Below are positions 1 through 64,000 of a stretch of 64,000 nt of DNA, one piece after another. The notes beneath the pieces were generated by a model. It did not search any database and had not been told where the DNA came from. It saw nothing but the letters and a program-made list of their open reading frames with translations. Every line of letters starts with the position of its first letter. The first letter of the stretch is position 1. The translations under genes were made by a program, and so were the position numbers. The stretch comes from Denitrobaculum tricleocarpae (GTDB lineage: Bacteria; Pseudomonadota; Alphaproteobacteria; Kiloniellales; Kiloniellaceae), in the NCBI RefSeq assembly GCF_007004665.1, contig NZ_ML660057.1, forward strand, positions 1-64,000, written 5' to 3'.

Positions 1-114
1 ATGTTCTGCAGGCTCAAGGATTTCAGGAGGATAGCGACCCGCTACGACAAGCGTGCCGACACCTTCCTCGCGGCCATATGCCTCGCCGCTTCCATCACTT
101 GGTGGATCAATTGA
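1..114 (+). CDS. IS5-family transposase, C-terminal end (partial)
   Basis: The first 37 codons read MFCRLKDFRRIATRYDK and continue to LAASITWWIN before a TGA. This is the typical end of IS5-family DDE transposases, where an E-R-x-F-x-R-L-K-D-x-R-R-I-A-T-R-Y-D block precedes a hydrophobic tail. The catalytic Asp and Glu would lie upstream of the window, so it cannot be said whether the element is intact or a remnant. The ATG at position 1 is probably an internal methionine. The family call is from motif recognition only. Confidence 0.8.
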   Translation: MFCRLKDFRRIATRYDKRADTFLAAICLAASITWWIN

Positions 115-127
115 GTCCCGACCCTAG
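111..127. repeat. Probable right terminal inverted repeat of the IS5-like element
   Basis: The sequence TTGAGTCCCGACCCTAG overlaps and follows the transposase stop codon. IS5-group elements often end this way, with the stop codon inside or beside the terminal repeat. The matching left end is outside the window, so the pairing cannot be confirmed. Confidence 0.45.
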
Positions 128-303
128 GCACTATTTCCTTTTTTTTAACAAATACGTCCGAGTTTTCGTTTAACCTCGCAATCACACTCTCTGCGCGATT
201 CGCTGTCAGAGGCGGATTGAGGGGGAAAATTTGACTGATATCTGAAGCTCGGCGAAACTCCCTTCCTCGATCCCTTTGATAAAACTTGTAAACGGATACA
301 TTT

Positions 304-1461
304 ATGGCGTTGGCCGACGTCGAAGTTCCAACTGCCGACCAATGCAGCTTTACGGTTAAAACTGCAGAGAGACAACTTACCGTCTCGTTCGAGGGCGCCT
401 GGACGATCCGAACCGTCGGTCAGGTGAGCCGTGACCTGCGAAAACTCAAAGCCAAAGGGCTTGAGACGGCACGTTTCGATCTGGCAGAGATCGAAAGCCT
501 CGATACCGCAGGCGCCTGGGTCATCATCCGCACAGCTGCCGAACTCAAAGCCGCCGGCCTGTCGGTCGAGTACCACAGGGCTTCGCAAACCACAGAAACC
601 ATTATGCGCACGGTCTCGGAAAACCACATCGAGTGTCCGCCTGAGCCTTCAAGGGGCAATGCCCTGGTCCAGGTTTTGGAGCATCTGGGGCATGAGACCT
701 ATCTGTTCTGCAAAGCCGGCCGTGACCTGCTGAACTTTCTGGGTTACACCGTTATCGTCCTGGTGCGGTCAATTCTGAACCCCCGGCGCATCCGCTTTGT
801 CGCTCTGGTCAGCCAGATGGAACAGACCGGCTTCAATGCGCTGCCGATCGTGGGACTTATTTCCTTTCTTATCGGTGTTGTGCTGGCGTTCCAGGGCGCC
901 GACCAGCTCGCGCGTTTCGGCGCTCAGATTTACACCGTCAATCTGGTAGCAGTCGGAATTCTGCGCGAAATGGGAATTCTGCTGACGGCCATCATCGTCG
1001 CTGGCCGTTCGGGCAGTGCCTTTACCGCGCAAATCGGCATGATGAAGGTCAACGAAGAGATCGACGCCATGGAGACCATCGGTCTGGATCCGATGGACGT
1101 CCTGGTGATGCCCCGGGTAATCGGACTATTTCTGGTCATGCCGCTGCTGACCTTCTACGCAGATGTTATGGGGCTGCTGGGCGGCGCGATCATGGCGATG
1201 GCGACGCTGGACATCTCGCTCGCTCAATTCACCAGTCAACTGCTCTCCGTCCCGAGGTTGAATGACTTCCTGGTGGGTATGATCAAGGCCCCCTTCTTTG
1301 CCATCATCATCTCGATTGTCGGTTGTTATGAAGGCCTTCGCGTCGCCCGCAGCGCAGAATCCGTCGGCAAACAGACCACCCGATCGGTCGTCGAGGCTAT
1401 CTTCCTGGTCATCGTCCTCGATGCGCTCTTCTCCGTTATCTTCTCGATTATCGGGATTTGA
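304..1461 (+). CDS. mlaE: MlaE-type ABC transporter permease with N-terminal STAS domain
   Basis: A 385-residue membrane permease of the MlaE/YrbE family, which moves glycerophospholipids across the inner membrane as part of the asymmetry-maintenance system. Residues about 15-110 form a STAS-like domain with the SLDTAGAW segment. Residues about 140-385 are the permease, with the conserved blocks REMGILLTAIIVAGRSGSAF and EEIDAMETIGLDP. In enterobacteria the STAS protein (MlaB) is separate; here it is fused, which is a common alphaproteobacterial form. It is the first gene of a four-gene operon. Its stop codon is followed within 2 nt by the ATPase ATG. Confidence 0.93.
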   Translation: MALADVEVPTADQCSFTVKTAERQLTVSFEGAWTIRTVGQVSRDLRKLKAKGLETARFDLAEIESLDTAGAWVIIRTAAELKAAGLSVEYHRASQTTETIMRTVSENHIECPPEPSRGNALVQVLEHLGHETYLFCKAGRDLLNFLGYTVIVLVRSILNPRRIRFVALVSQMEQTGFNALPIVGLISFLIGVVLAFQGADQLARFGAQIYTVNLVAVGILREMGILLTAIIVAGRSGSAFTAQIGMMKVNEEIDAMETIGLDPMDVLVMPRVIGLFLVMPLLTFYADVMGLLGGAIMAMATLDISLAQFTSQLLSVPRLNDFLVGMIKAPFFAIIISIVGCYEGLRVARSAESVGKQTTRSVVEAIFLVIVLDALFSVIFSIIGI

Positions 1462-1463
1462 TA

Positions 1464-2357
1464 ATGGCCTCAAGCAATGAAACGGCGCAGGACCAAGTGA
1501 CAAACGGTCAAACCGTGATCAACGTCAGCAGACTGCGGAACAAGTTCGGGACGCAGGTCGTGCATGACCAACTCGATTTTTCGGTTCGGCGCGGCGAAGT
1601 CATGGGTATCGTCGGCGGTTCCGGCACGGGCAAGTCGGTCCTGCTGCGCACGATCATAGGCCTGAACAGGCCGTCGTCGGGCCTTATTGAAGTCTTCGGC
1701 AAAGACACTTCCAAGCTGTCGGTGCGCGAAGCCAGGGCCCTGCAGGCGCGTTGGGGGGTTCTGTTCCAGGATGGCGCTCTCTTTTCGTCTCTCACGGTCG
1801 CTCAGAACATCGAAGCCCCGATCAAGGAGCACACAAGGCTCTCCAAGCAACTTCGGCAGGAGTTGATCGATGTTAAAGTGTCGATGGTCGGCCTGCCCGC
1901 TGACGCCGCAAACAAGTATCCCTCGGAACTGTCCGGGGGCATGCGCAAGCGCGCCGGCCTGGCCCGGGCCCTCGCTCTGGATGCCGAGATCGTCTTTCTC
2001 GACGAGCCGACCGCGGGCCTCGACCCGATCGGCGCGGCAAAGTTCGACGAGCTGATCCTGGAGCTCCAGGCGACACTGGGCCTGACGGTGGTCATGGTGA
2101 CCCATGATCTCGACTCGCTGCACGCCATATGTGACCGGGTTGCAGTGCTGCTGAACAAAAAGGTGAAGGTGGGGACCATTGCCGAGTTGATTCAAGAGCC
2201 GGACCCCTGGATCGATGAATACTTCAAAGGTCCGCGCGGCCGGGCCGCTGAAACGGCAAAAACGCACGCTGGACACCATATAGGTAAGGCGGCACAAGCC
2301 GGCACGGCGCCCGTTACGCCAGCGCCGACGCAAAAAAGGCAGGAGCATTTAGGGTGA
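1464..2357 (+). CDS. mlaF: MlaF-type ABC transporter ATP-binding protein
   Basis: A 297-residue ATPase that should power the Mla lipid transporter. Walker A GGSGTGKS lies at 51-58, signature LSGGM at 156-160 and Walker B VFLDEP at 177-182, followed by the switch histidine in VMVTHDL. The ATG at 1464 was preferred over a TTG at 1458 that overlaps the permease stop. The C-terminal tail after residue 250 is Ala/Thr/Pro-rich and lies beyond the usual ATPase fold. It sits between the permease and the MCE protein, the standard gene order of this system. Confidence 0.94.
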   Translation: MASSNETAQDQVTNGQTVINVSRLRNKFGTQVVHDQLDFSVRRGEVMGIVGGSGTGKSVLLRTIIGLNRPSSGLIEVFGKDTSKLSVREARALQARWGVLFQDGALFSSLTVAQNIEAPIKEHTRLSKQLRQELIDVKVSMVGLPADAANKYPSELSGGMRKRAGLARALALDAEIVFLDEPTAGLDPIGAAKFDELILELQATLGLTVVMVTHDLDSLHAICDRVAVLLNKKVKVGTIAELIQEPDPWIDEYFKGPRGRAAETAKTHAGHHIGKAAQAGTAPVTPAPTQKRQEHLG

Positions 2358-2370
2358 GGCAGATCGCATA

Positions 2371-3399
2371 ATGGAAACCCGTGCAAACTACGTCATGGTC
2401 GGTAGCTTCGTCCTGCTGCTGGTATTTGGCCTGATCGGCTTTGTGATCTGGCTGGCCAACTTCCAAATCAACACGGAAGTCAAACGCTTCGATATCTTTT
2501 TCCGGGGATCCGTCACCGGTCTCGCGACCGGCAGTCCTGTGCGCTACAGCGGCGTGCGGGTCGGCGAAGTCATTTTCATCGGGCTCGACCACGATGATCC
2601 CAATCGCGTCCGGGCCCTGGTCGAAGTCGACGCGGCGACGCCGGTCAAGACGGACACCTACGCGACCCTGAACCTTGCCGGTCTTACGGGCGGTCTTTAC
2701 GTGCTTCTGTCGGGCGGTTCACGCGAGGCACCGATGCTCGAAGCGACCAGCGAAGAAAAACGCGCGATCATTCCCTCACGCTCGTCGGACCTTGAGAGCG
2801 TCATCAGCTCAGCACCTGAACTTCTGGACGGCGCGATCCTGCTTCTCAACCGGGCCAACGACGTGCTGAGCGACAGCAACCGGGCGGACATCGCCGCTAC
2901 CATCAAAAACGCGCGCGAAATCAGCGAAGCCTTCGTGGAGAACCGCGACAAGGTCGAAATGCTGATCAACGACGCCTCGGTCACGATGAACAATTTGAGC
3001 GAGGCCACTGGTTCACTCAAGGAAACGGCACAATCGATTCAGACCAACCTGGAGAGCCTGACGACAAGCGCGAACCAGACCCTGAAAGCCTTTGAAACGA
3101 CAGCCGGCACAGTTGACGGTTCGGTCCAGGATGTATCGGCCGATCTTCGCGTCGTGCTCCAGAAACTTGATAGCACGGTCAGCAGCATGGACCGGGCGGC
3201 AAGTCAGCTCGAAGGCCTGATTGCCGAGAACCGTGAACCCATCAACGACTTTACGACCACCGGCCTCTATGAGGTTTCCAACGTCATGATCGAAGCACGC
3301 GAACTGATCAGCGTACTTCAACGTATAACCACCGAAGTGCAGCGCGACCCCGCCCGCTTTATCTTCGGCGACCAGCAACAGGGCTATGAAGCACAATAA
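2371..3399 (+). CDS. mlaD: MlaD-type MCE domain lipid-binding protein
   Basis: A 342-residue periplasmic protein held by one N-terminal membrane helix (about 7-29), followed by an MCE/MlaD domain (about 38-115, including GLATGSPVRYSGVRVGEV). A long helical region with coiled-coil character follows (about 150-310). MCE domains form hexameric rings that carry lipids between the membranes, and the long helical tail suggests a PqiB/Mce-like tunnel extension rather than the short E. coli MlaD. The gene starts 13 nt after mlaF and overlaps the lipoprotein gene by 14 nt, so translation of the two is probably coupled. Confidence 0.92.
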   Translation: METRANYVMVGSFVLLLVFGLIGFVIWLANFQINTEVKRFDIFFRGSVTGLATGSPVRYSGVRVGEVIFIGLDHDDPNRVRALVEVDAATPVKTDTYATLNLAGLTGGLYVLLSGGSREAPMLEATSEEKRAIIPSRSSDLESVISSAPELLDGAILLLNRANDVLSDSNRADIAATIKNAREISEAFVENRDKVEMLINDASVTMNNLSEATGSLKETAQSIQTNLESLTTSANQTLKAFETTAGTVDGSVQDVSADLRVVLQKLDSTVSSMDRAASQLEGLIAENREPINDFTTTGLYEVSNVMIEARELISVLQRITTEVQRDPARFIFGDQQQGYEAQ

Positions 3400-4132
3400 A
3401 AGAAATCCCGAGCACGTCTCTTCCGGCCCCACTGTCGCATCCGGCAGTCCGGCCTTTCCGCAGCGGCGACAGAGCCTGAAAGCCCTCGCCGCCCTTCCCA
3501 TCGCCGGCCTGGTATCCGCCTGCTCGAACCTTGTGCCAGGCCAGGGGCCGCCGCCATCGCTTTATCGCCTGACCCCCAAAAGCACCTTTCGCCAGGATCT
3601 GCCGGCGGTCGAATGGCAACTCGTTCTCGAGCCGCCGGTCGCGAACGGCAGCTTGAACACGACCCGCATCGCATTGCAGCGTTCGCCGACCCAGATGGAA
3701 TTCTATGCGAGATCGGGCTGGGTCGATCAGGCGCCGATCATGGTTCAGACGCTAATGGTCGAATCCTTCGAGAACAGCGGCAAGATCGTATCAGTGGCGC
3801 GGGAGACGGGCGGACTGCGCGCGGACTTCATCTTAAAGACGGAACTCAGAGAGTTTCAGACGATCTATTACCGCAGCGGCGAACCGGAAGCGCTGGTCGG
3901 CATCAATGCGAAGCTGATCCAGCTTCCTCAGCGCTCAATCATCGCCTCGGAAAACTTCGAGCATACATCGACAGCTGCGGCGGACCAGATCGACAGCATC
4001 ATCACCGCCTTCGACGAGGCCCTGGATAAAGTCCTGAGAGGTCTGGTCGAATGGACCCTCACGACCGGCCAGACGGCATTCGAACAGAATCAGCAGCGCC
4101 GCCGGCGACCGAGACAGCCCTCATCCGGATAA
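3386..4132 (+). CDS. ABC-type transport auxiliary lipoprotein (PqiC/YmbA-like)
   Basis: A 248-residue predicted lipoprotein. The lipobox LVSAC places the lipidated Cys at residue 46, after a leader containing RRQSLK, which also resembles a twin-arginine motif. The mature part has the ABC_trans_aux pattern (SLYRLTP near the start, then a sequence of two similar halves). Such proteins are outer-membrane partners of MCE transporters, as PqiC is for PqiAB. Being last in the Mla operon supports an outer-membrane role. No function beyond that can be read from the sequence. Confidence 0.85.
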   Translation: MKHNKRNPEHVSSGPTVASGSPAFPQRRQSLKALAALPIAGLVSACSNLVPGQGPPPSLYRLTPKSTFRQDLPAVEWQLVLEPPVANGSLNTTRIALQRSPTQMEFYARSGWVDQAPIMVQTLMVESFENSGKIVSVARETGGLRADFILKTELREFQTIYYRSGEPEALVGINAKLIQLPQRSIIASENFEHTSTAAADQIDSIITAFDEALDKVLRGLVEWTLTTGQTAFEQNQQRRRRPRQPSSG

Positions 4133-4178
4133 TCGGGGTCCCGACGCTCACAAGCCTTTCCGGCTGGCATCAAAAGAA

Positions 4179-4208
4179 AAAACGGCGGCTCACAGGAGCC
4201 GCCGTTTT
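4179..4208. terminator. Bidirectional intrinsic terminator between mla operon and PEP-CTERM gene
   Basis: A 13-bp perfect stem (AAAACGGCGGCTC / GAGCCGCCGTTTT) with a 4-nt ACAG loop. A runs flank it on the left and T residues on the right. It lies between two convergent genes and can stop both transcripts. Confidence 0.88.
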
Positions 4209-4238
4209 GATTTTGGAACTCAGCTTTGGCGCCAAGTG

Positions 4239-5033
4239 TCAGGCCACTTTGCGGCGACGCCGAACGGCAATACCCATGCCGAGCAGTCCAAAACCGAGCA
4301 GTGCAAGACTGGCGGGCTCTGGAATTCGGATCTCACGGGCGGTGATTGAGAAGCGCGTCTGCAGATTGTTGGCCTGACTTTCCTGTGTGGTGAAGCCAAC
4401 ACAACCGGACGGTTGACCGGCTTCCGCACAGGCGGCGTCACTCAACGGCCCCAGTCCCACCGCGTCCAGCGTGATGGTATAGATGAACTCGTCAATGATG
4501 AACTCTTCAACAAGAACTTCAGGGTTCAACAGAATGAAGATGTCATCGCAATTCGAAACCGAGTCGAAACCGCAGTCGCCGTCATTCGGGGTTTCCCTGA
4601 ACTCGATCTCAAAATCCGACATCAGAGTGCGGGTGATCGTCGGATCGCTGGACGCCGTCAACACCAATTGCGTCGAAAGCGTTGCCGAGGTCAGTGTCGT
4701 GCCGCTGATCGGGTTATTGTTATGGGTGACCGAGGCGCCCAGCACGGCGGGTCCACCTGTGGTCAAAACCGGCGGACTGGTAACGGTGGAGTCGACAACC
4801 AGTGAGCTCGGCCCACCGCCGCCGGTTCCCCACTCAAGCGTGGTGGGAGCTCCGAGTTCGGCGTTGGGATTGGATCCTGTCACACCCGCTGGCGAAAAGG
4901 CAGTAAACGCACTATCGATCGTGTAGGTCCATTCCGTGATGGGCGCGGCCGAGGCACCGGCGGCACCGAGGAAAGCGACGGGAAGGGACACGATCAACGC
5001 AGTCGATACGCGTTTGAAGCTAGTCCATGCCAT
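4239..5033 (-). CDS. THxN-family PEP-CTERM sorting domain protein
   Basis: A 264-residue exported protein. Residues 1-29 are a signal peptide ending ASA-AP. The C-terminus carries the PEP-CTERM tripartite signal: the motif PEPAS, a hydrophobic helix (LALLGFGLLGMGIAV) and a basic tail RRRRK. Proteins with this tail are sorted by an exosortase and are often exopolysaccharide-associated surface proteins. The central GASVTHNNNPI segment fits the THxN subgroup. No exosortase or polysaccharide locus is in the window, so the gene is an orphan here. The start has a GGAGA about 10 nt upstream. Function beyond sorting is unknown. Confidence 0.88.
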   Translation of the reverse strand: MAWTSFKRVSTALIVSLPVAFLGAAGASAAPITEWTYTIDSAFTAFSPAGVTGSNPNAELGAPTTLEWGTGGGGPSSLVVDSTVTSPPVLTTGGPAVLGASVTHNNNPISGTTLTSATLSTQLVLTASSDPTITRTLMSDFEIEFRETPNDGDCGFDSVSNCDDIFILLNPEVLVEEFIIDEFIYTITLDAVGLGPLSDAACAEAGQPSGCVGFTTQESQANNLQTRFSITAREIRIPEPASLALLGFGLLGMGIAVRRRRKVA

Positions 5034-5902
5034 TATTTTATGGTCTCCATTTTTATTACACTTGGTCTGGTTTCCGAGGAAGCTGCCAAGACCTTCGCCG
5101 TTTAGGGCTTCGCTACCTGTGATACACGTGCATTAACTTTGCAAAACTGATGCCAAAATTTTTAAAATATATATTTCAATAGGTTAGAAGCTTTTTCGTC
5201 GATCACCGTGATCAGATTGTAAAAAAGGCTGACAAAACCACTTTTACGACACAAATAATTCGCCTACCGTCAATCTGTAAATTATTTATATTTTTCAGTA
5301 TTTTAGCTGTTTTTTGATTTTGCCATTGTTAGAACACAATTGGCTTCTGTAAAGAAAATCGACGACAAAATTCAAGCATAAAACAAAAGAATCCCTTATT
5401 TTCCCTGGAGTCGCATAGTTAACGAATGGTTAACTTATAGATTGGACTGAGAACCTGTCAGATTATTTGACACTTACCCGCTCACCACCCCTCTTACATA
5501 GAAATGGTTAACAATTATATGCATACAATCAACACTATACTGTCAGTTGATTATAGCAAAAACCAGCGGTTAGAAATTTGCCAGAATTTCCCGCGATGCC
5601 GCGGAAACCCTGTATTTTGAGTACAACCCAACCTGTGCTCCAAAAGTGGCATCGCGATCAGGAGCAGCATCTGTGACAAATTATGGCATGAAAGGCACTT
5701 GCGCCTTTTGGCAGCCCAAGCGGCACCATCGCCGCCAAACGCCGTTTCAGCCGCAATCAGAACGGTCGGAATAATTCCCTCATCGGTAGCAGTTGGGTGG
5801 GCTGGTCAGCCAGTTTGCGAGCCTGGCCTCCGGGCTTGCCCCGAAGTAATGCGCCCAAGTCCACGGGCTAGTCACGGGCCGTTCAGCCGCCGCGGCAGGC
5901 TG
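5034..5902. other. Long AT-rich intergenic region with repeated GTTAAC sites
   Basis: No credible gene was found in this 869-nt gap. About 5140-5600 is clearly richer in A+T than its surroundings. GTTAAC occurs at 5418-5423, 5429-5434 and 5507-5512; the first two form an inverted repeat with a 5-nt spacer, and AATGGTTAAC is repeated at the second and third. These could be upstream activator sites for the sigma-54 promoter, but nothing proves it. The part from 5650 to 5900 shows no structure I can name. Confidence 0.4.
5141..5155 (-). promoter_or_regulatory. Sigma-54 (-24/-12) promoter of the PEP-CTERM gene
   Basis: Read on the minus strand the sequence is TGGCATCAGTTTTGC. It has the invariant GG and GC separated by exactly 10 nt, as required for RpoN promoters (TGGCAC-N5-TTGC). 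It lies about 108 nt before the start codon. Sigma-54 control of PEP-CTERM genes through the PrsK/PrsR pair is described in other bacteria, which makes this site more credible than a chance match. Confidence 0.6.
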
Positions 5903-6925
5903 CTATTTGCTAAAGCGCTCCCGATAGGACAACGTCTCACCAAGGCTCTCGGCTTCATAAACGCCCCGGGCGATCGCACGTGCCACCGTATCTGCGGCGA
6001 GCATCCCAATCGTCGCAAGTTCAGAGATAGAGTCTTTCAAAGCTATCCGTCCTGTAGAGAGGACAAAGACCACATCTCCGTCGAGCGGTGTGTGAACCGG
6101 GCGGATCGCGCGCGCAAGACCGTCCTGAGCCATGACCGCCACACGCTGCGCCTGTGCCTTGGTGAGGACGGCATCGGTCGCAACCGCCACCAGTGTCGTG
6201 TTTTGCCCCGCCGTGCCCTGCGGAAAGCTGTAATTCTGATCCCAGGTCAGGGGCTTGGGCGAAGGCGGCGATCCGCCAAATTCTCCATCCCGCTCGAATG
6301 GCCAGGCCCAGAAGTGAGCGGTTCCGGGCATCACCACCGATCCGACAGGGTTGACCGCTGCCAGCGCACCGACGGTTACACCGGTTCCCATAAGAACGGA
6401 TGCAGATCCCAGTCCACCCTTCAGATCACCCGCTGCAGCGCCAATCCCCGCACCGGCATTGCCCAGGGCAAAGTCAATCGAAGCCACGGCCGCCGCATCT
6501 TTGCCAAGCTGATGATAAGGGGCCATGCGGCCCCAGTCCTTATCACCGCCATTTTGCAGGTCGAAGAGGATCGCCGCCGGCACAATGGGCACGACTGCTT
6601 CTTTAATGCGGAAGCCCCTGCCCTGCTCGGCCAGCCATCCGGTTACGCCGCTTGCTGCATCCAGGCCGAATGCCGAACCGCCGCTCAACACAATTGCATC
6701 CACCCGCTCTACAGTGGCGGAGGGATCAAGCAACACAGTCTCGCGCGTTCCCGTCCCGCCACCGCGTGCATCCACGGCCGCGACCGCGGGTCGGTCAGGC
6801 AAAATGACCGTGACACCGCTCCGCAGGCCGAAGTCGCCGGCATTTCCAACCTTGAGCCCTGGCACGTCGGTGATTGCGTTTGACGGACCGACCGGACCCG
6901 GGCCGGCTTCACGCGACTTGACCAT
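5903..6925 (-). CDS. P1 family peptidase (DmpA/NylC-type N-terminal nucleophile hydrolase)
   Basis: A 340-residue member of the P1 (DmpA/NylC) family: self-cleaving hydrolases acting as aminopeptidases or on amides such as beta-peptides and 6-aminohexanoate oligomers. The N-terminal block NAITDVPGLKVGNA and the SGGSAFGLDA segment are family signatures. The self-processing site is GQNTTLVAVATDA, where cleavage before a Thr exposes the nucleophile. No signal peptide is seen, so it is probably cytoplasmic. It is transcribed away from the PEP-CTERM gene region and its substrate is unknown. Confidence 0.88.
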   Translation of the reverse strand: MVKSREAGPGPVGPSNAITDVPGLKVGNAGDFGLRSGVTVILPDRPAVAAVDARGGGTGTRETVLLDPSATVERVDAIVLSGGSAFGLDAASGVTGWLAEQGRGFRIKEAVVPIVPAAILFDLQNGGDKDWGRMAPYHQLGKDAAAVASIDFALGNAGAGIGAAAGDLKGGLGSASVLMGTGVTVGALAAVNPVGSVVMPGTAHFWAWPFERDGEFGGSPPSPKPLTWDQNYSFPQGTAGQNTTLVAVATDAVLTKAQAQRVAVMAQDGLARAIRPVHTPLDGDVVFVLSTGRIALKDSISELATIGMLAADTVARAIARGVYEAESLGETLSYRERFSK

Positions 6926-7017
6926 TCAGAAACCTCCAGTCTGCCACGATACACTACGCTCATTCCCGAAGTGCGGTCGCTGATGTAGAGCATGGAGACA
7001 TCAACGGGAGGAGTACT

Positions 7018-7046
7018 GCCGGGCGGGATGTCTGTCCGGCTTTTTT
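7018..7046 (+). terminator. Intrinsic terminator pointing rightward between two leftward genes
   Basis: A stem GCCGGGC / GTCCGGC (one G-U pair) with a 9-nt loop is followed directly by TTTTTT at 7041-7046. On the minus strand the same hairpin has no T run, so it works only for rightward transcripts. Both neighbouring genes are on the minus strand, so it implies an unannotated plus-strand RNA ending here. Confidence 0.6.
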
Positions 7047-7063
7047 GTTGTCCGCAGATCTCA

Positions 7064-8089
7064 TCAGAGCGGCGCAGAGATCGCGTCAGCAGCCCCCAGT
7101 CGCTCTTGCCGGGGACTGATACCAAAGCGCTGACGAAAGCTCTTGGAAAAGTGAGAGAGAGTCACGAACCCGGAAGCGAAAGCGATGTCCGTGACCGGCT
7201 TCTCGGTTTGCAGCAGGAGTGAGCGGGCAAAGTCCAGGCGAAGATCAAGATAGTATTTTCCAGGTGAGCAGCCCAGGTGATGACGAAAGAGGCGCTCGAG
7301 CTGGCGTCGTGAAACCTGCGCCTTCTCGGACACTTCCTCCAGCGTCAGAGGTTCTTCCAGATATTGCTCCATGATTTCGATGGCGGCCGAAACCCTGGCA
7401 GACTTCAATTTGAGCAGCCTTCGGTGCGCAACGCTCTGGTTGTCGCTGCTGGTCCGGATCCGGCCGTGTTGGAATTCACTGGACACGATCATGGCGAGGT
7501 ATGAGCCATGATCCCTGGCAATAATGTTCAACATGAGATCAAGCGTTGCGTCCCCGCCCGAGCAGGTATAGCGATTTCGATCGATTTCCAGAATATTGCC
7601 GGTCCAGATCACGTTCGGAAAAAGCTCAACAAAACCGGCCTGATTCTCCCAGTGGATTGTCGCGCGGTAACCGTCGAGCAAACCTGCGGCGGCAACGATC
7701 AGGCTCCCGGTTGAAGTCCCGCCGATGACCGCCCCACGCCGCGCGCGGACGCGCAGCCAGGCGAGGACGGACTTACTAACATTTCTTTGGGGATGGTATC
7801 CCGCACATACCAGAACGATGTCCGGATAGACCTCGGCATTCAGGTCATACTGGACGTCAACCGCCACGTCGCTGCTGCAGATGACCGGAGCCCCATCTGT
7901 GGAAAAGAGCGACCACTCGTAGAGTTTTCGCCCCGTCTGCTCGTTCGCCTGCCGCAGAGGATCAAGGATGGCGGCTAGCGTCATCATGGAATAGCCCGGA
8001 ACCAGGAGCACGCCGAACTTGGTGGGCCGTTCGTAGCCGTTACGGCCTTTTGCCGCCCCTGTAGGCGCACTGCTGTCATCTTTCGCCAT
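7064..8089 (-). CDS. GlxA-family transcriptional regulator (DJ-1/PfpI + AraC domains)
   Basis: A 341-residue regulator from the ATG at 8089, which has a GGGGAGGG Shine-Dalgarno-like run upstream. Residues about 25-205 form a DJ-1/PfpI-like domain and residues about 230-330 an AraC/XylS helix-turn-helix pair (LEEVSEKAQVSRRQLERLF and DIAFASGFVTLSHFSKSF). This architecture includes GbdR, the glycine-betaine-responsive activator, and related amine regulators. It is divergent from the XRE-cupin regulator next to kbl-tdh-mttB, so a role in N-methylated amine or glycine metabolism is plausible but not shown. Confidence 0.9.
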   Translation of the reverse strand: MAKDDSSAPTGAAKGRNGYERPTKFGVLLVPGYSMMTLAAILDPLRQANEQTGRKLYEWSLFSTDGAPVICSSDVAVDVQYDLNAEVYPDIVLVCAGYHPQRNVSKSVLAWLRVRARRGAVIGGTSTGSLIVAAAGLLDGYRATIHWENQAGFVELFPNVIWTGNILEIDRNRYTCSGGDATLDLMLNIIARDHGSYLAMIVSSEFQHGRIRTSSDNQSVAHRRLLKLKSARVSAAIEIMEQYLEEPLTLEEVSEKAQVSRRQLERLFRHHLGCSPGKYYLDLRLDFARSLLLQTEKPVTDIAFASGFVTLSHFSKSFRQRFGISPRQERLGAADAISAPL

Positions 8090-8305
8090 TTTGCATTCGC
8101 CCTCCCCTGTTTCCCGTGTTGTTCCGGTTTCGCTCCATCCGCGATACCCGATATCCAACGCGAGAGGCAAGCCGCATCACGCTTACAGACCAGTGTCCTG
8201 TCGAAAAACTTTGTCAGAACGGTAATAAACCACGAACCAGGGCTTGCGAAAAGGTCCTCGGACAGCCCCTAGAGTCGCCGCGCCCCATTGCTGACAAAAC
8301 TTTTA

Positions 8306-8321
8306 TTCGATATAGTGAACA
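8306..8321. promoter_or_regulatory. Palindromic operator upstream of the XRE-cupin regulator gene
   Basis: The sequence TTCGATATAGTGAACA contains the dyad TTC-N2-TATA-N2-GAA. Its reverse complement TGTTCACTATATCGAA matches the box before kbl at 14 of 16 positions. It overlaps a possible -10 (TATAGT, 8311-8316) placed 17 nt after TTGCTG, which would suit autorepression. Confidence 0.6.
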
Positions 8322-8348
8322 CACCCATGACAGGAACGAAACGACAAA

Positions 8349-8957
8349 ATGCCCGCGATAGATACACCGCCAGTTCCCCAGCTTGGAGGCACCCTGCAAA
8401 TTGCGCGAAAGCAGCGGCGTTTGACGCTTGATCAATTGGCCGGCCGAAGCGGGATCTCCAAATCCATGCTGTCTCAGATCGAGCGCGGCAAGGTCAATCC
8501 GACCTTTGTGGTCCTCTGGAACCTGACCCAGTCGCTGGGCATTGAACTGAGCGAGCTGCTCGGTGCGTCCAAAGGGCAGGATCAAAACGGAGGTGCCGTC
8601 ACGCACGTCAGGGCCCATTCCACCCCAACCATGAGAAGCGCCGACGGCAAGTGTGAGCTGCGAATTCTAGGGCCGACTCGCACGATTTTGCCGGTAGAAT
8701 GGTACGAAATCAGCTTCGAGCCGGAGAGCGAGTTGAACTCCCAGGCCCATGCGAAAGATACCTACGAACACCTAACGGTCTTGAGTGGAGCGCTGCGGGT
8801 TCATCTGCCCGATCAGGTTGTCGATCTGAGCCAGGGCGAAACCCTGCGCTATCCATCGGATCAGACACACATAATTGAGAATACCGCAAAAGCACCAGCG
8901 CAGGCGCTTCTGGTCATGGCACTACCAGGTCATAACAGCGGCCAACTTTCGGTTTAG
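8349..8957 (+). CDS. XRE-family regulator with C-terminal cupin domain
   Basis: A 202-residue repressor or activator. Residues about 18-72 form an XRE helix-turn-helix (LTLDQLAGRSGISKSMLSQI). Residues about 125-195 form a small cupin (EHLTVLSGALRVHLPDQ, then PSDQTHIIENTA), the usual small-ligand sensor of this class. XRE-cupin proteins commonly control neighbouring amino-acid or polyamine catabolic genes. The shared palindrome at its own promoter and before kbl suggests that it regulates itself and kbl-tdh-mttB. Confidence 0.9.
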   Translation: MPAIDTPPVPQLGGTLQIARKQRRLTLDQLAGRSGISKSMLSQIERGKVNPTFVVLWNLTQSLGIELSELLGASKGQDQNGGAVTHVRAHSTPTMRSADGKCELRILGPTRTILPVEWYEISFEPESELNSQAHAKDTYEHLTVLSGALRVHLPDQVVDLSQGETLRYPSDQTHIIENTAKAPAQALLVMALPGHNSGQLSV

Positions 8958-9055
8958 AGCTTCGCCGCAAGCAGTAAATGCCGGGGATTGAGTTGTGGCT
9001 CTGAATGCCGGAAGCGAACAATCCGGCTCTGATCCAGTCACCCGTACGAAACGAC

Positions 9056-9071
9056 TGTTCACTATATTGTA
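9056..9071. promoter_or_regulatory. Second copy of the palindromic operator, upstream of kbl
   Basis: TGTTCACTATATTGTA lies 45 nt before the kbl ATG. It matches the reverse complement of the box at 8306-8321 at 14 of 16 positions. The inverted orientation and the position in front of the operon make it the likely target of the XRE-cupin protein. Confidence 0.6.
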
Positions 9072-9115
9072 CTTACCCGCTGTCACGAGACGCTACGAAT
9101 AAGGACACCTCGCAA

Positions 9116-10318
9116 ATGAGCAGAGCACTTTCCGCATATCTGGAGCAGGAAACGCAATCGCTGATCGACAAAGGGCTCTACAAAGGAGAACGCCTGATCA
9201 CCTCTCCGCAAGGCTCCCATATCAAGGTCGACGGCGACGCGGCGCATGCGAAGGAGGTCATTAACCTCTGTGCCAACAACTACCTCGGCCTTTCGAGCGA
9301 TCCGGCCCTGATCGAAGCGGCCAAATCAGCGCTGGACAGCTATGGCTTCGGCCTCTCCTCCGTACGTTTCATCTGCGGCACGCAGGATATTCATAAGAAG
9401 CTCGAGGCGAAGATGAGCGGTTTCCTGGGTATGGAGGATACGATCCTCTATTCCTCCTGCTTCGACGCCAATACGGGCCTTTTCGAGACGCTTCTGGGCG
9501 CTGAAGACGCCATTATCAGCGACGCCTTGAACCACGCCAGCATCATCGACGGTGTAAGGCTCTGTAAGGCCAGGCGCCTGCGGTACGGCAATAACGATAT
9601 GGAGGCGCTGGAAGACTGCCTCAAACAGGCGCAAGACTGCCGCTTTCGCATGATCGCAACCGACGGCGTTTTCTCCATGGATGGCACCATCGCCAACCTG
9701 AAGGCTATTTGCGATCTGGCTGAGCGCTATGATGCCCTGGTCATGGTTGACGATTCCCATGCGGTCGGATTTGTCGGCGAAAAAGGCCGCGGCACGCCCG
9801 AACTCTGCGGTGTTTCCGATCGCGTGGATATCCTGACCGGAACCCTGGGAAAGGCGTTGGGTGGCGCATCAGGCGGCTACGTTGCCAGTTCCAAGCCGAT
9901 CGTGAGCTGGCTGCGCCAAAGGTCCCGCCCCTATCTCTTTTCCAATTCCCTTGCGCCCATGATTGTCGCGACATCGATTACTGTCCTCGACCTGCTGGAG
10001 GGCAACAGCCTGTGGCGCGACCGCCTGAGGGCAAATAGCCGGTTCTTCAGAACCGGGATGCAGGATTTGGGTTTCGATTTGGTTCCCGGCGAGCACCCCA
10101 TCATCCCTGTGATGCTCGGCGACGCCAGGTTGGCGGGCGAGATGGCGCAAATGCTGTACGACGACGGCATCTACGTGACGGGCTTTTCCTTCCCTGTCGT
10201 GCCCGAGGGTAAGGCGCGGATACGCACCCAGATGTCCGCAGCCCACAGCGAAGCAGACCTCGCAGGGGCCATCGAGGCCTTTGCCAAAGCCGGACGTGCA
10301 CTCGGCGTCATTAAATGA
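9116..10318 (+). CDS. kbl: Glycine C-acetyltransferase (2-amino-3-ketobutyrate CoA ligase)
   Basis: A 400-residue PLP enzyme that splits 2-amino-3-oxobutyrate with CoA into glycine and acetyl-CoA, the second step of threonine degradation. The length matches E. coli Kbl (398). Family blocks seen are [17 protein letters not shown]-type [14 protein letters not shown], the PLP-phosphate segment [11 protein letters not shown] and the PLP lysine in [15 protein letters not shown]. The ATG at 9116, after AAGGAC, was chosen over an upstream in-frame start at 9005, because homologues begin with a short helix like SAYLEQE. tdh follows 97 nt later. Confidence 0.96.
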
Positions 10319-10415
10319 GCCCGCATGATCGGAACATGCTCAAGCAACCCGGTTTTGGGACCTGGCCCGTCCCGAAGCGCCGCAAAATTCTCGCGCATTG
10401 AAAGAGAAGAAAACC

Positions 10416-11441
10416 ATGAAAGCCTTGATCAAAGCAAAGTCGGAGCCCGGTCTTTGGATGGAAGACGTCGCAAAACCGCTCTGCGGTCAAAACGATGTCC
10501 TTATCCGCGTGCGGAAAACCGCGATCTGCGGCACCGACATGCATATCTACAACTGGGATGATTGGGCACAGCACACGATTCCCGTGCCCATGACCGTGGG
10601 TCATGAATATGTCGGCACGATCGTCGAGGTCGGCAGCAATGTCGCTGACTTTAAGGAAGGCGACCGGGTTTCAGGTGAGGGCCATATCACCTGCGGACAC
10701 TGCCGGAACTGCCGGGCGGGCAAGCGGCATCTTTGCCGGAACACCAGCGGTGTCGGCGTCAATCGCGCCGGCGCCTTCGCCGAATACGTCGCCATTCCGG
10801 CCAGCAACGCCTATCCCCTGCCCGACGACGTTTCTGATGATCTGGCAGCGATCCTCGACCCGATGGGAAACGCCGCGCACACGGCGCTATCCTTCGATCT
10901 TGTCGGTGAAGATGTCCTGATCACCGGCGCGGGTCCGATCGGCCTTATGTCCATCCCCATCGCAAAGCATGCTGGTGCCCGTCATGTGGTCATAACGGAC
11001 GTGAATGACTATCGACTGTCGTTAGCGGAAAAACTCGGAGCCACCCGCGCGCTTAATGTCTCCAAGTCGACGTTGCCTGAAGTCATGGCCGATCTGAAGA
11101 TGACCGAGGGCTTCGATGTCGGCCTTGAGATGTCAGGAAATCCGCAGGCTTTCCGGGGAATGCTCGATGCCATGAACCATGGCGGCAAAATCGCATTGCT
11201 CGGGCTTCAGCCGAACGATACCGCGATTGATTGGAGCGATCTGATCTTCAAGAGCCTGACGCTCAAAGGGGTCTACGGGCGTGAAATGTTCGAGACCTGG
11301 TACAAGATGACCGCGCTGCTGCAAAGCGGGATGGATCTGACACCGGTGCTGACACACTGGTTCCCGATCGATCGCTTCGAGGAAGGCTTTTCGATCATGA
11401 ATAGCGGTCAATCAGGCAAGGTAATCCTCGATTGGAGTTGA
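10416..11441 (+). CDS. tdh: L-threonine 3-dehydrogenase
   Basis: A 341-residue zinc-dependent medium-chain dehydrogenase oxidising threonine to 2-amino-3-oxobutyrate with NAD+. The length equals that of E. coli Tdh. The catalytic zinc region is [12 protein letters not shown] and GHEYVGTI; the structural zinc cysteines are in [19 protein letters not shown]; the NAD-binding glycines are in [10 protein letters not shown]. The start at 10416 has GAGAAG upstream and was preferred to a TTG at 10398. It directly precedes the methyltransferase gene (4-nt gap), so the two are probably co-transcribed. Confidence 0.97.
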
Positions 11442-11445
11442 TAAA

Positions 11446-13050
11446 ATGAACGATGGTGGGCTTGGTGAAACGGCTGCGACGGCGATTGAGAACGACGGGA
11501 GCAGCAGGTCCCGCCGGACAGGCCGTTCAAGCGGACGGCGCGGCAAACGCGCCGGACGTCAAAACGGTTTCACCCAACCCGCCTGGAAAACCATCGTCAA
11601 TCCCTACGCGCCCGCCGAAGTCCTGAACCCGGAACAGATCGAGAGAATTCACGATGCGTCTCTGACCATCCTTGAAGAGATCGGCATGGATTTCCTGCTG
11701 CCCGAGGCCCGGGAGATTCTCGACAAGGCAGGCGCAGACGTGACCCCCGGCAGCGAGCGGGTGCGCTTCGATCGCAGCATGATCCTCGAGGCCATCGCGA
11801 ATGCGCCCTCGGAATTCACGCTGCACGCCCGCAATCCGGAACGCCACCTGCCAATGGGGGGCCGGAATTTCATTACCTCGATGGTCGCCAGTGCCCCGAA
11901 TTGCTCGGATACCGACCGCGGCCGGCGTGTCGGCAATCAGGTCGATTTCCGGAACTTCGTCCGACTGGGCCAGAAACTCAATATCATCCATATGTTCGGG
12001 GGTTATCCGGTCGAGCCTGTCGATCTGCCACCTGCCACACGCCACCTCGATTGCCTCAGCGATTTCATCACGATGGGCGACAAAGTCTTTCACGCCTATT
12101 CCCTGGGACGGGAACGCAATCTCGATGCACTTGAAATGGTGCGGATCGGCCGCGGGCTGACAGAGTCGGAACTCGACCAGCAACCCAGCCTGCTGACCAT
12201 CATCAACACCTCCTCGCCGCTGCGCCTGGACAACCCGATGCTGACCGGCATTATCGAAATGGCGCGGCGCAATCAGGCGGTGGTCATCACGCCCTTTACC
12301 CTCTCCGGTGCGATGGCGCCCGTGACACTGGCAGGGGCGCTCGCCCAGCAGAACGCCGAGGCCCTGGCCGGTCTGGCCTTCGCACAGATCGTCCGTCCTG
12401 GAGCGCCGGTCATGTACGGCGGCTTTACCTCGAATGTCGACATGAAGTCGGGCGCGCCGGCGTTCGGGACTCCCGAATACATTAAAACGGCTCAAATCGG
12501 TGGCCAACTGGCCCGCCGTTATGGCATTCCCTATCGGTCCTCCAATGTGAATGCCTCCAACTGCGTCGATGCACAGGCCGCCTACGAATCGGTTTTCGCC
12601 CTCTGGGGTGCGGTCACAGGCCATACCAATCTGCTGAAACACGGCGCGGGCTGGCTTGAAGGCGGGCTTTGCGCATCGTTCGAAAAGGTCATCCTCGACG
12701 CCGATCTCTTGCAAATGGTCGCGGCATATCTGGAGCCCCTCGAAGTCAGCGACGCAAGCCTGGGACTGGATGCAGTCCGCGACGTGGGGCCGGGCGGGCA
12801 CTTTTTCGGGACGGAGCATACACAGGCCCGCTACGAAAAGGCTTTTTACGCCCCAATTCTCTCGGACTGGCGGAACTTTGAAAGCTGGGAGGAAGCCGGC
12901 TCAGAAACAGCAACCCAGCGCGCAAACAGGGTCTTCAAACAGCTTATTCAGGAATATGAAGCGCCTTACCTCGACCCGGCCACGGCAGAAGAACTGGCGG
13001 AGTTTGTCTCGAAACGTAAGGAAGAAGGTGGTGTTCCGACCGATTTTTAA
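11446..13050 (+). CDS. Trimethylamine methyltransferase (MttB) family protein, non-pyrrolysine
   Basis: A 534-residue MttB-superfamily protein. These enzymes demethylate quaternary or tertiary amines (trimethylamine, glycine betaine, proline betaine, carnitine) and pass the methyl to a corrinoid protein. The reading frame is uninterrupted, with no in-frame amber codon, so it is of the non-pyrrolysine type such as MtgB. The first 45 residues are a low-complexity Arg/Gly/Ser stretch before the family start (NPEQIERIHDASLTILEEIG). It is the last gene of kbl-tdh-mttB. No corrinoid protein or reactivase gene is nearby. The substrate is unknown. Confidence 0.85.
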   Translation: MNDGGLGETAATAIENDGSSRSRRTGRSSGRRGKRAGRQNGFTQPAWKTIVNPYAPAEVLNPEQIERIHDASLTILEEIGMDFLLPEAREILDKAGADVTPGSERVRFDRSMILEAIANAPSEFTLHARNPERHLPMGGRNFITSMVASAPNCSDTDRGRRVGNQVDFRNFVRLGQKLNIIHMFGGYPVEPVDLPPATRHLDCLSDFITMGDKVFHAYSLGRERNLDALEMVRIGRGLTESELDQQPSLLTIINTSSPLRLDNPMLTGIIEMARRNQAVVITPFTLSGAMAPVTLAGALAQQNAEALAGLAFAQIVRPGAPVMYGGFTSNVDMKSGAPAFGTPEYIKTAQIGGQLARRYGIPYRSSNVNASNCVDAQAAYESVFALWGAVTGHTNLLKHGAGWLEGGLCASFEKVILDADLLQMVAAYLEPLEVSDASLGLDAVRDVGPGGHFFGTEHTQARYEKAFYAPILSDWRNFESWEEAGSETATQRANRVFKQLIQEYEAPYLDPATAEELAEFVSKRKEEGGVPTDF

Positions 13051-13093
13051 CAGTTTCAGCGATTAAATCTCAATTTGGATGTACGCTCCTAAA

Positions 13094-13151
13094 CTCCTTA
13101 AAAATCAACACTAAAGCAGTTCTTAATTCACACCTTATCAACTTTAAGGAG
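13094..13151. repeat. Inverted repeat that would pair with a strong Shine-Dalgarno
   Basis: Arms CTCCTTAAA (13094-13102) and TTTAAGGAG (13143-13151) enclose a 40-nt AT-rich loop. GTAC also lies outside both arms. The right arm contains TAAGGAGG, a perfect ribosome-binding sequence, but only a five-codon TTG frame follows it. The next real gene starts 75 nt later. Confidence 0.4.
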
Positions 13152-13225
13152 GTACTTTTGAGATCATTTAGGTAGTAGAACTCCGCCCGTCACGCGGTCG
13201 GACGCCTAGACGATACAGAGGTGCC

Positions 13226-14413
13226 ATGGGTTTCGAGACCGGACTGGAAAGGACGGACAGCGCGAAAAGCCACGTCGATGCTCATGAGCTCGACGAATTG
13301 GTCGAACTCGCGCGCGACAAATCCGTCCAAAGCAGGTCGCGGCTCGCGAGCGTAATCGGCGATCTTTATACAGGTCAGGGCCACACCCTGAGCGATGCCG
13401 ATCGTCAGATCATGAGTGAAATTATCCACCAGATTATCCATGACGTGGAAATCTCGGTGCGCAAAGCCCTGGCCGCCCAGCTCGCCGTCCTGCCGGACGC
13501 TCACAGCAATCTCCTCAAAGCCCTGGCAAACGACGAAATAGAGGTCGCACATCCGATCCTGGTCAAAAGCGAGGTGATCCGCGATTCCGAACTGATCGAG
13601 GTGGTGCAGTACCGGACCATGGAGCACCAGGTCGCCGTCGCTATGCGCCCTTCCCTGAGCGAACCCCTCTCCAACGCCCTGATAAAAACCGGGAATCAAC
13701 GTGTTATCACGGCATTGATCGAAAACGAGGGTGCCTCCATTGCCGACGAAGACCTTCGCGGACTGGTCGATCAGGCGGAAGAGGTCACTGCATACCAATC
13801 CCCGCTCGCAAAGCGCCAGGACCTCTCACCCACGCTCGCGCGCAAACTCTACTGGAGCGTATCGGCAGCACTGCGGCAGCATCTCACCAACACCTACGAT
13901 CTCGACCCAACCGAGCTTGATGAGAACATCGAGACTGCAGTCAGCGGATTGCTCGAAGCTGCGGAGAGCGAGGGAGAAACAGCGGGCCGCGAATTCGACA
14001 ATATTGCGCCCTTGAGCGCCAAAACCAATGACTTCACAATCCATCCGGAACAGGCCAAATGGCTGATGGATCTGTTAAAGGAAGGTGAAGTCGCATCTTT
14101 CATGCTGGGCCTGGGCCGCTTCAGCCGCCTGAGGTCCAACTTGCTGCGCCGTTTTGTATTCGAACCGGGCGGTGAAGGTCTCGCGGTCGTCTGCAAGGCC
14201 ATCGGTCTCGACAAGCTCGCCTTTGCGTCCATTCTCGTGCAATTCCGCCGCGGCAGGCTGGGCGACAAACACATCGAGACGGACGAAATCACCCAGGCCA
14301 TGGCGTTTTTCGACAACACCAGCTTGGAGAGCGCAACGGCCATGATGCGCCGTTGGCAGCGCGACCCCTATTATCAGAACGCACTGCGGATCATAAACGA
14401 CGGCAAACGTTAG
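13226..14413 (+). CDS. DUF2336 domain-containing protein
   Basis: A 395-residue soluble, strongly helical protein. The whole length has the DUF2336 pattern, HEAT-like helical repeats found almost only in alphaproteobacteria; recognisable parts include the segments ADRQIMSEIIHQIIHDVEI and VRKALAAQLA in the first third. No catalytic motif, signal peptide or membrane helix is visible. It stands alone between the mttB operon and the convergent spermidine synthase gene. Its role is unknown. Confidence 0.82.
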   Translation: MGFETGLERTDSAKSHVDAHELDELVELARDKSVQSRSRLASVIGDLYTGQGHTLSDADRQIMSEIIHQIIHDVEISVRKALAAQLAVLPDAHSNLLKALANDEIEVAHPILVKSEVIRDSELIEVVQYRTMEHQVAVAMRPSLSEPLSNALIKTGNQRVITALIENEGASIADEDLRGLVDQAEEVTAYQSPLAKRQDLSPTLARKLYWSVSAALRQHLTNTYDLDPTELDENIETAVSGLLEAAESEGETAGREFDNIAPLSAKTNDFTIHPEQAKWLMDLLKEGEVASFMLGLGRFSRLRSNLLRRFVFEPGGEGLAVVCKAIGLDKLAFASILVQFRRGRLGDKHIETDEITQAMAFFDNTSLESATAMMRRWQRDPYYQNALRIINDGKR

Positions 14414-14430
14414 GTTGAGCGCGACGGCGG

Positions 14431-15315
14431 CTAAAAACCCAGTTCTGTGCGCCACCAGGTCGGCAGGGCAAAGGCCGCACGATGGACATCCGCGTTGTAG
14501 TGACGTCCCTGAAAATCCCTGAAGGGTTCCGCGTAGGAAAAGCCGTCCTTGCTGTAGAGGAAGAACCCGAATTCCGCGCCGGGATAGAGCGGCACAATCG
14601 AGCGGAAGGCGCTGATTTGCGGCAGATACTGCTTTTCCTGCATCACAGTGACGAGGTTTTTATCCTTGTCACCGCAGAGCTCCTGCAGGAACTGCACCCG
14701 GTCTTTGCCCACAAAGATGCTGTCGGAATCCAAGACGACGCCGTCCGGCTTCACGCAGGTTGCGATGTCCTGGCAGAAAGCTTCCGTGAAAACGCTCGAT
14801 GACGGACCGACAGGCTCGGTCAGATCCAGGATGATCAGATCGAACATCTCTCCTTCTTCGGCGCGCTGGCGCAGGTAATCGGCTGCATCCGCACAGATTA
14901 ACTCAACACGCGGATCGCCGTAGTCGCCATTGATCGCCAGATACTGGTTCGAGAGCTCGATCACCATGCGGTCGATTTCGACCATCACGACCCGCTCGAC
15001 TTCGTTGTGACGCAAGACTTCACGCAGGATACCGCCGTCACCGCCACCTACGATGAGGACCGAGGCGGAGTCACGGTGCCGCCCCAGCAACGGCACATGA
15101 ACGGCCATCTCGTGATAGATAAATTCATCGGCCTGGGCCGCCTGGATCAGGCCGTCGAGGACCAGAATGCGTCCGAAGGTCTTGTGTTCGAAGATTTCAA
15201 TCTTTTGGAACGGACTGATCTCTTTATGCAGCAACTCCATATCCATGGCATGGGTCAGGCCCAGTCCGCCTGAATCCTCGTGCCACCATTTGCTGTAGTC
15301 TTCGCCGTTGCTCAT
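14431..15315 (-). CDS. speE: Spermidine synthase (polyamine aminopropyltransferase)
   Basis: A 294-residue aminopropyltransferase that transfers the propylamine group of decarboxylated SAM to putrescine, giving spermidine and methylthioadenosine. Seen are the N-terminal WWHEDS strand, the cofactor loop GGGDGG (90-95) and MVEIDRMVIEL. The catalytic region reads LDLTEPVGP (163-171). The first Asp (164) is kept, but the second acidic residue, Asp in the usual DxTDPxGP, is Glu167, which may alter amine specificity. MTA, the by-product, could feed the mtnK-mtnA pair at 60 kb. Confidence 0.93.
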   Translation of the reverse strand: MSNGEDYSKWWHEDSGGLGLTHAMDMELLHKEISPFQKIEIFEHKTFGRILVLDGLIQAAQADEFIYHEMAVHVPLLGRHRDSASVLIVGGGDGGILREVLRHNEVERVVMVEIDRMVIELSNQYLAINGDYGDPRVELICADAADYLRQRAEEGEMFDLIILDLTEPVGPSSSVFTEAFCQDIATCVKPDGVVLDSDSIFVGKDRVQFLQELCGDKDKNLVTVMQEKQYLPQISAFRSIVPLYPGAEFGFFLYSKDGFSYAEPFRDFQGRHYNADVHRAAFALPTWWRTELGF

Positions 15316-15364
15316 TTCTCTCGGGGTACCTTTGTCTTCGCGGCGCAGCGGCCGCGTTCTGAGA

Positions 15365-15955
15365 TCACAGAATATCCTGCCTTCGGATCTCCCGCCAGCA
15401 ACCTTGTGCTAAATCGCCCAGAGGGAGCTTACCCATGCTATCGCGCAAAAGCCGCAAAGTGGGATACCCAACCGCTGCGGTCATGCGCCTGACCTGCCGG
15501 TTCTTACCTTCATTGAGGATAACCCTGACCCATGCGGTCGGAATGGACTTGCGCGCGCGGATCGGCGGGTCGCGTGGTTCGAGCGAGGGCGGATCCGGCA
15601 CAAGCGCGACCCGACAGGGCCTGGTCCGGTAGCCCTTGATAAGGACGCCCTGGCTCATCCTCTTCAGATCCTGTGCCTGAGGCACACCCTCGACCTGCAC
15701 CAGATAGCTGCGGGCATGGCCGTGATCGGGATCCAGTAGCCGTTTGATGAAAGGGCCATCATCGCTCAGGACCAGCAGGCCCTCACTGTCCTTATCCAGG
15801 CGCCCGGCAGCATAAACGCCGGACGGCAGGCCGAATTCGGCCAGCGTTCTCTGACCGGCTTCCCCGGTAAACTGGCTCAGGACACCATAGGGTTTATGAA
15901 AAGCAATGTAGCGAAAACGGGACAAGGGCGCTCCGGGACATAGGGAATTTCCCAA
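15365..15955 (-). CDS. rluE: Pseudouridine synthase, RluE/RsuA family
   Basis: A 196-residue rRNA pseudouridine synthase. The catalytic motif GRLDKDSEGLL (51-61, Asp54) and HKPYGVLSQF at the start match the RsuA/RluB/E/F class, and NEGKNRQVRRM is the second family block. There is no N-terminal S4 domain, as in RluE, which modifies 23S rRNA U2457 in E. coli. The RluE assignment within the class is probable, not certain. Confidence 0.88.
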   Translation of the reverse strand: MGNSLCPGAPLSRFRYIAFHKPYGVLSQFTGEAGQRTLAEFGLPSGVYAAGRLDKDSEGLLVLSDDGPFIKRLLDPDHGHARSYLVQVEGVPQAQDLKRMSQGVLIKGYRTRPCRVALVPDPPSLEPRDPPIRARKSIPTAWVRVILNEGKNRQVRRMTAAVGYPTLRLLRDSMGKLPLGDLAQGCWREIRRQDIL

Positions 15956-16234
15956 GCGATATCGGAAAAGACACGCGGGCGCCAGACTCCCATCGGCCGC
16001 TCATCAACCGCTCATCGGCTTAATTTGAACCAAAAGGCGGTTTGCTCCGACTTCTTACACGTCGGCAAGTGTTTGCAGCGCGGCTTCCCCTCCGCAAAAT
16101 CGGCCTTAACATCGGAACAATGGAGTCGTTGCCCTACAATTTGTCCGTTCTTAAATTTGTTTAATAACTTCACGGCTAAATTCATTTTCAGACAGCTGTC
16201 CCGCCGTGCCAGTCCAGGAGCTTCGAAAGCCGTC

Positions 16235-16702
16235 ATGCGTTTGATCATTCTCGTCACAACCGTATTTTTCACCCTCACCGCCTCCGCATATGCCCAGACC
16301 GACCGGGAGCCGGTCTATCCGAAAGTCACATCCAGCGAAGACTACATCAGCCCCTTTGACCCGCTTCAGGATCGCGATGCCGGCACGCGCGAACGTCTGG
16401 TCGCCGCCCTGACAGAACAACAGCTGAACCGGGGCTACCCGCCGCAGGCCGCGATCGTGCTGGTGGGCTTTGACGCGGAAGAGATGGTTATCATGTCGCT
16501 GCATCGGCACACCCTGGCGACAAGTTTTCAGGCCCGTGCCTATCTGACTCAGCTCGCGCCCTCTCTGCGCAACCTCAAGATGGTCGCTGACAGCGGTGCG
16601 GCGCGTAAGGCAGGCACTCTCGATATTCTGAAGCTTTTCGGCTTCCGGCGCGTCGTGGTCAGCGACGGCGAGAGCTATAGCCTGCTGATCAACGTCTTTT
16701 AG
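16235..16702 (+). CDS. Exported protein of unknown function
   Basis: A 155-residue protein with a clear signal peptide (MRLIILVTTVFFTLTASAYA, cleavage before QTD). The start at 16235 has AGGAG about 14 nt upstream; longer in-frame starts upstream would bury the signal peptide. The mature part (IVLVGFDAEEMVIMSLHRHT in the middle, LDILKLFGFRRVVVSDGES near the end) suggests an alpha/beta domain, but I recognise no family. It may be periplasmic. Confidence 0.6.
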   Translation: MRLIILVTTVFFTLTASAYAQTDREPVYPKVTSSEDYISPFDPLQDRDAGTRERLVAALTEQQLNRGYPPQAAIVLVGFDAEEMVIMSLHRHTLATSFQARAYLTQLAPSLRNLKMVADSGAARKAGTLDILKLFGFRRVVVSDGESYSLLINVF

Positions 16703-16839
16703 CCAAAAGCCGCAAGAACAGGCAAAACCGTGGGTTAAGGCCCCCCCTCCTTCACCCGATGGAGGGCGGTCGTTTCACGGTGCGTCTTGTCTCAAAGAAA
16801 AAACGATCGCACTGCCGGGAAGCTGTGCTAAGAATCGCC

Positions 16840-18351
16840 ATGACAATAAAAAGCACCAAACGTCCTCTCATAAGCGATCTCAAATTCTACGATGATCCCG
16901 ACACCGCATGGCAGCGGGTCGACGAGATTTACCGCAGCAGCACCCAGGAACTCCGGACACAGTTTGCGGCCTACCAGCGCGGCGAAGACATCTCCGGACG
17001 GGTGCGTGCCTGCTACCCCTATGTACAGACCCGTACCACCACTGCTGCCAAGGTAGATACACGCCTGTCATACGGTTTTCTCGCGGGGCCCGGTGTCCAC
17101 GGCACCACTCTGACCCGGCCGGACCTCTTCAAGGACTATCTGCGCGAACAGTTTCGTCTGCTTCTGAAAAACCACGAAGCGCCATTGGAAATCGGCGTCT
17201 CCGACATGCCGATCCCCCTGCAGTTTTCCTTTGCCGAGGGCATACACATCGAGGGCAATCTGACGTCGGAACGCTACAGCACCATGGGTGACGTCTTCGA
17301 CCTGCCGGATCTGACGATGATTGACGACAGCATTGTCAACGGGATCTACGAAGTCGCACCCAACCGGCCGCGGCCACTGGCCCTCTTCACCGGCCCGCGT
17401 GTGGACTACAGCCTCCACCGGCTCAAGCACTATACCGCGACCTCGCCGGAGCATTTCCAGAACTTCGTCATCTTCACGAACTACCAGTTTTACGTGGAAG
17501 CCTTCGTTGCGTTTTGCCATGAAATGATGACCGGCACCGAGGAAGATGCACGGCGCAGCCACTATTCGGCTTTCGTCGAGCCCGGCGATGTGGTCACCCC
17601 GAACCGAACCATGCAGAACACTGTCGGGGAGGTGGAACAGGGAACGCCGCCGGCGCGCATGCCGCAGATGCCCGCCTATCATCTGAAGTGCCCCGACAAC
17701 CGCGGCATCACACTGATCAACATCGGTGTCGGCCCCTCGAACGCCAAGACCATTACCGACCACGTTGCCGTGCTACGGCCCCATGCCTGGCTGATGCTCG
17801 GCCATTGCGCCGGATTGCGGCGCGCGCAGAAGCTGGGCGACTACGTGCTGGCACACGGCTATGTGCGGGACGATCATGTGCTCGATCACGATCTGCCCAT
17901 CTCGGTTCCCGTCCCCGCGCTGGCTGAAATGCAGAAGGCGCTGGAGAGCGCCGTGGCCGAAACGACCGGTCTCAACGACTACGACCTGAAACAGGTCATG
18001 CGCACAGGAACGGTGGCCACCATCGACGACCGAAATTGGGAACTCTTGGCGCAGGCGGAAATCGTGAAGCGCTTGAACCAGAGCCGGGCCATCGCCCTGG
18101 ATATGGAATCGGCCACCATCGCCGCCAACGGCTTTCGCTTCCGGGTGCCGTACGGAACGCTGCTCTGTGTGTCGGACAAACCCATCCACGGCGAGATCAA
18201 GCTGCCCGGCATGGCCAACAGCTTTTACCGGCGTCAGGTCGACCAGCACCTGATGATCGGAATCCGCGCCATGGAAATGCTGCGGGAATTCAAGCCCGAA
18301 CGTCTGCATACCCGCAAGCTGCGCAGCTTCGCCGAAGCCGCGTTCCGATAA
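16840..18351 (+). CDS. amn: AMP nucleosidase
   Basis: A 503-residue enzyme hydrolysing AMP to adenine and ribose 5-phosphate (E. coli Amn is 484). The N-terminal half is the AMP-nucleosidase-specific domain (YPYVQTRTTTAAKVDTRLSY). The C-terminal half is a PNP/UDP-type phosphorylase fold with IGVGPSNAKT, LMLGHCAGLR and the catalytic-site ALDMESATIAANGFRFRVP. The ATG at 16840 fits the family start; an upstream in-frame start would add 27 atypical residues. It converges on the MFS gene with a 21-nt gap. Confidence 0.94.
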   Translation: MTIKSTKRPLISDLKFYDDPDTAWQRVDEIYRSSTQELRTQFAAYQRGEDISGRVRACYPYVQTRTTTAAKVDTRLSYGFLAGPGVHGTTLTRPDLFKDYLREQFRLLLKNHEAPLEIGVSDMPIPLQFSFAEGIHIEGNLTSERYSTMGDVFDLPDLTMIDDSIVNGIYEVAPNRPRPLALFTGPRVDYSLHRLKHYTATSPEHFQNFVIFTNYQFYVEAFVAFCHEMMTGTEEDARRSHYSAFVEPGDVVTPNRTMQNTVGEVEQGTPPARMPQMPAYHLKCPDNRGITLINIGVGPSNAKTITDHVAVLRPHAWLMLGHCAGLRRAQKLGDYVLAHGYVRDDHVLDHDLPISVPVPALAEMQKALESAVAETTGLNDYDLKQVMRTGTVATIDDRNWELLAQAEIVKRLNQSRAIALDMESATIAANGFRFRVPYGTLLCVSDKPIHGEIKLPGMANSFYRRQVDQHLMIGIRAMEMLREFKPERLHTRKLRSFAEAAFR

Positions 18352-18372
18352 GCGAGAGTCTTGGGGGCGGAT

Positions 18373-19647
18373 TTAGCTCCCCGCGGGATCTTTGCCGTCA
18401 CTCCCGGATGCGGGGTCAGGCTCCTGGTTTCGCGCGGATGCGACATGGGCGATTACGGTCGTCATGCGCGGCGCGAAGACCAGCGGGCGCCGCAAGACCC
18501 GCAGAATGGTCCTGCGCGACGATGCGCGGTAAAGCGCAAAGCCGAACAACATCACCTGAACCGTTGCGATGCAGTAGTAGAGTCCTCCGGCTCCGGCGAA
18601 ACCCATCACCGTTGCGGCGATCAAAGGCCCCGCAGCCGCAGCGCAGCCGTAGACGACCATCAGCCCGCCCGCTGCATTGACCCGCTGTTCCGCGTCCAGA
18701 AAGTCGTTGGCGTGGGCCGTGCAAACCGGATGCAGGGCGAAGGCGGCGCCACCGAAAACGGCAGTGAGCGCGTAGATCGCCATGGGATCAACCCCGGCCA
18801 TCAGCGCCATTCCCAGGCAAGTCAAACCGATCAGGGCCGCCAGAACCATGATGATGTGCCGCCGGTCGAAGTGATCGGAGAGTTTGCCCAGCGGCCACTG
18901 TAGAACCAGGCCGCCGAAAATGGTCATGCCCATGAAAATGGAAACGCCGCTCAAGGGCAGCCCCGCCTCCTTGGCGAAGACGGGACCCATGCCGTAAAAG
19001 GCCGCGTTGGAGATCCCGGCCACGGCGCAGCCCACCACGGCAAGTGGCGAGAGCTTAAAGAGATCCGTGACTCCGAAGCTGATTTTGGGAACCGGCGCAG
19101 GCGCCTCGGACTGAGTGAGCGAAATCGGAATGATGGCAACAGAGAAGAGGACCGACACCAGCACGAAAAGGCTCACCTTTTGGGTGTCGTCCAGATTGAT
19201 CAGAAACTGCCCGCTGCCCAGGGCCAGATAAAAAGTGATCATGTAGATGGAGAGGACCTGCCCGCGGATCTGGTTGGTAGCCCGTTCATTGATCCAGCTT
19301 TCGGCGACCATGAAGACACCGGACAGGCACAGCCCGGCGATCACCCGGAAAACAGCCCAGGCCCAGGGATTGACTACAAAAGCGTGGCACAGGGGCAGAA
19401 TGGAAAGCAGCGCCGCAAAAGCAGCGAAGGCTCTGATATGGCCGACCTTTCGGATTACCTCACGGCACCAGAATACGCCGATGACCAAACCAAGAAAATA
19501 GGACGACATGATCGCGCCGGTCGTCTCGGTCGAGCCGAACTGAAGACTTGAGCGCACCGAAAGAAGGGTCGAGAAAAGGCCGTTCCCAAGCGCCAGATAG
19601 GCGATCGCAAGAAGCAGTGCCGCGATCGACGAGAGGGTTTTAAGCAT
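18373..19647 (-). CDS. MFS transporter (YcaD-like)
   Basis: A 424-residue carrier with about 12 hydrophobic helices and a polar C-terminal tail. The loop between helices 2 and 3 is weakly conserved (WCREVIRKVGHIR). The central ESWINERATNQIRGQVLSIY segment is typical of the YcaD-like major-facilitator subgroup, whose substrates are not established. It is divergently transcribed from the large MscS gene, with a C10 run in the shared intergenic region. Confidence 0.86.
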   Translation of the reverse strand: MLKTLSSIAALLLAIAYLALGNGLFSTLLSVRSSLQFGSTETTGAIMSSYFLGLVIGVFWCREVIRKVGHIRAFAAFAALLSILPLCHAFVVNPWAWAVFRVIAGLCLSGVFMVAESWINERATNQIRGQVLSIYMITFYLALGSGQFLINLDDTQKVSLFVLVSVLFSVAIIPISLTQSEAPAPVPKISFGVTDLFKLSPLAVVGCAVAGISNAAFYGMGPVFAKEAGLPLSGVSIFMGMTIFGGLVLQWPLGKLSDHFDRRHIIMVLAALIGLTCLGMALMAGVDPMAIYALTAVFGGAAFALHPVCTAHANDFLDAEQRVNAAGGLMVVYGCAAAAGPLIAATVMGFAGAGGLYYCIATVQVMLFGFALYRASSRRTILRVLRRPLVFAPRMTTVIAHVASARNQEPDPASGSDGKDPAGS

Positions 19648-19780
19648 CCTGAGAGCCGAAGGTGGGTCGAAGAAAAGTGAATTCGCGAGTCTTCCAAACT
19701 ATTGCGAGATGTTGACCCCGGCTTTGCGGCTTGTCCATCGGAATTACGTACGGTTAACTTGCGCCCCCTTTCACCTCACG

Positions 19781-19790
19781 CCCCCCCCCC
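19781..19790. repeat. Homopolymeric C10 tract between divergent genes
   Basis: Ten consecutive C residues lie in the 224-nt region between the MFS gene and the MscS gene. Tracts of this length can slip during replication, and here a length change would alter promoter spacing rather than a reading frame. It could also be a sequencing artefact. Confidence 0.5.
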
Positions 19791-19871
19791 GAACAGCGTT
19801 CATTGCCACGTCTCAGTGATTTTGTTCGCGTCACAACGATCATGCTAAGCTCGGAGAGGACTGTGCAGGCA

Positions 19872-22169
19872 ATGGAGTCGGTCGTGATATCTGGCGTTGA
19901 AATTCCCAAAGTGGCGGGAAGAGGCATTTCGCAGATCTTCTGGCTGGCGTTTCTGCTTCTAGCCATACAGGCAACGACGCTTCCCGCATCACCGGTGTCG
20001 GCGCAAAGCCTGCCGGGCGTCCCCTCTCAAACCTCGAGCGAAACGGACGCGCAGCCGTCCCTGCTCAGCGGCGAACTGACCGCTGCCGAACGAAGAGACC
20101 TGCTGGCACGCCTGAGCGACAGCGAAGTCCGGCAGCTGATGGTGGATTTCCTCGATCAGAATTCCGCTGCAGGCAGCGACGCCAACTCCGCAGGCATGAT
20201 CTCGGACTTCGAGACCAACGCCCATATCGTCCGCGAGCGGCTGGCGGCGGTCCTGGCCTCGGCGCCACGCTTTCCGGAACTGCTATCCAGCTTTGCCGAT
20301 CATGTCGCGCCGCCGGGGCGCGGCGGCGAATTCTTCCTGATCCTCGCTGCGGGCTTCGCGTTCATATTCGGCGCAGGCGCGGCGGCGGAATTCGGCTTTC
20401 GGCGCATCACCGAAAAGCTGCGTCGGGAGATCGATCAGGCGGCGCCTGTTACAACTGCGGGCAAAGCGGGGTATCTGCTGCTACGGGTCGTACTCGACGT
20501 GGTTGCGATAGGCGTCTTTGCCCTCGTCGCACTTGCCTGCTTCTTTGCCCTTTATCAGGGCCACCCTCCGGTGCGATTGCTGGTACTGACTATGGTCAGC
20601 GCCGCCGTCGTCATGCGCAGCGTATCCCTGATTTCGCGCTTTCTCCTGGCCCCACAGACACCATCGCTGAGGTGCCTGCCCTTCGACGACGATTTTTCGC
20701 AACGGCTGCACGCGCAATTCCTATGCCTCGCTGCGTTCTCGTTCCTCTTCATGGGCGGCAACCTCTTGCGCCCTTACGGCATGGACCCCAATCTGAGCAG
20801 TCTTTTCCATATTGCCGTCGGCTCTACCTTTTCTCTGCTGCTGATCGGTTTTATCTGGAGCGACAGACGCGACGTCGCACGTCTGATTGCCTGTCAGGGC
20901 GCGCCCGAGACCGTCGGTGACCGCCTGCGGACGATCTTCAGTCAGTTCTGGCACCTGCTCGCGATCGCCTATGTCCTGGCCATCTTCATCATTGCCATGG
21001 CCACAGCGCTGATCGGTCATGACCGCGTCACCTTTGCCGGTATGGGCAGCTTCTTGATCGTCGTCGCGGTCCCTCTGATCGACTACACCCTGCGTCAGAT
21101 TATCAGTGACAGCGTCAAACCGGACAGCGCAGGTTACGGCTATCTGCGGATCGTCTTTCGCGCCATTCGTTTGTTGCTGGTGATCCTCGCGGTTCTGGTG
21201 TTCGCCAGACTTTGGGGCATCGATATTTTTGCCATCTCTGCCGGTGGTCTCGGGGCATCGGCGATCCGTGCCATCGTCGAGATCGGCTTCACCCTTCTGA
21301 TCGCCTATGTCATCTGGGAAGTGGCGCAGCATGCCATCGACCGGCGGATCAAAGCCGACGGCGGTGATGAAATTGTCGAGAGAGAGGGCGAAGGCGGCGG
21401 TAAAGGCGCGACGCGCCTGGCCACCCTCCTCCCGCTCTTACGGAAATTCCTTTTCATCACCATCCTGGTCATGGCGGTCATGGTCATCCTCTCGGCGCTG
21501 GGTGTGAACGTCGGACCGCTCCTGGCCGGCGCCGGTGTGATCGGTATCGCCATCGGCTTTGGCGCACAGACCCTCGTGAAAGACATCGTCTCAGGCGTCT
21601 TCTTTCTGGTCGATGATGCCTTCCGGATCGGCGAGTACGTGGATATCGGCGATGTGAAGGGCACGGTCGAAGCGATCAACGTGCGCTCCCTGGTTCTGCG
21701 CCATCACCGGGGTCCGCTGCACACCGTTCCCTTCGGCGAGATCAAGTACCTGACCAACTACAGCCGCGACTGGGTTATTATGAAGCTGGAGTTCCGCGTC
21801 ACCTACGACACCGACATCAACAAGGTGAAGAAGATCTTCAAGCGCATTGGCTCCGAATTGCTGGAGGACGAAATCCTGGGATCCGGTTTCCTGGAGCCGC
21901 TGAAGTCCCAGGGCGTGAAGGCCATGGAGGATTCCGCCATGATCCTGCGCGCCAAATTCAAGGCGAAACCGGGTGAACAGTTCATGATCCGCAAGGAAGT
22001 CTACCGCCGGGTACAGGAGGCCTTTCACGAAAACGGCATCGAGTTCGCTCATCGTCGGGTTCTGGTGGATATTCCGGAGTCCATGAACGAAAATCCGGAT
22101 ATGAAAAAGCGAATCGAGGAAGCCGCCGCCGCGGCCATGTCCGACGACGGTCAGGTCCAGGGGGCGTAA
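19872..22169 (+). CDS. Mechanosensitive ion channel, MscS family (large form)
   Basis: A 765-residue inner-membrane channel. The ATG at 19872 gives a standard signal peptide ending PVSAQS; a TTG at 19803 and an ATG at 19842 are alternatives. A periplasmic helical region (about 40-160) leads to several membrane helices. The MscS core follows, with pore helix [31 protein letters not shown], and the beta domain [17 protein letters not shown]. Size and layout resemble YbdG/MscK-like channels. It opens under membrane tension to release osmolytes. Confidence 0.9.
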
Positions 22170-22249
22170 CGATAAGCTGTTCGGGCCCTCCGTTGTTCGA
22201 GAACCCGATTTACTCTGTCGTGCAGGAATCAGTTCAAGGACGAGCTCTG

Positions 22250-23125
22250 ATGACATCCAGTGAAGAACTGCCAAAAGAACGCGTCACTGTGCTGGGCAAG
22301 GAAATGGCCTATGTCGAGATCGGCGAAGGCGACCCGATTGTCTTTCTGCACGGCAATCCGACCTCGTCCTACCTCTGGCGTAACATCATGCCGCATTTGG
22401 CGGATCGCGGCCGCTGTATCGCGCCAGATCTGATCGGAATGGGCGATTCGGAGAAACTCGATGACAGTGGGCCTGGTTCCTACCGCTTCGTCGAACACCG
22501 CAAGTATCTCGACGCGCTCCTTGACGCCATTGGGGTGGGAGAAAACGTCACTCTCGTGATCCACGACTGGGGGTCTGCGCTCGGGTTCGATTGGGCGCGC
22601 CGTCATCCTGGTGCGGTGAAAGGCATCGCCTACATGGAAGGCATCGTACGGCCCGTCAGTTGGGACGACTGGCCCGAAGCGATCACACCGCTTTTCGAGG
22701 GCTTTCGCTCGGATGCCGGCGAAGCGATGGTCCTGCAGAAGAACATCTTCGTTGAGAAGGTTTTGCCGGGATCAGTGTTGCGCGGTCTCACCGAGGCTGA
22801 AATGGCGGTGTACCGCCGTCCCTTCGCGGAGGCCGGTGAAGACCGGCGCCCGACGCTCACTTGGCCACGTCAAATCCCGCTATCCGGCGAGCCGGAAGAC
22901 GTGGTTCAGATCGTCTCGGATTATGCGGAGTGGATGGCAGAGAACGATTTGCCCAAACTCTTCATCAACGCCGAGCCAGGGGCGATCCTGGTCGGCGCGC
23001 AACGCGATTTCTGCCGCAGCTGGACCAATCAGAGCGAGGTGACGGTTGCCGGCAGCCACTTTATTCAGGAAGATTCGCCCGAGGAGATCGGTCAGGCCCT
23101 GGCGGCCTGGCATAGAGACCTCTGA
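22250..23125 (+). CDS. dhaA: Haloalkane dehalogenase (HLD-II type)
   Basis: A 291-residue alpha/beta hydrolase releasing halide from haloalkanes. Every key residue of the DhaA-type (subfamily II) pattern is visible: halide-binding Asn36 (HGNPTSS), nucleophile Asp106 and halide-binding Trp107 (HDWGSALGF), acid Glu130 (YMEGIVRP) and base His270 ([10 protein letters not shown]). The positions match DhaA of Rhodococcus almost exactly. The start at 22250 follows AAGGA; an upstream in-frame start is less likely. It lies 80 nt after the MscS gene and 26 nt before the phosphatase gene. The natural substrate is unknown. Confidence 0.93.
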
Positions 23126-23151
23126 AGCTTCGAGCAAACGGCACTCTGTAT

Positions 23152-23685
23152 ATGAAAAAACTCTATCTTCTGCGTCACGCCAAGTCAGACTGGAAAACGC
23201 CCGCCAACGGGGATTTCGAACGGCCCCTGGCCCCACGCGGTCAGAAAGCGGCGCCCAGAATGGGACAGGAAATCGCCCGGCTGAAGATAAAGCCGGGTCT
23301 CGTGCTCTGCTCGACGGCCAGGCGTGCCGCGCAAACCTATGAGCTCATCGCCGAAAATCTGCCCAAGAAGCACATTGTGGAGCACCGCCTGGATCTCTAC
23401 ATGGCGTCTCCCGCCAAATTGCTCAAGATCATCCGTCAGCAGTCCGACGATTTCGAGTCGATCCTGATGATCGGGCATAACCCTGGAACCGAGGCCCTGG
23501 CATCGCACATTGCCGGCCCCGAGTCGCCTCGCCGCCTGCTCGCCGATCTGAACGAAAAGTACCCCACGGCGGCCTTGGCGGCCTTCGATCTGGACATCGG
23601 CGCCTGGCGGGATCTATCGCCCGGTGACGGCACCTTGACTTACTTTATCAAGCCGCGGGATCTGGTCTGCGAAGAAACGCATTGA
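23152..23685 (+). CDS. Histidine phosphatase family protein (SixA-like)
   Basis: A 177-residue phosphatase. The signature RHAKSDW near the N-terminus gives the phosphorylated His, and GHNPGTEALA holds the second catalytic His. The pattern is that of SixA-like phosphohistidine phosphatases, which remove phosphate from Hpt domains or PTS proteins. Alphaproteobacterial members are mostly uncharacterised. It is probably transcribed with dhaA and converges on the sugar-acid operon. Confidence 0.88.
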   Translation: MKKLYLLRHAKSDWKTPANGDFERPLAPRGQKAAPRMGQEIARLKIKPGLVLCSTARRAAQTYELIAENLPKKHIVEHRLDLYMASPAKLLKIIRQQSDDFESILMIGHNPGTEALASHIAGPESPRRLLADLNEKYPTAALAAFDLDIGAWRDLSPGDGTLTYFIKPRDLVCEETH

Positions 23686-23770
23686 GATCAGCCGGGTCAG
23701 CTTGAAGCGGGCGCCATACCGCCTGCCCCGCCTGTCAAACCTGAGCCGGCAAGCGACGAACCGGGACCGC

Positions 23771-24802
23771 TCACGCCACTTCGGTTTCGACACCCTCGGT
23801 CGCGTTGCGATTGCTTGCCATGTTCAAACACATGGAAAAGGCATTCTGCGTCGGTACCAGGTTGGCGCAGGCCTGTCCCGCGATATCGAAAGCTGTGCCG
23901 TGGGCCGGCGTGGTGAGCGGCAGCGGCAGCCCGGCCAGGACCGAGACACCCCTGTCGAAGCCCAGCAGCTTGATGGCGATCTGACCCTGATCGTGATACA
24001 TGGTGACCACCGCATCGTACTCGCCGTCACGCACCTTGAGCCAGAGCGTATCGGCGGGCAGCGGACCCGTGCAGTTCACCTGTTTTTGCCGTGCCCGTTC
24101 GACGGCAGGGCCAATCACCCGGGTTTCCTCATCCCCCATCAGTCCGCCATCGCCCGCATGGGGATTGTATGCGGCGACCACAATCCGAGGGCGCTCGTAT
24201 CCGGCCATCTTCAAGGTGCGGTCCGTCAGATGGATGCCTTCCTCGATGCGTTCAATGGTCAGAAGCTTAGGCACGTCTTTCATCGCGACATGGCTGGTGA
24301 TGCGTCCGTTCCACATGCCTTTCGCAACATTGAATTCACTGGCGGGCGTCGTGAGCCCGAAGAAGTCGTGAGCAAAGCCAAGTTCGTCGGTGAAGTCGTT
24401 GCCGCCCATATGCATTGAGCTTTTGTTGAAGGGCATGAAGACGGCGCCGTCGATATGTCCATCTCTGAAGAGCTCAAACGCCTTTTTCAGGCCTGCGATC
24501 GACGATATCCCACCCTGGGCCGAGACCTCTGCAACGGGCACGTCACCGATGCCGTCGATCTCGAGATCAAGATGCAGGATCTCGCCCTCCGCAATATCGG
24601 TAACGGCATCAATAGCGGCGTGGCGGACAGCTTCGATTTTCGTTCCCAGCTGTGCCTCGCCCCGGACAAAGATTTCCGGCGCACCAATGACGACCAGATT
24701 CGCGGAGGCGCGCACCTCCGCTTCGCGCAGCAGCCGCACAAGAAGTTCAGGGCCTATGCCGCCCGGGTCGCCCTGGATCAACGCGATGGTCTTTTTGGTC
24801 AT
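23771..24802 (-). CDS. PdxA2-type 4-phospho-hydroxyacid dehydrogenase
   Basis: A 343-residue metal- and NAD-dependent dehydrogenase of the PdxA family. Seen are the start IALIQGDPGGIGPELL, the metal-ligand histidines in NPHAGDGGLMGDEE and YHDQGQIAIKLLGF, and the C-terminal TTPAHGTAFDIAG. Paralogues of PdxA in catabolic operons (PdxA2) oxidise 4-phospho-threonate or -erythronate made by a DUF1537 kinase; no such kinase is present here. Its ATG overlaps the gntR stop. It is the last gene of the operon, so a catabolic role is more likely than vitamin B6 synthesis. Confidence 0.85.
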   Translation of the reverse strand: MTKKTIALIQGDPGGIGPELLVRLLREAEVRASANLVVIGAPEIFVRGEAQLGTKIEAVRHAAIDAVTDIAEGEILHLDLEIDGIGDVPVAEVSAQGGISSIAGLKKAFELFRDGHIDGAVFMPFNKSSMHMGGNDFTDELGFAHDFFGLTTPASEFNVAKGMWNGRITSHVAMKDVPKLLTIERIEEGIHLTDRTLKMAGYERPRIVVAAYNPHAGDGGLMGDEETRVIGPAVERARQKQVNCTGPLPADTLWLKVRDGEYDAVVTMYHDQGQIAIKLLGFDRGVSVLAGLPLPLTTPAHGTAFDIAGQACANLVPTQNAFSMCLNMASNRNATEGVETEVA

Positions 24803-25509
24803 TTCTTCTCCTCTTCCTGAAGAATCGCCTGAGCGGCGGCAATGTTGGTGATCGCGGTCTCGAGATGCCGGCGCAGATGCTGCGCGCAGTCCTTGCCATT
24901 GCGGGCCTGCAGGGCAACCGAGACGTCCTCGTGCTGGCCGAGGGTACTGTCGCGCCCGGTGCGCAGCTTCGAGGATATGAAGCGGGCACGCCAAAGCCGC
25001 GCATTCAGTGTTTTATGGGTTTCCAGCAGCGGCGTGTTTCGGGCCGCCCTGACGATCGTCTGATGAAATTCCATATCCCAACGGAAGAACTCGAGCGGAT
25101 CGGTATCCGGCGGGGCCGATCCCATTTTCCGGCTGAGTTGGACCACGTGCTGGATTTCATCGTCCGTCGCGTTTGCGCAGGCAAGCTCTCCCGCGAAAGC
25201 CTCCAGCGCGCCCAGAAGCGCAAGATTTTGTGCGAGTTCCTCGAGCGAGGGATCGGCAACACGAGGCCTGCGGGTCGGGCCGTAGACCACCAGTCCTTCA
25301 TGTTCGAGGATGCGCAAGGCTTCCTTCAATGGTGTTCGGCTGATGCCCAGCGCCTCGGCCAAATCCCGTTCGGGGACCGGCATGCCGGCCTTGAGCTTGC
25401 CCAGGAGAATGAATTCGCGCAGCGTGTCAGCAGCCTCTTCCGCAAGGCTTTTGCGCGGTGATATCGCACCGAGTGCCCGCAGTTCCGATGCCCAGGACGC
25501 CGCCGACAT
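24799..25509 (-). CDS. GntR-family regulator, FCD (FadR-like) subgroup
   Basis: A 236-residue repressor. Residues about 22-85 are the winged helix (LREFILLGKLKAGMPVPERD, then ALGISRTPLKEALRILEHEG). Residues about 95-225 are an FCD ligand domain with the metal-ligand pattern D...H...H (DMEFHQTIV, GQHEDVSVAL, HLRRHLETA). It lies inside the operon between the aldolase and dehydrogenase genes and should bind the palindrome at 30743-30758, giving feedback by the sugar acid or its product. Confidence 0.92.
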   Translation of the reverse strand: MSAASWASELRALGAISPRKSLAEEAADTLREFILLGKLKAGMPVPERDLAEALGISRTPLKEALRILEHEGLVVYGPTRRPRVADPSLEELAQNLALLGALEAFAGELACANATDDEIQHVVQLSRKMGSAPPDTDPLEFFRWDMEFHQTIVRAARNTPLLETHKTLNARLWRARFISSKLRTGRDSTLGQHEDVSVALQARNGKDCAQHLRRHLETAITNIAAAQAILQEEEKK

Positions 25510-25510
25510 G

Positions 25511-26422
25511 CTACTTACCCCACCGCAATGCGACCGGGTCGAGCGGGCGCAGCAGTTCCATCAACGCTGCAAGGGGCTCGGGTGGCAAGGGCACGATAGG
25601 ATGACGGCAGAAGGCGGATTTGATCACCCCGCCCTCAAGCATCGTCTCCTTCGCGGCGCGGAAACCGCACTGGCGGTTCTCGTGATTGATGACGGGCAGA
25701 ACCCGCGCGTAGGCCTCCCGCGCCTTGTCGCGGTCGCCGGCCAGATGATGTGTCACAACCGGCTTGATCTGGTCGGGGATCGTCGCCGAGGTCATGGTGC
25801 CTGTTGCTCCGGCATCCAGATCGGCCAGCAGGGTGATGCCTTCCTCGCCGTCGAAGGGCCCGTCGATATGATCGCCGGCCGTGGCCAGCAGAGCACGCAG
25901 TTTGGCCGCGGTACCCACGCTTTCGATCTTCAGCAGCTTCAACATCTCGATCTCGCGCGCCATTCTGGCCAGGAGCGGAACGTCGAGCTCGACGCCCGAC
26001 AAAGGCGCATCCTGCAGCATGATCGGAATGCCGACTTCGCCCACCCTGGCAAACTGCTCGAAGATCTGGGTGGGCGCGCCCTTCAGCAATGCGCCATGGT
26101 AAGGGGCCATCATCATCACAATATCGGCCCCCATATCCTTGGCCTGCCGCGCGCGGGCAACGGCGATGTCGGTTGCAAAATGGCTGATGGTCACGATGAC
26201 CGGTACGCGGCCCGCGACGTGTTCCAGGCTGAGCCGGGTCAGGGTCTCGCGCTCGGCATCCGACAAGAGGAACTGCTCGGAGTAATTGGCCAGGATACAG
26301 AGGCCGTCGACGCCCTGGTCGATCATACAGTCCATCACACGGCGATTGCCGTCGTCATCGAGCGTGCCGTCCGGATTGAAAGCTGTCGGCGCAACCGGCC
26401 AGATGCCGTTGTAGGGTTTCAT
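25511..26422 (-). CDS. Dihydrodipicolinate synthase-family aldolase
   Basis: A 303-residue class I aldolase/dehydratase of the DapA superfamily. The Schiff-base Lys is Lys165 in LLKIES. Two departures from DapA stand out: the catalytic Tyr of the YNxP motif is Gln137 (IMLQDAP), and the GGTTGE loop reads ANYSEQ. It is therefore not a lysine-biosynthesis enzyme. With a rhamnonate-dehydratase-like enzyme next to it (overlap 4 nt), it probably cleaves or dehydrates a 2-keto-3-deoxy sugar acid. Confidence 0.85.
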
Positions 26423-27591
26423 TCCATGACCTCAAAATTCTCCAGGTGCTTGTCGCTGATCGAGATACCCAGACCCGGCGTATCGTCATCCAATTGCAGG
26501 TAACCGTCCCTGGCGACCGGTTCTCCATCGAAGATGTAGTAGAATAGTTCGTTGCCGACTTCCACATCGAAGACTGGGAAATACTCGCTGATCGGGCAAT
26601 TCAGGTTGGCCATTGTCAGGTGATAATTGTGCATCTGTCCGGCGTGCGGGATCACGGGCACCTGATGCGCCTCGGCGACAGCGTTGATCTTTTGCGCTGC
26701 CGTAACACCGCCCACGCGGTTGGTATCGTATTGCAGGACGCTCACGGCCCCGGATTGCAAAAGCTGTGCACAGCCCAGAAGGCCGAATTCATGCTCGCCG
26801 CCGGAGATCGGGATCGGGCCTTTGTTGAGTTCGGCATACCCCCGGATGTCGTCGGCGATTACGGGTTCCTCCAACCAGCGCGGCTCGTACTTTTCCAGCT
26901 TCGGCAACATGCGGCGGGTGTAGTCGAGGTTCCAGCCCATATAGGCCTCGAGCATCAGGTCACGGTCATAGCCGATCACTTCGCGCAACGCTTCGACCCG
27001 CTTCAGGTTCTCGCGCATCCCCGACATGCCGTCCTTGGGACCGTACCCGAAGCGGGATTTGAACCCCTGATAGCCTTGCTTCAGTGCCGCTTCGGCTTCA
27101 GCCTGCATGGTCTCGACGGGACCGGCATAGAGTTTGGAATAGTAAACCGGGATCTTCTCCTTGGTGCGGCCACCGAGAAGCTTGAAGACCGGCTTACCGG
27201 TCAGCTTGCCCATGAGATCCCAGATCGCAATGTCGATTGCCGAAATCGCCGTCATGCCGATGCCGCGCCGTCCCCAGGCGTGGGTCCGGCGGTACATCTT
27301 CTCCCAGATATAGGCGTAGTCGAAGGGATCTTCACCGATCACCAGCGCGGCATACCAGTCGTCGATCGCCTTCTTGACCACTGTTGGTGCCAGGGCCGCG
27401 TTGCCGATTCCGATCGTGCCGTCCTCGGTCTCGACTTCGCAGGTCAGCCATTGGTGGAAGCGGAACGACGACATGGCGTCTCCCTTGTCCCACAAAGCAT
27501 CCGAGGCATTGCTGCAGAAATTACCGCTCGGCGGCACTGTGGGGCCGGTCCAGTTCCAGACACGCGCTCTTACGGATTTAATTCGGGTCAT
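26419..27591 (-). CDS. Enolase-superfamily sugar acid dehydratase (L-rhamnonate dehydratase-like)
   Basis: A 390-residue enolase-superfamily enzyme. The barrel shows the first metal ligands on [12 protein letters not shown], the second in [10 protein letters not shown] and the third in ISGGEHEFG. The segments [19 protein letters not shown] and [11 protein letters not shown] are typical of the rhamnonate dehydratase group, whose members dehydrate L-rhamnonate, L-mannonate, L-lyxonate or D-gulonate to 2-keto-3-deoxy acids. No rhamnose dehydrogenase or lactonase is nearby, so a free sugar acid taken up by the adjacent transporter is the likely substrate. Confidence 0.86.
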
Positions 27592-27594
27592 ATC

Positions 27595-29094
27595 CTATTC
27601 TCCGGAGGATTCAAGCGGTGCCCGGCGCTTGACCAGCCGACCCCATAGTGCGGGTCCGAACAGGGCCAGTGCCGTCAGCACCAAAAACAGCAGCGTCAGG
27701 GGTCGTGTGAACATCAGCCACCACTTTTCGTCGAGCATCACCATGGACTGGCCGAGACGCTGTTCCAGCATTCCGCCCAGGATCAGGCCGATGGCCAGGG
27801 GCACGACGGAAAAGCCATAGCGGCGCATGAAGTAACCGATCACACCGGAGCCCAGCGCGACCCAAACATCAAACATCGACTGGTCCAGCGCGTAGGCTCC
27901 GACGATGGAAAAGACGAAGACCGAGGGCCAGAGCACCTGAACCGGAATGAGCGTCACCCGCGCAAAAACCTTCGCGCCCCGCAGGCCGATGATGAGAAAA
28001 AGAATGTTGACCAGCATCATCGACCAGAAGATCGCATAGGCGAAATCGGCCTGTTCCGTGAACATTGCCGGGCCGGGCCTCAGACCATGCACCATCAGCC
28101 CCGCCAGAATAACAGCGGCGGTCGCACTGCCGGGAATGCCCAGGGCCAACGTGGGCACCATCGCGCCGCCGGTCGCCGCGTTGTTGGCGGCCTCCGATCC
28201 TGCCACACCCTCGATTGCGCCCTTGCCGAACTCTCCGGAGTTGCGCGACCAGCGCTTGGCTTCGTTGTAGCCGATCATCGACGCGACGGTGGCGCCCTCG
28301 GCCGGAAGAATACCGATGAAGGTGCCGATGCCCGAAGAGCGCAGAATGGTCCGCCAGGTTTTTTTGTAGTCCGCACGTCCAGGCAGTTCCACCGACTTCA
28401 TGCGGATCGCTTCACGTTTGACATGCAACTGCTGGGATTGCACCAGGAGTTCCGAAATCCCGAATACGCCGATCATCACGGGAACAAACCCGATCCCCTC
28501 GTAGAGCTCGTAGGAGCCGAAGGTGAAACGCTCGACCGACGTCAGGTTGTCGACGCCGATCATGGCGATCAGGATGCCCAGGCCGCCGGCGATCAGGTTC
28601 TTCAACGCCGAACCGTCACCAATCGAGGCAAGCATGGAGAGTCCGAAGAGTGTCAGCGCGAAGTATTCCGGCGGCGAGAAATTGTAGGCCGCCCGCGCCA
28701 GAAGGGGCGCCGCCAGCATCAAACACAAAACGCTGAAAATACCGCCGAAGGTCGAGGATACGACAGCCATCCCAAGTGCGCGTCCCGCCTCGCCCCGCCG
28801 GGCCAGCGGATAGCCGTCAAGGCAGGTTGTCGCGCTCGCCGCCGTCCCGGGTGTGTTGATCAGGATCGCCGTGATGGCACCGGCAAAGGTCGCGGAGCAG
28901 TAGATGGCCGTCATGGTGGCGATGGCGGGAACGGGATCCATGGTCAGGGTAAAAGGCAACAGCAGGGCCGCGCCCGTTGTGGCGTTCAAACCCGGCAAGG
29001 CACCGATGACGACACCGCCGATCGTCGCAATCAAGAGCAATAAAAGCAGATAAGGGTCTGCGAGCGAAATCAGTCCGTTGATCAAGGGATCCAT
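27595..29094 (-). CDS. tctA: Tripartite tricarboxylate transporter, TctA large permease
   Basis: A 499-residue membrane protein with about 12 helices. Family blocks are GALPGLNATTGAALLLPFT, LINTPGTAASATTCLDGYPL and GIPGSATAAVILAGLMVHGL. It is the large subunit of a TTT carrier importing carboxylates with the help of a periplasmic binding protein. It lies between tctB (4-nt gap) and the dehydratase gene (3-nt gap), consistent with one transcript. Confidence 0.95.
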   Translation of the reverse strand: MDPLINGLISLADPYLLLLLLIATIGGVVIGALPGLNATTGAALLLPFTLTMDPVPAIATMTAIYCSATFAGAITAILINTPGTAASATTCLDGYPLARRGEAGRALGMAVVSSTFGGIFSVLCLMLAAPLLARAAYNFSPPEYFALTLFGLSMLASIGDGSALKNLIAGGLGILIAMIGVDNLTSVERFTFGSYELYEGIGFVPVMIGVFGISELLVQSQQLHVKREAIRMKSVELPGRADYKKTWRTILRSSGIGTFIGILPAEGATVASMIGYNEAKRWSRNSGEFGKGAIEGVAGSEAANNAATGGAMVPTLALGIPGSATAAVILAGLMVHGLRPGPAMFTEQADFAYAIFWSMMLVNILFLIIGLRGAKVFARVTLIPVQVLWPSVFVFSIVGAYALDQSMFDVWVALGSGVIGYFMRRYGFSVVPLAIGLILGGMLEQRLGQSMVMLDEKWWLMFTRPLTLLFLVLTALALFGPALWGRLVKRRAPLESSGE

Positions 29095-29098
29095 TGCG

Positions 29099-29662
29099 TT
29101 ACCCGTACCAGAGGTTGGTCAGGAGCCCGCGGGGAAAGCGGATCTCAAAGACTTGATCAAAGATGAAGAATATCGCCACCGGGACGACGAGCCCCACCAG
29201 CCCCAGCATCGGCACCCGCCGCTCTCCCCAGTAGGCCGCCATTGCAACGGCGAAGATCGCCAGAGCGAGGAAGAGATCAATCGCCGTCGTCGCCGCGAAT
29301 ACGGCAAAGAGCAGGATCGTGCCCCAGGTGCTGCGGTGCATGCGCTCTTTGACGCGGATCGGATCTTTCCAGACCATGAAAAGCGTCAGCAGAACGAGAA
29401 GACCGAGCAAGAGCTGCGGAAAATCCGAGGGCTGAATACCGCGCTTCAGGATCGGCGGCATCGTCTTGAAGGTTGTGGTCAGCCAAAAGGCCACCATGCA
29501 AAAAGCGATGATCAGGCAAGGGATGAACCAGCGCTCAAAACGGTGCCAGTCACGCCCCGGTAAATCATGCTGGGATAAATCACGCTGGGGTAAGTCCCCT
29601 TGGGTCAAACCCTGTTGAGCCGAATCCTCATGAGAACGCTGCGGCATTTCTGTTTTGTCCAT
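29099..29662 (-). CDS. tctB: Tripartite tricarboxylate transporter, TctB small membrane subunit
   Basis: A 187-residue protein with four hydrophobic helices, the TctB pattern. The first ~40 residues are a polar extension made of a degenerate five-residue repeat (QGDLP, QRDLS, QHDLP, GRDWH) encoded by a 15-nt tandem repeat. Such an extension is unusual for TctB. The start lies just upstream of the terminator that separates it from tctC. Confidence 0.88.
   Translation of the reverse strand: MDKTEMPQRSHEDSAQQGLTQGDLPQRDLSQHDLPGRDWHRFERWFIPCLIIAFCMVAFWLTTTFKTMPPILKRGIQPSDFPQLLLGLLVLLTLFMVWKDPIRVKERMHRSTWGTILLFAVFAATTAIDLFLALAIFAVAMAAYWGERRVPMLGLVGLVVPVAIFFIFDQVFEIRFPRGLLTNLWYG
29561..29620. repeat. 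15-bp tandem repeat within tctB
   Basis: Four consecutive 15-nt units: TAAATCATGCTGGGA, TAAATCACGCTGGGG, TAAGTCCCCTTGGGT and CAAACCCTGTTGAGC. Identity falls along the array. The unit length keeps the tctB frame, so copy-number change would only lengthen or shorten the polar N-terminus. Confidence 0.7.
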
Positions 29663-29670
29663 CTTGAAGG

Positions 29671-29704
29671 AAAAAAAGGTACGGCAGGAAGGGCCCGCCG
29701 TACC
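29671..29704 (-). terminator. Intercistronic intrinsic terminator between tctC and tctB
   Basis: On the minus strand the stem GGTACGGC / GCCGTACC with an 11-nt G+C-rich loop is followed by seven T residues. It lies within 50 nt after the tctC stop. Partial termination here would give more binding protein than membrane subunits, as is usual for binding-protein-dependent carriers. Confidence 0.8.
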
Positions 29705-29719
29705 TGAGTGGACAGGGCG

Positions 29720-30691
29720 TTACTCGATGAAGCCCAGCTCTTTCAGAGCCGCATTCATATCGTTCACCGTGGTTTCGATCTGCGGTCCCCAAACATCCGA
29801 GCCGGCAACGGATGTTGCATCAAGACCGACCGAGGTCAGGAACCCCTGATAAACCGTGTGGTTCATCGCCTTCAAAAGAGCCGCCTCAATTTTTTGAGCC
29901 ACATCATCCGGCGTATCTTTATGAACCGCGAAACCGCGGACCGTTGAGAAACTGACCGGGATACCCAGCTCCTTGGCTGTCGGTACGTCCTCAATCTTGG
30001 CCATCCGCTCGTCCGCCAATACAACGGTCGGGCAGATCTCGCCCGCTTCGATCTGCGCGCTCGCTTCGGCAAGATTCAACACGGCCGCATCGACCGCGCC
30101 CGCAACAAGTTGCGTGGCCAGTTCCGCGCCGCCGTCGAACGGCAGCATCTTGGGCGTCATCATTCCGCCCTTCTTGGCGAACATGAAGGCCGAGACGTCA
30201 TCGATGTTTCCCAGATGGGTAACCCCATAGGTGATCGGCGAGGCTTTCTGCTTGGCCACAAAATCCTCGGCATTGCTGTAGACGCCGCACTTGGTCATGA
30301 GGATTTGCGGATCGTCCGTCCCGCGCGCAATCGGACGCAGTTCGTCGATGGTCATGCCGCCCTGCCCCTTGGCAACCACGGCTGCGTGGCCGACGGTGAA
30401 GGTCAGGATTGTGTAACCATCCGCCGGCAGGGTTTTATAGTACTCCAGCGCTGCCGCGCCGCCGCCGCCGCGCTTGTTCACAACCACCATGTCCTGCCCG
30501 AGTTCACGGCGGGCGCGCATCATCATCATGCGCGTTGTGACATCGGTTCCTCCGCCGTTGCCGGCATGCGTAACCACTTCGATCGTCTTGGACGGAAAGT
30601 CTTCAGCCTCGGCGAGCTTGTCCGTCGCCGGAAGCAATACGGCCACGGCAGCCATCGCAAAAGCTGTCCGGAACGCAAAAGTGTTTTTCAT
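29720..30691 (-). CDS. tctC: Tripartite tricarboxylate transporter substrate-binding protein, TctC
   Basis: A 323-residue periplasmic binding protein. It has a signal peptide (about 1-28, ending LAEA) and the Bug/TctC pattern FPSKTIEVVTHAGNGGGTDV at the start and MMMRARRELGQDMVVVNKRG after it. It delivers a carboxylate to TctAB. It is the first gene of the operon. The context suggests a sugar acid as ligand. Confidence 0.94.
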   Translation of the reverse strand: MKNTFAFRTAFAMAAVAVLLPATDKLAEAEDFPSKTIEVVTHAGNGGGTDVTTRMMMMRARRELGQDMVVVNKRGGGGAAALEYYKTLPADGYTILTFTVGHAAVVAKGQGGMTIDELRPIARGTDDPQILMTKCGVYSNAEDFVAKQKASPITYGVTHLGNIDDVSAFMFAKKGGMMTPKMLPFDGGAELATQLVAGAVDAAVLNLAEASAQIEAGEICPTVVLADERMAKIEDVPTAKELGIPVSFSTVRGFAVHKDTPDDVAQKIEAALLKAMNHTVYQGFLTSVGLDATSVAGSDVWGPQIETTVNDMNAALKELGFIE

Positions 30692-31082
30692 CTTGTCCTC
30701 CCTTTTTTGGCCTTATGGCGACTCTGCCTTGACCTGAATGACATTTGGCATACCAAATATCAAACTTGTCAAGAATGAATTGGAATCACCGCAGGCTTCT
30801 GCGGATCCAGAGGCCGGTCCGATGACTCGGGCAAGCTTTGACAGGGGTCTGGGTGGAGTGCCGTGGAAGCCCGGGGCGCGCTGCTCAGTCTTACAGTCTA
30901 CCGCTCCGGGCCCAGGGCCATATAGCGATCACACACTGGCCATGTGATTGCCGGGCACTCTCGCCCGGTTGAGCCCGCGTTTCTTTGAGGGTGAGAGACT
31001 GAAAACGCGATCGACATTGTCCCTCTCCGGCCTGAAACCCGGCAAATACGATCAAGACCGTCAAGGAACAGCAGTTCCCAAC
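30692..31082. other. Intergenic region upstream of tctC
   Basis: This 391-nt gap holds the GntR operator near its left edge and repeat-derived sequence at its right edge (from about 31029). Between about 30780 and 31020 it is G+C-rich with several short dyads, for example CCGGGC/GCCCGG at 30951-30967. No gene was found. Confidence 0.5.
30743..30758. promoter_or_regulatory. GntR/FCD operator in front of the tctCBA sugar-acid operon
   Basis: ATTTGGCATACCAAAT has perfect 6-bp arms around a 4-nt centre and fits the TTGGNATACCAA type bound by FadR-subfamily GntR regulators. On the minus strand TTGACA (complement of 30767-30772) lies just upstream and may be the -35, so bound repressor would block the promoter. 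The start codon is 52 nt away. Confidence 0.7.
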
Positions 31083-31086
31083 CTAG
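31052..31086. repeat. Single end of the MITE-like repeat
   Basis: These 35 nt match the left inverted end of the element at 50932-51248 at 32 of 35 positions (as reverse complement). The similarity continues inward, with CCTGAAACCCGGCAAATACG resembling the right inner arm at 51192-51212. No opposite end was found nearby, so this is a truncated or very diverged copy. Its outer CTAG supplies the stop codon of the CYTH-CHAD gene. Confidence 0.7.
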
Positions 31087-32624
31087 TCGTCCCAGAAACA
31101 GGGCGTGGCCTCGTAGTCTTCCCAGAGTGATGCAAGCGACGCGACGCTGTGGGCGGAGAGCGCCCCATACCACCCGCGTAAAAGGGCCGCGGCAACCCGC
31201 AGATTTACGTTCCTGGGCGCCGCTGTCGTCAATTGCTCCAGAAGATCTTCACAAACGGCAGCGTCGTTCACGGCACCGAGCGCTTCCTGCAGCGCGGCCA
31301 GGGCCTTGCTGCGCCGCTTGGCCTTTTTCACAGCGAAAAGCCCTCGAAAGAACTCCGCCGCATAGCGCATTTTCTTCACGCGCAGGCGCAGCCGGTGAAC
31401 GTCTTCGATCTCCAGTTCCTGAACCCGAGACGCCAGCTTCCTGACCCGGCGTTCGTGCCGCGCCAGGACGGACGCCGCCAGATCATGGACCGGCTTAGCG
31501 AGGGCCTTGCGGACCGCTTTGTCTTCGTCGGCAAAAAAGCTGTCTGCCTCCAGTCCCTTGAACAAACGCAGCAGCAACAGAGCGTAGCGTTCACTGCGCA
31601 CAAAGGCACGGGCGTCTCCCGATTTCGAGGCCCGCATCGCAGCGGCCGCACGCGCAAGATGGGGCAGGCTTTTTTCATCCGGCATGTCTTTCTCGACAGC
31701 GGCCAGTGTTTCCTCGACGAAAACATCCCAGTCGCGGGCGGGTCCCAGCTCTTTTTGCGCCCAGGCCAATTCCGCGACAACCGTTTCCCGGGTCCCCGGC
31801 GCCAGATATGCGCTGTAGATGCCGAAGAGAGAACGCAGCCTGCGGATACCGACACGCAGTTGGTGAACACCTTCCGGATCGTTTGTTTCGAGAACCGGTT
31901 GTTCGTTGTCCCGCATCTGCGCAATGCAGTTCCACGCAATCTGCGAAAAGACCCGGCGGCTTATGGCCTTGCCGTCCAAAATCACCGGCGTAGCTCGCGC
32001 AGGCGCAGGCGTGTCACCGGTAAAGAGACTGTAGCCGCGCTTTGACTTGCTGCGCCGCTCCAATGAAAACGGCAGCTTTCCATGGATCTCAAGCGCCAGA
32101 TCGAGGATATCGATTGGATGACCGGACCGGAGTTCGAATTCAGCTTCACTCAAACGCATGGTCTGATCAGCGGTCGAGATACTGCCCTCATCCAAGGCCA
32201 TCTCGATTTCACTCTCCCCGTACGCCAAAATCGTGATCCGGCGCTTGATTTCTGTCGTGAAGACAGGGGTCAGGCGGTCATGCACCTGTTTCTTGGTGAA
32301 GAGCTTTTGCAGGGGCTTACTGTCGATCAGCGAGAGGTCGGGCTCGTCCTGAGAGATCTCCTGCTCATATTCGATCAGGTGCTGAAAGCCCGTCGCTTTG
32401 TTGCCAGGAACCTTGAGCGTCTGTATGCGTTTCCGGCCTATCTTGCGCACACGCAACGCAATGCCCAGCGCCTTCAGCTCCAACTCAGGGGTATCGAAGT
32501 AGGTGCCGACAAGATGCTTGTTGCTCGCTCGGCCTTTCGTGAAGGGTCTGAAGAGTGAAGCACGGCGCCAGCGCGCCAGTGCGTCTTCGGGAATCGCCAG
32601 TTTCAGTTCGATTTCATGTTGCAT
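31083..32624 (-). CDS. CYTH and CHAD domain protein
   Basis: A 513-residue protein. The N-terminal CYTH domain (1-about 200) starts with the hallmark EIELKL and may hydrolyse triphosphates or inorganic tripolyphosphate. The C-terminal CHAD domain (about 220-510) is helical with conserved histidines (VHQLRVGIRRLRS, DVHRLRLRVKKMRYAAEF) and binds polyphosphate. The ATG at 32624 was chosen because EIELK normally begins within five residues of the start. The TAG stop lies inside the repeat at 31052-31086; the last residues FWDD still look like a normal CHAD end. Confidence 0.92.
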   Translation of the reverse strand: MQHEIELKLAIPEDALARWRRASLFRPFTKGRASNKHLVGTYFDTPELELKALGIALRVRKIGRKRIQTLKVPGNKATGFQHLIEYEQEISQDEPDLSLIDSKPLQKLFTKKQVHDRLTPVFTTEIKRRITILAYGESEIEMALDEGSISTADQTMRLSEAEFELRSGHPIDILDLALEIHGKLPFSLERRSKSKRGYSLFTGDTPAPARATPVILDGKAISRRVFSQIAWNCIAQMRDNEQPVLETNDPEGVHQLRVGIRRLRSLFGIYSAYLAPGTRETVVAELAWAQKELGPARDWDVFVEETLAAVEKDMPDEKSLPHLARAAAAMRASKSGDARAFVRSERYALLLLRLFKGLEADSFFADEDKAVRKALAKPVHDLAASVLARHERRVRKLASRVQELEIEDVHRLRLRVKKMRYAAEFFRGLFAVKKAKRRSKALAALQEALGAVNDAAVCEDLLEQLTTAAPRNVNLRVAAALLRGWYGALSAHSVASLASLWEDYEATPCFWDD

Positions 32625-32939
32625 GCGCCAAAGACAAACAGCGGGCTCTTTGCCAGAACCTCGCCGTTCCGCCACCCTTGTCAATTTGATCCGTCACGAA
32701 TTCAATATGTAGAGTGGCGATGATGAAGATTCACCTTTTAATATGCAACTTAATTTCAATAACATGTCATTAATCTGTAATATAATTGTAATATTCGATG
32801 CGTCTAAACACTATATTTCGATGTGAATACTAACTAAGTGTAAATTTGACTCGATGTCAATGCGCGCCCTGGTTGCTTTTTCTAAAAACCCGGCCTACTT
32901 CTCGGTATGTGATCCTGTCAGACAAACGCTCCATCCGCA
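32625..32939. other. AT-rich intergenic region
   Basis: This 315-nt gap separates two leftward genes. About 32700-32870 is much richer in A+T than the flanking genes and should hold the CYTH-CHAD promoter. I see no gene, terminator hairpin or clear operator. Confidence 0.4.
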
Positions 32940-33830
32940 TTAGCAAAGACACCAATTCTTGGTTCGTAACCAGCAGGTATTTTTCTGGGGCATGTCCTTA
33001 CCGCGGTAGAAGCGTGTGACTTGCTCCCAGCCGCCGCGATCCAGCGCCGCCGACAGAGCAACTTCAGCCTCCTGATCTCTAGCGCCTTCGCAAGGAAAGA
33101 TAGCAACGGGAGATATCCAGCATGCATCAAATTCATCACCCCTGCGTCGCAGCCGAAAAACCGCGCCGCGCCGTTCGATCGGCTTTCCATCTTCGGGTTT
33201 TGTAACGCCGCCACCAAGAAACCCCTGGCGCGTGGTCAGCGGCAGGATCAAGCGTCCGCCATCTCGAAGCCGGTCGATCCAACGCGGCACGGGGTGCGTC
33301 ACCCCGGCGTTCACGTAGATCACATCGGCGGGCTCAAACTCGAGCTCGGCGCCGTCTCCCTGCAACAGCGTGACCTGCTCAAATGCGTGCAGGTTTTCGC
33401 GCGCACGCGCCGCCAGTTGCGGGTCGAATTCAATCGCCGTGACCTTTCCCGATGGCCCAACCATCCCGGCCAGGATGGCCGAATAGTAGCCGACACCGGC
33501 CCCGATATGGACGGCATGTTCTCCTGGCTGCGGACCGGCCCTGTCAATCAACAACGCGTGCAATGCAGGCTGGCCGTTATTGAGGTTGCGCAAGGGATCA
33601 ATTCCGACCAGATCATTGCTGTAGAGATAGACGGGATCATCATTGGGCGAGAGAACGTAGCCCCTGCCCCATCGCAGGATCGGCCAGGGTCCGGGTCCGA
33701 GGAAAGCCTCCCGCGCGACTGTCGCAAAGGCATCCTCCAGCATCTGATTTCGCACGTCCGCAGCCGCGAGAACCTGTTTTGCGTAGGCACGCCGAACGAT
33801 ATCAATTTCTGCCAAAGCCCATCTCCCCAT
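32940..33830 (-). CDS. Protein-L-isoaspartate O-methyltransferase-like protein
   Basis: A 296-residue protein of the PCMT fold. The SAM site is AVHIGAGVGYYSAILAGMVG, followed by VTAIEFDPQLAARARENL. The N-terminal RNQMLEDAFATVAREAFLGP corresponds to the family's substrate segment. It is longer than classical Pcm (about 210 residues) because of an extra C-terminal region (about 215-296) after the Rossmann core. True isoaspartate repair is therefore uncertain. It is flanked by AT-rich sequence on its 3' side. Confidence 0.8.
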   Translation of the reverse strand: MGRWALAEIDIVRRAYAKQVLAAADVRNQMLEDAFATVAREAFLGPGPWPILRWGRGYVLSPNDDPVYLYSNDLVGIDPLRNLNNGQPALHALLIDRAGPQPGEHAVHIGAGVGYYSAILAGMVGPSGKVTAIEFDPQLAARARENLHAFEQVTLLQGDGAELEFEPADVIYVNAGVTHPVPRWIDRLRDGGRLILPLTTRQGFLGGGVTKPEDGKPIERRGAVFRLRRRGDEFDACWISPVAIFPCEGARDQEAEVALSAALDRGGWEQVTRFYRGKDMPQKNTCWLRTKNWCLC

Positions 33831-33951
33831 GCCTCCTTATAGAGAAATACTAGTTGACTCGAACCATTCCGGGTAAATCAATTATGAGCCTTGATCAGCG
33901 CGCCTGCCCTCTACAAACAGCACAAAACCCTGATAGGGAATGCTTGCCATC

Positions 33952-35349
33952 TCAACGAGACCGATCAGGCTCAAGCAGCAGGACCTGCAGGTCCGCCACA
34001 TTGGTTCCGGTTGCCCCCGGCTTCAGCAAATCACCGGCAGACGCGAGCGCCTGATAAGAATCGTTGTTGCCTAGGAGCGCCGCGGCATTGCCACCCGCGG
34101 CCGCGATACGCGCCATGCTGCCCGGGTCGACGAGCCCGCCCGCGGCATCTGTCGGGCCATCCCGGCCATCCGTTCCCCCGCTTAGAAACGCCCAACGGCC
34201 CATCAATCCCCGGTCTGCGGCCCGCATGGCAAAAGCCAGCGCCATCTCCTGATTGCGTCCGCCGCGACCGTCACCCTGCAGCGTCACTGTCGTCTCGCCA
34301 CCCGCCAGTAAGGCCAGAGGCCGCCCTGCGCCGCGTTCAACGGTCAGGGCATGGTCAAGTATCAGTTCCGCCGCAGCCTGGGCCTCGCCGCAGAGAGCCT
34401 CGCTGACAATATGGGTTTCAAATCCGAGTTTTTGCGCCAGCGTTTCGGTTGCGGCAAGGCTCAACCCATTGCTTCCGATCAGGGTCGCGCCGGTTTTCTG
34501 AAAAATCGCATCGCCGGGCTTGGGCGTCTCTTCAATTCGCCCCGCCCGCCCCTCGTTGAGGCGGTGCCTCACGCTCTCCGGAACACGATCCCACGCGCAG
34601 CCGTTTTTCAGAATTTCGATGGCCTCGGCAAAGCTGGTTGTATCCGCCACGGTCGGGCCGCTGGCGATCGCACTTAGATCATCGCCGATCACATCCGAGA
34701 GAATCAGGGCATGAAGCGCAGCCGGTGCCGCGCAACGCGCAAGGCCCCCGCCCTTCAAGGATGACAGGTGTTTGCGCACGCAGTTCATCTGCACGATGTC
34801 CGCGCCGCTCGCCAGCAGAAGGTCGGTGGTTTCGATCTTTTCCGCGAAGGTAATCGGCGGCGCAGGTGCCGGAACCAGTGCGGACCCGCCGCCACTGACC
34901 AGCACCAGGACCAGCTCATCCTCTCCGGCCTGGCCGGCGATTTCCATGACCCGGCGCCCGCCGTACAAACCGCTCTCATCGGGCAAGGGGTGGCCGGCGC
35001 CGATCAACTCAAATCCGGAGACCTTTGTCGCTGAAGCTGCATTCTCGTGGTTCGTGACGATAATTCCATCGCCCTGGAAGAGACGACCGGGCAGAAGCTC
35101 ACCTGCGGCTCGGGCCATTGCGATTGCCGCCTTGCCGATCGCAATGGGTCGCACGGCCCTCCATTCGCCGCTGCGTATTTCCGAGTCCGCTGTACCCGGA
35201 GACAGGAGAATCTCGAGCCGGTCATTCTTGATCCTTAAGGCCCGGCGCACCGCCTCAGCCGGATCGGCGGCCTTGACACCCGCCATGTAGATTTCCTGCG
35301 CAAGTGCACGCAGTTCGGCGGGGCGCCCGCCATCACCGGCCTGGTTCAT
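33952..35349 (-). CDS. Glycerate 2-kinase (MOFRL family, GckA/TtuD-like)
   Basis: A 465-residue two-domain protein (DUF4147 then MOFRL) that phosphorylates D-glycerate to 2-phosphoglycerate; older annotations call it hydroxypyruvate reductase. Characteristic blocks are AIGKAAIAMARAA, VSGGGSALVPAPAPPI, the C-terminal ALLAGGETTVTLQGDGRGGR and FLSGGTDGRDGPTDAAG. It could process glycerate from sugar-acid or glyoxylate metabolism. It is divergent from the thioesterase gene. Confidence 0.92.
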   Translation of the reverse strand: MNQAGDGGRPAELRALAQEIYMAGVKAADPAEAVRRALRIKNDRLEILLSPGTADSEIRSGEWRAVRPIAIGKAAIAMARAAGELLPGRLFQGDGIIVTNHENAASATKVSGFELIGAGHPLPDESGLYGGRRVMEIAGQAGEDELVLVLVSGGGSALVPAPAPPITFAEKIETTDLLLASGADIVQMNCVRKHLSSLKGGGLARCAAPAALHALILSDVIGDDLSAIASGPTVADTTSFAEAIEILKNGCAWDRVPESVRHRLNEGRAGRIEETPKPGDAIFQKTGATLIGSNGLSLAATETLAQKLGFETHIVSEALCGEAQAAAELILDHALTVERGAGRPLALLAGGETTVTLQGDGRGGRNQEMALAFAMRAADRGLMGRWAFLSGGTDGRDGPTDAAGGLVDPGSMARIAAAGGNAAALLGNNDSYQALASAGDLLKPGATGTNVADLQVLLLEPDRSR

Positions 35350-35523
35350 CGATCTTTTCCGTCATTTGTATCGTGGGGTATGCGCGCAAGAATTAGCACA
35401 TCCGCATTGGAGCGTAAAACCAGGTCGGCGCGGCTCTGCAACGGCTCGAAACTGAAATGGAGATATGCTATTCTCCGCGCGTCGGGGGAAGTTCAGAGCG
35501 CTGGTCTTCTTAGGGTGTTTGCG

Positions 35524-36006
35524 ATGAGCCTTATCTTCCGCCTTTTCTGGGTCGTGCTGCTATCCTTCTTTCGGAAAAAAATGGGCCTGCTGGAGTGGTC
35601 GCGGTTGAAGCTGCGCGTGCTTCCGACAGATCTCGACATCAATTTTCACATGAACAACGGGCGCTATCTGACGCTGATAGATCTCTGCCGCATGGATATG
35701 TTCCTGCGAACCGGCCTCCTGCGGCTCATGTTGAAATATCGCTGGGCTCCGGCCATCAGCTCACTGACCATGGAGTTCAGAAAGCCCCTCAAGCTGTTTC
35801 AAAGATATACCCTGCGCTCCCGCATCGTTCGATGGGACCGGCGGCTGGTCTTCAGCGAGCATGAATTTGTGGTTGGCACACGCGTCATCGCGCGCGGCAC
35901 GTCAAATACCTGTCTGGTCGGGCGCAACGGCATCGTGGTGCCGCCGGCGCAGATCGTGAAGCTGCTGGGCTGGCGGGCGGAAGCGCCCGGACAATCCACC
36001 AAATAG
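35524..36006 (+). CDS. Hotdog-fold thioesterase family protein (Them6-like)
   Basis: A 160-residue protein. A short hydrophobic N-terminal helix (about 3-18) precedes a 4HBT-type hotdog domain with the conserved TDLDINFHMNNGRYL, where the Asp-x-x-x-H-x-N-N pattern is the acyl-CoA thioesterase signature. The ATG at 35524 was chosen; in-frame codons further upstream give no family-like sequence. The substrate is unknown and the helix suggests membrane association. Confidence 0.85.
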   Translation: MSLIFRLFWVVLLSFFRKKMGLLEWSRLKLRVLPTDLDINFHMNNGRYLTLIDLCRMDMFLRTGLLRLMLKYRWAPAISSLTMEFRKPLKLFQRYTLRSRIVRWDRRLVFSEHEFVVGTRVIARGTSNTCLVGRNGIVVPPAQIVKLLGWRAEAPGQSTK

Positions 36007-36035
36007 GGCGCCCACTCAAATTCAGAAATCAAATC

Positions 36036-36061
36036 AAAAAAACCGCTCCGGAATGAAGCGG
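36036..36061. terminator. Hairpin after the thioesterase and cysteine-repeat genes
   Basis: Stem CCGCT (36043-36047) / AGCGG (36057-36061) with an A run at 36036-36042. Read leftward it is a stem followed by seven T residues, so it terminates minus-strand transcripts reading past the stronger hairpin at 36100-36137. Confidence 0.6.
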
Positions 36062-36099
36062 CTGCTCCTCATGCGAGCCATGAAGTCATGTCAAACGCA

Positions 36100-36137
36100 A
36101 ACCGGCCGCTTCCATCGATCGACGGAAAGCGGCCGGT
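36100..36137. terminator. Strong hairpin between convergent genes
   Basis: A G+C-rich stem of about 13 bp (ACCGGCCGCTTCC against GGAAAGCGGCCGGT, one bulged A) lies about 20 nt after the cysteine-repeat gene. It can serve both convergent transcripts. Confidence 0.65.
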
Positions 36138-36159
36138 TCCCAAAAAGTCAGGGAATGAC

Positions 36160-36450
36160 TTAGTTGGTTTTAGCCGCGCAAGGATTGCACGGGTTCTTTG
36201 CAGCACAAGGGTTGCAAGGATTGCAGGGGTTCTTGGCGGCGCAAGGGTTGCAGGCCTTCTTAGCTGCACAAGGATTGCAAGGGTTACAAGCCTTCTTCGC
36301 GGCGCAGGGCGAACAGCCGGCGTAAGCGGAGCTTGGCAGTGCAGTTACGCCTGCAGCCATGCTGCCCAGACCAACGGCCAGTCCGAGCATGACAGGGATA
36401 ATGGTCGTGGAGGACAGAAGCCGTCCCTTGTGTGAAGTTTTGTTGTTCAT
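36160..36450 (-). CDS. Exported cysteine-rich NPC/CAAK-repeat protein (small form)
   Basis: A 96-residue protein. After a short polar start, residues 15-44 form an uncleaved-anchor or signal segment ending ALPSSAYA. Residues 46-93 are almost only repeats of NPC and CAAKK/CAAKN units with 12 cysteines. The leader closely resembles that of the P460 protein at 41 kb (TTIIPVMLGLAVGLG against [15 protein letters not shown]). The start at 36450 has AAGGAG upstream. No catalytic domain is present. Cysteine density suggests metal binding or disulfide cross-linking, which is inference only. Confidence 0.8.
   Translation of the reverse strand: MNNKTSHKGRLLSSTTIIPVMLGLAVGLGSMAAGVTALPSSAYAGCSPCAAKKACNPCNPCAAKKACNPCAAKNPCNPCNPCAAKNPCNPCAAKTN
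36163..36315. repeat. Coding repeat array (NPC/CAAK units), small gene
   Basis: On the plus strand the pattern is repeated GGGTTGCAAGGATTGCA-like blocks, 9-21 nt apart, the complement of Asn-Pro-Cys codons. It cross-hybridises with the longer array at 40494-40982 and could recombine with it. Confidence 0.75.
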
Positions 36451-36723
36451 CTCTACACTCCTTGTTGTTGCGAACCCTTGACTTAAAGGATCCGGGGTCA
36501 GCGGACTGCCTTCCCTTATTACACTGTGCAAATGGCTATTCTTGCGTTTCTTTCAGCCCTTCTGCACAGCGTCGTGAAACTATGTGATCAAGCCGGTGCG
36601 AATTTACCTCAAAGCGATGATTTCGTGGGTAAATCTGCGATCAAATAACAGTGATATACCCTTCAGGTAGGCGCAATTGAGGTAGTCTCACGGCTCACTC
36701 AAGAAAGTTACCGGAGATTAAGC
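36451..36723. other. Divergent promoter region between the small cysteine-repeat gene and the DUF302 gene
   Basis: The 273-nt gap serves two outward-facing genes. CTGTGCA at 36524-36530 and TGCACAG at 36563-36569 form an inverted pair that could be a regulator site or a leader hairpin. No defined promoter can be assigned. Confidence 0.35.
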
Positions 36724-37200
36724 ATGCGTTGGATCATTCCAATGACCCTTGCCTCACTGCTCTGTTTCATCGCGCCTTCAGACAGCTTGCTTGCCGAGCC
36801 CTACTCTCCTCACAGCGGCGTAAAACTTATCGAAACCACGATTCCCTTCGATAACTTCACCGAACGGCTGACCGGCGCGATCTCCAAGAATAAGATGGGT
36901 CTTGTGGCTCAGGCTTGTGCCAATTGTGGGGCGAAGTCGATTGGCGTGACGATTCCGGGCAACCGGGTCTTCATGATCTTCCGCCCGGACTTTGCGGTCC
37001 GTATGCTTGCCGCGAGCGAAGCCGCCGGCGTTGAAGCCCCGCTCAGGCTCTATGTCACGGAGCAATCCGACGGCACGGCCCGCTTGAGCTATCGCCTGCC
37101 CAGCCACGTTTTTGGCGCTTATGAGGTCGCGGATCTTGATAGACTGGGGGCCGAACTGGACGTCATTCTGGCGCAGATCGCCCAAGACGCTCTGCAATAG
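36724..37200 (+). CDS. DUF302 domain protein, exported
   Basis: A 158-residue protein with an N-terminal signal peptide (about 1-24, ending LLAEP). The mature region matches the DUF302 (TT1751-like) fold: KLIETTIPFDNFTERLTGAI, FMIFRPDFAVRMLAASEAAG, LRLYVTEQSDGTARLSY. DUF302 proteins are widespread, bind small ligands or metals in the few studied cases, and often neighbour sulfur or redox genes. A CANCG segment adds a possible thiol site. It is followed 30 nt later by a YeeE/YedE transporter. Confidence 0.8.
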   Translation: MRWIIPMTLASLLCFIAPSDSLLAEPYSPHSGVKLIETTIPFDNFTERLTGAISKNKMGLVAQACANCGAKSIGVTIPGNRVFMIFRPDFAVRMLAASEAAGVEAPLRLYVTEQSDGTARLSYRLPSHVFGAYEVADLDRLGAELDVILAQIAQDALQ

Positions 37201-37230
37201 CACGCCGCCACTACAGGATTTGCCACATCA

Positions 37231-38418
37231 ATGAGCGCTATCGCACAGCCTTCCGCGGAGTTACCGCGCGTTCCTAACCCGGTCCAGATCACCGCGCTCC
37301 TGCTGGCGATGACCGCCATCGTTCTGCTTGCGGCCTCGGTCCTCATGATCAGCTTAAAGCAGCTCCTGCTCTTTGGGATCGGCGTTGGGTTGGGCATATC
37401 GCTCTACCACGCCGCCTTCGGGTTTACCGGCGCATACCGCCGCGCGATGCTCGAGGGCGATATCTCAGGTGTCACCGCTCAACTGATTATGCTGGCCGTC
37501 GCCGTTCTACTGTTCGCGCCCATCCTGGCGCAGGGGGAAGCTTTCGGGCGGGGCGTCGGAGGCGCCGTCGCGCCGGTCAGCCTTTCCATGGCCCTCGGCG
37601 CGTTCCTCTTCGGGATCGGCATGCAGCTCGGCGGATCCTGTGCATCGGGCACTCTCTTTGCCGCCGGCGGCGGCAGCCTCCGCACTCTCCTGGTCCTGGT
37701 CTTCTTTTGCATCGGCGCTTTCTGGGGCAGCCTTGATCTTGCCTGGTGGTCGCAGCTGCCGGGCGTCGGATCGGTTTCCCTGAGCGAGCACCTTGGTTGG
37801 GAAATCGCCCTGCCGCTTCAACTCGGCGCGCTCGCGCTGATTTACGCGGTCATGCGTTTCTTCGGCGGAACTCAAAAACGGCCGCTCTGGGATATCGGCC
37901 ATTTCAGGTGGCAGACGCTTCTACGTGGTCCCTGGCCCCTGCTCCTATCCGCACTTCTGCTGGCGCTCTTCAATTGGCTGACTCTATTGGTCGCCGGGCA
38001 CCCCTGGTCCATCACCTGGGCCTTTTCACTCTGGGCGGCCAAGGCAGCCGTCTTCGCCGGCTGGGATCCTGCAACGAGTGGTTTCTGGTCGGGTGGTTTT
38101 CAGCAAGCGGCCCTGGAGCGCAGCGTCTTGCAGGATGTCACGTCCGTGATGAATTTCGGAATCATCCTGGGCGCCTTCCTGGCCGCGGCCCTTGCAGGCC
38201 GGCTCGTCAAACCGGCGGGAATTGCGTTCCGCTCACTCACTGCCGCCGTCCTGGGCGGCCTGATCATGGGTTATGGCGCGCGTCTCTCGTACGGCTGCAA
38301 CATCGGCGCTTTTTTCAGCGGCGTTGCCTCGACGAGCCTGCACGGCTGGGTCTGGATCGCCTGCGCTCTGCCGGGCAACTACATCGGCGTCCGGCTCAGG
38401 CCCTTTTTCAGGCTGTAA
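37231..38418 (+). CDS. YeeE/YedE family transporter (thiosulfate or sulfur-compound import)
   Basis: A 395-residue membrane protein with about ten helices in two related halves. The conserved cysteine loops of the family are visible: LGGSCASGTLFAAGGG in the first half and YGCNIGAFFSGVAS in the second. In TsuA these cysteines pass thiosulfate through the membrane. The ATG at 37231 directly follows the DUF302 gene, and co-transcription suggests that the exported DUF302 protein supports uptake of a sulfur compound. Confidence 0.9.
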   Translation: MSAIAQPSAELPRVPNPVQITALLLAMTAIVLLAASVLMISLKQLLLFGIGVGLGISLYHAAFGFTGAYRRAMLEGDISGVTAQLIMLAVAVLLFAPILAQGEAFGRGVGGAVAPVSLSMALGAFLFGIGMQLGGSCASGTLFAAGGGSLRTLLVLVFFCIGAFWGSLDLAWWSQLPGVGSVSLSEHLGWEIALPLQLGALALIYAVMRFFGGTQKRPLWDIGHFRWQTLLRGPWPLLLSALLLALFNWLTLLVAGHPWSITWAFSLWAAKAAVFAGWDPATSGFWSGGFQQAALERSVLQDVTSVMNFGIILGAFLAAALAGRLVKPAGIAFRSLTAAVLGGLIMGYGARLSYGCNIGAFFSGVASTSLHGWVWIACALPGNYIGVRLRPFFRL

Positions 38419-38431
38419 CAGGCCTCGTTCG

Positions 38432-39184
38432 TCAGCCCCAGGAACTGTTGAGAAAGAGGTTCTCCTTGGGGGCCTCGGATAGGGCCTTGTGAACGGCCTT
38501 GATCTGCTCGTCGACAGAGATCTTGACGCTCGATGTCACTTCCAGATTCCGGTCCTCGTACACGTCTTCGTTCGGATGACTGGCCTGCCACTTCTCGATT
38601 TCGGCATCGCGCTGGCGCAGCAACTCCTCGATCTGCGGACGGAACAGGCGAACGACGCCACTGATCCACTTGTTGGCCGCGAGGCAGGGGAAGGTGTGGT
38701 CGATCTCGAAGGCATCAATCATCTGGATGACGCTCTCCGCCGAATAGAAGGTCTCGCCCGTGACCCAGCGATTGGTCGTGAAAAGGGCAATCGGGAAACC
38801 CTGACGATCCATGGAAATCGCGATGATGTGGGCCAGGGCGTCTTCACCTAGAGGTCGCGTGCCCTCACCTTCATAGGGGGCGGGCCAGATTCCGGAGGGA
38901 ATGCCGCCGGACCGCAGGAAAGTGTGGAAGTGTCCGTTTTCCCCGTCGGTTCCGCGATGAGAATGATAGTAGTACTGACTGAAAGTCTCGGCGTCGTACA
39001 CGTCGCCGTTCGGATAGTGGTCCCACTCGTAAAACGTACCCTGGTTGGCCAGAACCTGACCGACCACATTGGCCGAGGTCTTGTTCAAGACCCGGTAGGC
39101 CTCGACAATCTCGCTGCCGGCCTTGGACATCGCCTGGAGTTCAGCCTTGCTGAGACCCGCCATCAAATTGCTTACAATCATCTT
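38432..39184 (-). CDS. Conserved protein of unknown function (DUF6969-like)
   Basis: A soluble protein of about 250 residues. A striking central block, YYYHSHRGTDGENGHFHTFL, has several histidines and resembles a metal site; HIIAISMDRQGFPIALFTTNRWVTGE follows. I think it belongs to the DUF6969 family, but no function is known. The start is uncertain: methionines at complement 39223 and 39184 (MIVSNLMAG) are both possible, and the latter is given. It is convergent with the YeeE/YedE gene. Confidence 0.6.
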   Translation of the reverse strand, partial: KMIVSNLMAGLSKAELQAMSKAGSEIVEAYRVLNKTSANVVGQVLANQGTFYEWDHYPNGDVYDAETFSQYYYHSHRGTDGENGHFHTFLRSGGIPSGIWPAPYEGEGTRPLGEDALAHIIAISMDRQGFPIALFTTNRWVTGETFYSAESVIQMIDAFEIDHTFPCLAANKWISGVVRLFRPQIEELLRQRDAEIEKWQASHPNEDVYEDRNLEVTSSVKISVDEQIKAVHKALSEAPKENLFLNSSWG

Positions 39185-39263
39185 ATCCCTCAATACCTCA
39201 GGGTTCGCCGTGCTTTGTTCCAAGCACCGGGCTTACCAGTCTTAATGCAGACGGAAGGGAGAG

Positions 39264-39758
39264 TCACTGACCGGCCTCTCCTTCTTGTGCCCGCCAAATC
39301 CAAGGCAGCGTAAACTGCCCATGCCACAACGCACGCCGCGCCTCCTGCGCACCTGCCATCGCCGTCTTATAACGCTGCGGCGCACCGTCGATCGCAACAG
39401 CCCAGCCAGTGTGGGTCATACCTTCAGCGAGATCGTACCCCGCCGCCCGACAGACACCAAGCGCGTTGCCGCCCCTGTCACCAGCCGCAAGTTCGCAGAC
39501 CACTGAGACACCGGCAGTCAGATCCATCAGCGCCGATTTGGCAATCAGACCGCAGTTGATCTCCTTCTTGGGCCACTTGCAGGTCTGTCCCAGCTCGGGT
39601 GCGTCGACACCTAGCAGATCGATCTTCCGGCCTGCGACTTCAAGCGAATCACCATCAATGATACGTGAAGCGCCGGTGATCGTCTCCGCCGATGCCGGGG
39701 CGCCGACGAGCGTAAACGCGGCAAGACCCAAGGATAGGGCAAGTTGTCTCATCTGCAT
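39264..39758 (-). CDS. Exported thermonuclease (SNase)-like protein, probably inactive
   Basis: A 164-residue protein with a signal peptide (ending ASAET). It shows the staphylococcal-nuclease fold pattern: IIDGDSLEV, KIDLLGVDAPELGQ, CGLIAKSAL, GVCRAAGYDLAEGM and a final GWA. The catalytic Glu of DAPE is kept. However, the two arginines expected in the family (I-R-L-x-G and D-R-x-G-R) read Asp in KIDLLG and Asn in DRGGNALG. Nuclease activity is therefore doubtful. The start at 39758 or 39752 cannot be separated. Confidence 0.78.
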   Translation of the reverse strand: MQMRQLALSLGLAAFTLVGAPASAETITGASRIIDGDSLEVAGRKIDLLGVDAPELGQTCKWPKKEINCGLIAKSALMDLTAGVSVVCELAAGDRGGNALGVCRAAGYDLAEGMTHTGWAVAIDGAPQRYKTAMAGAQEARRALWHGQFTLPWIWRAQEGEAGQ

Positions 39759-39965
39759 CAGCCCGGAAGAGCGGAAGTTAAAGACCCGGCCCGCAAGCCG
39801 ACTTCCAATGATTCCGCAATCTTTAATAGTACTCCCGTACACGGGGTTTCCAATCAAAACGAAAGCCTGGTCAAGCCCCGAAAAAATTCGGGATGTGCCG
39901 CCACCGAAGCAGCAACACATCCCGATCACGTCCTCAAAAGCGCTTTTCTCAACGCTTGAGCCAGC

Positions 39966-41138
39966 CTACTTCATCGATGTTCTGAGTTCTTCCGGCAGGA
40001 AGAACTGGAAGTCCTGATCATCGCCGACGGCGATATGGCAGTCCTTACAGAAGGCGACCGCACCCGAGCTTTGGCCTCCGGTTACGCCGATCACGCGTCC
40101 GTTCGGCATCATGAGGGTATAGCGCCAATCGCCGCCATCCGCGTCGAAACCGGCCGCCATCTTCTCCATCAGGAACAGTGGCCCTGGTGCTACTCTGCCA
40201 GCGCCGGAGACGGTAAAGCTGTCTTTGGCCAGGATCGACCCGACGGGCATGGTGCCGCCGTCCTCGAACTTGCTGTACTCCGACTTGGCCACGTCGTTGG
40301 AATAGTTGTTGACCAGGCGGCCGCCATGGGTGTCCGAGGTATAGGAAATCTTCGAGAAACGGGGCCAGTCCTTGTAGGCCACCGCGCTGGGATTGCCCGA
40401 CTTGGCGTAGCCGGCAACCATCTCGTCAATAATGCAGTCATAAACCCGCATCATTTCGGAGTCCGTCAACTCCGCCGAGCCCCCGGCTGCCGCACAGGGA
40501 TTGCACGGATTGCAAGGGTTACAGGGATTGCAGGGGTTTGCTGCTGCGCAAGGATTGGCCGCTGCACAAGGGTTGCAGGGATTCGCCGCTGCGCAGGGAT
40601 TGCAGGGGTTCTTGGCTGCACAGGGGTTGCAGGGATTGCAGGGATTTTTCGCCGCGCAAGGGTTCTTGGCAGCGCAGGGATTACACGGATTACAGGCCTT
40701 CGCCGCGCAAGGATTGCACGGGTTGCATGCTTTCTTTGCGGCGCAGGGGTTTGCCGCACAGGGATTCGCCGATGCCAGACGCGGAACGATGCAGCGCGCG
40801 GACACGCCGCCGGCTGCAGCACCTGCACAAGGGTTGCAGGGGTTGCAAGCGTTTGCCGCAGCACAGGGATTGCACGGATTACAGGGGTTCTTCGCCGCAC
40901 AGGGATTGCAAGGGTTGCAGGGATTCTTCGCCGCGCAAGGATTGGCCGCTGCGCAAGGGTTGCAAGGGTTTGCCGCGGCGCATGAAGCAACAGCGTGACC
41001 GGGCAACGCCGTGATGCTGACAGCAACTGCGCCGACGCCGACCGCCAGCCCCAGGACAAGCGGGATCGCCGTCGTGGTGGTCAGCAGATTGTCTTTTAGT
41101 CCGGTGATAATTTTCTCTCGAGATAGTCTGTCGCCCAT
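39966..41138 (-). CDS. Cytochrome P460 domain protein with long cysteine-rich NPC repeat region
   Basis: A 390-residue exported protein. Residues about 19-52 are a leader like that of the 96-residue protein at 36 kb. Residues 53-about 215 are NPC, CAAK and CAAA repeats with roughly 36 cysteines, interrupted once by a non-repeat insert ([15 protein letters not shown]). Residues about 220-390 are a cytochrome P460-like domain ([38 protein letters not shown]) with a single haem motif CKDCH at 363-367. P460 proteins oxidise hydroxylamine or bind NO. The start at 41138 follows AGGGAGG; a GTG two codons upstream is less likely. Confidence 0.85.
40494..40982. repeat. Coding repeat array (NPC/CAAK/CAAA units), P460 gene
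   Basis: About 490 nt of direct repeats in 9-, 15- and 21-nt steps encoding Asn-Pro-Cys and Cys-Ala-Ala units. The array is broken by a unique segment around 40765-40815. Such arrays change length by slippage and are a likely place for assembly error. Confidence 0.8.
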
Positions 41139-41458
41139 CTCCACCTCCCTAATTTGTTTTTTTGCTCGTTCCCCCCGGGGGAAAAGGACCGGGCCGAAAC
41201 CCGGTCCTCCCGCGAGATCCTCGAGGGATGAGGACTTTGCTTTAGACCCAACTCCCCGAGTGCTGGAAAGGAGCTGGGCCGCTATTCATCGGTTTCAGTC
41301 TCTCGATCAAACCCGGCAAACAGCATATTCAACAATAGGGACTTTTATTCACAATGATGCAGGGTTACACAGACTTGTGAACGCACGTGATAAACTGTGC
41401 TTTCGTCTCACCAATAGATAATTCGCGCAATTCTTGACTGACTTTTTGTTAGGGTTTT
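41139..41458. other. Divergent region between P460 gene and antiporter gene
   Basis: A 320-nt gap with the leader hairpin near the P460 gene and AT-richer sequence at 41320-41458. TTGACT occurs close to the antiporter start but too near to serve as its -35. No further gene was found. Confidence 0.4.
41183..41207 (-). terminator. Leader hairpin upstream of the P460 gene
   Basis: On the minus strand an 8-bp stem GGACCGGG / CCCGGTCC with a 6-nt loop is followed by TTTT and then a CCCCCGGGGG palindrome. It lies 45-70 nt before the start codon, so it would be in the leader RNA. It may act as an attenuator or protect the 5' end. Confidence 0.4.
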
Positions 41459-42745
41459 ATGAGTACATCAGATCTTTCTCCATTTGAGGCCTCAGCCGCA
41501 CTCATCGTCCTGGCCGCGGCACTCGGATATTTAAACTATAAATTTATCAAGCTTCCCCAAACCATTGGTTTGACTGTCATCGGAGCCGTCGCTTCTCTGG
41601 CCCTCCTGGGCGCTGACAGGCTCTTCCCCCAAATTGCCATGGGCGCGGCACTGCACGATTTCGTCAAGGATCTGGATTTTCACTCGACCCTGATGAACGG
41701 CATGTTGTCCTTCCTGTTGTTCGCCGGCGCCCTGCACGTCGATCTCAGCAGCCTGTCCAAACGCAAATGGACCGTCCTGGCCATGGCGACGATCGGGATC
41801 GCCCTCTCCACGGCGATTGTGGGTTTTGGCTTCAAATTTCTGGCCCTCGCGGTCGGCTTCGACGTTCCGCTGGCCTGGTGCCTGGTATTCGGGGCCTTGA
41901 TCAGCCCGACCGATCCGGTCGCGGTCATGGGTATTCTCAAATCCGCGCGCGTCCCGGCCACGCTGGAAGCAAAAGTCGCAGGCGAGAGCCTCTTCAATGA
42001 CGGTGTCGGCGTCGTGATCTTTTCCATCCTTCTGGCCTCGGCGATGAGCGGCCAGCCGCTCTCCCTGATCGATGCCGGCCAGCTCTTTGTTCAGGAGGCT
42101 ATCGGCGGTGCTCTCCTGGGCCTTGTGATCGGCGGTTTGGCGTTCCTGGCCATGCGCTCCATCGATGAGCACAACATCGAGGTTCTGATCACCCTCGCCC
42201 TGGTGATGGGTGGCTACGCACTGGCGCAAAGACTGCACGTTGCGGGGCCGGTGGTCATGGCGGTCGCCGGTCTGCTGATCGGAAACCACGGCTCACGGCT
42301 CGCCATGAGCCAGCGGACGCGCGAACACCTGAATAACTTCTGGTCGCTGCTCGACGAAATCCTGAACTCGGTGCTCTTTCTGCTGATCGGCCTGGAAATT
42401 GTGGCGATTGCTCAGGATGCAGGACATCTGCTGCTGGGTGTCTTGAGCATCTTTCTGGTTCTCGCGGCCCGTTGCGCCGGGGTCGGCGTGCCGATGCTCT
42501 TCATGTCCAAAATCGCTGACTTCACCAAGGGCGCCTATCCGATTTTGGTCTGGGGCGGCCTGCGCGGCGGCATCTCCATCGCCCTGGCCCTCTCATTACC
42601 CGACAGTCCGATCCGTGAGACGATCCTGACGGCCACCTACGTCATCGTGGTCTTTTCCGTCGTGGTTCAGGGCGCAACAGTCGGCAAGGTGGCAAAGCAT
42701 TTCGTTCCAAAAGATCAACAGCAGGACGAAAAAGCACACCACTGA
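41459..42745 (+). CDS. Na+/H+ antiporter, CPA1 family
   Basis: A 428-residue membrane carrier with about 12 helices. The ion-binding signatures are clear: GALISPTDPVAVMGIL and AGESLFNDGVGVVIFS, with the arginine-rich WGGLRGGISIALAL late in the protein. It exchanges Na+ or K+ for protons and should serve pH and salt homeostasis. It lacks the long cytoplasmic tail of eukaryotic members. The ATG at 41459 has only a weak AGGG upstream. It stands alone. Confidence 0.92.
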   Translation: MSTSDLSPFEASAALIVLAAALGYLNYKFIKLPQTIGLTVIGAVASLALLGADRLFPQIAMGAALHDFVKDLDFHSTLMNGMLSFLLFAGALHVDLSSLSKRKWTVLAMATIGIALSTAIVGFGFKFLALAVGFDVPLAWCLVFGALISPTDPVAVMGILKSARVPATLEAKVAGESLFNDGVGVVIFSILLASAMSGQPLSLIDAGQLFVQEAIGGALLGLVIGGLAFLAMRSIDEHNIEVLITLALVMGGYALAQRLHVAGPVVMAVAGLLIGNHGSRLAMSQRTREHLNNFWSLLDEILNSVLFLLIGLEIVAIAQDAGHLLLGVLSIFLVLAARCAGVGVPMLFMSKIADFTKGAYPILVWGGLRGGISIALALSLPDSPIRETILTATYVIVVFSVVVQGATVGKVAKHFVPKDQQQDEKAHH

Positions 42746-42809
42746 GAAGCTTTACCCGGCCTGCAGAGGCGGAATTGCGCCGATTGCGTGTTTTCTCGCC
42801 GGCTGATCG

Positions 42810-42839
42810 CGACTCTGCTGCTTGTTTTAGGCAGAGTCG
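42810..42839. terminator. Inverted repeat after the antiporter gene
   Basis: A 9-bp perfect stem CGACTCTGC / GCAGAGTCG with a 12-nt loop containing TTTT. There is no T run after the stem, so it may be a weak terminator or an RNA-stabilising hairpin ahead of the FecR-domain gene. Confidence 0.45.
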
Positions 42840-42885
42840 TGGTACACTAACGATTGAATAAAGTTAACGCAGAGAGAACGAACCC

Positions 42886-44847
42886 GTGACGGATCAAAAG
42901 GTTAACCGGACCGCAGAGAACCGCGAAGGCACCTTTAAGCGTCGTTTCACCCCATCGACGGCCTTCTTCCGGCAGACCCGCGCTGCCGCAGTTCTGACGC
43001 TTGGCGCCTTGGTGATCGGCGCAGCCCTGATCGCCAAAACACCCAGCCTGAGCGCGCAAAACATCAATTGGACCGATCCGCAAAGTCCGCTCCTGAAAGC
43101 CGTGGTCACGCATCAACGCATCGCCAATGAGCAGGAGGTCGGGAACATACTGGTCATGCGGGGCGGGCGGCCTTTCGCAGGCGTTACCCGCATGACGCTG
43201 GTCGCCGGCGACTCGCTGATTACCGGCGATCAGACCGCGATCATCGGCTACGCCGACCAATCCTGGGAGGCGGTGGTCCACCCCAACACGCAGGTCGACT
43301 TCAAGGGTGGGGAGATTAAAGTCGCGTTCGGGCGGATGTTTGTGCAATTGACACCCTCCGAACAGAAACTTCTGCCGATTTCCGTCACCAGCAACTACGG
43401 CACGGTCACCGCCGGAAAAGCCAGTTTCGAAATCGACGTCAGCGAGGAACGTGCAGTCATCACCGTGATCGCGGGAACCATGGATCTCGCACGACCCAAG
43501 TCAGAAATCGTAAAGCTGCAAGCCCTGGACGAAGCGGTCCTCGTTTCGGACGCCCCCGTGGTTACCCGCCCCATCAGCACCGACCGCTTCGCCAAAATCG
43601 GAAGTCGCATCGCCACCCTGTCCAACCTGGGCGTGGTCTCTTCCGGTGTCGAGAGCCTCTCTCCTCAAGAGTCCGATCTTGCCGAGGGCACACCCGAGAG
43701 CGAGGGGCAGTCGGCGCGAAATAAGACCGCGCAGAGCCTTCTGAACGCGTTGGGCTACGACGCCGGACCTGCGGATGGTGTCGCCGGACCGCGCACACTG
43801 CGCGCGGTTGCGGCTTTCCGATTAGACCAAAAGCTGCCCGGCACTACGGAAATTGACGAAGCATTGATCACGGCCTTGCGGGCGGAGAGTCCCCCGCCAC
43901 CGACCGCTCCCCAGGTCGTGCAGGCGGCGCCGGAGCCTCAAAGGGTTCAAGCCCCTCAGGCGCAGGCTCCCCAGACAGAGGCACCCCAGACAGAAACGAC
44001 ATCCAAAACCCCCGACGTCACCCGCCTCGACTTTGACAAGGCACGGCTCATGCTGATCCAGAGCGAGCAGTTGATCGGACGCGTTACCTACGAAGTCCAT
44101 GAAGACGTCGCCCCGGGGACCGTCCTCCGGCAGCTTCCTGCACCGGGCCAGGCAACGCGACGCAACCTCTCAGTCGATTTGGTCGTGTCACGTGCGCCCA
44201 GCAAATCCACCCAAACCGGAGCGACAGCAACAGAGGCGGATGCAACAGGGACGCCTGTCCCCCAAGCCGTTCCTGCAACGGCCGTTGTTTCGCCGCCCCC
44301 GCCTCCTCCCGCGAAGACGGCTGCAATCGGATCCCAAACGGACAGTGAAATTGCCGCGGCTGAAGTCGAAGCCTATCTCGGCGCAAAGGGTTATCTCGGG
44401 ACACAAGACGAAGTCATCAGTCTTTTCCGCCCTGAGCAAAAGCTCGATTCAGTGGGCCCGGTGGACGCGAATGTCCTCAGCCGCGACGAGCTCTCGGCCT
44501 GTCTCAGAATCGAAGACGATTATCTGGCGCAAAAGCTCCGTGCGGGAACCTCCAGTCAGAAACAGGATGCGACGGCCGACGAGATTGCGGCCCTGGACGT
44601 GCAACTGGATGAGACACTGCCGAAAACCGATCCAGACAAGCCCGAAACGCTCGAAGTCTACAACAGGCTTCTGGATAAGCGGCACCGGCTGTTCGCCGAG
44701 TACAAAGACAAGATCCTGCCCGAAGCCAGGCAAAACGACCGCGCGCTGAAAGCCCTGGAGCGCAGTTTTCAGGCCGACTGCGGCCAGCGCCCCTATCGCG
44801 CCGATGATCTGGAAGCGGCCCGGAAAAAAGCGTCTCTGATCCGTTAG
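42886..44847 (+). CDS. FecR-domain protein with peptidoglycan-binding and PASTA-like domains
   Basis: A 653-residue protein from a GTG start. One membrane helix (about 33-50) precedes a FecR-like domain (about 80-185, including VAGDSLITGDQTAIIGYADQ). A PG_binding_1-like domain (about 280-325, NALGYDAGPADGVAGPRTLR) and a PASTA-like unit (about 380-445, DVAPGTVLRQLPAPGQ) follow, joined by Pro/Gln-rich linkers. The C-terminal 150 residues are polar and helical. The layout suggests a periplasmic cell-wall sensor or anchor. I know no named protein with this order. Confidence 0.75.
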   Translation: MTDQKVNRTAENREGTFKRRFTPSTAFFRQTRAAAVLTLGALVIGAALIAKTPSLSAQNINWTDPQSPLLKAVVTHQRIANEQEVGNILVMRGGRPFAGVTRMTLVAGDSLITGDQTAIIGYADQSWEAVVHPNTQVDFKGGEIKVAFGRMFVQLTPSEQKLLPISVTSNYGTVTAGKASFEIDVSEERAVITVIAGTMDLARPKSEIVKLQALDEAVLVSDAPVVTRPISTDRFAKIGSRIATLSNLGVVSSGVESLSPQESDLAEGTPESEGQSARNKTAQSLLNALGYDAGPADGVAGPRTLRAVAAFRLDQKLPGTTEIDEALITALRAESPPPPTAPQVVQAAPEPQRVQAPQAQAPQTEAPQTETTSKTPDVTRLDFDKARLMLIQSEQLIGRVTYEVHEDVAPGTVLRQLPAPGQATRRNLSVDLVVSRAPSKSTQTGATATEADATGTPVPQAVPATAVVSPPPPPPAKTAAIGSQTDSEIAAAEVEAYLGAKGYLGTQDEVISLFRPEQKLDSVGPVDANVLSRDELSACLRIEDDYLAQKLRAGTSSQKQDATADEIAALDVQLDETLPKTDPDKPETLEVYNRLLDKRHRLFAEYKDKILPEARQNDRALKALERSFQADCGQRPYRADDLEAARKKASLIR

Positions 44848-44874
44848 GTCCACTCGAAAGCGGTTACTCTGAAG

Positions 44875-44911
44875 GGCAACGCGAAGCGCTTGAAAGACGC
44901 CCCGCGTTGCC
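44875..44911. repeat. Inverted repeat between convergent FecR-domain and cytochrome genes
   Basis: Arms GGCAACGCG (44875-44883) and CGCGTTGCC (44903-44911) around a 19-nt loop. It lies 28 nt after one gene and 36 nt before the end of the other, without a T run on either strand. A role in termination is possible. Confidence 0.4.
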
Positions 44912-44946
44912 ATCAGGTTTCCAAAAGCAGCTTCTTCCGACAGGGC

Positions 44947-46656
44947 TCAGAGAGTCTTCAAATACTCCACAAGCTCCCAGCGTTCCGCCTCCGTCAGCTT
45001 TCCGGTCCCGTAGTCGTGTCCGGCGTTCGAATTGCCGATCAGGGAGGTGTCGAAAGAGAACCTCCCCGGCATTGGATCGGTCTCAAAGCCGACATTCACC
45101 GGATCGAATTCCCGGCTGCCAACCGAGAACCGATCCATGCGCTGATCTGACGGCAGCAGAAGCTGGTAGAGGTTGGGCACGGAACCATTGTGAAGGTATG
45201 GCGCGGTGGCCCAGATCCCGTTGAGCGGGCGCCCCTTATAGGCCAATAAGGGCGAATCCTGGAGCAACTCGACCGTCTCCACGGTCTGTTCGCCTTCGGG
45301 TGTCAGTCCCGCCAGCGCGCGCTGCAGGGACTTTTCAGAGACCTTGATGTTCTCGGTCCCCTCGACCCGCGGTCCCGCCACACGGTCGACGACGCGGCGG
45401 ATGATAACTCCCTTGACGACATGGCTGAGCAAGGCGCCCGCCGCCTCTTCCTCTCCCAGACGGCTGCGCCCCACGATCACCCGGGTCCTGGCCCCTTTAA
45501 GACGGCCTGTCTTAGCCCGGCGCTGAATAAAGTTCGTCGCCATCCGCGGATCGGTCCCGATCTTCGAGACCTTTGCCATCTTTGCCGTGATCTGGCGCTC
45601 GGGATCTGTCCGTTCAGTGTCGCTGAGGACCACGTGGCAGCCCGCACAATACTTATTGTAGTGCGCCTCGCCGGCCGCGGCCTTCACCGGATCGATCGCC
45701 GGCAGCTCATCAGGCCACTTGGGCGAATACAGCTCTTTGACCCGGTCCTCCATATCGCGGAGGTTTCTCGTGTCGGCGGACGACGGATAGCCGAAGCGTG
45801 ATTTCTTGACGTTCACGGTTCCAAAGACCCCGAGAACCTCGCCGACGTTGCGGCCGAGTGAGCCCAGAACACCATTCTTGGCAATACCGTTCCACTGCAC
45901 GAAATCATGCTGCGGCGTATCCCAGAGGAAGGGATAGCTGACCGGTGCATCCGGCGCCCGGTAGTTCTCCGGCAAGCCGAGAGCCGTCCCGCTGACTTCA
46001 TTGAGAATAATCCCGAAGGCATCGACCCGCGCGTTGCCGTAGGCGACGGGCGTGTGATTACGCGCCTGCCAGGATCTCAGTTCCGCCGTCAGATCGGCCA
46101 GGCGGTCACGCAGGTCATCGCGCGCCTCGTCGCCGTCCTGATCATCAAGGACCTTCGCGGCAAAGCGGTCGAACTTCGCGTCTTCGGAACCGGTCTGCTC
46201 AAGCGCCGCGATCAGACCGTCATGAAAGGCGGTGTGATCGGCCAGCGCCGGGGCGCCGTCGATGCGCATCTTGCTGCCCTGATAATCAATCTGGGCCGTA
46301 TGACAGGCGGCACAGGTGAAGCCCATCCAGGCCTCGCCCTGAGGATCCTCATAGCGGGTCATACCCACCGGAAGACCGTCGGGATTGTAGTACGACGTCG
46401 CGACGTTGGTCAGGTAGCGGTAACGGTTGATATTTGCGTCGCTGCGAAAGGCCTCCTCGCTGTCGGTCTGCTCGACCGCGAGGAACCAGTCGTAAGGTAT
46501 CAATTGCGACCCTTGGGTCGTGGTATAAAACCATTGACGGTCGGCATTCGACCAACCCTGATCAAGATAAACAAACCCATCATCTGGAATATTGTGAGCA
46601 CAGCCCGCCACAGCACCCGCTGCGGCCAGGAGTGCAACGCGAAAGAAATTTCGCAT
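44947..46656 (-). CDS. Dihaem c-type cytochrome lipoprotein (RoxA-like/dihaem peroxidase family)
   Basis: A 569-residue predicted lipoprotein (lipobox AVAGC, Cys19). Two haem c motifs are present: CAACH (115-119) and CAGCH (337-341). The N-terminal DQGWSNADRQWFYTTTQGSQ and the WFLAVEQ segment that follows are typical of the large dihaem family that includes the rubber oxygenase RoxA and putative cytochrome c peroxidases. The C-terminal LNGIWATAPYLHNGSVPNL block is the shared dihaem-peroxidase signature. The substrate (peroxide, polyisoprenoid or another reductant) cannot be told from sequence. Confidence 0.82.
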   Translation of the reverse strand: MRNFFRVALLAAAGAVAGCAHNIPDDGFVYLDQGWSNADRQWFYTTTQGSQLIPYDWFLAVEQTDSEEAFRSDANINRYRYLTNVATSYYNPDGLPVGMTRYEDPQGEAWMGFTCAACHTAQIDYQGSKMRIDGAPALADHTAFHDGLIAALEQTGSEDAKFDRFAAKVLDDQDGDEARDDLRDRLADLTAELRSWQARNHTPVAYGNARVDAFGIILNEVSGTALGLPENYRAPDAPVSYPFLWDTPQHDFVQWNGIAKNGVLGSLGRNVGEVLGVFGTVNVKKSRFGYPSSADTRNLRDMEDRVKELYSPKWPDELPAIDPVKAAAGEAHYNKYCAGCHVVLSDTERTDPERQITAKMAKVSKIGTDPRMATNFIQRRAKTGRLKGARTRVIVGRSRLGEEEAAGALLSHVVKGVIIRRVVDRVAGPRVEGTENIKVSEKSLQRALAGLTPEGEQTVETVELLQDSPLLAYKGRPLNGIWATAPYLHNGSVPNLYQLLLPSDQRMDRFSVGSREFDPVNVGFETDPMPGRFSFDTSLIGNSNAGHDYGTGKLTEAERWELVEYLKTL

Positions 46657-46839
46657 TCCCCACCTCTAATCAATCGACCGGTCAAACCTCCTGCCTGATC
46701 CGCTCGCCCCAACCCGACTCACCGCTCCCTCGCAGTTCGTCTCTCTACTTACAATTCTAAGTCATAACACTTTGAAAGCATAGCCTATTCCACCCGCATG
46801 CCGATTAAAAACGCGGCGGAGACTCCAAGTTGTCTTGCT

Positions 46840-47316
46840 TTAGTCGCTGTATCGGGTCCAGGCGATGCCGTTCGGGAAGCGCAAAATGTCATCCCCTTCA
46901 AGCTCAATCGTGTAGCTCAACCAGGAATCGCCGTAAATATCGCCGGCGCGCGGGTCGTAGATCTCGCCTCCGTAGATTTCCGTAATGCAGCCCCGGTCAT
47001 CCGCGACCGGCTCGAACTTGCTGAGAATATTGACCTCGGACACCAAACGGGCTCGCTTGCTCTCATCGGGATGATTTACGTCCAGACGCGGCTCGCCGGT
47101 CTTTTCATCCAGCGGCCTCGCCTCCCAAACAAAACGGCTGCAGACCGCATCGCCGCAATCATAAATTTCCTGACGGGATTGCTCTTCCGACTCGAAAGGA
47201 TCGTCTTCCCAGGTGGACCAGACACCATAGACAGAGGCGCAGGCGAGCGCTTCCGCTCCCGCGGGCATGACGATTAGAAAGCTTGCGAAAAGGGAACGAA
47301 GGGTGAGGCTTTGCAT
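46840..47316 (-). CDS. DUF2147 family exported protein
   Basis: A 158-residue protein with a signal peptide (about 1-25, ending EALA). The mature part follows the DUF2147 pattern: GVWSTWEDD near the start, IYDCGDAVCSRFVWEARPLD with two cysteines, GEPRLDVNHPDESKRAR, GGEIYDPRAGDIY and a C-terminal AWTRY. These are small periplasmic beta-barrel-like proteins of unknown function. The ATG at 47316 is preferred; a GTG at complement 47346 is in frame. Confidence 0.8.
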   Translation of the reverse strand: MQSLTLRSLFASFLIVMPAGAEALACASVYGVWSTWEDDPFESEEQSRQEIYDCGDAVCSRFVWEARPLDEKTGEPRLDVNHPDESKRARLVSEVNILSKFEPVADDRGCITEIYGGEIYDPRAGDIYGDSWLSYTIELEGDDILRFPNGIAWTRYSD

Positions 47317-47402
47317 CACCCGACGATAACGGATGGTCCTGCGCACTGAAAGCGTGATGGCATCACGATCGGATTATCGCCGTTCGTCCGGGCACGCGAA
47401 CG

Positions 47403-47963
47403 TCAGGCATGTTCCTTCATGCATTTGCGCAGGGAGGCCGCCGTGGTTTCCGTCACGTAGTAGACCCCGTCGATGATCGTCGTCTGTTTCTCATCCCACT
47501 TGGTCGCGTCAAAGTCCCATCCGATCAACTGCGCCTTCTTTTCAGGGTCGTCGATCAGGCGGCGCAAACGGCGCGTCATAAGTCGTTGAAAGTCCGAAGC
47601 ACCGCGCAGATCCGTATCGCCCGACATCTTCATGATATCGCGCATGCGGACCCGCCCGCTTTTCTTGGAAAAGAGTTCCAACTTGCGCCGGTGATCCGAA
47701 GACAGACCGTGCAGAAACTTCATCGCCTGCTCAGGCCGCAGATCGACAGGTTCACGCCACTTCAGGCGATTGGAGGACGGGCCCGGCTTCGATGAACTGG
47801 GCTTCGAGGCATCGGACTTCGGTGAATTGGGCTTCGATGGATTGGGCTTGGAAGCCCCGGATTGAAGCGAGGGCAGCTTTTTCCCGATCAGGAGCGAAAG
47901 CAGGTCTTGCTGGGTCTCCGGTTTCAGACGGCGGAAATCACGATCTTCGACGACAATCTGCAT
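47403..47963 (-). CDS. Hypothetical protein with Ser/Lys/Pro-rich linker
   Basis: A 186-residue protein from the ATG at 47963, with AGGAG upstream. An N-terminal segment (1-about 30) is followed by a repeated SKPNPSKPNSPKS-type linker (about 37-62) and a basic helical domain (about 63-186; QAMKFLHGLSSDHRRKLELF, FQRLMTRRLRRLIDDPEK). I recognise no family. The charge and linker suggest a cytosolic protein that might bind nucleic acid or another protein. Confidence 0.55.
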   Translation of the reverse strand: MQIVVEDRDFRRLKPETQQDLLSLLIGKKLPSLQSGASKPNPSKPNSPKSDASKPSSSKPGPSSNRLKWREPVDLRPEQAMKFLHGLSSDHRRKLELFSKKSGRVRMRDIMKMSGDTDLRGASDFQRLMTRRLRRLIDDPEKKAQLIGWDFDATKWDEKQTTIIDGVYYVTETTAASLRKCMKEHA

Positions 47964-48083
47964 GACAACGCTCCTGGAAATTACCGGGTAAGTTGTCTGG
48001 ATAATAGACCAAATGCTCTCCTCATGCGATGCCATCTTTGTGGTGAACGCGCCTCGCATTAAAGAGGCAGCCACCTTCCGCGC

Positions 48084-48560
48084 TCACCATAACTGCGGCC
48101 GGTGCACCATGAGCCAGAATATCACAATCACAGCTGTAAACGCCGGCCAACCCAGCCAAAACCAGGCCCGCGCGCAGCGAAAATAGACATCCGGCAAGCC
48201 ATGACCTTGCAAGGACGCTTCTTGCGCAAGCTCCCGCATGCGCAGCTGGAGTTTCAAAACGATCAACCAGCAGGCCCCGGCCAGGGCGTAGAGCGCGAGT
48301 GCAGCCACCAGCCAGCTTTCCAGCCAATCGTAGCCGGCCAGTTCAATCAGCGCCACACCGCTCAAGGGTTGAACAATGACCGAGGGCGTGGTGAAGGCCC
48401 AATCGGCCCGAACGGTGTTTCGCGTCGCCACGGCGATGGCATCGACATTGCCCGACAGATGGGTGAGCCATAGATGCAGCGCTGTCCCCAAGCCGGTCCC
48501 GAAAAGAACCGTTGAACTGAGAATATGAACCCACTTGGCAGTCAGGTAGGGATCGATCAT
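48084..48560 (-). CDS. DUF2269 family membrane protein
   Basis: A 158-residue protein with four hydrophobic helices. The opening WVHILSSTVLFGTGLGTALH, with an early His, and the AFTTPSVIVQPLSGVALI segment fit DUF2269, a predicted integral membrane family of unknown role. It overlaps the epimerase gene by 4 nt, so the two are translationally coupled. In many proteobacteria DUF2269 genes follow such an SDR-DoxX fusion. Confidence 0.85.
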   Translation of the reverse strand: MIDPYLTAKWVHILSSTVLFGTGLGTALHLWLTHLSGNVDAIAVATRNTVRADWAFTTPSVIVQPLSGVALIELAGYDWLESWLVAALALYALAGACWLIVLKLQLRMRELAQEASLQGHGLPDVYFRCARAWFWLGWPAFTAVIVIFWLMVHRPQLW

Positions 48561-49846
48561 TTGCTCTTCGCCAAAACAGCCCAGATGGGGATGAGCGCCA
48601 ACATCGGAAGGTTTTTAATCAGGGAGCCGAAGGGATCACCCCACAGTTCGGGAATCGCAATGCCGAGGACCAGGGTGTAGCCGAGAATAATGGTAACCTG
48701 CACCAGGGCGCAGAGACCTGGCGCACGGCGCAACGCAACCCAGGCCCCCACCAGAATATCCATCAAACAGGCCCCCAAGGCCGCTGCAAGCGCGGCCGCG
48801 CCGGTCAAGCCGATCCGCCCTGCGACCTGCTCGCCGACATCGGGCAAAACCCAAAGACCGATCACACCGGAGAGGATCCAGGTTGCCGAAAGCGCGAAGG
48901 TCGCGAGGACCGCAAAAAAGTAAAGCTGCGCGTGCCAGCGGTCCTGAACATCGGACGGATCGTTTTGAAGCGCCTCCGCCAGACTGCGGGGCCGGAAGCC
49001 GATCGCCTCCTCGAAGCCCTGATTGTCTCCGCAGTTACCCTCGAGGATTTGCTCAAGCGACGTTGTCCGCAAAGCACCGATGCCAAGGAGGTCGCCCATG
49101 CGGCAGACGGCCCGCACCAGCCACAAGGGAACCGGGATACAAAGGCCGCCGCGAATTCCCAACCACCTGCGGTACTGCAGCAGGATGTCCTTCAAGGACA
49201 GAGTCTCGGGCCCGGCGGGCTCCAAAACCTGTTTTCCCGCCGCGGGGTCTTCCAGCAGCTTTACGAGGCTCCGCCCCAGATCATCGAGATGGAGGGGCTG
49301 AAACGCCTGATCGCCGGAGCCCGGCAAAGGGATGGCCAGGGGAAGCGCGGAGAGGGCGCGGATCAAAGACGTGCCACCGTAACTGCCCTTCGCGTAAAGC
49401 AGCGACGGCTTCAAAATGACCCAATCCAAATCCAGCGCCATCAGATGGGCATCGCCCCGGCACTTTGTCTGAGCATACTCAGTCTCAACACCCTCACGGG
49501 CGCTGATCGCCGAAATCTGTATGACTTTTCGAAGCTTCAAATCCCGGCAGGCGTCGAAAAGCGCGGCAGGTCCCAGGTGATGAATGGCTTCCGGGTCGAC
49601 ACCCGGACTGCGCTGCAGGACACCCGCGCAGTTCACCACAACGTCGAAGCCGGCCAGCCGTGCGCGCCAGACGGCAGCGTGCTGATCGATCATGAAATCG
49701 CAATCCATGACATCGATTGATGGCCACTGCCGCCGGAACCCACCGGGATCACGTACAGCCGCCGTCACACTGTACCCGGCATCCAGAAGAGAAGACATGA
49801 GATGGCGCCCGACAAAACCGTTGGCACCGGTCAAAAGAACTTTCAA
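48557..49846 (-). CDS. SDR-family NAD(P)-binding protein fused to a DoxX-like membrane domain
   Basis: A 429-residue fusion. Residues 1-about 290 form an atypical short-chain dehydrogenase/epimerase domain with the nucleotide site VLLTGANGFVGRHL and VVNCAGVLQ. Residues about 305-429 carry four hydrophobic helices like DoxX proteins. The start codon is TTG (49844-49846). A decayed second copy of the 5' part is at 51250-51425. It is probably transcribed with the DUF2269 gene. Its substrate is unknown. Confidence 0.85.
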   Translation of the reverse strand: MKVLLTGANGFVGRHLMSSLLDAGYSVTAAVRDPGGFRRQWPSIDVMDCDFMIDQHAAVWRARLAGFDVVVNCAGVLQRSPGVDPEAIHHLGPAALFDACRDLKLRKVIQISAISAREGVETEYAQTKCRGDAHLMALDLDWVILKPSLLYAKGSYGGTSLIRALSALPLAIPLPGSGDQAFQPLHLDDLGRSLVKLLEDPAAGKQVLEPAGPETLSLKDILLQYRRWLGIRGGLCIPVPLWLVRAVCRMGDLLGIGALRTTSLEQILEGNCGDNQGFEEAIGFRPRSLAEALQNDPSDVQDRWHAQLYFFAVLATFALSATWILSGVIGLWVLPDVGEQVAGRIGLTGAAALAAALGACLMDILVGAWVALRRAPGLCALVQVTIILGYTLVLGIAIPELWGDPFGSLIKNLPMLALIPIWAVLAKSK

Positions 49847-49990
49847 AGCTATCGGGTACCTTCCTCTTGCATATCTTCCCAGACTTAAAAGCTCTGCAGA
49901 CCAGAAGCAACGAAAGTGTCAAACCGGCACGGCCGAGGGCTCGGAACGGAGCGTCAGGGTCCTTTATGCCAGTCTGCCAGTCGGAAGGCA
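49847..49990 (-). pseudogene. Remnant of a second methyltransferase gene (3' end)
   Basis: Directly upstream of the intact epimerase gene the minus strand encodes LTLSLLLVCRAFKS, matching LPLSLLLICAAFEQ of the methyltransferase at 51397-52140. With a frameshift, FRLADWHKG matches FRTLASWHDV just upstream. The gene junction also aligns: the remnant runs into the epimerase start just as the intact methyltransferase runs into the decayed epimerase copy. Everything 5' of about 49990 is lost. Confidence 0.7.
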
Positions 49991-50250
49991 GGGAGAATTG
50001 GACTGTCACAAAAGAGCCTCGGGACCGGATTATAAAAAATTTTTTCTTGGATTGTATTGGAATTAAATACCTATTCAGCCAAAATCAATAATATTGGTTA
50101 CAGTTTTGTTTCCATCCATAAGAAAAGAAAGTTAGTTTGGGCCACGTCTTGAGTCTTTCCAGATCAGTGCAAATCTATAATTTGCTTTTGTTAATGAGTT
50201 TGATCTTGCTATTATGTGCGACGATGCAAACCGAAGCTTAGGAAACCACA
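49991..50250. other. AT-rich spacer upstream of the orphan membrane gene
   Basis: About 50025-50220 is strongly A+T-rich (for example ATAAAAAATTTTTTC near 50032) compared with the G+C-rich genes around it. It starts where the methyltransferase remnant ends. No gene was found. It probably holds the promoter of the gene at 50251 and may mark the edge of acquired DNA. Confidence 0.45.
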
Positions 50251-50925
50251 GTGGGCGTGATCGCCGAGAAAATTCATGACATTGGCCGACTTAGGATAAA
50301 AATCCGCTCTTATCGTCCAATCGCGTTTTCAGTATTGCCAGCGATACTCCTGTGTCTGTTTGTGAAATTTCAGCCATGGGTATCCCCCTGGGTCATGATG
50401 GCTGACCCAATTGTATATCTCAAAGGCGAGGTTTACACCGGCGCCATCTCAAATCTTGGCGCCATTATGTGGATGTGCGCAGCATCTATTGCTTTATTTG
50501 CCGGAGTTGTTTTGGTTCGAATGCAAAATTCAACCGAATATGGCAAATTTTTGCTTCATCTCGGCATACTTACCGTCGCACTTAGTTTTGACGATTTTTT
50601 CTTAATTCATGATGTTATCGCCCCATATCTTGGGATCGACGAAAAAATTATTTATGCTCTCTACGCCTTATTTTCCGTCTTCATTTTCCTCCGTTTCCCC
50701 CGCGAGATTTTGACAACCGATAATTTTTTGCTTCTTCTGGGATTTTTCCTTTTTGGCGCAAGCATATTCCTTGACGTTCTGCCGTTCAGCGGTCCGACCG
50801 TCGGGTTCCTGGAAGACGCATGTAAGTTTGTGGGAATTGTTGCCTGGAGCACTTATCTGGTCAGAGCCTCCTGGATGACGCTGAGCCAAAACAAACCGAT
50901 CCTGAAATACGGAAAAGAGTCTTGA
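50251..50925 (+). CDS. Orphan multi-pass membrane protein, AT-rich
   Basis: A 224-residue protein from a GTG start, with six or seven hydrophobic helices. Acidic and aromatic residues sit between them (LSFDDFFLIHDVIAPYLGID, ASIFLDVLPFSGPT). The Asp/His-containing helical motifs resemble an integral-membrane hydrolase or redox protein, but I recognise no family. Codon use is clearly more A/T-rich than its neighbours. It lies on the opposite strand to them and is bordered by the MITE-like element, so horizontal acquisition is likely. Confidence 0.7.
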   Translation: MGVIAEKIHDIGRLRIKIRSYRPIAFSVLPAILLCLFVKFQPWVSPWVMMADPIVYLKGEVYTGAISNLGAIMWMCAASIALFAGVVLVRMQNSTEYGKFLLHLGILTVALSFDDFFLIHDVIAPYLGIDEKIIYALYALFSVFIFLRFPREILTTDNFLLLLGFFLFGASIFLDVLPFSGPTVGFLEDACKFVGIVAWSTYLVRASWMTLSQNKPILKYGKES

Positions 50926-50931
50926 TCCGAT

Positions 50932-51248
50932 CTAGGTTGGGAACTCCTATTCTTTGACGGTCTTGACGACAAAATTATGTTTCTGGCAAGGAGTTAGGAA
51001 TGGAGCGATGCTGTAGCATCGTGCTTAGCCAGAATTGGACTGACGACACGACGCTGACCAGAACTTGGTTCCCAGAACGTGGTTCCCAGAACTCATAATC
51101 TTGCTGCCCCTTTGGGGTCGTGTTTTACCTGGTTTTAGGGGCGTCGAGCCCTCTCACCGGGCCTACGGGCCCGCTTTCGAGACCTCTCCTGCCTAAAACC
51201 AGGCAAAACACGATCAAGACCATCGGGGAATAGGAGTTCTCAACCTAG
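50932..51248. mobile_element. MITE-like non-autonomous element, 317 bp
   Basis: The ends are 35-bp imperfect inverted repeats: 50932-50966, starting CTAGGTTGGGAACTCCTATT, and 51214-51248 as its complement, matching at 30 of 35 positions. A second inverted pair lies inside (51119-51139 and 51192-51212, 20 of 21 positions). The interior has no open frame of useful size, and a small hairpin CGATGCTGTAGCATCG is present near 51007-51022. CTAG at both outer edges may be the target duplication or part of the repeat. It abuts the decayed epimerase copy. Confidence 0.75.
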
Positions 51249-51249
51249 T

Positions 51250-51425
51250 CCCAACAGGCACCGAAAAATGCAGCGGCCCACGAGTGATGAATGGCTTCCG
51301 GGTCGATGCCCGGACTGGGTTGCAGGAAATCTGCGCAGTTCACCAAGGTGTTGAAGCAGGCCCGCCGCTCACGTCAAACAGCGGCGTCCAGAGAGATCAT
51401 TGGTTTCCGTCAGCAGGATCTTCAC
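51250..51425 (-). pseudogene. Truncated, internally deleted copy of the SDR-DoxX epimerase gene
   Basis: Reading from a GTG at 51423-51425, the product begins VKILLTET, matching MKVLLTGA of the intact gene at 49846. After an internal deletion of about 40 codons and frame disruption it continues as FNTLVNCADFLQPSPGIDPE, then AIHHSWAAAFFGACWD, matching the intact FDVVVNCAGVLQRSPGVDPE and AIHHLGPAALFDACRD. The copy ends at the outer edge of the MITE-like element, whose TAG follows in frame. Its first bases overlap the end of the methyltransferase gene. Confidence 0.85.
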
Positions 51426-52140
51426 GGCAGTCGGAAATCTCAGACCGCTTTTCCTCCAACTGTTCGAAAGCAGCGCAAATCAGGAGCAGCGAAAGCGGCA
51501 GCCCCCCGGGCTTGGCGGCGGGCTCCCGCAGTTCTGCCATCATCAGGCCTGCGTTACGAATGACGTCATGCCAGGACGCAAGCGTGCGAAAGTACCAGGG
51601 CATCGACGTCCAGTCCTGATTCTTAAAGGCGGAAAAGTCTTCGCGACGCCACGCGTCCAGGTAATGCCCCTCTCGCGATAGCGCCCAGGGATGCAGTGTC
51701 TGAATAACGATCCGTCCCCCGGCTGAGAGGTAAGGCCGTATCGCCTCAAGAAGCCTGGACGCCTCTTCATCGAAAAGGGCATAGTTGAAGGCAATAACAT
51801 CGAAACTCTCATCGAATCCGGCGCGCCTCTCCACCAACTCACGGTAATCGACAACTTGGTAGCGGCCATCAGGATCAGCCTGGCGGGCGTCCGCGATAAG
51901 CTGAGCCGAGCCGTCAATCCCAAGCGCATGGCAACCCGTGCGCTTGACGATCCGCCGGACCAGCCAGCCCTCGCCACAGCCAACGTCGAGAAAACTTTGC
52001 GGTTTCCGGCAGCAAATCGCCTCGACAATGGCGTCGTCGGTCCCGGCGCCCCGGCTTGGGATCAGCCCTTCCCGAACGGCTCTGGTCCAGTTTTCGGCGT
52101 TCTTGCTCCAGGACGAGGCCAGTGCCTCCCTTTGATCCAT
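51397..52140 (-). CDS. Class I SAM-dependent methyltransferase
   Basis: A 247-residue methyltransferase. Motif I is FLDVGCGEGWLVRRIVKRTG and the acidic loop follows in ALGIDGSAQLIADAR. The later segments FDVIAFNYALFDEEASRLLE and GGRIVIQTLHPWA fit the Methyltransf_11/25 type. The ATG at 52140 with GGCAGGAT upstream was chosen over an earlier in-frame start at 52194. The substrate is unknown. Its ancestral partner was probably the SDR-DoxX protein, since the two were adjacent in both copies of the duplicated pair. Confidence 0.88.
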   Translation of the reverse strand: MDQREALASSWSKNAENWTRAVREGLIPSRGAGTDDAIVEAICCRKPQSFLDVGCGEGWLVRRIVKRTGCHALGIDGSAQLIADARQADPDGRYQVVDYRELVERRAGFDESFDVIAFNYALFDEEASRLLEAIRPYLSAGGRIVIQTLHPWALSREGHYLDAWRREDFSAFKNQDWTSMPWYFRTLASWHDVIRNAGLMMAELREPAAKPGGLPLSLLLICAAFEQLEEKRSEISDCREDPADGNQ

Positions 52141-52197
52141 ATCCTGCCTCTGTGCGCCCAATCGGCCCGCCCCCTCTCCTCCGGGAATGGCCATAAA

Positions 52198-54039
52198 TCA
52201 GTCGTTCGCCCTCACCTTGACATAGGACCCCGGCGCGTCCTCGATCACCGGCAGCTTTCCCTCTCCCGGAATCCGCGGTGACGTCTTCTTCGTGCCTGAC
52301 TTCTTGGAAAGCCAGCTATGCCAATCCGGCCACCAGGAGCCTTCATGCCGCTCCGCGCCCTCGAACCAGTCTTCCTTGCTCTTTGGCTTCTTGGCATTGA
52401 TCCAATGGCAGTACTTGTTCGCCGCGGGGGGATTAACGATCCCCGCGATGTGACCTGAAGCCCCCAGAACGAACCGGACAGGTCCCCCCAGCAGAGAAGT
52501 CGCCGGGTACGAGGATCCCCAGGGCGCAATATGGTCCTCCTTGGTGGCAAGAAAATATGTCGGGATCTTGATCTTTGAGATGTCGATCGGCGTATCGTCC
52601 AGAACCATTCCACCGGGTTCTTTCAGAAGATTTTCCTGATAAACCTTGCGCAGGTAGTAGGACAACATCGAAGCCGGCAGGCGCGTGGAGTCCGAGTTCC
52701 AATACAGCAGGTCGAACGGCATGGCGTCGCGGCCCAGGAGATAATTGTTCACCACGAATGACCAGATCAGATCGTTCTCGCGCATCATGTTGAAGATCTG
52801 CGCCAGATGATGGGCCTCGAGGTAACCGGTTTCCTCCATGTGGCGATCCATCGCCGCCAGTTGCTCGTCGTCGATAAAGACACTGACCTCGCCGATGTCC
52901 TGCAGATCGACCATGGTCGCCAGCAGGGTCGCGGACGCCACGCGGTCATCTCCTTTTTCGGCCATGTACGCCAATGTGGAAACGGTCAGGATACCGCCGA
53001 TACAAAAACCGAGAACGTTGATCTTGCTCTCGCCGGTCGCCTGCTCGATGGCATCGATCGCGGCTATTGGCCCTTCCAGCATGTAGTCGCTGAAGGACTT
53101 GTTCGCGAGTTCCTTGCGGGGATTGACCCATGAGATGACGAAGAGCGTGTAGCCCTGGTCCACGGCCCACTTGATCAGGCTGTTTTTAGGCTGCAGGTCG
53201 AGCACGTAGAACTTGTTGATCCAGGGCGGCACGAAGAGCAATGGGCGTTTGTAGACTGTCTCTGTGCTGGGCGCATACTGTATGAGCTGCATGAGGTCGT
53301 TCTGAAAAACCACCTTGCCCGGCGTCACCGCGACATTCTTACCGACCTCGAACTTGGACTCATCGGTCATGGAGATCGCGAGACGGCCATCCCCCTTCTC
53401 CAGATCTGAAAGCAGGTTCTGCAGTCCGGACATGAGGTTCTCACCACCGGTATCCATGGTTTTCTTAAGGACGGCCGGATTGGTCATGGCGAAGTTGGTG
53501 GGCGAGAGCGCGCTCAGATACTGCCGGGTATAGAAATCAACCTTTTCCTTGCTCTTGGGATCAATGCCTTCGACGTCGCGCACGAGGGACTGCGCCCAGC
53601 GCGAGGACAACAGATAACTCTGCTTGATGAAGTCGAACAGCAGATCTTCGCTCCATTCATTCGCCTTAAAGCGCCGGTCTCCACCGGTGGGCTCGATAAC
53701 CGGATCAACCTTTTCTCCCATCATGCGGCGGTTCGTGCTCTGCCAGAGCGCAATATTCTCCTGCATCAGCTTGGACTGGGCTTCCATCATCTTGGCGGGG
53801 TCGCTCCAAAGGGCCGCCGACATCTCCAGAAAGGCTTTGCCGACCGATACGGGGTCCGTGACCTGGAACCCCTGCTCGCTCTGATGCTCCCAAAAGGCTT
53901 GAACGACCCGTTGACTCCGTTCAGCAAGCTCGTTCCAGCGTTCCGCGGCCTCTGCCTGCCCGGTCAAAACCTGCTGCAATTGTTCGAAGCCGTCGCCATC
54001 CTTAGCGCCACCGGAAGTCTTGTCGGCTTGCTCACTCAC
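52198..54039 (-). CDS. phaC: Class I poly(3-hydroxyalkanoate) synthase
   Basis: A 613-residue polymerase joining (R)-3-hydroxyacyl-CoA units into polyester granules. The lipase-like box GFCIGG contains the catalytic Cys346. Conserved blocks LLFVPPWINKFYVLDLQPKN, VISWVNPRKE and GGPVRFVLGASGHIAGIVNP (with the catalytic His) confirm class I. The GTG at 54039 has GGGGAGAGA upstream and was preferred to a longer start at 54096. The phaA/B genes, phasin and phaR are not in the window. Confidence 0.97.
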   Translation of the reverse strand: MSEQADKTSGGAKDGDGFEQLQQVLTGQAEAAERWNELAERSQRVVQAFWEHQSEQGFQVTDPVSVGKAFLEMSAALWSDPAKMMEAQSKLMQENIALWQSTNRRMMGEKVDPVIEPTGGDRRFKANEWSEDLLFDFIKQSYLLSSRWAQSLVRDVEGIDPKSKEKVDFYTRQYLSALSPTNFAMTNPAVLKKTMDTGGENLMSGLQNLLSDLEKGDGRLAISMTDESKFEVGKNVAVTPGKVVFQNDLMQLIQYAPSTETVYKRPLLFVPPWINKFYVLDLQPKNSLIKWAVDQGYTLFVISWVNPRKELANKSFSDYMLEGPIAAIDAIEQATGESKINVLGFCIGGILTVSTLAYMAEKGDDRVASATLLATMVDLQDIGEVSVFIDDEQLAAMDRHMEETGYLEAHHLAQIFNMMRENDLIWSFVVNNYLLGRDAMPFDLLYWNSDSTRLPASMLSYYLRKVYQENLLKEPGGMVLDDTPIDISKIKIPTYFLATKEDHIAPWGSSYPATSLLGGPVRFVLGASGHIAGIVNPPAANKYCHWINAKKPKSKEDWFEGAERHEGSWWPDWHSWLSKKSGTKKTSPRIPGEGKLPVIEDAPGSYVKVRAND

Positions 54040-54708
54040 GTTTCTCTCCCCGTTTGATCTGAATTGCCCGCTCGTCCCGACCGGCCAAGACTTCAAGTGG
54101 GCTGATGCCCCGTTTGAATAGGTTATAGCACCCGCCTGCCCTTCGCCGCGACCGGTTATTGATTTGCGGGAACATGGATCTTTTAAGCGGCTGCAAACTT
54201 ACAGCGATATCTACGATTCGGTGCAGACTACTTCGGATAGTGTTCAGGCGCTCAGCTTACTGCCAAACACGAGTATTCACAAAACACTCACCCGCCAAAA
54301 CACCAAAACACTGCTCCGCTGCACAGGAGATAGGCAAAAAAATCAAATACCGGAGCAAACATAAACCCCAAGTCAAAAACTGTTACTTCTTTATCGTTTG
54401 TGCTAATATTCCTGTTCGGCGCCCGGACTGGTCAACGTTCAAGGGCCAAAGCACATGTACGTAGAGATCCTCACATGCATACGGCTCCCCAATTATGATA
54501 GGGCGTATGAAGAACCGGGCAATTGCGCCTGTGGTTACGAGTCATCTCTCCGCGGTGTCAACACACCTTTGAAGCCATGACGTAAATGTCCACGACAGAC
54601 AGGCAGTCATCATAAAAACGTACGAACAGAAAAGGAGTCACGCGGACATCCAAGCGGGGACGGATGTGCGTCAAGGATTCCAAATGAAAAATGAAAGAGG
54701 GAAGTATT
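54040..54708. other. Long intergenic region between phaC and small mscS
   Basis: A 669-nt gap between divergent genes. It must hold both promoters, but I find no gene with family-like sequence, no strong hairpin with a T run and no clear operator. AAAAGGAGT near 54630 resembles a ribosome-binding site without a suitable start after it. Confidence 0.45.
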
Positions 54709-55542
54709 ATGAATGAAGATGTCGCAGAGACCTGGGACCTCATTGTCGAAATCATAACCACCTACGGCCTCGATGTCGTCGGCGGCATTATTATACTGAT
54801 CATTGGTTGGATGTTCGCCGGCTGGGCGTCGCGAACCGTCGATAAGCTGCTGGGCAAAAGCCCGCGCATGGACGAAACCCTGCGCAAGTTTTTCGCCAGC
54901 ATTGTCCGCTACGCAGTCATCATCTTTACGGTGGTCGCCGTTCTCAGTCAGTTCGGTGTCGAGACCACAAGCTTTATCGCCGTCCTGGGCGCCATGGGTC
55001 TCGCGATCGGCCTGGCACTGCAGGGAACGCTGGGCCACGTCGCGTCCGGCGTCATGCTCTTGATGTTCCGTCCCTTTAAGATCGGCGACTTCATCGATGG
55101 CGGCGGCGTAACCGGGACGGTCGAGGCGATCTCGCTCTTCACGACGACCATGAACACCCCGGACAACGTTCACATCATCGTCCCCAACGGCCAGCTTTGG
55201 GACACGGCGATCAAGAACTTCAGCCACAACGCCAACCGCCGTGTCGACATGGTGATGGGTATCGGATACGGCGACAGCATCGATGACGCCATGAAGGCCA
55301 TCCTGGAAATTGCCGAGGCGGACTCCCGGGTTCACAAGGACCCCGCGCCGATGGTCGCCGTCGGAGAGCTCGCCGACAGTTCGGTCAACATCATCGTGCG
55401 TGTATGGTGCAGCGCCGGAGATTACTGGGGCGTGAAATTCGATATGACCAAGGCCATGAAGCAGCGCTTCGACGCCGACGGCATTTCGATTCCCTTCCCC
55501 CAACGCGACGTTCATCTCATCAATTCGAGCGACGCCGCTTAA
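54709..55542 (+). CDS. mscS: Small-conductance mechanosensitive channel, MscS
   Basis: A 277-residue channel close to E. coli MscS (286). Three N-terminal helices lead to the pore segment GVETTSFIAVLGAMGLAIGL and QGTLGHVASGVMLLMFRPFK, where the Gly/Ala pattern lines the pore. The beta domain (VTGTVEAISLFTTTMNTPDN, IIVPNGQLWDTAIKNFS) and a C-terminal alpha/beta domain follow. The ATG at 54709 has AGAGGG upstream. It releases solutes upon osmotic downshock and is a second MscS-type gene besides the large one at 19872. Confidence 0.96.
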   Translation: MNEDVAETWDLIVEIITTYGLDVVGGIIILIIGWMFAGWASRTVDKLLGKSPRMDETLRKFFASIVRYAVIIFTVVAVLSQFGVETTSFIAVLGAMGLAIGLALQGTLGHVASGVMLLMFRPFKIGDFIDGGGVTGTVEAISLFTTTMNTPDNVHIIVPNGQLWDTAIKNFSHNANRRVDMVMGIGYGDSIDDAMKAILEIAEADSRVHKDPAPMVAVGELADSSVNIIVRVWCSAGDYWGVKFDMTKAMKQRFDADGISIPFPQRDVHLINSSDAA

Positions 55543-55558
55543 GCCGTCAGGTCTTGAG

Positions 55559-55591
55559 CAATGCCGGGCGCGATTCCCGTGCCCGGCATTG
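55559..55591. terminator. Terminator hairpin after mscS
   Basis: An 11-bp perfect stem CAATGCCGGGC / GCCCGGCATTG with an 11-nt loop lies 17 nt after the mscS stop codon and 26 nt before the end of the convergent EF-hand gene. There is only a short T-rich stretch after it. Confidence 0.75.
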
Positions 55592-55616
55592 CGCTCTAAA
55601 ACCGTAGGCCCGGGGT

Positions 55617-56168
55617 CTACTGGGCGACAGCACCATCACCGTCCGGATTTCTTTGACCGCGCCCGCCTTTCTTGCGCCGGTCGTCTTTGGACAGAACCCC
55701 GTCGCCATTTCTGTCATGACGTTCCACCGCATTGGCAAAAGGCTCCAGAAACTCGCCCGCCGTGACGATGGCATCACCATCTTCATCGAGGCGCTGGAAA
55801 CGGTCCACCATGCGTGAGCGGTTCATCTCCATCCAAAAGACCTGAAATTCCTCAAGGCTCAGTGTGCCGTCATTGTCGCTGTCGTACTGGGCAAGCTGCT
55901 GCTGCCGGCCGGTATCAATTTCGGCCTGCGTGAGAGAGCCATCCTCGTTCGCATCGAAGGACTGCATCATACGCCGCATCATCTTCCGACCTTTAGCGCG
56001 CTGTCCTCCGAAGTGACCGCCCTGGCCGTGTGCATAGGCCACGGAACCGCCTTTCGAACCGCCGTAACCGCTCCAGCGATCGTGCGCATTGCTGAGACCC
56101 GCACCGGCCAGACCGAGCACAAGAACCAGGCTCACGCCGGCAACGGAAAGCTTTGTCGTTCTTTTCAT
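55617..56168 (-). CDS. Exported EF-hand calcium-binding protein
   Basis: A 183-residue protein with a signal peptide (about 1-27, ending LSNAHD) and a Gly/His-rich stretch (GGHFGGQRAKG). Four EF-hand loops follow: DANEDGSLTQAE, DSDNDGTLSLEE, DEDGDAIVTAGE and DRNGDGVLSKDD, with the acidic ligands mostly kept. The tail is basic and Gly-rich. It should bind Ca2+ in the periplasm. The start at 56168 has AGAGGA upstream. It is divergent from the response-regulator gene, which may control it. Confidence 0.88.
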   Translation of the reverse strand: MKRTTKLSVAGVSLVLVLGLAGAGLSNAHDRWSGYGGSKGGSVAYAHGQGGHFGGQRAKGRKMMRRMMQSFDANEDGSLTQAEIDTGRQQQLAQYDSDNDGTLSLEEFQVFWMEMNRSRMVDRFQRLDEDGDAIVTAGEFLEPFANAVERHDRNGDGVLSKDDRRKKGGRGQRNPDGDGAVAQ

Positions 56169-56218
56169 GATCATCCTCTGAGTTGAAAACTTCGATGACA
56201 CCAATCTAGGGATAGGAT

Positions 56219-56259
56219 GTCGCAGAAGTTTGTCATCGGAATCGGGAAATCGTCGCAGA
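56219..56259. promoter_or_regulatory. Paired GTCGCAGA boxes in the EF-hand/two-component intergenic region
   Basis: GTCGCAGA occurs at 56219-56226 and again at 56252-56259, 33 nt apart, close to three helical turns. OmpR-type regulators often bind direct repeats, so these may be sites for the adjacent response regulator. The half-sites are 33 nt rather than the usual 10-11 nt apart, so the assignment is tentative. Confidence 0.3.
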
Positions 56260-56354
56260 CTGTGGCGAATCTGGCGCTTGAGACACTTTGATACACTTTT
56301 TTCCGGAAACCGCAGATTTCCTGGGTCATATTAGTCCAATCACAACCTGATCGC

Positions 56355-57083
56355 ATGGAGCCCATGGAGCCGACACCGCATATATTGATCGTCGACGACC
56401 ACGAGGAGATTCGCAGCCTGCTCGCGAAGTATCTGCGCAAGCACAGTTACCGGGTCACGGCTGCCGATGGCGGAACAGCCATGAAGCGGGCTCTGCAGGA
56501 CAGCGCCATTGACCTTGTCGTCCTGGATATCATGATGCCAGGTGAAGACGGCCTCTCCCTCTGCAGCTCCCTGCGCGCCACCAGCGACATACCCGTCATT
56601 CTGCTCACGGCAATGGCGGAAGAAACCGACCGGGTGATCGGGCTGGAAATCGGTGCCGACGACTATCTGACCAAACCCTTCAACCCGAGAGAACTCCTTG
56701 CCCGCATCAAAGCCGTGCTGCGTCGATCGCAGAGCCTGCCGCGGCAGCGGGAGAAGCCGGTGGAAAGCCGTCTCTCCTTCGACCGCTGGCACCTGAGCAC
56801 CGAACAGCGCGAACTGATTGACGGCGCCGATGTCGTCACGCCTCTCAGCACGGCTGAATTTGCGTTGCTGATGGCGTTCTTAGATCATCCCAGGCGCGTC
56901 CTGAGCCGCGAGCAGCTTTTGGATCTCACGCAAGGCAGAGAAGCCAAATCCTTTGACCGCAGCATCGACAATCAAGTCAGCCGGCTGCGAAAAAAAATTG
57001 AGATCGACCCCAAGACCCCCCGGCTCATCAAAACAGTCTGGGGCGGCGGCTACACCTTCGCCAGTGATGTGACACGTTCATGA
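56355..57083 (+). CDS. OmpR-family response regulator
   Basis: A 242-residue regulator. The receiver domain has HILIVDDHEEIRSLLAKYLR, the phospho-acceptor Asp in VVLDIMMPGEDGL and the Lys in DDYLTKPFNPREL. The C-terminal winged helix ends with the typical SRLRKKIEIDPKTPRLIKTV and WGGGYTF. The closest architecture is OmpR/RstA. A second ATG lies at 56364. Its stop overlaps the kinase ATG, so the pair is translated together. Confidence 0.95.
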   Translation: MEPMEPTPHILIVDDHEEIRSLLAKYLRKHSYRVTAADGGTAMKRALQDSAIDLVVLDIMMPGEDGLSLCSSLRATSDIPVILLTAMAEETDRVIGLEIGADDYLTKPFNPRELLARIKAVLRRSQSLPRQREKPVESRLSFDRWHLSTEQRELIDGADVVTPLSTAEFALLMAFLDHPRRVLSREQLLDLTQGREAKSFDRSIDNQVSRLRKKIEIDPKTPRLIKTVWGGGYTFASDVTRS

Positions 57084-58537
57084 AACGCCTCTTCCCCCAA
57101 AGCCTCGCAGGGCAGATGATCGTGCTTTTGTTGCTGGCGCTTGTCGTCTCGCACGTGGTCAGCGCCTTTATTTTCGAAGACGAGCGGCGCGCATCCGTAC
57201 GGAACGCCGTGCGTGAAGAAGCCATCACCGCGATTGCGACCTCGACCAAATTGCTGCTGGATACGCCTGTGGAAGCCCGTAAGCGCGTGGTCCGGCAGGT
57301 GAGCTCCCGCCGCCTGCGCTACTGGTTCTCCAATGCAAGCGCAATTGGACCGGACCGCGAGCTGCGCCTCTCCCTCAAGGACCGCGACCGCTTGGCGGGC
57401 CTGCTGGAGAATGCGGTTCCTGAGGTCCAGGTCGCGGTGACCGAAAGGCCCCGCTTCTTCCGCTGGGCGAAGCAGCAAAGAAAACGCGATCTCGCAGGGG
57501 ATCAATGGGCTGAGCGCGACCGCGGCGATAAACCGAGGAAGGACCATACCCACGACTGGCCCGGACCGCCCGGCTTCGGGTTGCTTGCTTCCATGCGCCT
57601 GCCGGACGGTTCCTGGTTGAATGCCGCAACCGTTGTTCCCGGGGCTGCGACCGCATGGCAATGGCCGGCCCTTGTCTCAATGGTCGTCATGGCGGTCTTG
57701 ATTGCATTGATTGCCGTGGTGATGGCGCGACGCATTGCCCGCCCCGTGACGCGTCTGGTCACGGCGGCGGACCGTTTTGGCCGGGGCGAGGACTTCCCCC
57801 CGTTGCCCGAGGACGGACCACCGGAGTTGCGCCGGATGACGGCCTCGTTCAATGCCATGCGCACGCGCCTGCAGCGCTACGTGGAAGACAAGACCCGTTT
57901 GCTCGCCGCGGTCTCGCACGACTTGCGGACACCCATCACGTCCATGCGTCTGCGCGCGGAATTTATCGAAAACGAAGAAACCCGGATGAAGATGATCGAA
58001 GCCCTTGAGGAGATGGAGCGCATCACCGACGCGACGCTCGCTTTTGCACGGGAAGACGCGGTGCAGGAAGACACCCGCACCTTGGACCTTGCCGCGCTTC
58101 TTGGGAGCCTCTGCGATGATTTGCGCGATCTCGGGAAAGAGGTTGAGTGCGCGCCGGGCGAACGGCTGCCCTACCCCTGCCGGCCGGTCGCATTGAAGCG
58201 CGCATTACGCAATCTCATTGAAAACGCGGTCATCTACGGCGACCGGGCACGCGTCCGCATCGAGCGCAGCGAAGACAGTCTGTCGATCGTCATTGAGGAT
58301 GACGGTCCCGGCATCCCGGAAGAGGCTTTTGAACGGGTCTTTAAACCTTTTGAGCGCATGGAAGAGTCCCGCAATCGCGAAACGGGCGGCATCGGGCTTG
58401 GTTTATCGATCGCGCGCTCCATACTCCGCAGTCACGGGGGCGACGTTACGCTGCGTAACCGGCCAGCGCGTAACCAGTCTGCGCATAACCGTTCTCCCGG
58501 CGGCCTCACCGCAACCGCCTCACTTCCCAAGATATAG
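57080..58537 (+). CDS. Sensor histidine kinase with HAMP domain
   Basis: A 485-residue membrane kinase. Two helices (about 12-30 and 190-212) frame a periplasmic sensor domain whose second half is rich in His, Asp, Arg and Lys (about 110-165). HAMP follows, then the H-box VSHDLRTPITSMRLRAEF, N-box LIENAVIYGD, G1 DDGPGIPEEAF and G2 GGIGLGLSIA. The charged sensor loop and the adjacent EF-hand gene hint at metal-ion sensing, which is not proven. Confidence 0.94.
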   Translation: MKRLFPQSLAGQMIVLLLLALVVSHVVSAFIFEDERRASVRNAVREEAITAIATSTKLLLDTPVEARKRVVRQVSSRRLRYWFSNASAIGPDRELRLSLKDRDRLAGLLENAVPEVQVAVTERPRFFRWAKQQRKRDLAGDQWAERDRGDKPRKDHTHDWPGPPGFGLLASMRLPDGSWLNAATVVPGAATAWQWPALVSMVVMAVLIALIAVVMARRIARPVTRLVTAADRFGRGEDFPPLPEDGPPELRRMTASFNAMRTRLQRYVEDKTRLLAAVSHDLRTPITSMRLRAEFIENEETRMKMIEALEEMERITDATLAFAREDAVQEDTRTLDLAALLGSLCDDLRDLGKEVECAPGERLPYPCRPVALKRALRNLIENAVIYGDRARVRIERSEDSLSIVIEDDGPGIPEEAFERVFKPFERMEESRNRETGGIGLGLSIARSILRSHGGDVTLRNRPARNQSAHNRSPGGLTATASLPKI

Positions 58538-59125
58538 AACAATTTAGACAAATCCCGGCTTTAACGGTTTGTTGGTTTGATCGGACAAAACTGTCCGGCA
58601 ATTCGGCAGTGGCATTGAGGATACGCGACGGTCCCTTCGCCATCACGTCCTAACGGGCGGTCGCGCAAAGCATTGGAAAATATGATAGAGCCGTGGGTTG
58701 GAACGTTCGTCCGAAAGACGCGCAAGTACTCTGGGATGTCATATGCGGACAATTTGGACAGAGCCCGACCGGATTCGAACTGCGCGCAGGAAGAGGGCGC
58801 GATGTTTCAAAACAGGCGCGAAAGCGCCAGCCGAATTGAGATAAGTTGCGTTGGCGCGGATTTTGCGATATCTGTCCGGCCAGGATGGCTTTACGGCTTT
58901 TGACGGAGTCGGAGCAAAGAACTTAAACACCCATACGGGTTGTGCGATTTCTTTTGATACACGCGCAAAAGGTGTTTAAAATTTGCCTTGAACTGGCGGG
59001 CCATCGTTTAGATGTAGTGGTGGTGCCATATTGAAGACACGTTCACGCACTAGCGTGCGCAGGTCTTCAAGGGCTGGCGCTGAGCCGGTTGTATGTCTGG
59101 TAATTTTACGAGGAATTTTTCGTCC
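58538..59125. other. Intergenic region after the kinase gene
   Basis: About 590 nt without a convincing gene. A CGGACA/TGTCCG dyad sits at 58582-58597 and GGACA recurs near 58747 and 58757. Short open frames here have no ribosome-binding site and no family-like sequence. Confidence 0.4.
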
Positions 59126-59323
59126 ATGGGCGATTACGCGTTTAATCACACATCTCTCCTGCTCGACCTGTGCGCTGCCGTGCGCGGCACAACAAAAGAG
59201 CATGGCGTTAAACTGTCCGACGATGGCGGTGAACTGATGCGTGTCCTGGATAATTATCTGGCATTTGCCAACGACGAAGGTTTCATCGACTCCGCAGATC
59301 AACTCAAGCGGACTGGGTCCTGA
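59126..59323 (+). CDS. Possible small protein of unknown function
   Basis: A 65-residue frame starting MGDYAFNHTSLLLDLCAAV and ending LAFANDEGFIDSADQLKRTG. A GAGGAA lies about 11 nt before the ATG at 59126. It reads like a real helical protein (amphipathic LSDDGGELMRVLDNYLAFAN), but I recognise no family and it is not linked to a neighbour. An alternative in-frame start at 59093 exists. Confidence 0.35.
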   Translation: MGDYAFNHTSLLLDLCAAVRGTTKEHGVKLSDDGGELMRVLDNYLAFANDEGFIDSADQLKRTGS

Positions 59324-59586
59324 AGCCAGGAAAGCGGGAACGCCGCAGGTACGGCAACACCACGAAGCCGATCACGCTCCCCTGCGGATCGACATCTCCA
59401 TTCTCCTCCGCTCTTTCGATGCTGAGAGACATTTCTGTTCGGAAATCTGTCATGAGCTGAAGCGGAAATTGCTTTTCGGCTTGGTTCCGAACCAGGGTTT
59501 CTGTCATCCTTTACCAAATTGCCGGGTGATGCAGCGGCACCTTCTGACGCTGCCAGGGAATCGGCAAGCGGACGGGAGAAAAAGGA

Positions 59587-60888
59587 ATGTCGCTGGCTTC
59601 GGAAACGCGGGCTGACGGTGCTGCCGGGGGGTACCATCCTCTCGACGGCGGGACCCTGCCGGATTATCTCGCAAAGCTTGAGAACTGCGCTTCGATATTG
59701 GGCGGCAACCCAAGCGAATGGCACGTCGATGAAGTCGGTGACGGAAATCTCAATCTTGTTTTCATTGTGCGTGGAGCCAGCGGTTCTCTGGTGGCAAAGC
59801 AGGCTTTGCCCTATGTCCGGCTGGTCGGCGAGAGCTGGCCCCTGCCCCTCAAGCGCGCTTTCTTCGAACATGAAGCCCTGATCACACAGATCGACTGCGT
59901 GCCGGACCTGGTCCCTGCGGTCCACCACTACGACGATGTCATGGCCCTGACGGTCATGGAACATCTGACACCGCACATCATTCTGCGCAAAGGTCTAATC
60001 GCCGGAAATCTCTATCCGAAGCTGGCGGAGCAGATCTCGGAGTTCATGGCACAGACTCTCTTCAAAACCTCTGACCTCTATCTTTCAGCCAAGGAAAAGA
60101 AACAGCGCAACGCCGTCTTTTGCGACAACGATGCCCTCTGCAAAATCACCGAGGATCTGGTCTTCACAGACCCGTACCGCGTGGCGGAGCTCAATCGTTG
60201 GACCAGTCCGCAGCTGGACGATACCGCAGCACGGTTCCGTAACGATGCAGAGCTCAAGGTCGCCGTGCAGTCGCTCAAAGAAGCCTTCATGGGGCGCGCA
60301 GAAGCCCTGATCCACGGTGATCTCCACTCAGGCTCCATTATGGTGACTGAGACGGAAACCAAGGTCATCGATCCGGAATTCGCGTTTTACGGCCCCCGCG
60401 GGTTTGATGTCGGCGCAGTGATCGGCAACCTTTTCCTGGCTTACTTCTCTCAGCCCGGCCATGCCGGCAACGGCCAGGACCGCGTTGCATACGGCGAGTG
60501 GATTCTCACCCAGATCGGCGAGATCTGGGAGCGTTTTCAAAGCAGATTCCTGCAGCTTTGGGAAAGCCAGGGACAAGGCGATGCCTATGTCGCGGGTCTC
60601 TTTGAGGAGCTGGACAGCGCAGCCGCATTCGCCGCCTATCGGCGGACTTACCTGCAGGACCTGTTTCACGATTCTCTCGGCTTTGCAGGCGCCAAGATGA
60701 TCCGCCGCATTTTGGGCCTTGCGCACGTCGAAGACCTCGAATCCATAGAAGATCCGGATCGGCGCGCCGCCTGTGAGACCAAGGCTCTGGCCTTGGGCCG
60801 GATCCTGATCGTCGATCGCAAGACATACGAGAACATGGCATCTGTGATAAGCTATGCCAGGCAACTCCAGGGAGGCGACGAAGAATGA
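59587..60888 (+). CDS. mtnK: S-methyl-5-thioribose kinase
   Basis: A 433-residue aminoglycoside-phosphotransferase-fold kinase that phosphorylates methylthioribose at O1 in the methionine salvage pathway. Seen are the nucleotide loop [10 protein letters not shown], the catalytic [14 protein letters not shown], the metal-binding [17 protein letters not shown] and the RAFFEHEAL region. The length is slightly above the usual ~400 residues. Its stop overlaps the mtnA ATG by 4 nt. Confidence 0.94.
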
Positions 60889-61991
60889 ATGTCGAGGGCA
60901 AAGCCTACCGCACGATCTGGCTCGCGCAGGACGGTAAGACGGTCGAAATTATCGACCAGACGAAACTGCCTCATGAATTCACGACCGTTCGCTTGAGCAA
61001 CCTTGAAGACGCGGCGCGAGCGATCCGTGACATGCTCGTGCGCGGTGCGCCCCTTATCGGGGCCACAGCAGCCTATGGCGTCTGCGTCGCGCTGGAAGAT
61101 GACGCATCCGATGCCCGTATTGCCCAGGTATACGAAACCCTCCTGTCCACCCGGCCAACTGCGGTCAATCTGCGCTGGGCGCTCGATGACATGCGCGCCC
61201 GCTTGCTGGCCCTGCCGCGCGAACAGCGGCAGCGCGCAGCTTACCGCAGGGCCGCGGAGATCTGCGATGAGGACGTCGAGATCTGCAGCTCCATCGGCGA
61301 CCACGGCCGGGACCTGATTTCAGGGCTTTGGGAGGCCAAAGACCGCAAAGGCGTGATCAACCTGCTGACGCACTGCAATGCGGGGTGGCTGGCAACCGTC
61401 GACTGGGGAACCGCCATCGCCCCGATCTACAAGGCGCACGATGCCGGCATTCCCGTCCATGTCTGGGTTGACGAAACCCGCCCGCGCAACCAGGGCGCCA
61501 GCCTCACGGCATGGGAACTTGGGCGCCACGGTGTCCCGCACACGGTTATCGTCGATAACGTGGGCGGTCACCTGATGCAGCACGGCCAGGTCGATGCCTG
61601 CATCGTCGGTACGGACCGGACAACGGCGGGCGGAGACGTCTGCAACAAGATCGGAACTTATCTGAAAGCCCTGGCCGCGGACGCCAACAGCGTCCCCTTC
61701 TACGTCGCCCTGCCTAGCCCCACGATCGACTGGACCATTGAAGACGGCCTGCGCGATATTCCGATCGAGCAGCGGGACGCAAGCGAAGTCTCCCACATCA
61801 CGGGGCGCACAGACCAGGGTGATGTCGCGACTGTAAAGCTGACCCCGGATGGGAGCCCCGCGGCAAACTATGCTTTCGACGTGACGCCGGCGCGCTATGT
61901 TACAGGCCTGATCACCGAACGCGGCGTCTGTGCTGCATCGCGCGACGGCCTGGAGGCCCTCTTCCCGGAACGGAAAACGCTGAGCGCCTGA
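60885..61991 (+). CDS. mtnA: S-methyl-5-thioribose-1-phosphate isomerase
   Basis: A 368-residue isomerase turning methylthioribose 1-phosphate into methylthioribulose 1-phosphate. The catalytic Cys164 is in [11 protein letters not shown] and Asp244 in [30 protein letters not shown] and the N-terminal [13 protein letters not shown] are further signatures. Later salvage enzymes (mtnB, C, D) are not in the window. The MTA source may be spermidine synthase (15 kb). Confidence 0.96.
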
Positions 61992-62068
61992 TTGCCCGAG
62001 TACGTTCTCAATCTGGCCACCAGCAACACCGCGGCCCCTCCCCAAACCAGCACTTGGAGCTGACTGTC

Positions 62069-63448
62069 ATGCGGACTGATAAACGCGGCATACCTCTGAC
62101 AACCGACAGCGATGCTGCAGCGGAAGCCTACGACGAGACGATCCAGGGTTATCTGGAATTCCGGCTCTCGGCCACGGCCTCGATGAAAAAACTTCTGGAA
62201 GCAGATCCCGATTTCGCCATGGGTCACTGTCTCAAGGGTTTTCTGCTGTCGGGCTTCCATTCGGTCACGTTGCGCGAAAAGATCGGCGAGTGTCTGGCGG
62301 CGGCTGAGACGGCGTCGGCGAACGCCACCTGGCGGGAGAAAGCGAGCATTGCCGCATTGGGAGCGCTCCACCGGGGCGACCCCCGAAGCGCCTGTATGAT
62401 CTGGGACGAAATTCTGGTCGAGCACCCGCGCGACATTCTCTCGGCACGCTTGCACCACCACAATTCCTTCTGGCTCGGCCGGAATACCGGAATGCGGGAC
62501 GGCGCGGCACGGCTGCAATCGTCTTGGGACGAGTCGGTCCCGGGTTACGGCTTCCTGCTTGGGATGCACGCCTTCGGACTTGAGGAAAGTGGCGACTATG
62601 GCGCCGCCGAAATCGCCGCCCGCCGGGCGATGGAACTCAACAGCGATGATCTCTGGGCCGTGCATGCACTGGGGCACGTCTACGAAATGCAAGAAAGGCT
62701 GGACGAGGGCCTGGATCTTCTGACCGTACCCGAGGAGGCCTGGGCCGACCGTAATCCGATGAAAGAGCATCTCTACTGGCACCTGGCCATGTTCGCACTG
62801 GAAGCGGGAGATACAGACCGCGTACTCGCGCTCTATGACACAGCCTTCTACGCGGAGCCGACGGATTTTTACCTCGACGTCCAGAATGCGGTTTCGATGC
62901 TTTTACGGCTCGAGCTGCGCGGCGTTGATGTGGGCGATCGCTGGGATACGATCGCAAATATCTGCTCGGGCAAAATCGGCGATCACGTCTTGCCCTTCAC
63001 CGACACCCACGTGATGATCGCCCTCGCCCGGCGCGGGTACGACATGGATATCGCGCGGCTGACGACCTCCCTGTTCGAATTCGCCTCAACCGAGGGCAAC
63101 GTCGCCGCCGGAACCATGGGCAGCCTCACGCTCCCACTCTGCGAAGCCATCGCAGCCTATTTCAAAGGCGACTACCGGCGCTGCATCGAACGTATGTTGC
63201 CCATCCGCCTGGATTACGCCCGTATCGGCGCAAGTCATGCGCAGCGGGATATTTTTGCACAGATTCTGATCGATGCCGCCATGAAGGGTGGCGAGCTCAA
63301 ACTGGCCAGGGGACTTCTGTCAGAACGCTTGGCGCTCCGCCCCCGCAACGGTGACAGCTGGGCAAAATTCTCAGAAGTTCTCGCGGGGCTTGGTGAGACC
63401 TATGATGCTGGCAATGCCCGTCAACGCGCCGCTGAGGCCTTTCACTGA
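62069..63448 (+). CDS. Tetratricopeptide repeat protein, TTC38-like
   Basis: A 459-residue helical protein similar throughout to the TTC38 family, which is conserved from bacteria to mammals but of unknown function. Family blocks include FAMGHCLKGFLLSG, EKASIAALGALHRGD, GMHAFGLEESGDYGAAE and DDLWAVHALGHVYEMQ. The ATG at 62069 has GGAGC upstream. It lies 77 nt after mtnA and may be co-transcribed. Confidence 0.88.
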   Translation: MRTDKRGIPLTTDSDAAAEAYDETIQGYLEFRLSATASMKKLLEADPDFAMGHCLKGFLLSGFHSVTLREKIGECLAAAETASANATWREKASIAALGALHRGDPRSACMIWDEILVEHPRDILSARLHHHNSFWLGRNTGMRDGAARLQSSWDESVPGYGFLLGMHAFGLEESGDYGAAEIAARRAMELNSDDLWAVHALGHVYEMQERLDEGLDLLTVPEEAWADRNPMKEHLYWHLAMFALEAGDTDRVLALYDTAFYAEPTDFYLDVQNAVSMLLRLELRGVDVGDRWDTIANICSGKIGDHVLPFTDTHVMIALARRGYDMDIARLTTSLFEFASTEGNVAAGTMGSLTLPLCEAIAAYFKGDYRRCIERMLPIRLDYARIGASHAQRDIFAQILIDAAMKGGELKLARGLLSERLALRPRNGDSWAKFSEVLAGLGETYDAGNARQRAAEAFH

Positions 63449-63510
63449 TCCAAAGCCAAGGGAAGAACGGCAAGAGATCTAGAGACGTCCGCTGATCCGG
63501 TCGGGATTTG

Positions 63511-64000
63511 TCAGGACACGCGCTCCAGACGGGTGGCCAAACGCCGGTCCGAGGGAAAGACGGCCTTGACCGTTGTGCCCAGTCCCAAGGCGCTGTCGAT
63601 CTCAAACTGGCCACCGTGGAGCTTGATCAAAGCCTTCACGATCGGAAGCCCCAGCCCGGTTCCAGGATGATTGCGTGAAAGCGGGTTTGCGACTTGACCG
63701 AAGGGCTGCATGACACGGGTCAAATCGTCTTCGTCAATGCCGATGCCCGTGTCGCGAATGGTGAGAATGATGCCCTCCGACCAGGCGTCCTCGACCGCCA
63801 GTAGCGCTACATCGCCGGCGTTAGAGAACTTGATGGCATTCGAGAGCAGATTCATCATGATCTGACGTAGCGTACGGCGGTCAGCCCGCATCCAGATCTC
63901 ATCCTGACCGGTTTGCAGGGAGAGCGTGATGTCAAGCTTTTCCGATTGAGGCCCCATCAGCTTGATGACATCGCGCGCCAGTTCTACAAGATCCAGATCT
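63511..64000 (-). CDS. Sensor histidine kinase, C-terminal ATPase domain (partial)
   Basis: The last 163 codons of a kinase whose 5' part lies beyond the right edge. The visible part begins DLDLVELARDVIKLM and carries the N-box QIMMNLLSNAIKFSNAG, G1 IRDTGIGIDEDDL, F/G2 GTGLGLPIVKALIKLHGG. This is the PAS/hybrid-type kinase arrangement. The His phosphorylation site and sensor are outside the window. Confidence 0.92.
   Translation of the reverse strand, partial: DLDLVELARDVIKLMGPQSEKLDITLSLQTGQDEIWMRADRRTLRQIMMNLLSNAIKFSNAGDVALLAVEDAWSEGIILTIRDTGIGIDEDDLTRVMQPFGQVANPLSRNHPGTGLGLPIVKALIKLHGGQFEIDSALGLGTTVKAVFPSDRRLATRLERVS

Follow-up and report, generated by a model that had tools for sequence, protein, structure and literature searches.

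In the window, that is, the whole stretch of 64,000 nucleotides analysed here (positions 1 to 64,000 of contig NZ_ML660057.1 of Denitrobaculum tricleocarpae), two minus strand genes for cysteine repeat proteins enclose a small group of other genes (Table 1). The larger product has tandem CNPC/CAAKNPC repeats behind an export-like leader, joined to a single c-type haem domain, and carries 39 cysteines in total. The original prediction had claimed two minus strand repeat genes with a shared leader, with 12 and about 36 cysteines, and a P460-like domain with one CKDCH motif in the larger protein. Both ORFs are indeed present, their leaders are 53% identical over 43 residues (E=1.4e-6), the small protein has 12 cysteines and the repeat region of the fusion 36, and the fusion has a predicted P460/c'-beta fold with one such motif. 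The DUF302 protein, YeeE/YedE transporter, His-rich protein and nuclease homologue that had been placed between them were all found, the last two being a DUF6969 and an SNase-fold protein, respectively. Since the DUF302 and YeeE genes lie on the opposite strand, they do not form one operon with the repeat genes. Genes were called with a simple ORF caller, which often sets starts too long and missed some genes, for example DUF6969 in loci L207 and L222, and the export-like leaders of the locus were recognized by eye. As regards plasmid carriage, no match was found at E<=1e-5.

Table 1. Features of the repeat-haem locus, in positions of the window
Feature	Position	Strand	Remarks
Small Cys-repeat protein	36160..36450	-	export-like leader; 96 aa, 12 Cys; likely ATG 36450; ORF 36160-36531
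DUF302 protein (PF03625)	36724..37200	+	export-like leader
YeeE/YedE-like transporter (PF04143)	37231..38418	+	
DUF6969 protein (PF22308)	38432..39223	-	start uncertain; invariant His/Glu; no signal peptide by eye
SNase-fold protein	39264..39929	-	export-like leader; start uncertain
Cys-repeat/P460 fusion protein	39966..41138	-	likely ATG at 41138; ORF 39966-41144
Cytochrome P460/c'-beta-fold domain of fusion (predicted)	39969..40475	-	extra N-terminal helix
CKDCH haem c attachment motif of fusion	40035-40049	-	single copy
Phe codon, P460 domain of fusion	40173-40175	-	probable distal-carboxylate position
Lys codon, P460 domain of fusion	40224-40226	-	cross-link position
Cys-repeat region of fusion	40494..40982	-	36 Cys; C-x2-C / C-x5-C
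CIVPRL element inside Cys-repeat region	40776-40793	-	non-repeat

The repeats are not an artefact of the DNA, since the NPCNPC units of the host genome are written with many synonymous codons and a reversed-pattern control gave no match in that genome. Among 147 repeat proteins, identical sequences being left out and 11 duplicate loci dropped here and in related counts, 55.5% of the cysteine spacings were C-x2-C and 22.7% C-x5-C. The spacing is kept in L209, where CGAC replaces CNPC, and in L242 a repeat block sits inside the P460 fold. Repeat proteins range from 7 to 59 cysteines each, and the copy number differs strongly among close relatives. The small repeat protein of the window matched no Pfam or NCBIfam model, and the two haem-free repeat proteins that were scanned hit neither any family of these two collections nor a metallothionein or other named Cys-repeat family. 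A third repeat gene of the host genome (G000:C1:1030386-1030778), with a lipoprotein-like leader, adjoins a PF00459 gene in 4/4 genomes of the genus (one gene identified by Pfam scan, the others as the same family), and this neighbor we take to be CysQ-like.

The haem domain of the fusion is predicted to adopt the beta-rich P460/c'-beta fold, with a CxxCH. It stands at the edge of the PF16694 model (26.8 bits for the ORF and 29.4 bits for the open frame, cut-off 27), and scores in relatives are 28.7 and 37.3 bits for the repeat fusions L072 and L064 and 45.3 bits for the repeat-free paralogue L082. Relative to the cytochrome P460/c'-beta superfamily, with which it shares the fold, the fusion adds the long N-terminal Cys-repeat region and an extra N-terminal helix. 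The lysine K92 is invariant in two alignments (26/26 and 30/30 rows) and nearly so in a third, where a single repeat-free paralogue of L242 carries Arg instead; its aligned counterparts are Lys70 in 2je2, Met in 7s5o and Phe in 7ead, matching Table 2 of PMC11928373. Phe109, likewise invariant (26/26 and 30/30 rows), falls at the Gly82 position of McCP-beta/TtCP-beta, the alignment to two Nitrosomonas proteins being ambiguous there. Where the distal carboxylate would probably lie, the fusion branch has an invariant Phe, unlike the known superfamily, and it also has gene company of its own. Judged from these alignments, the P460 domain of the fusion seems to have no distal carboxylate, which hydroxylamine oxidation requires; for the P460-form haem a Lys cross-link and a non-polar distal pocket are predicted, and it would be a ligand- or electron-handling center and not a hydroxylamine oxidase. 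In the sister genus g4 of the same family, P460-only matches free of repeats occurred in 8/9 genomes, the ninth, an incomplete genome, giving no match, and one of these eight held an extra, marginal repeat-region match containing two stops.

The haem module is exchangeable, with the P460 fold in most relatives found and a SoxA/TsdA-type domain in others. The repeats adjoin this second type in gammaproteobacteria, SAR324 and some Rhodospirillaceae; fusions that lacked a P460 label were counted as SoxA-type (9 loci, of which 5 were confirmed by Pfam), and all five that were scanned (L116-L119, L124) matched PF21342, the SoxA/TsdA cytochrome domain, with 28.6 to 46.1 bits (cut-off 27). Here Cys73 is invariant in 8/8 rows and aligns with the Cys that follows MINA in SoxA 1h31, the axial haem ligand of that protein. 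The SoxA family acts via Cys S-thiosulfonate, according to passages of PMC4423706. Loci L080 (P460) and L124 (SoxA-type by Pfam) share the identical gene order YeeE-Cupl8-FGE-fusion-small repeat-DUF6969 with the haem swapped, which points to one common role for two unrelated haem folds in serving the polythiol. SoxA/TsdA cytochromes with SoxYZ resemble the repeat fusions in the concept of a thiol carrier next to a haem, whereas the fusions have one CxxCH, and their thiols are fused to it and multiplied into repeats.

As a check it had been proposed to see whether the small repeat gene, the fusion, DUF302 and YeeE/YedE recur together. We examined 62 related repeat-haem fusion loci; selection went by similarity to the protein of the window, the top 80 of 108 being retained, so the frequencies lean to P460 relatives. 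The association recurs in alphaproteobacteria, partly with a second, haem-free repeat gene (25/62), YeeE/YedE (14), DUF302 (9) and the SNase-fold protein (8), but the commonest partners are DUF6969 (34) and a protein of the FGE/SUMF1 fold (25). DUF6969 was missing at 28 of the loci, the FGE-fold gene at 37, YeeE at 48 and DUF302 at 53, partly on account of short contigs. Across 289 alphaproteobacterial genomes DUF6969 occurred in 20/22 with at least two NPCNPC matches against 42/267 of the others (p=4e-13). The FGE subfamily, for which scoring covered the 8 best candidates of each genome with an analyst-chosen cut of 1e-70, was found in 20/289 of these genomes, 18 of them also with DUF6969 (p=1.4e-11) and 19 with a Cys-repeat gene (12 by at least two NPCNPC matches, G038 by one match, and six by reading of loci L205, L206, L208, L209, L211 and L222); in G062 the subfamily has neither DUF6969 nor a Cys-repeat gene within 16 kb of it. 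DUF6969 also occurs outside the repeat system: among 20 loci from NPCNPC-negative, DUF6969-positive genomes, nine had a repeat gene (L204, L205, L206, L208, L209, L211, L213, L214 and L222), L210 had a short one and ten had none nearby. Nor are the repeats always accompanied. The conserved company in relatives that the original prediction called for is borne out in part: 23/28 loci with repeats and no haem fusion show none of the partners (20/25 once three duplicates are removed, some being on short contigs). DUF6969, FGE-fold, YeeE and DUF302 genes were also not found near 9/9 fusion loci from sister genera of the family (L139, L140, L144-L150) and were all absent from several Sneathiella fusion loci.

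Among the partner proteins, DUF6969 has an invariant set of His/Glu residues, and a fold search gave no convincing solved counterpart, which does not by itself prove a new fold. The FGE-fold neighbor of L133 scored 118.9 bits against PF03781 (cut-off 23.3) and matched ToxD and others in a PDB profile search (4.9e-37); the subfamily has an invariant C-G-x-C near the C terminus, a candidate counterpart of the copper-binding Cys pair of formylglycine-generating enzymes, the five PDB alignments compared including no bona fide FGE. The neighboring FGE-fold gene is possibly translationally coupled. The YeeE/YedE protein of the window matched PF04143 over the whole length of the profile, yet fell below all NCBIfam cut-offs of this family (YedE/FdhT, 110.9 of 350 bits; the TsuA thiosulfate transporter, 58.1 of 400 and 35.4 of 645 bits).

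We tentatively favor the reading that an exported polythiol scaffold is coupled to a single-haem module of interchangeable type and that the pair probably acts on sulfur species. The repeats would form a flexible periplasmic polythiol, a dense C-x2-C array that may load a cargo reactive towards thiols, with sulfane sulfur, thiosulfate or sulfide as the likeliest candidates; the haem joined to it would be a one-electron redox partner, which oxidizes the loaded thiols or passes electrons to a soluble cytochrome, YeeE/YedE would move sulfur across the membrane, and the FGE-fold protein and DUF6969 might, as a guess, mature or service the cysteines. P460 cytochromes are known for NO and hydroxylamine chemistry, not for sulfur; the sulfur reading is strengthened because relatives carry SoxA/TsdA-type haem, because their Cys aligns with that of the SoxA MINAC, and because a PF00459 gene lies beside the third repeat gene. 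The proposal of an exported cysteine scaffold working with a haem protein stands, as the fusion couples both and recurs across alphaproteobacteria. Of its suggested substrates, NO, hydroxylamine or sulfur species, the sulfur side has gained, while the haem is not always P460 and hydroxylamine oxidation is less likely in the P460 form, which appears to lack the distal carboxylate for it.

It is possible, though on balance unlikely, that the CxxC arrays are instead a store or buffer for soft metal, copper(I), a periplasmic sponge like metallothionein for which the haem domain and a cupredoxin-like protein move electrons or metal. The array geometry and the cupredoxin-like and plastocyanin neighbors (Cupl8 near 10/62 fusions, a plastocyanin-type protein near 3/62) fit copper as well as sulfur, and the FGE-fold neighbor and the invariant His/Glu residues of DUF6969 point the same way; classical FGE-fold enzymes use copper. 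On the other hand, a full copper site is not evident in Cupl8, because it reached 13.3 of 27 bits with the cupredoxin profile and has one nearly invariant His and no fully invariant one; a PDB profile search with it gave no meaningful match. No copper transporter was recognized among the annotated neighbor families, which are a minority of all neighbor families, and a copper store leaves the SoxA-type haem and YeeE unexplained.

Quite unlikely, in our estimate, is that DUF6969 and the neighboring FGE-fold protein jointly modify the CNPC cysteines, formylglycine, which might form a bond with lysines of the repeats, being one conceivable product among others. The outcome would resemble a RiPP, a scaffold for sulfur or metal connected to either of the interchangeable haems (P460 or SoxA-type). 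If true, such a modified polythiol would be a second route, unrelated to MNIO enzymes and bufferins, to exported cysteine-based ligands. Bufferins, MNIO-modified copper-chelating RiPPs, resemble the locus in that a small exported Cys peptide lies beside putative modifying enzymes, as far as the abstract of PMC12452194 goes. The window locus differs in having no adjacent MNIO gene, with FGE-fold/DUF6969 proteins instead; membership was rejected, as the two MNIO (PF05114) genes of the host genome lie only on contigs C10 and C14.

An improbable reading is a disulfide-cross-linked structural scaffold or surface layer, in which the haem oxidizes thiols to cross-link them. Passages of PMC7677010 describe CdeC of the Clostridioides difficile exosporium, with a 6-NPC repeat and 37 Cys, as self-assembling in a redox-dependent manner, and the variable cysteine number would suit a polymer; but CdeC is a spore coat protein of a different setting, transport and enzyme genes recur alongside our repeat proteins, the haem-free ones are small (about 90-140 aa), and the SoxA-type haem has Cys at the ligand position. 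Similarly improbable is a sensor role, with NO or sulfide as haem ligand and the thiol array relaying the redox state to signaling proteins. The P460 pocket does resemble the non-polar halfway type of PMC11928373, and at 12/15 loci of other Kiloniellaceae a histidine-kinase gene directly follows, on the same strand, a small repeat gene of a different kind (Pfam scan of one kinase), yet this kinase family occurs near just 6/62 fusion loci (2 on the same strand) and up to 59 cysteines far exceed what a sensor needs. Low-complexity expansion of repeats with no function of their own, which the variable copy number might suggest, is hardly credible in view of the synonymous codons, the spacing kept when NP becomes GA, the recurring partners and conservation across families.

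Returning to the polythiol scaffold with its haem, no description of such a system was found among the matches listed from the open-access PMC literature, where CdeC came nearest for the NPC repeats; no paper on DUF6969/PF22308 was found there, and none of these matches joined cytochrome P460 to Cys-rich or copper proteins or to the host genera. The recurring gene set, undescribed there, probably serves to store or oxidize sulfur, or soft metals, on the outer side of the cell membrane. Many alphaproteobacteria carry the system, and relatives occur in gammaproteobacteria and SAR324. Many bacteria with exported Asn-Pro-Cys repeat-haem proteins are marine. The finding joins four orphans into one system, namely DUF6969, a subfamily of the FGE fold, a repeat not modelled in Pfam or NCBIfam and a P460 branch expected not to oxidize hydroxylamine, and it has a bearing on the extracytoplasmic handling of sulfur or copper by bacteria and on the purpose of P460 proteins beyond the nitrifiers.

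The original prediction described two exported-type cysteine-repeat genes, the larger with a haem domain, and this observation was correct (see table). The repeat is a ladder of C-x2-C and C-x5-C (CNPC, CAAKNPC), and among 147 distinct repeat proteins from relatives the Cys-Cys gap was 3 residues in 55.5% and 6 residues in 22.7% of cases, NP being the most frequent C-x2-C linker (1745) and GA, SP and GP its substitutes. Since the NPCNPC (Asn-Pro-Cys repeat) units of the window's genome are written in many different synonymous codons, and the relative L209 retains the Cys spacing although its units read CGAC instead of CNPC, conservation is at the level of protein and not of DNA. The reversed NPCNPC pattern had zero occurrences in the window's genome, and Pfam and NCBIfam models gave no match for the two haem-free repeat proteins scanned. 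A non-repeat element resembling CIVPRL/CVVPRL separates two repeat blocks at 40776-40793 of the window and was found in 24 of 70 P460 fusions (repeat joined to haem domain).

Cysteine-repeat protein genes of the window
Gene	Position	Strand	Features
Small Cys-repeat protein	36160-36450	minus	export-like leader, judged by eye
Large Cys-repeat protein	39966-41138	minus	export-like leader, judged by eye; C-terminal c-type haem domain

One genome-contig scan, with the best 80 of 108 relatives retained, yielded 75 loci (L numbers), in which genes were called and neighbours labelled by profiles. Among 62 fusion loci including the window, and counting partners up to 7 genes away, DUF6969 (PF22308) was near the fusion in 34, an FGE/SUMF1-fold subfamily (PF03781) and a haem-free small repeat gene in 25 each, YeeE/YedE in 14, a cupredoxin-like protein in 10, DUF302 in 9 and SNase in 8, figures which are biased toward P460 relatives owing to selection by similarity to the window protein, some contigs also being short. 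By our own gene calls the DUF6969 and FGE-fold genes adjoin or overlap in L073, L087, L117 and L132. The gene set is not universal: DUF6969, FGE-fold, YeeE and DUF302 were all absent nearby in nine of nine sister-genus fusion loci (L139, L140, L144-L150) and in several Sneathiella loci. In one sister genus (L144, L146, L147, L148) repeat-free P460 paralogues flank the fusion on both sides within a few kb, L144 having additional Sel1 and MscS-type neighbours. In the window's genome the FGE-fold gene is on the window's own contig, at 90670, while two cupredoxin-like genes lie elsewhere. The YeeE-like protein falls within PF04143, but under the NCBIfam cut-offs of YedE/FdhT and TsuA. A bufferin locus was rejected, the modifying enzyme gene MNIO (PF05114) being absent near the window locus, and no description of this gene set was found among the papers that the literature searches listed.

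A second sample of 289 class genomes, drawn evenly and independently of similarity to the window protein, held DUF6969 in 62 genomes; 31 showed the NPCNPC codon pattern, 22 of them with at least two matches. DUF6969 was present in 20 of these 22 as against 42 of 267 others (p=4e-13), DUF6969 and the pattern-bearing gene lying at most 3 kb apart in at least 15 of the 20, and in 22 of the 31 genomes with at least one match as against 40 of 258 others (p=3e-10). The pattern is an incomplete detector which some repeat genes escape; 20 DUF6969 loci from pattern-negative genomes showed a repeat gene in 9, a short one in 1 and none in 10. The FGE-fold subfamily (cut at E<=1e-70, best 8 candidates scored in each genome) was found in 20 of the 289 genomes, 18 of them with DUF6969 (p=1.4e-11) and 17 with both genes close together. 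Nineteen of the 20 carried a Cys-repeat gene, genome G062 being the exception: 12 by at least two NPCNPC matches, G038 by one match at pattern level, and six by locus reading (L205, L206, L208, L209, L211, L222). Small mono-haem cytochromes c of about 125-165 aa also occur near DUF6969 (L205, L206, L219, L221, L226, L234 and others); the only one scanned, that of L234, matched PF00034, and they are possible electron acceptors.

By fold and motif the window haem domain is a member of the P460/c'-beta superfamily, but it fails the carboxylate test for a hydroxylamine oxidase as far as alignment can tell, and the hydroxylamine handling first proposed is probably wrong. Relatives from gammaproteobacteria, SAR324 and some Rhodospirillaceae have the repeats next to a SoxA/TsdA-type domain instead (PF21342 at 28.6 to 46.1 bits in all five scanned of nine non-P460 fusion loci), with a single CxxCH and an invariant Cys-Met...Pro-Met segment. 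The Cys of this segment, present in 8 of 8 rows, aligned to a Cys of SoxA 1h31 that serves there as haem ligand. Gene order and orientation are identical in L080 and L124 (YeeE, cupredoxin-like Cupl8, oppositely oriented FGE, fusion, small repeat, DUF6969), and the haem domain is P460 in one and SoxA-type in the other; in L242 a repeat block is located within the P460 fold. From this it follows that repeat block and haem are separable modules, joined more than once or exchanged. The C-terminal end of one SoxA-type repeat protein (L116:7485-9080) is a hydrophobic segment with RRRNK after it, suggestive of a membrane anchor there.

Further genes were noticed. The third repeat gene of the window's genome (G000:C1:1030386-1030778; L156:8387-8779) has a lipoprotein-like leader, LLSACAS, and adjoins a CysQ-like PF00459 gene in all four genomes of the genus. 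Elsewhere in the Kiloniellaceae, 12 of 15 loci have a small repeat gene, its leader mostly MLKK, directly upstream of a gene for a sensor histidine kinase that shares its strand (L121, L126, L135, L160-L163, L165, L166, L168-L170). An 819-aa lipoprotein-like protein (L247:7362-9821) has 24 Cys and a CxxCH, and its contig also bears a sub-threshold P460 match (G000:C6:207754-208092).

The architecture, the haem-module exchange and the gene company are established, and the original outline of a Cys scaffold coupled to a haem protein was borne out. Our preferred, still tentative, explanation is that the repeats would act as a periplasmic polythiol carrying sulfur-based cargo, with the attached haem as its redox partner; sulfur is preferred because of the SoxA-type module, YeeE/YedE, DUF302 and the CysQ-like neighbour. 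The SoxA family forms a Cys S-thiosulfonate, according to PMC4423706. Copper binding by the repeats would account for them nearly as well as the sulfur reading, and we consider it somewhat less likely. A disulfide scaffold, by analogy to CdeC, which contains a 6-NPC repeat (PMC7677010), is possible yet improbable. The most telling partners, namely the recurrent DUF6969 family, the FGE-fold protein and the alternative SoxA-type haem, lay beyond the view of a first reading from sequence.
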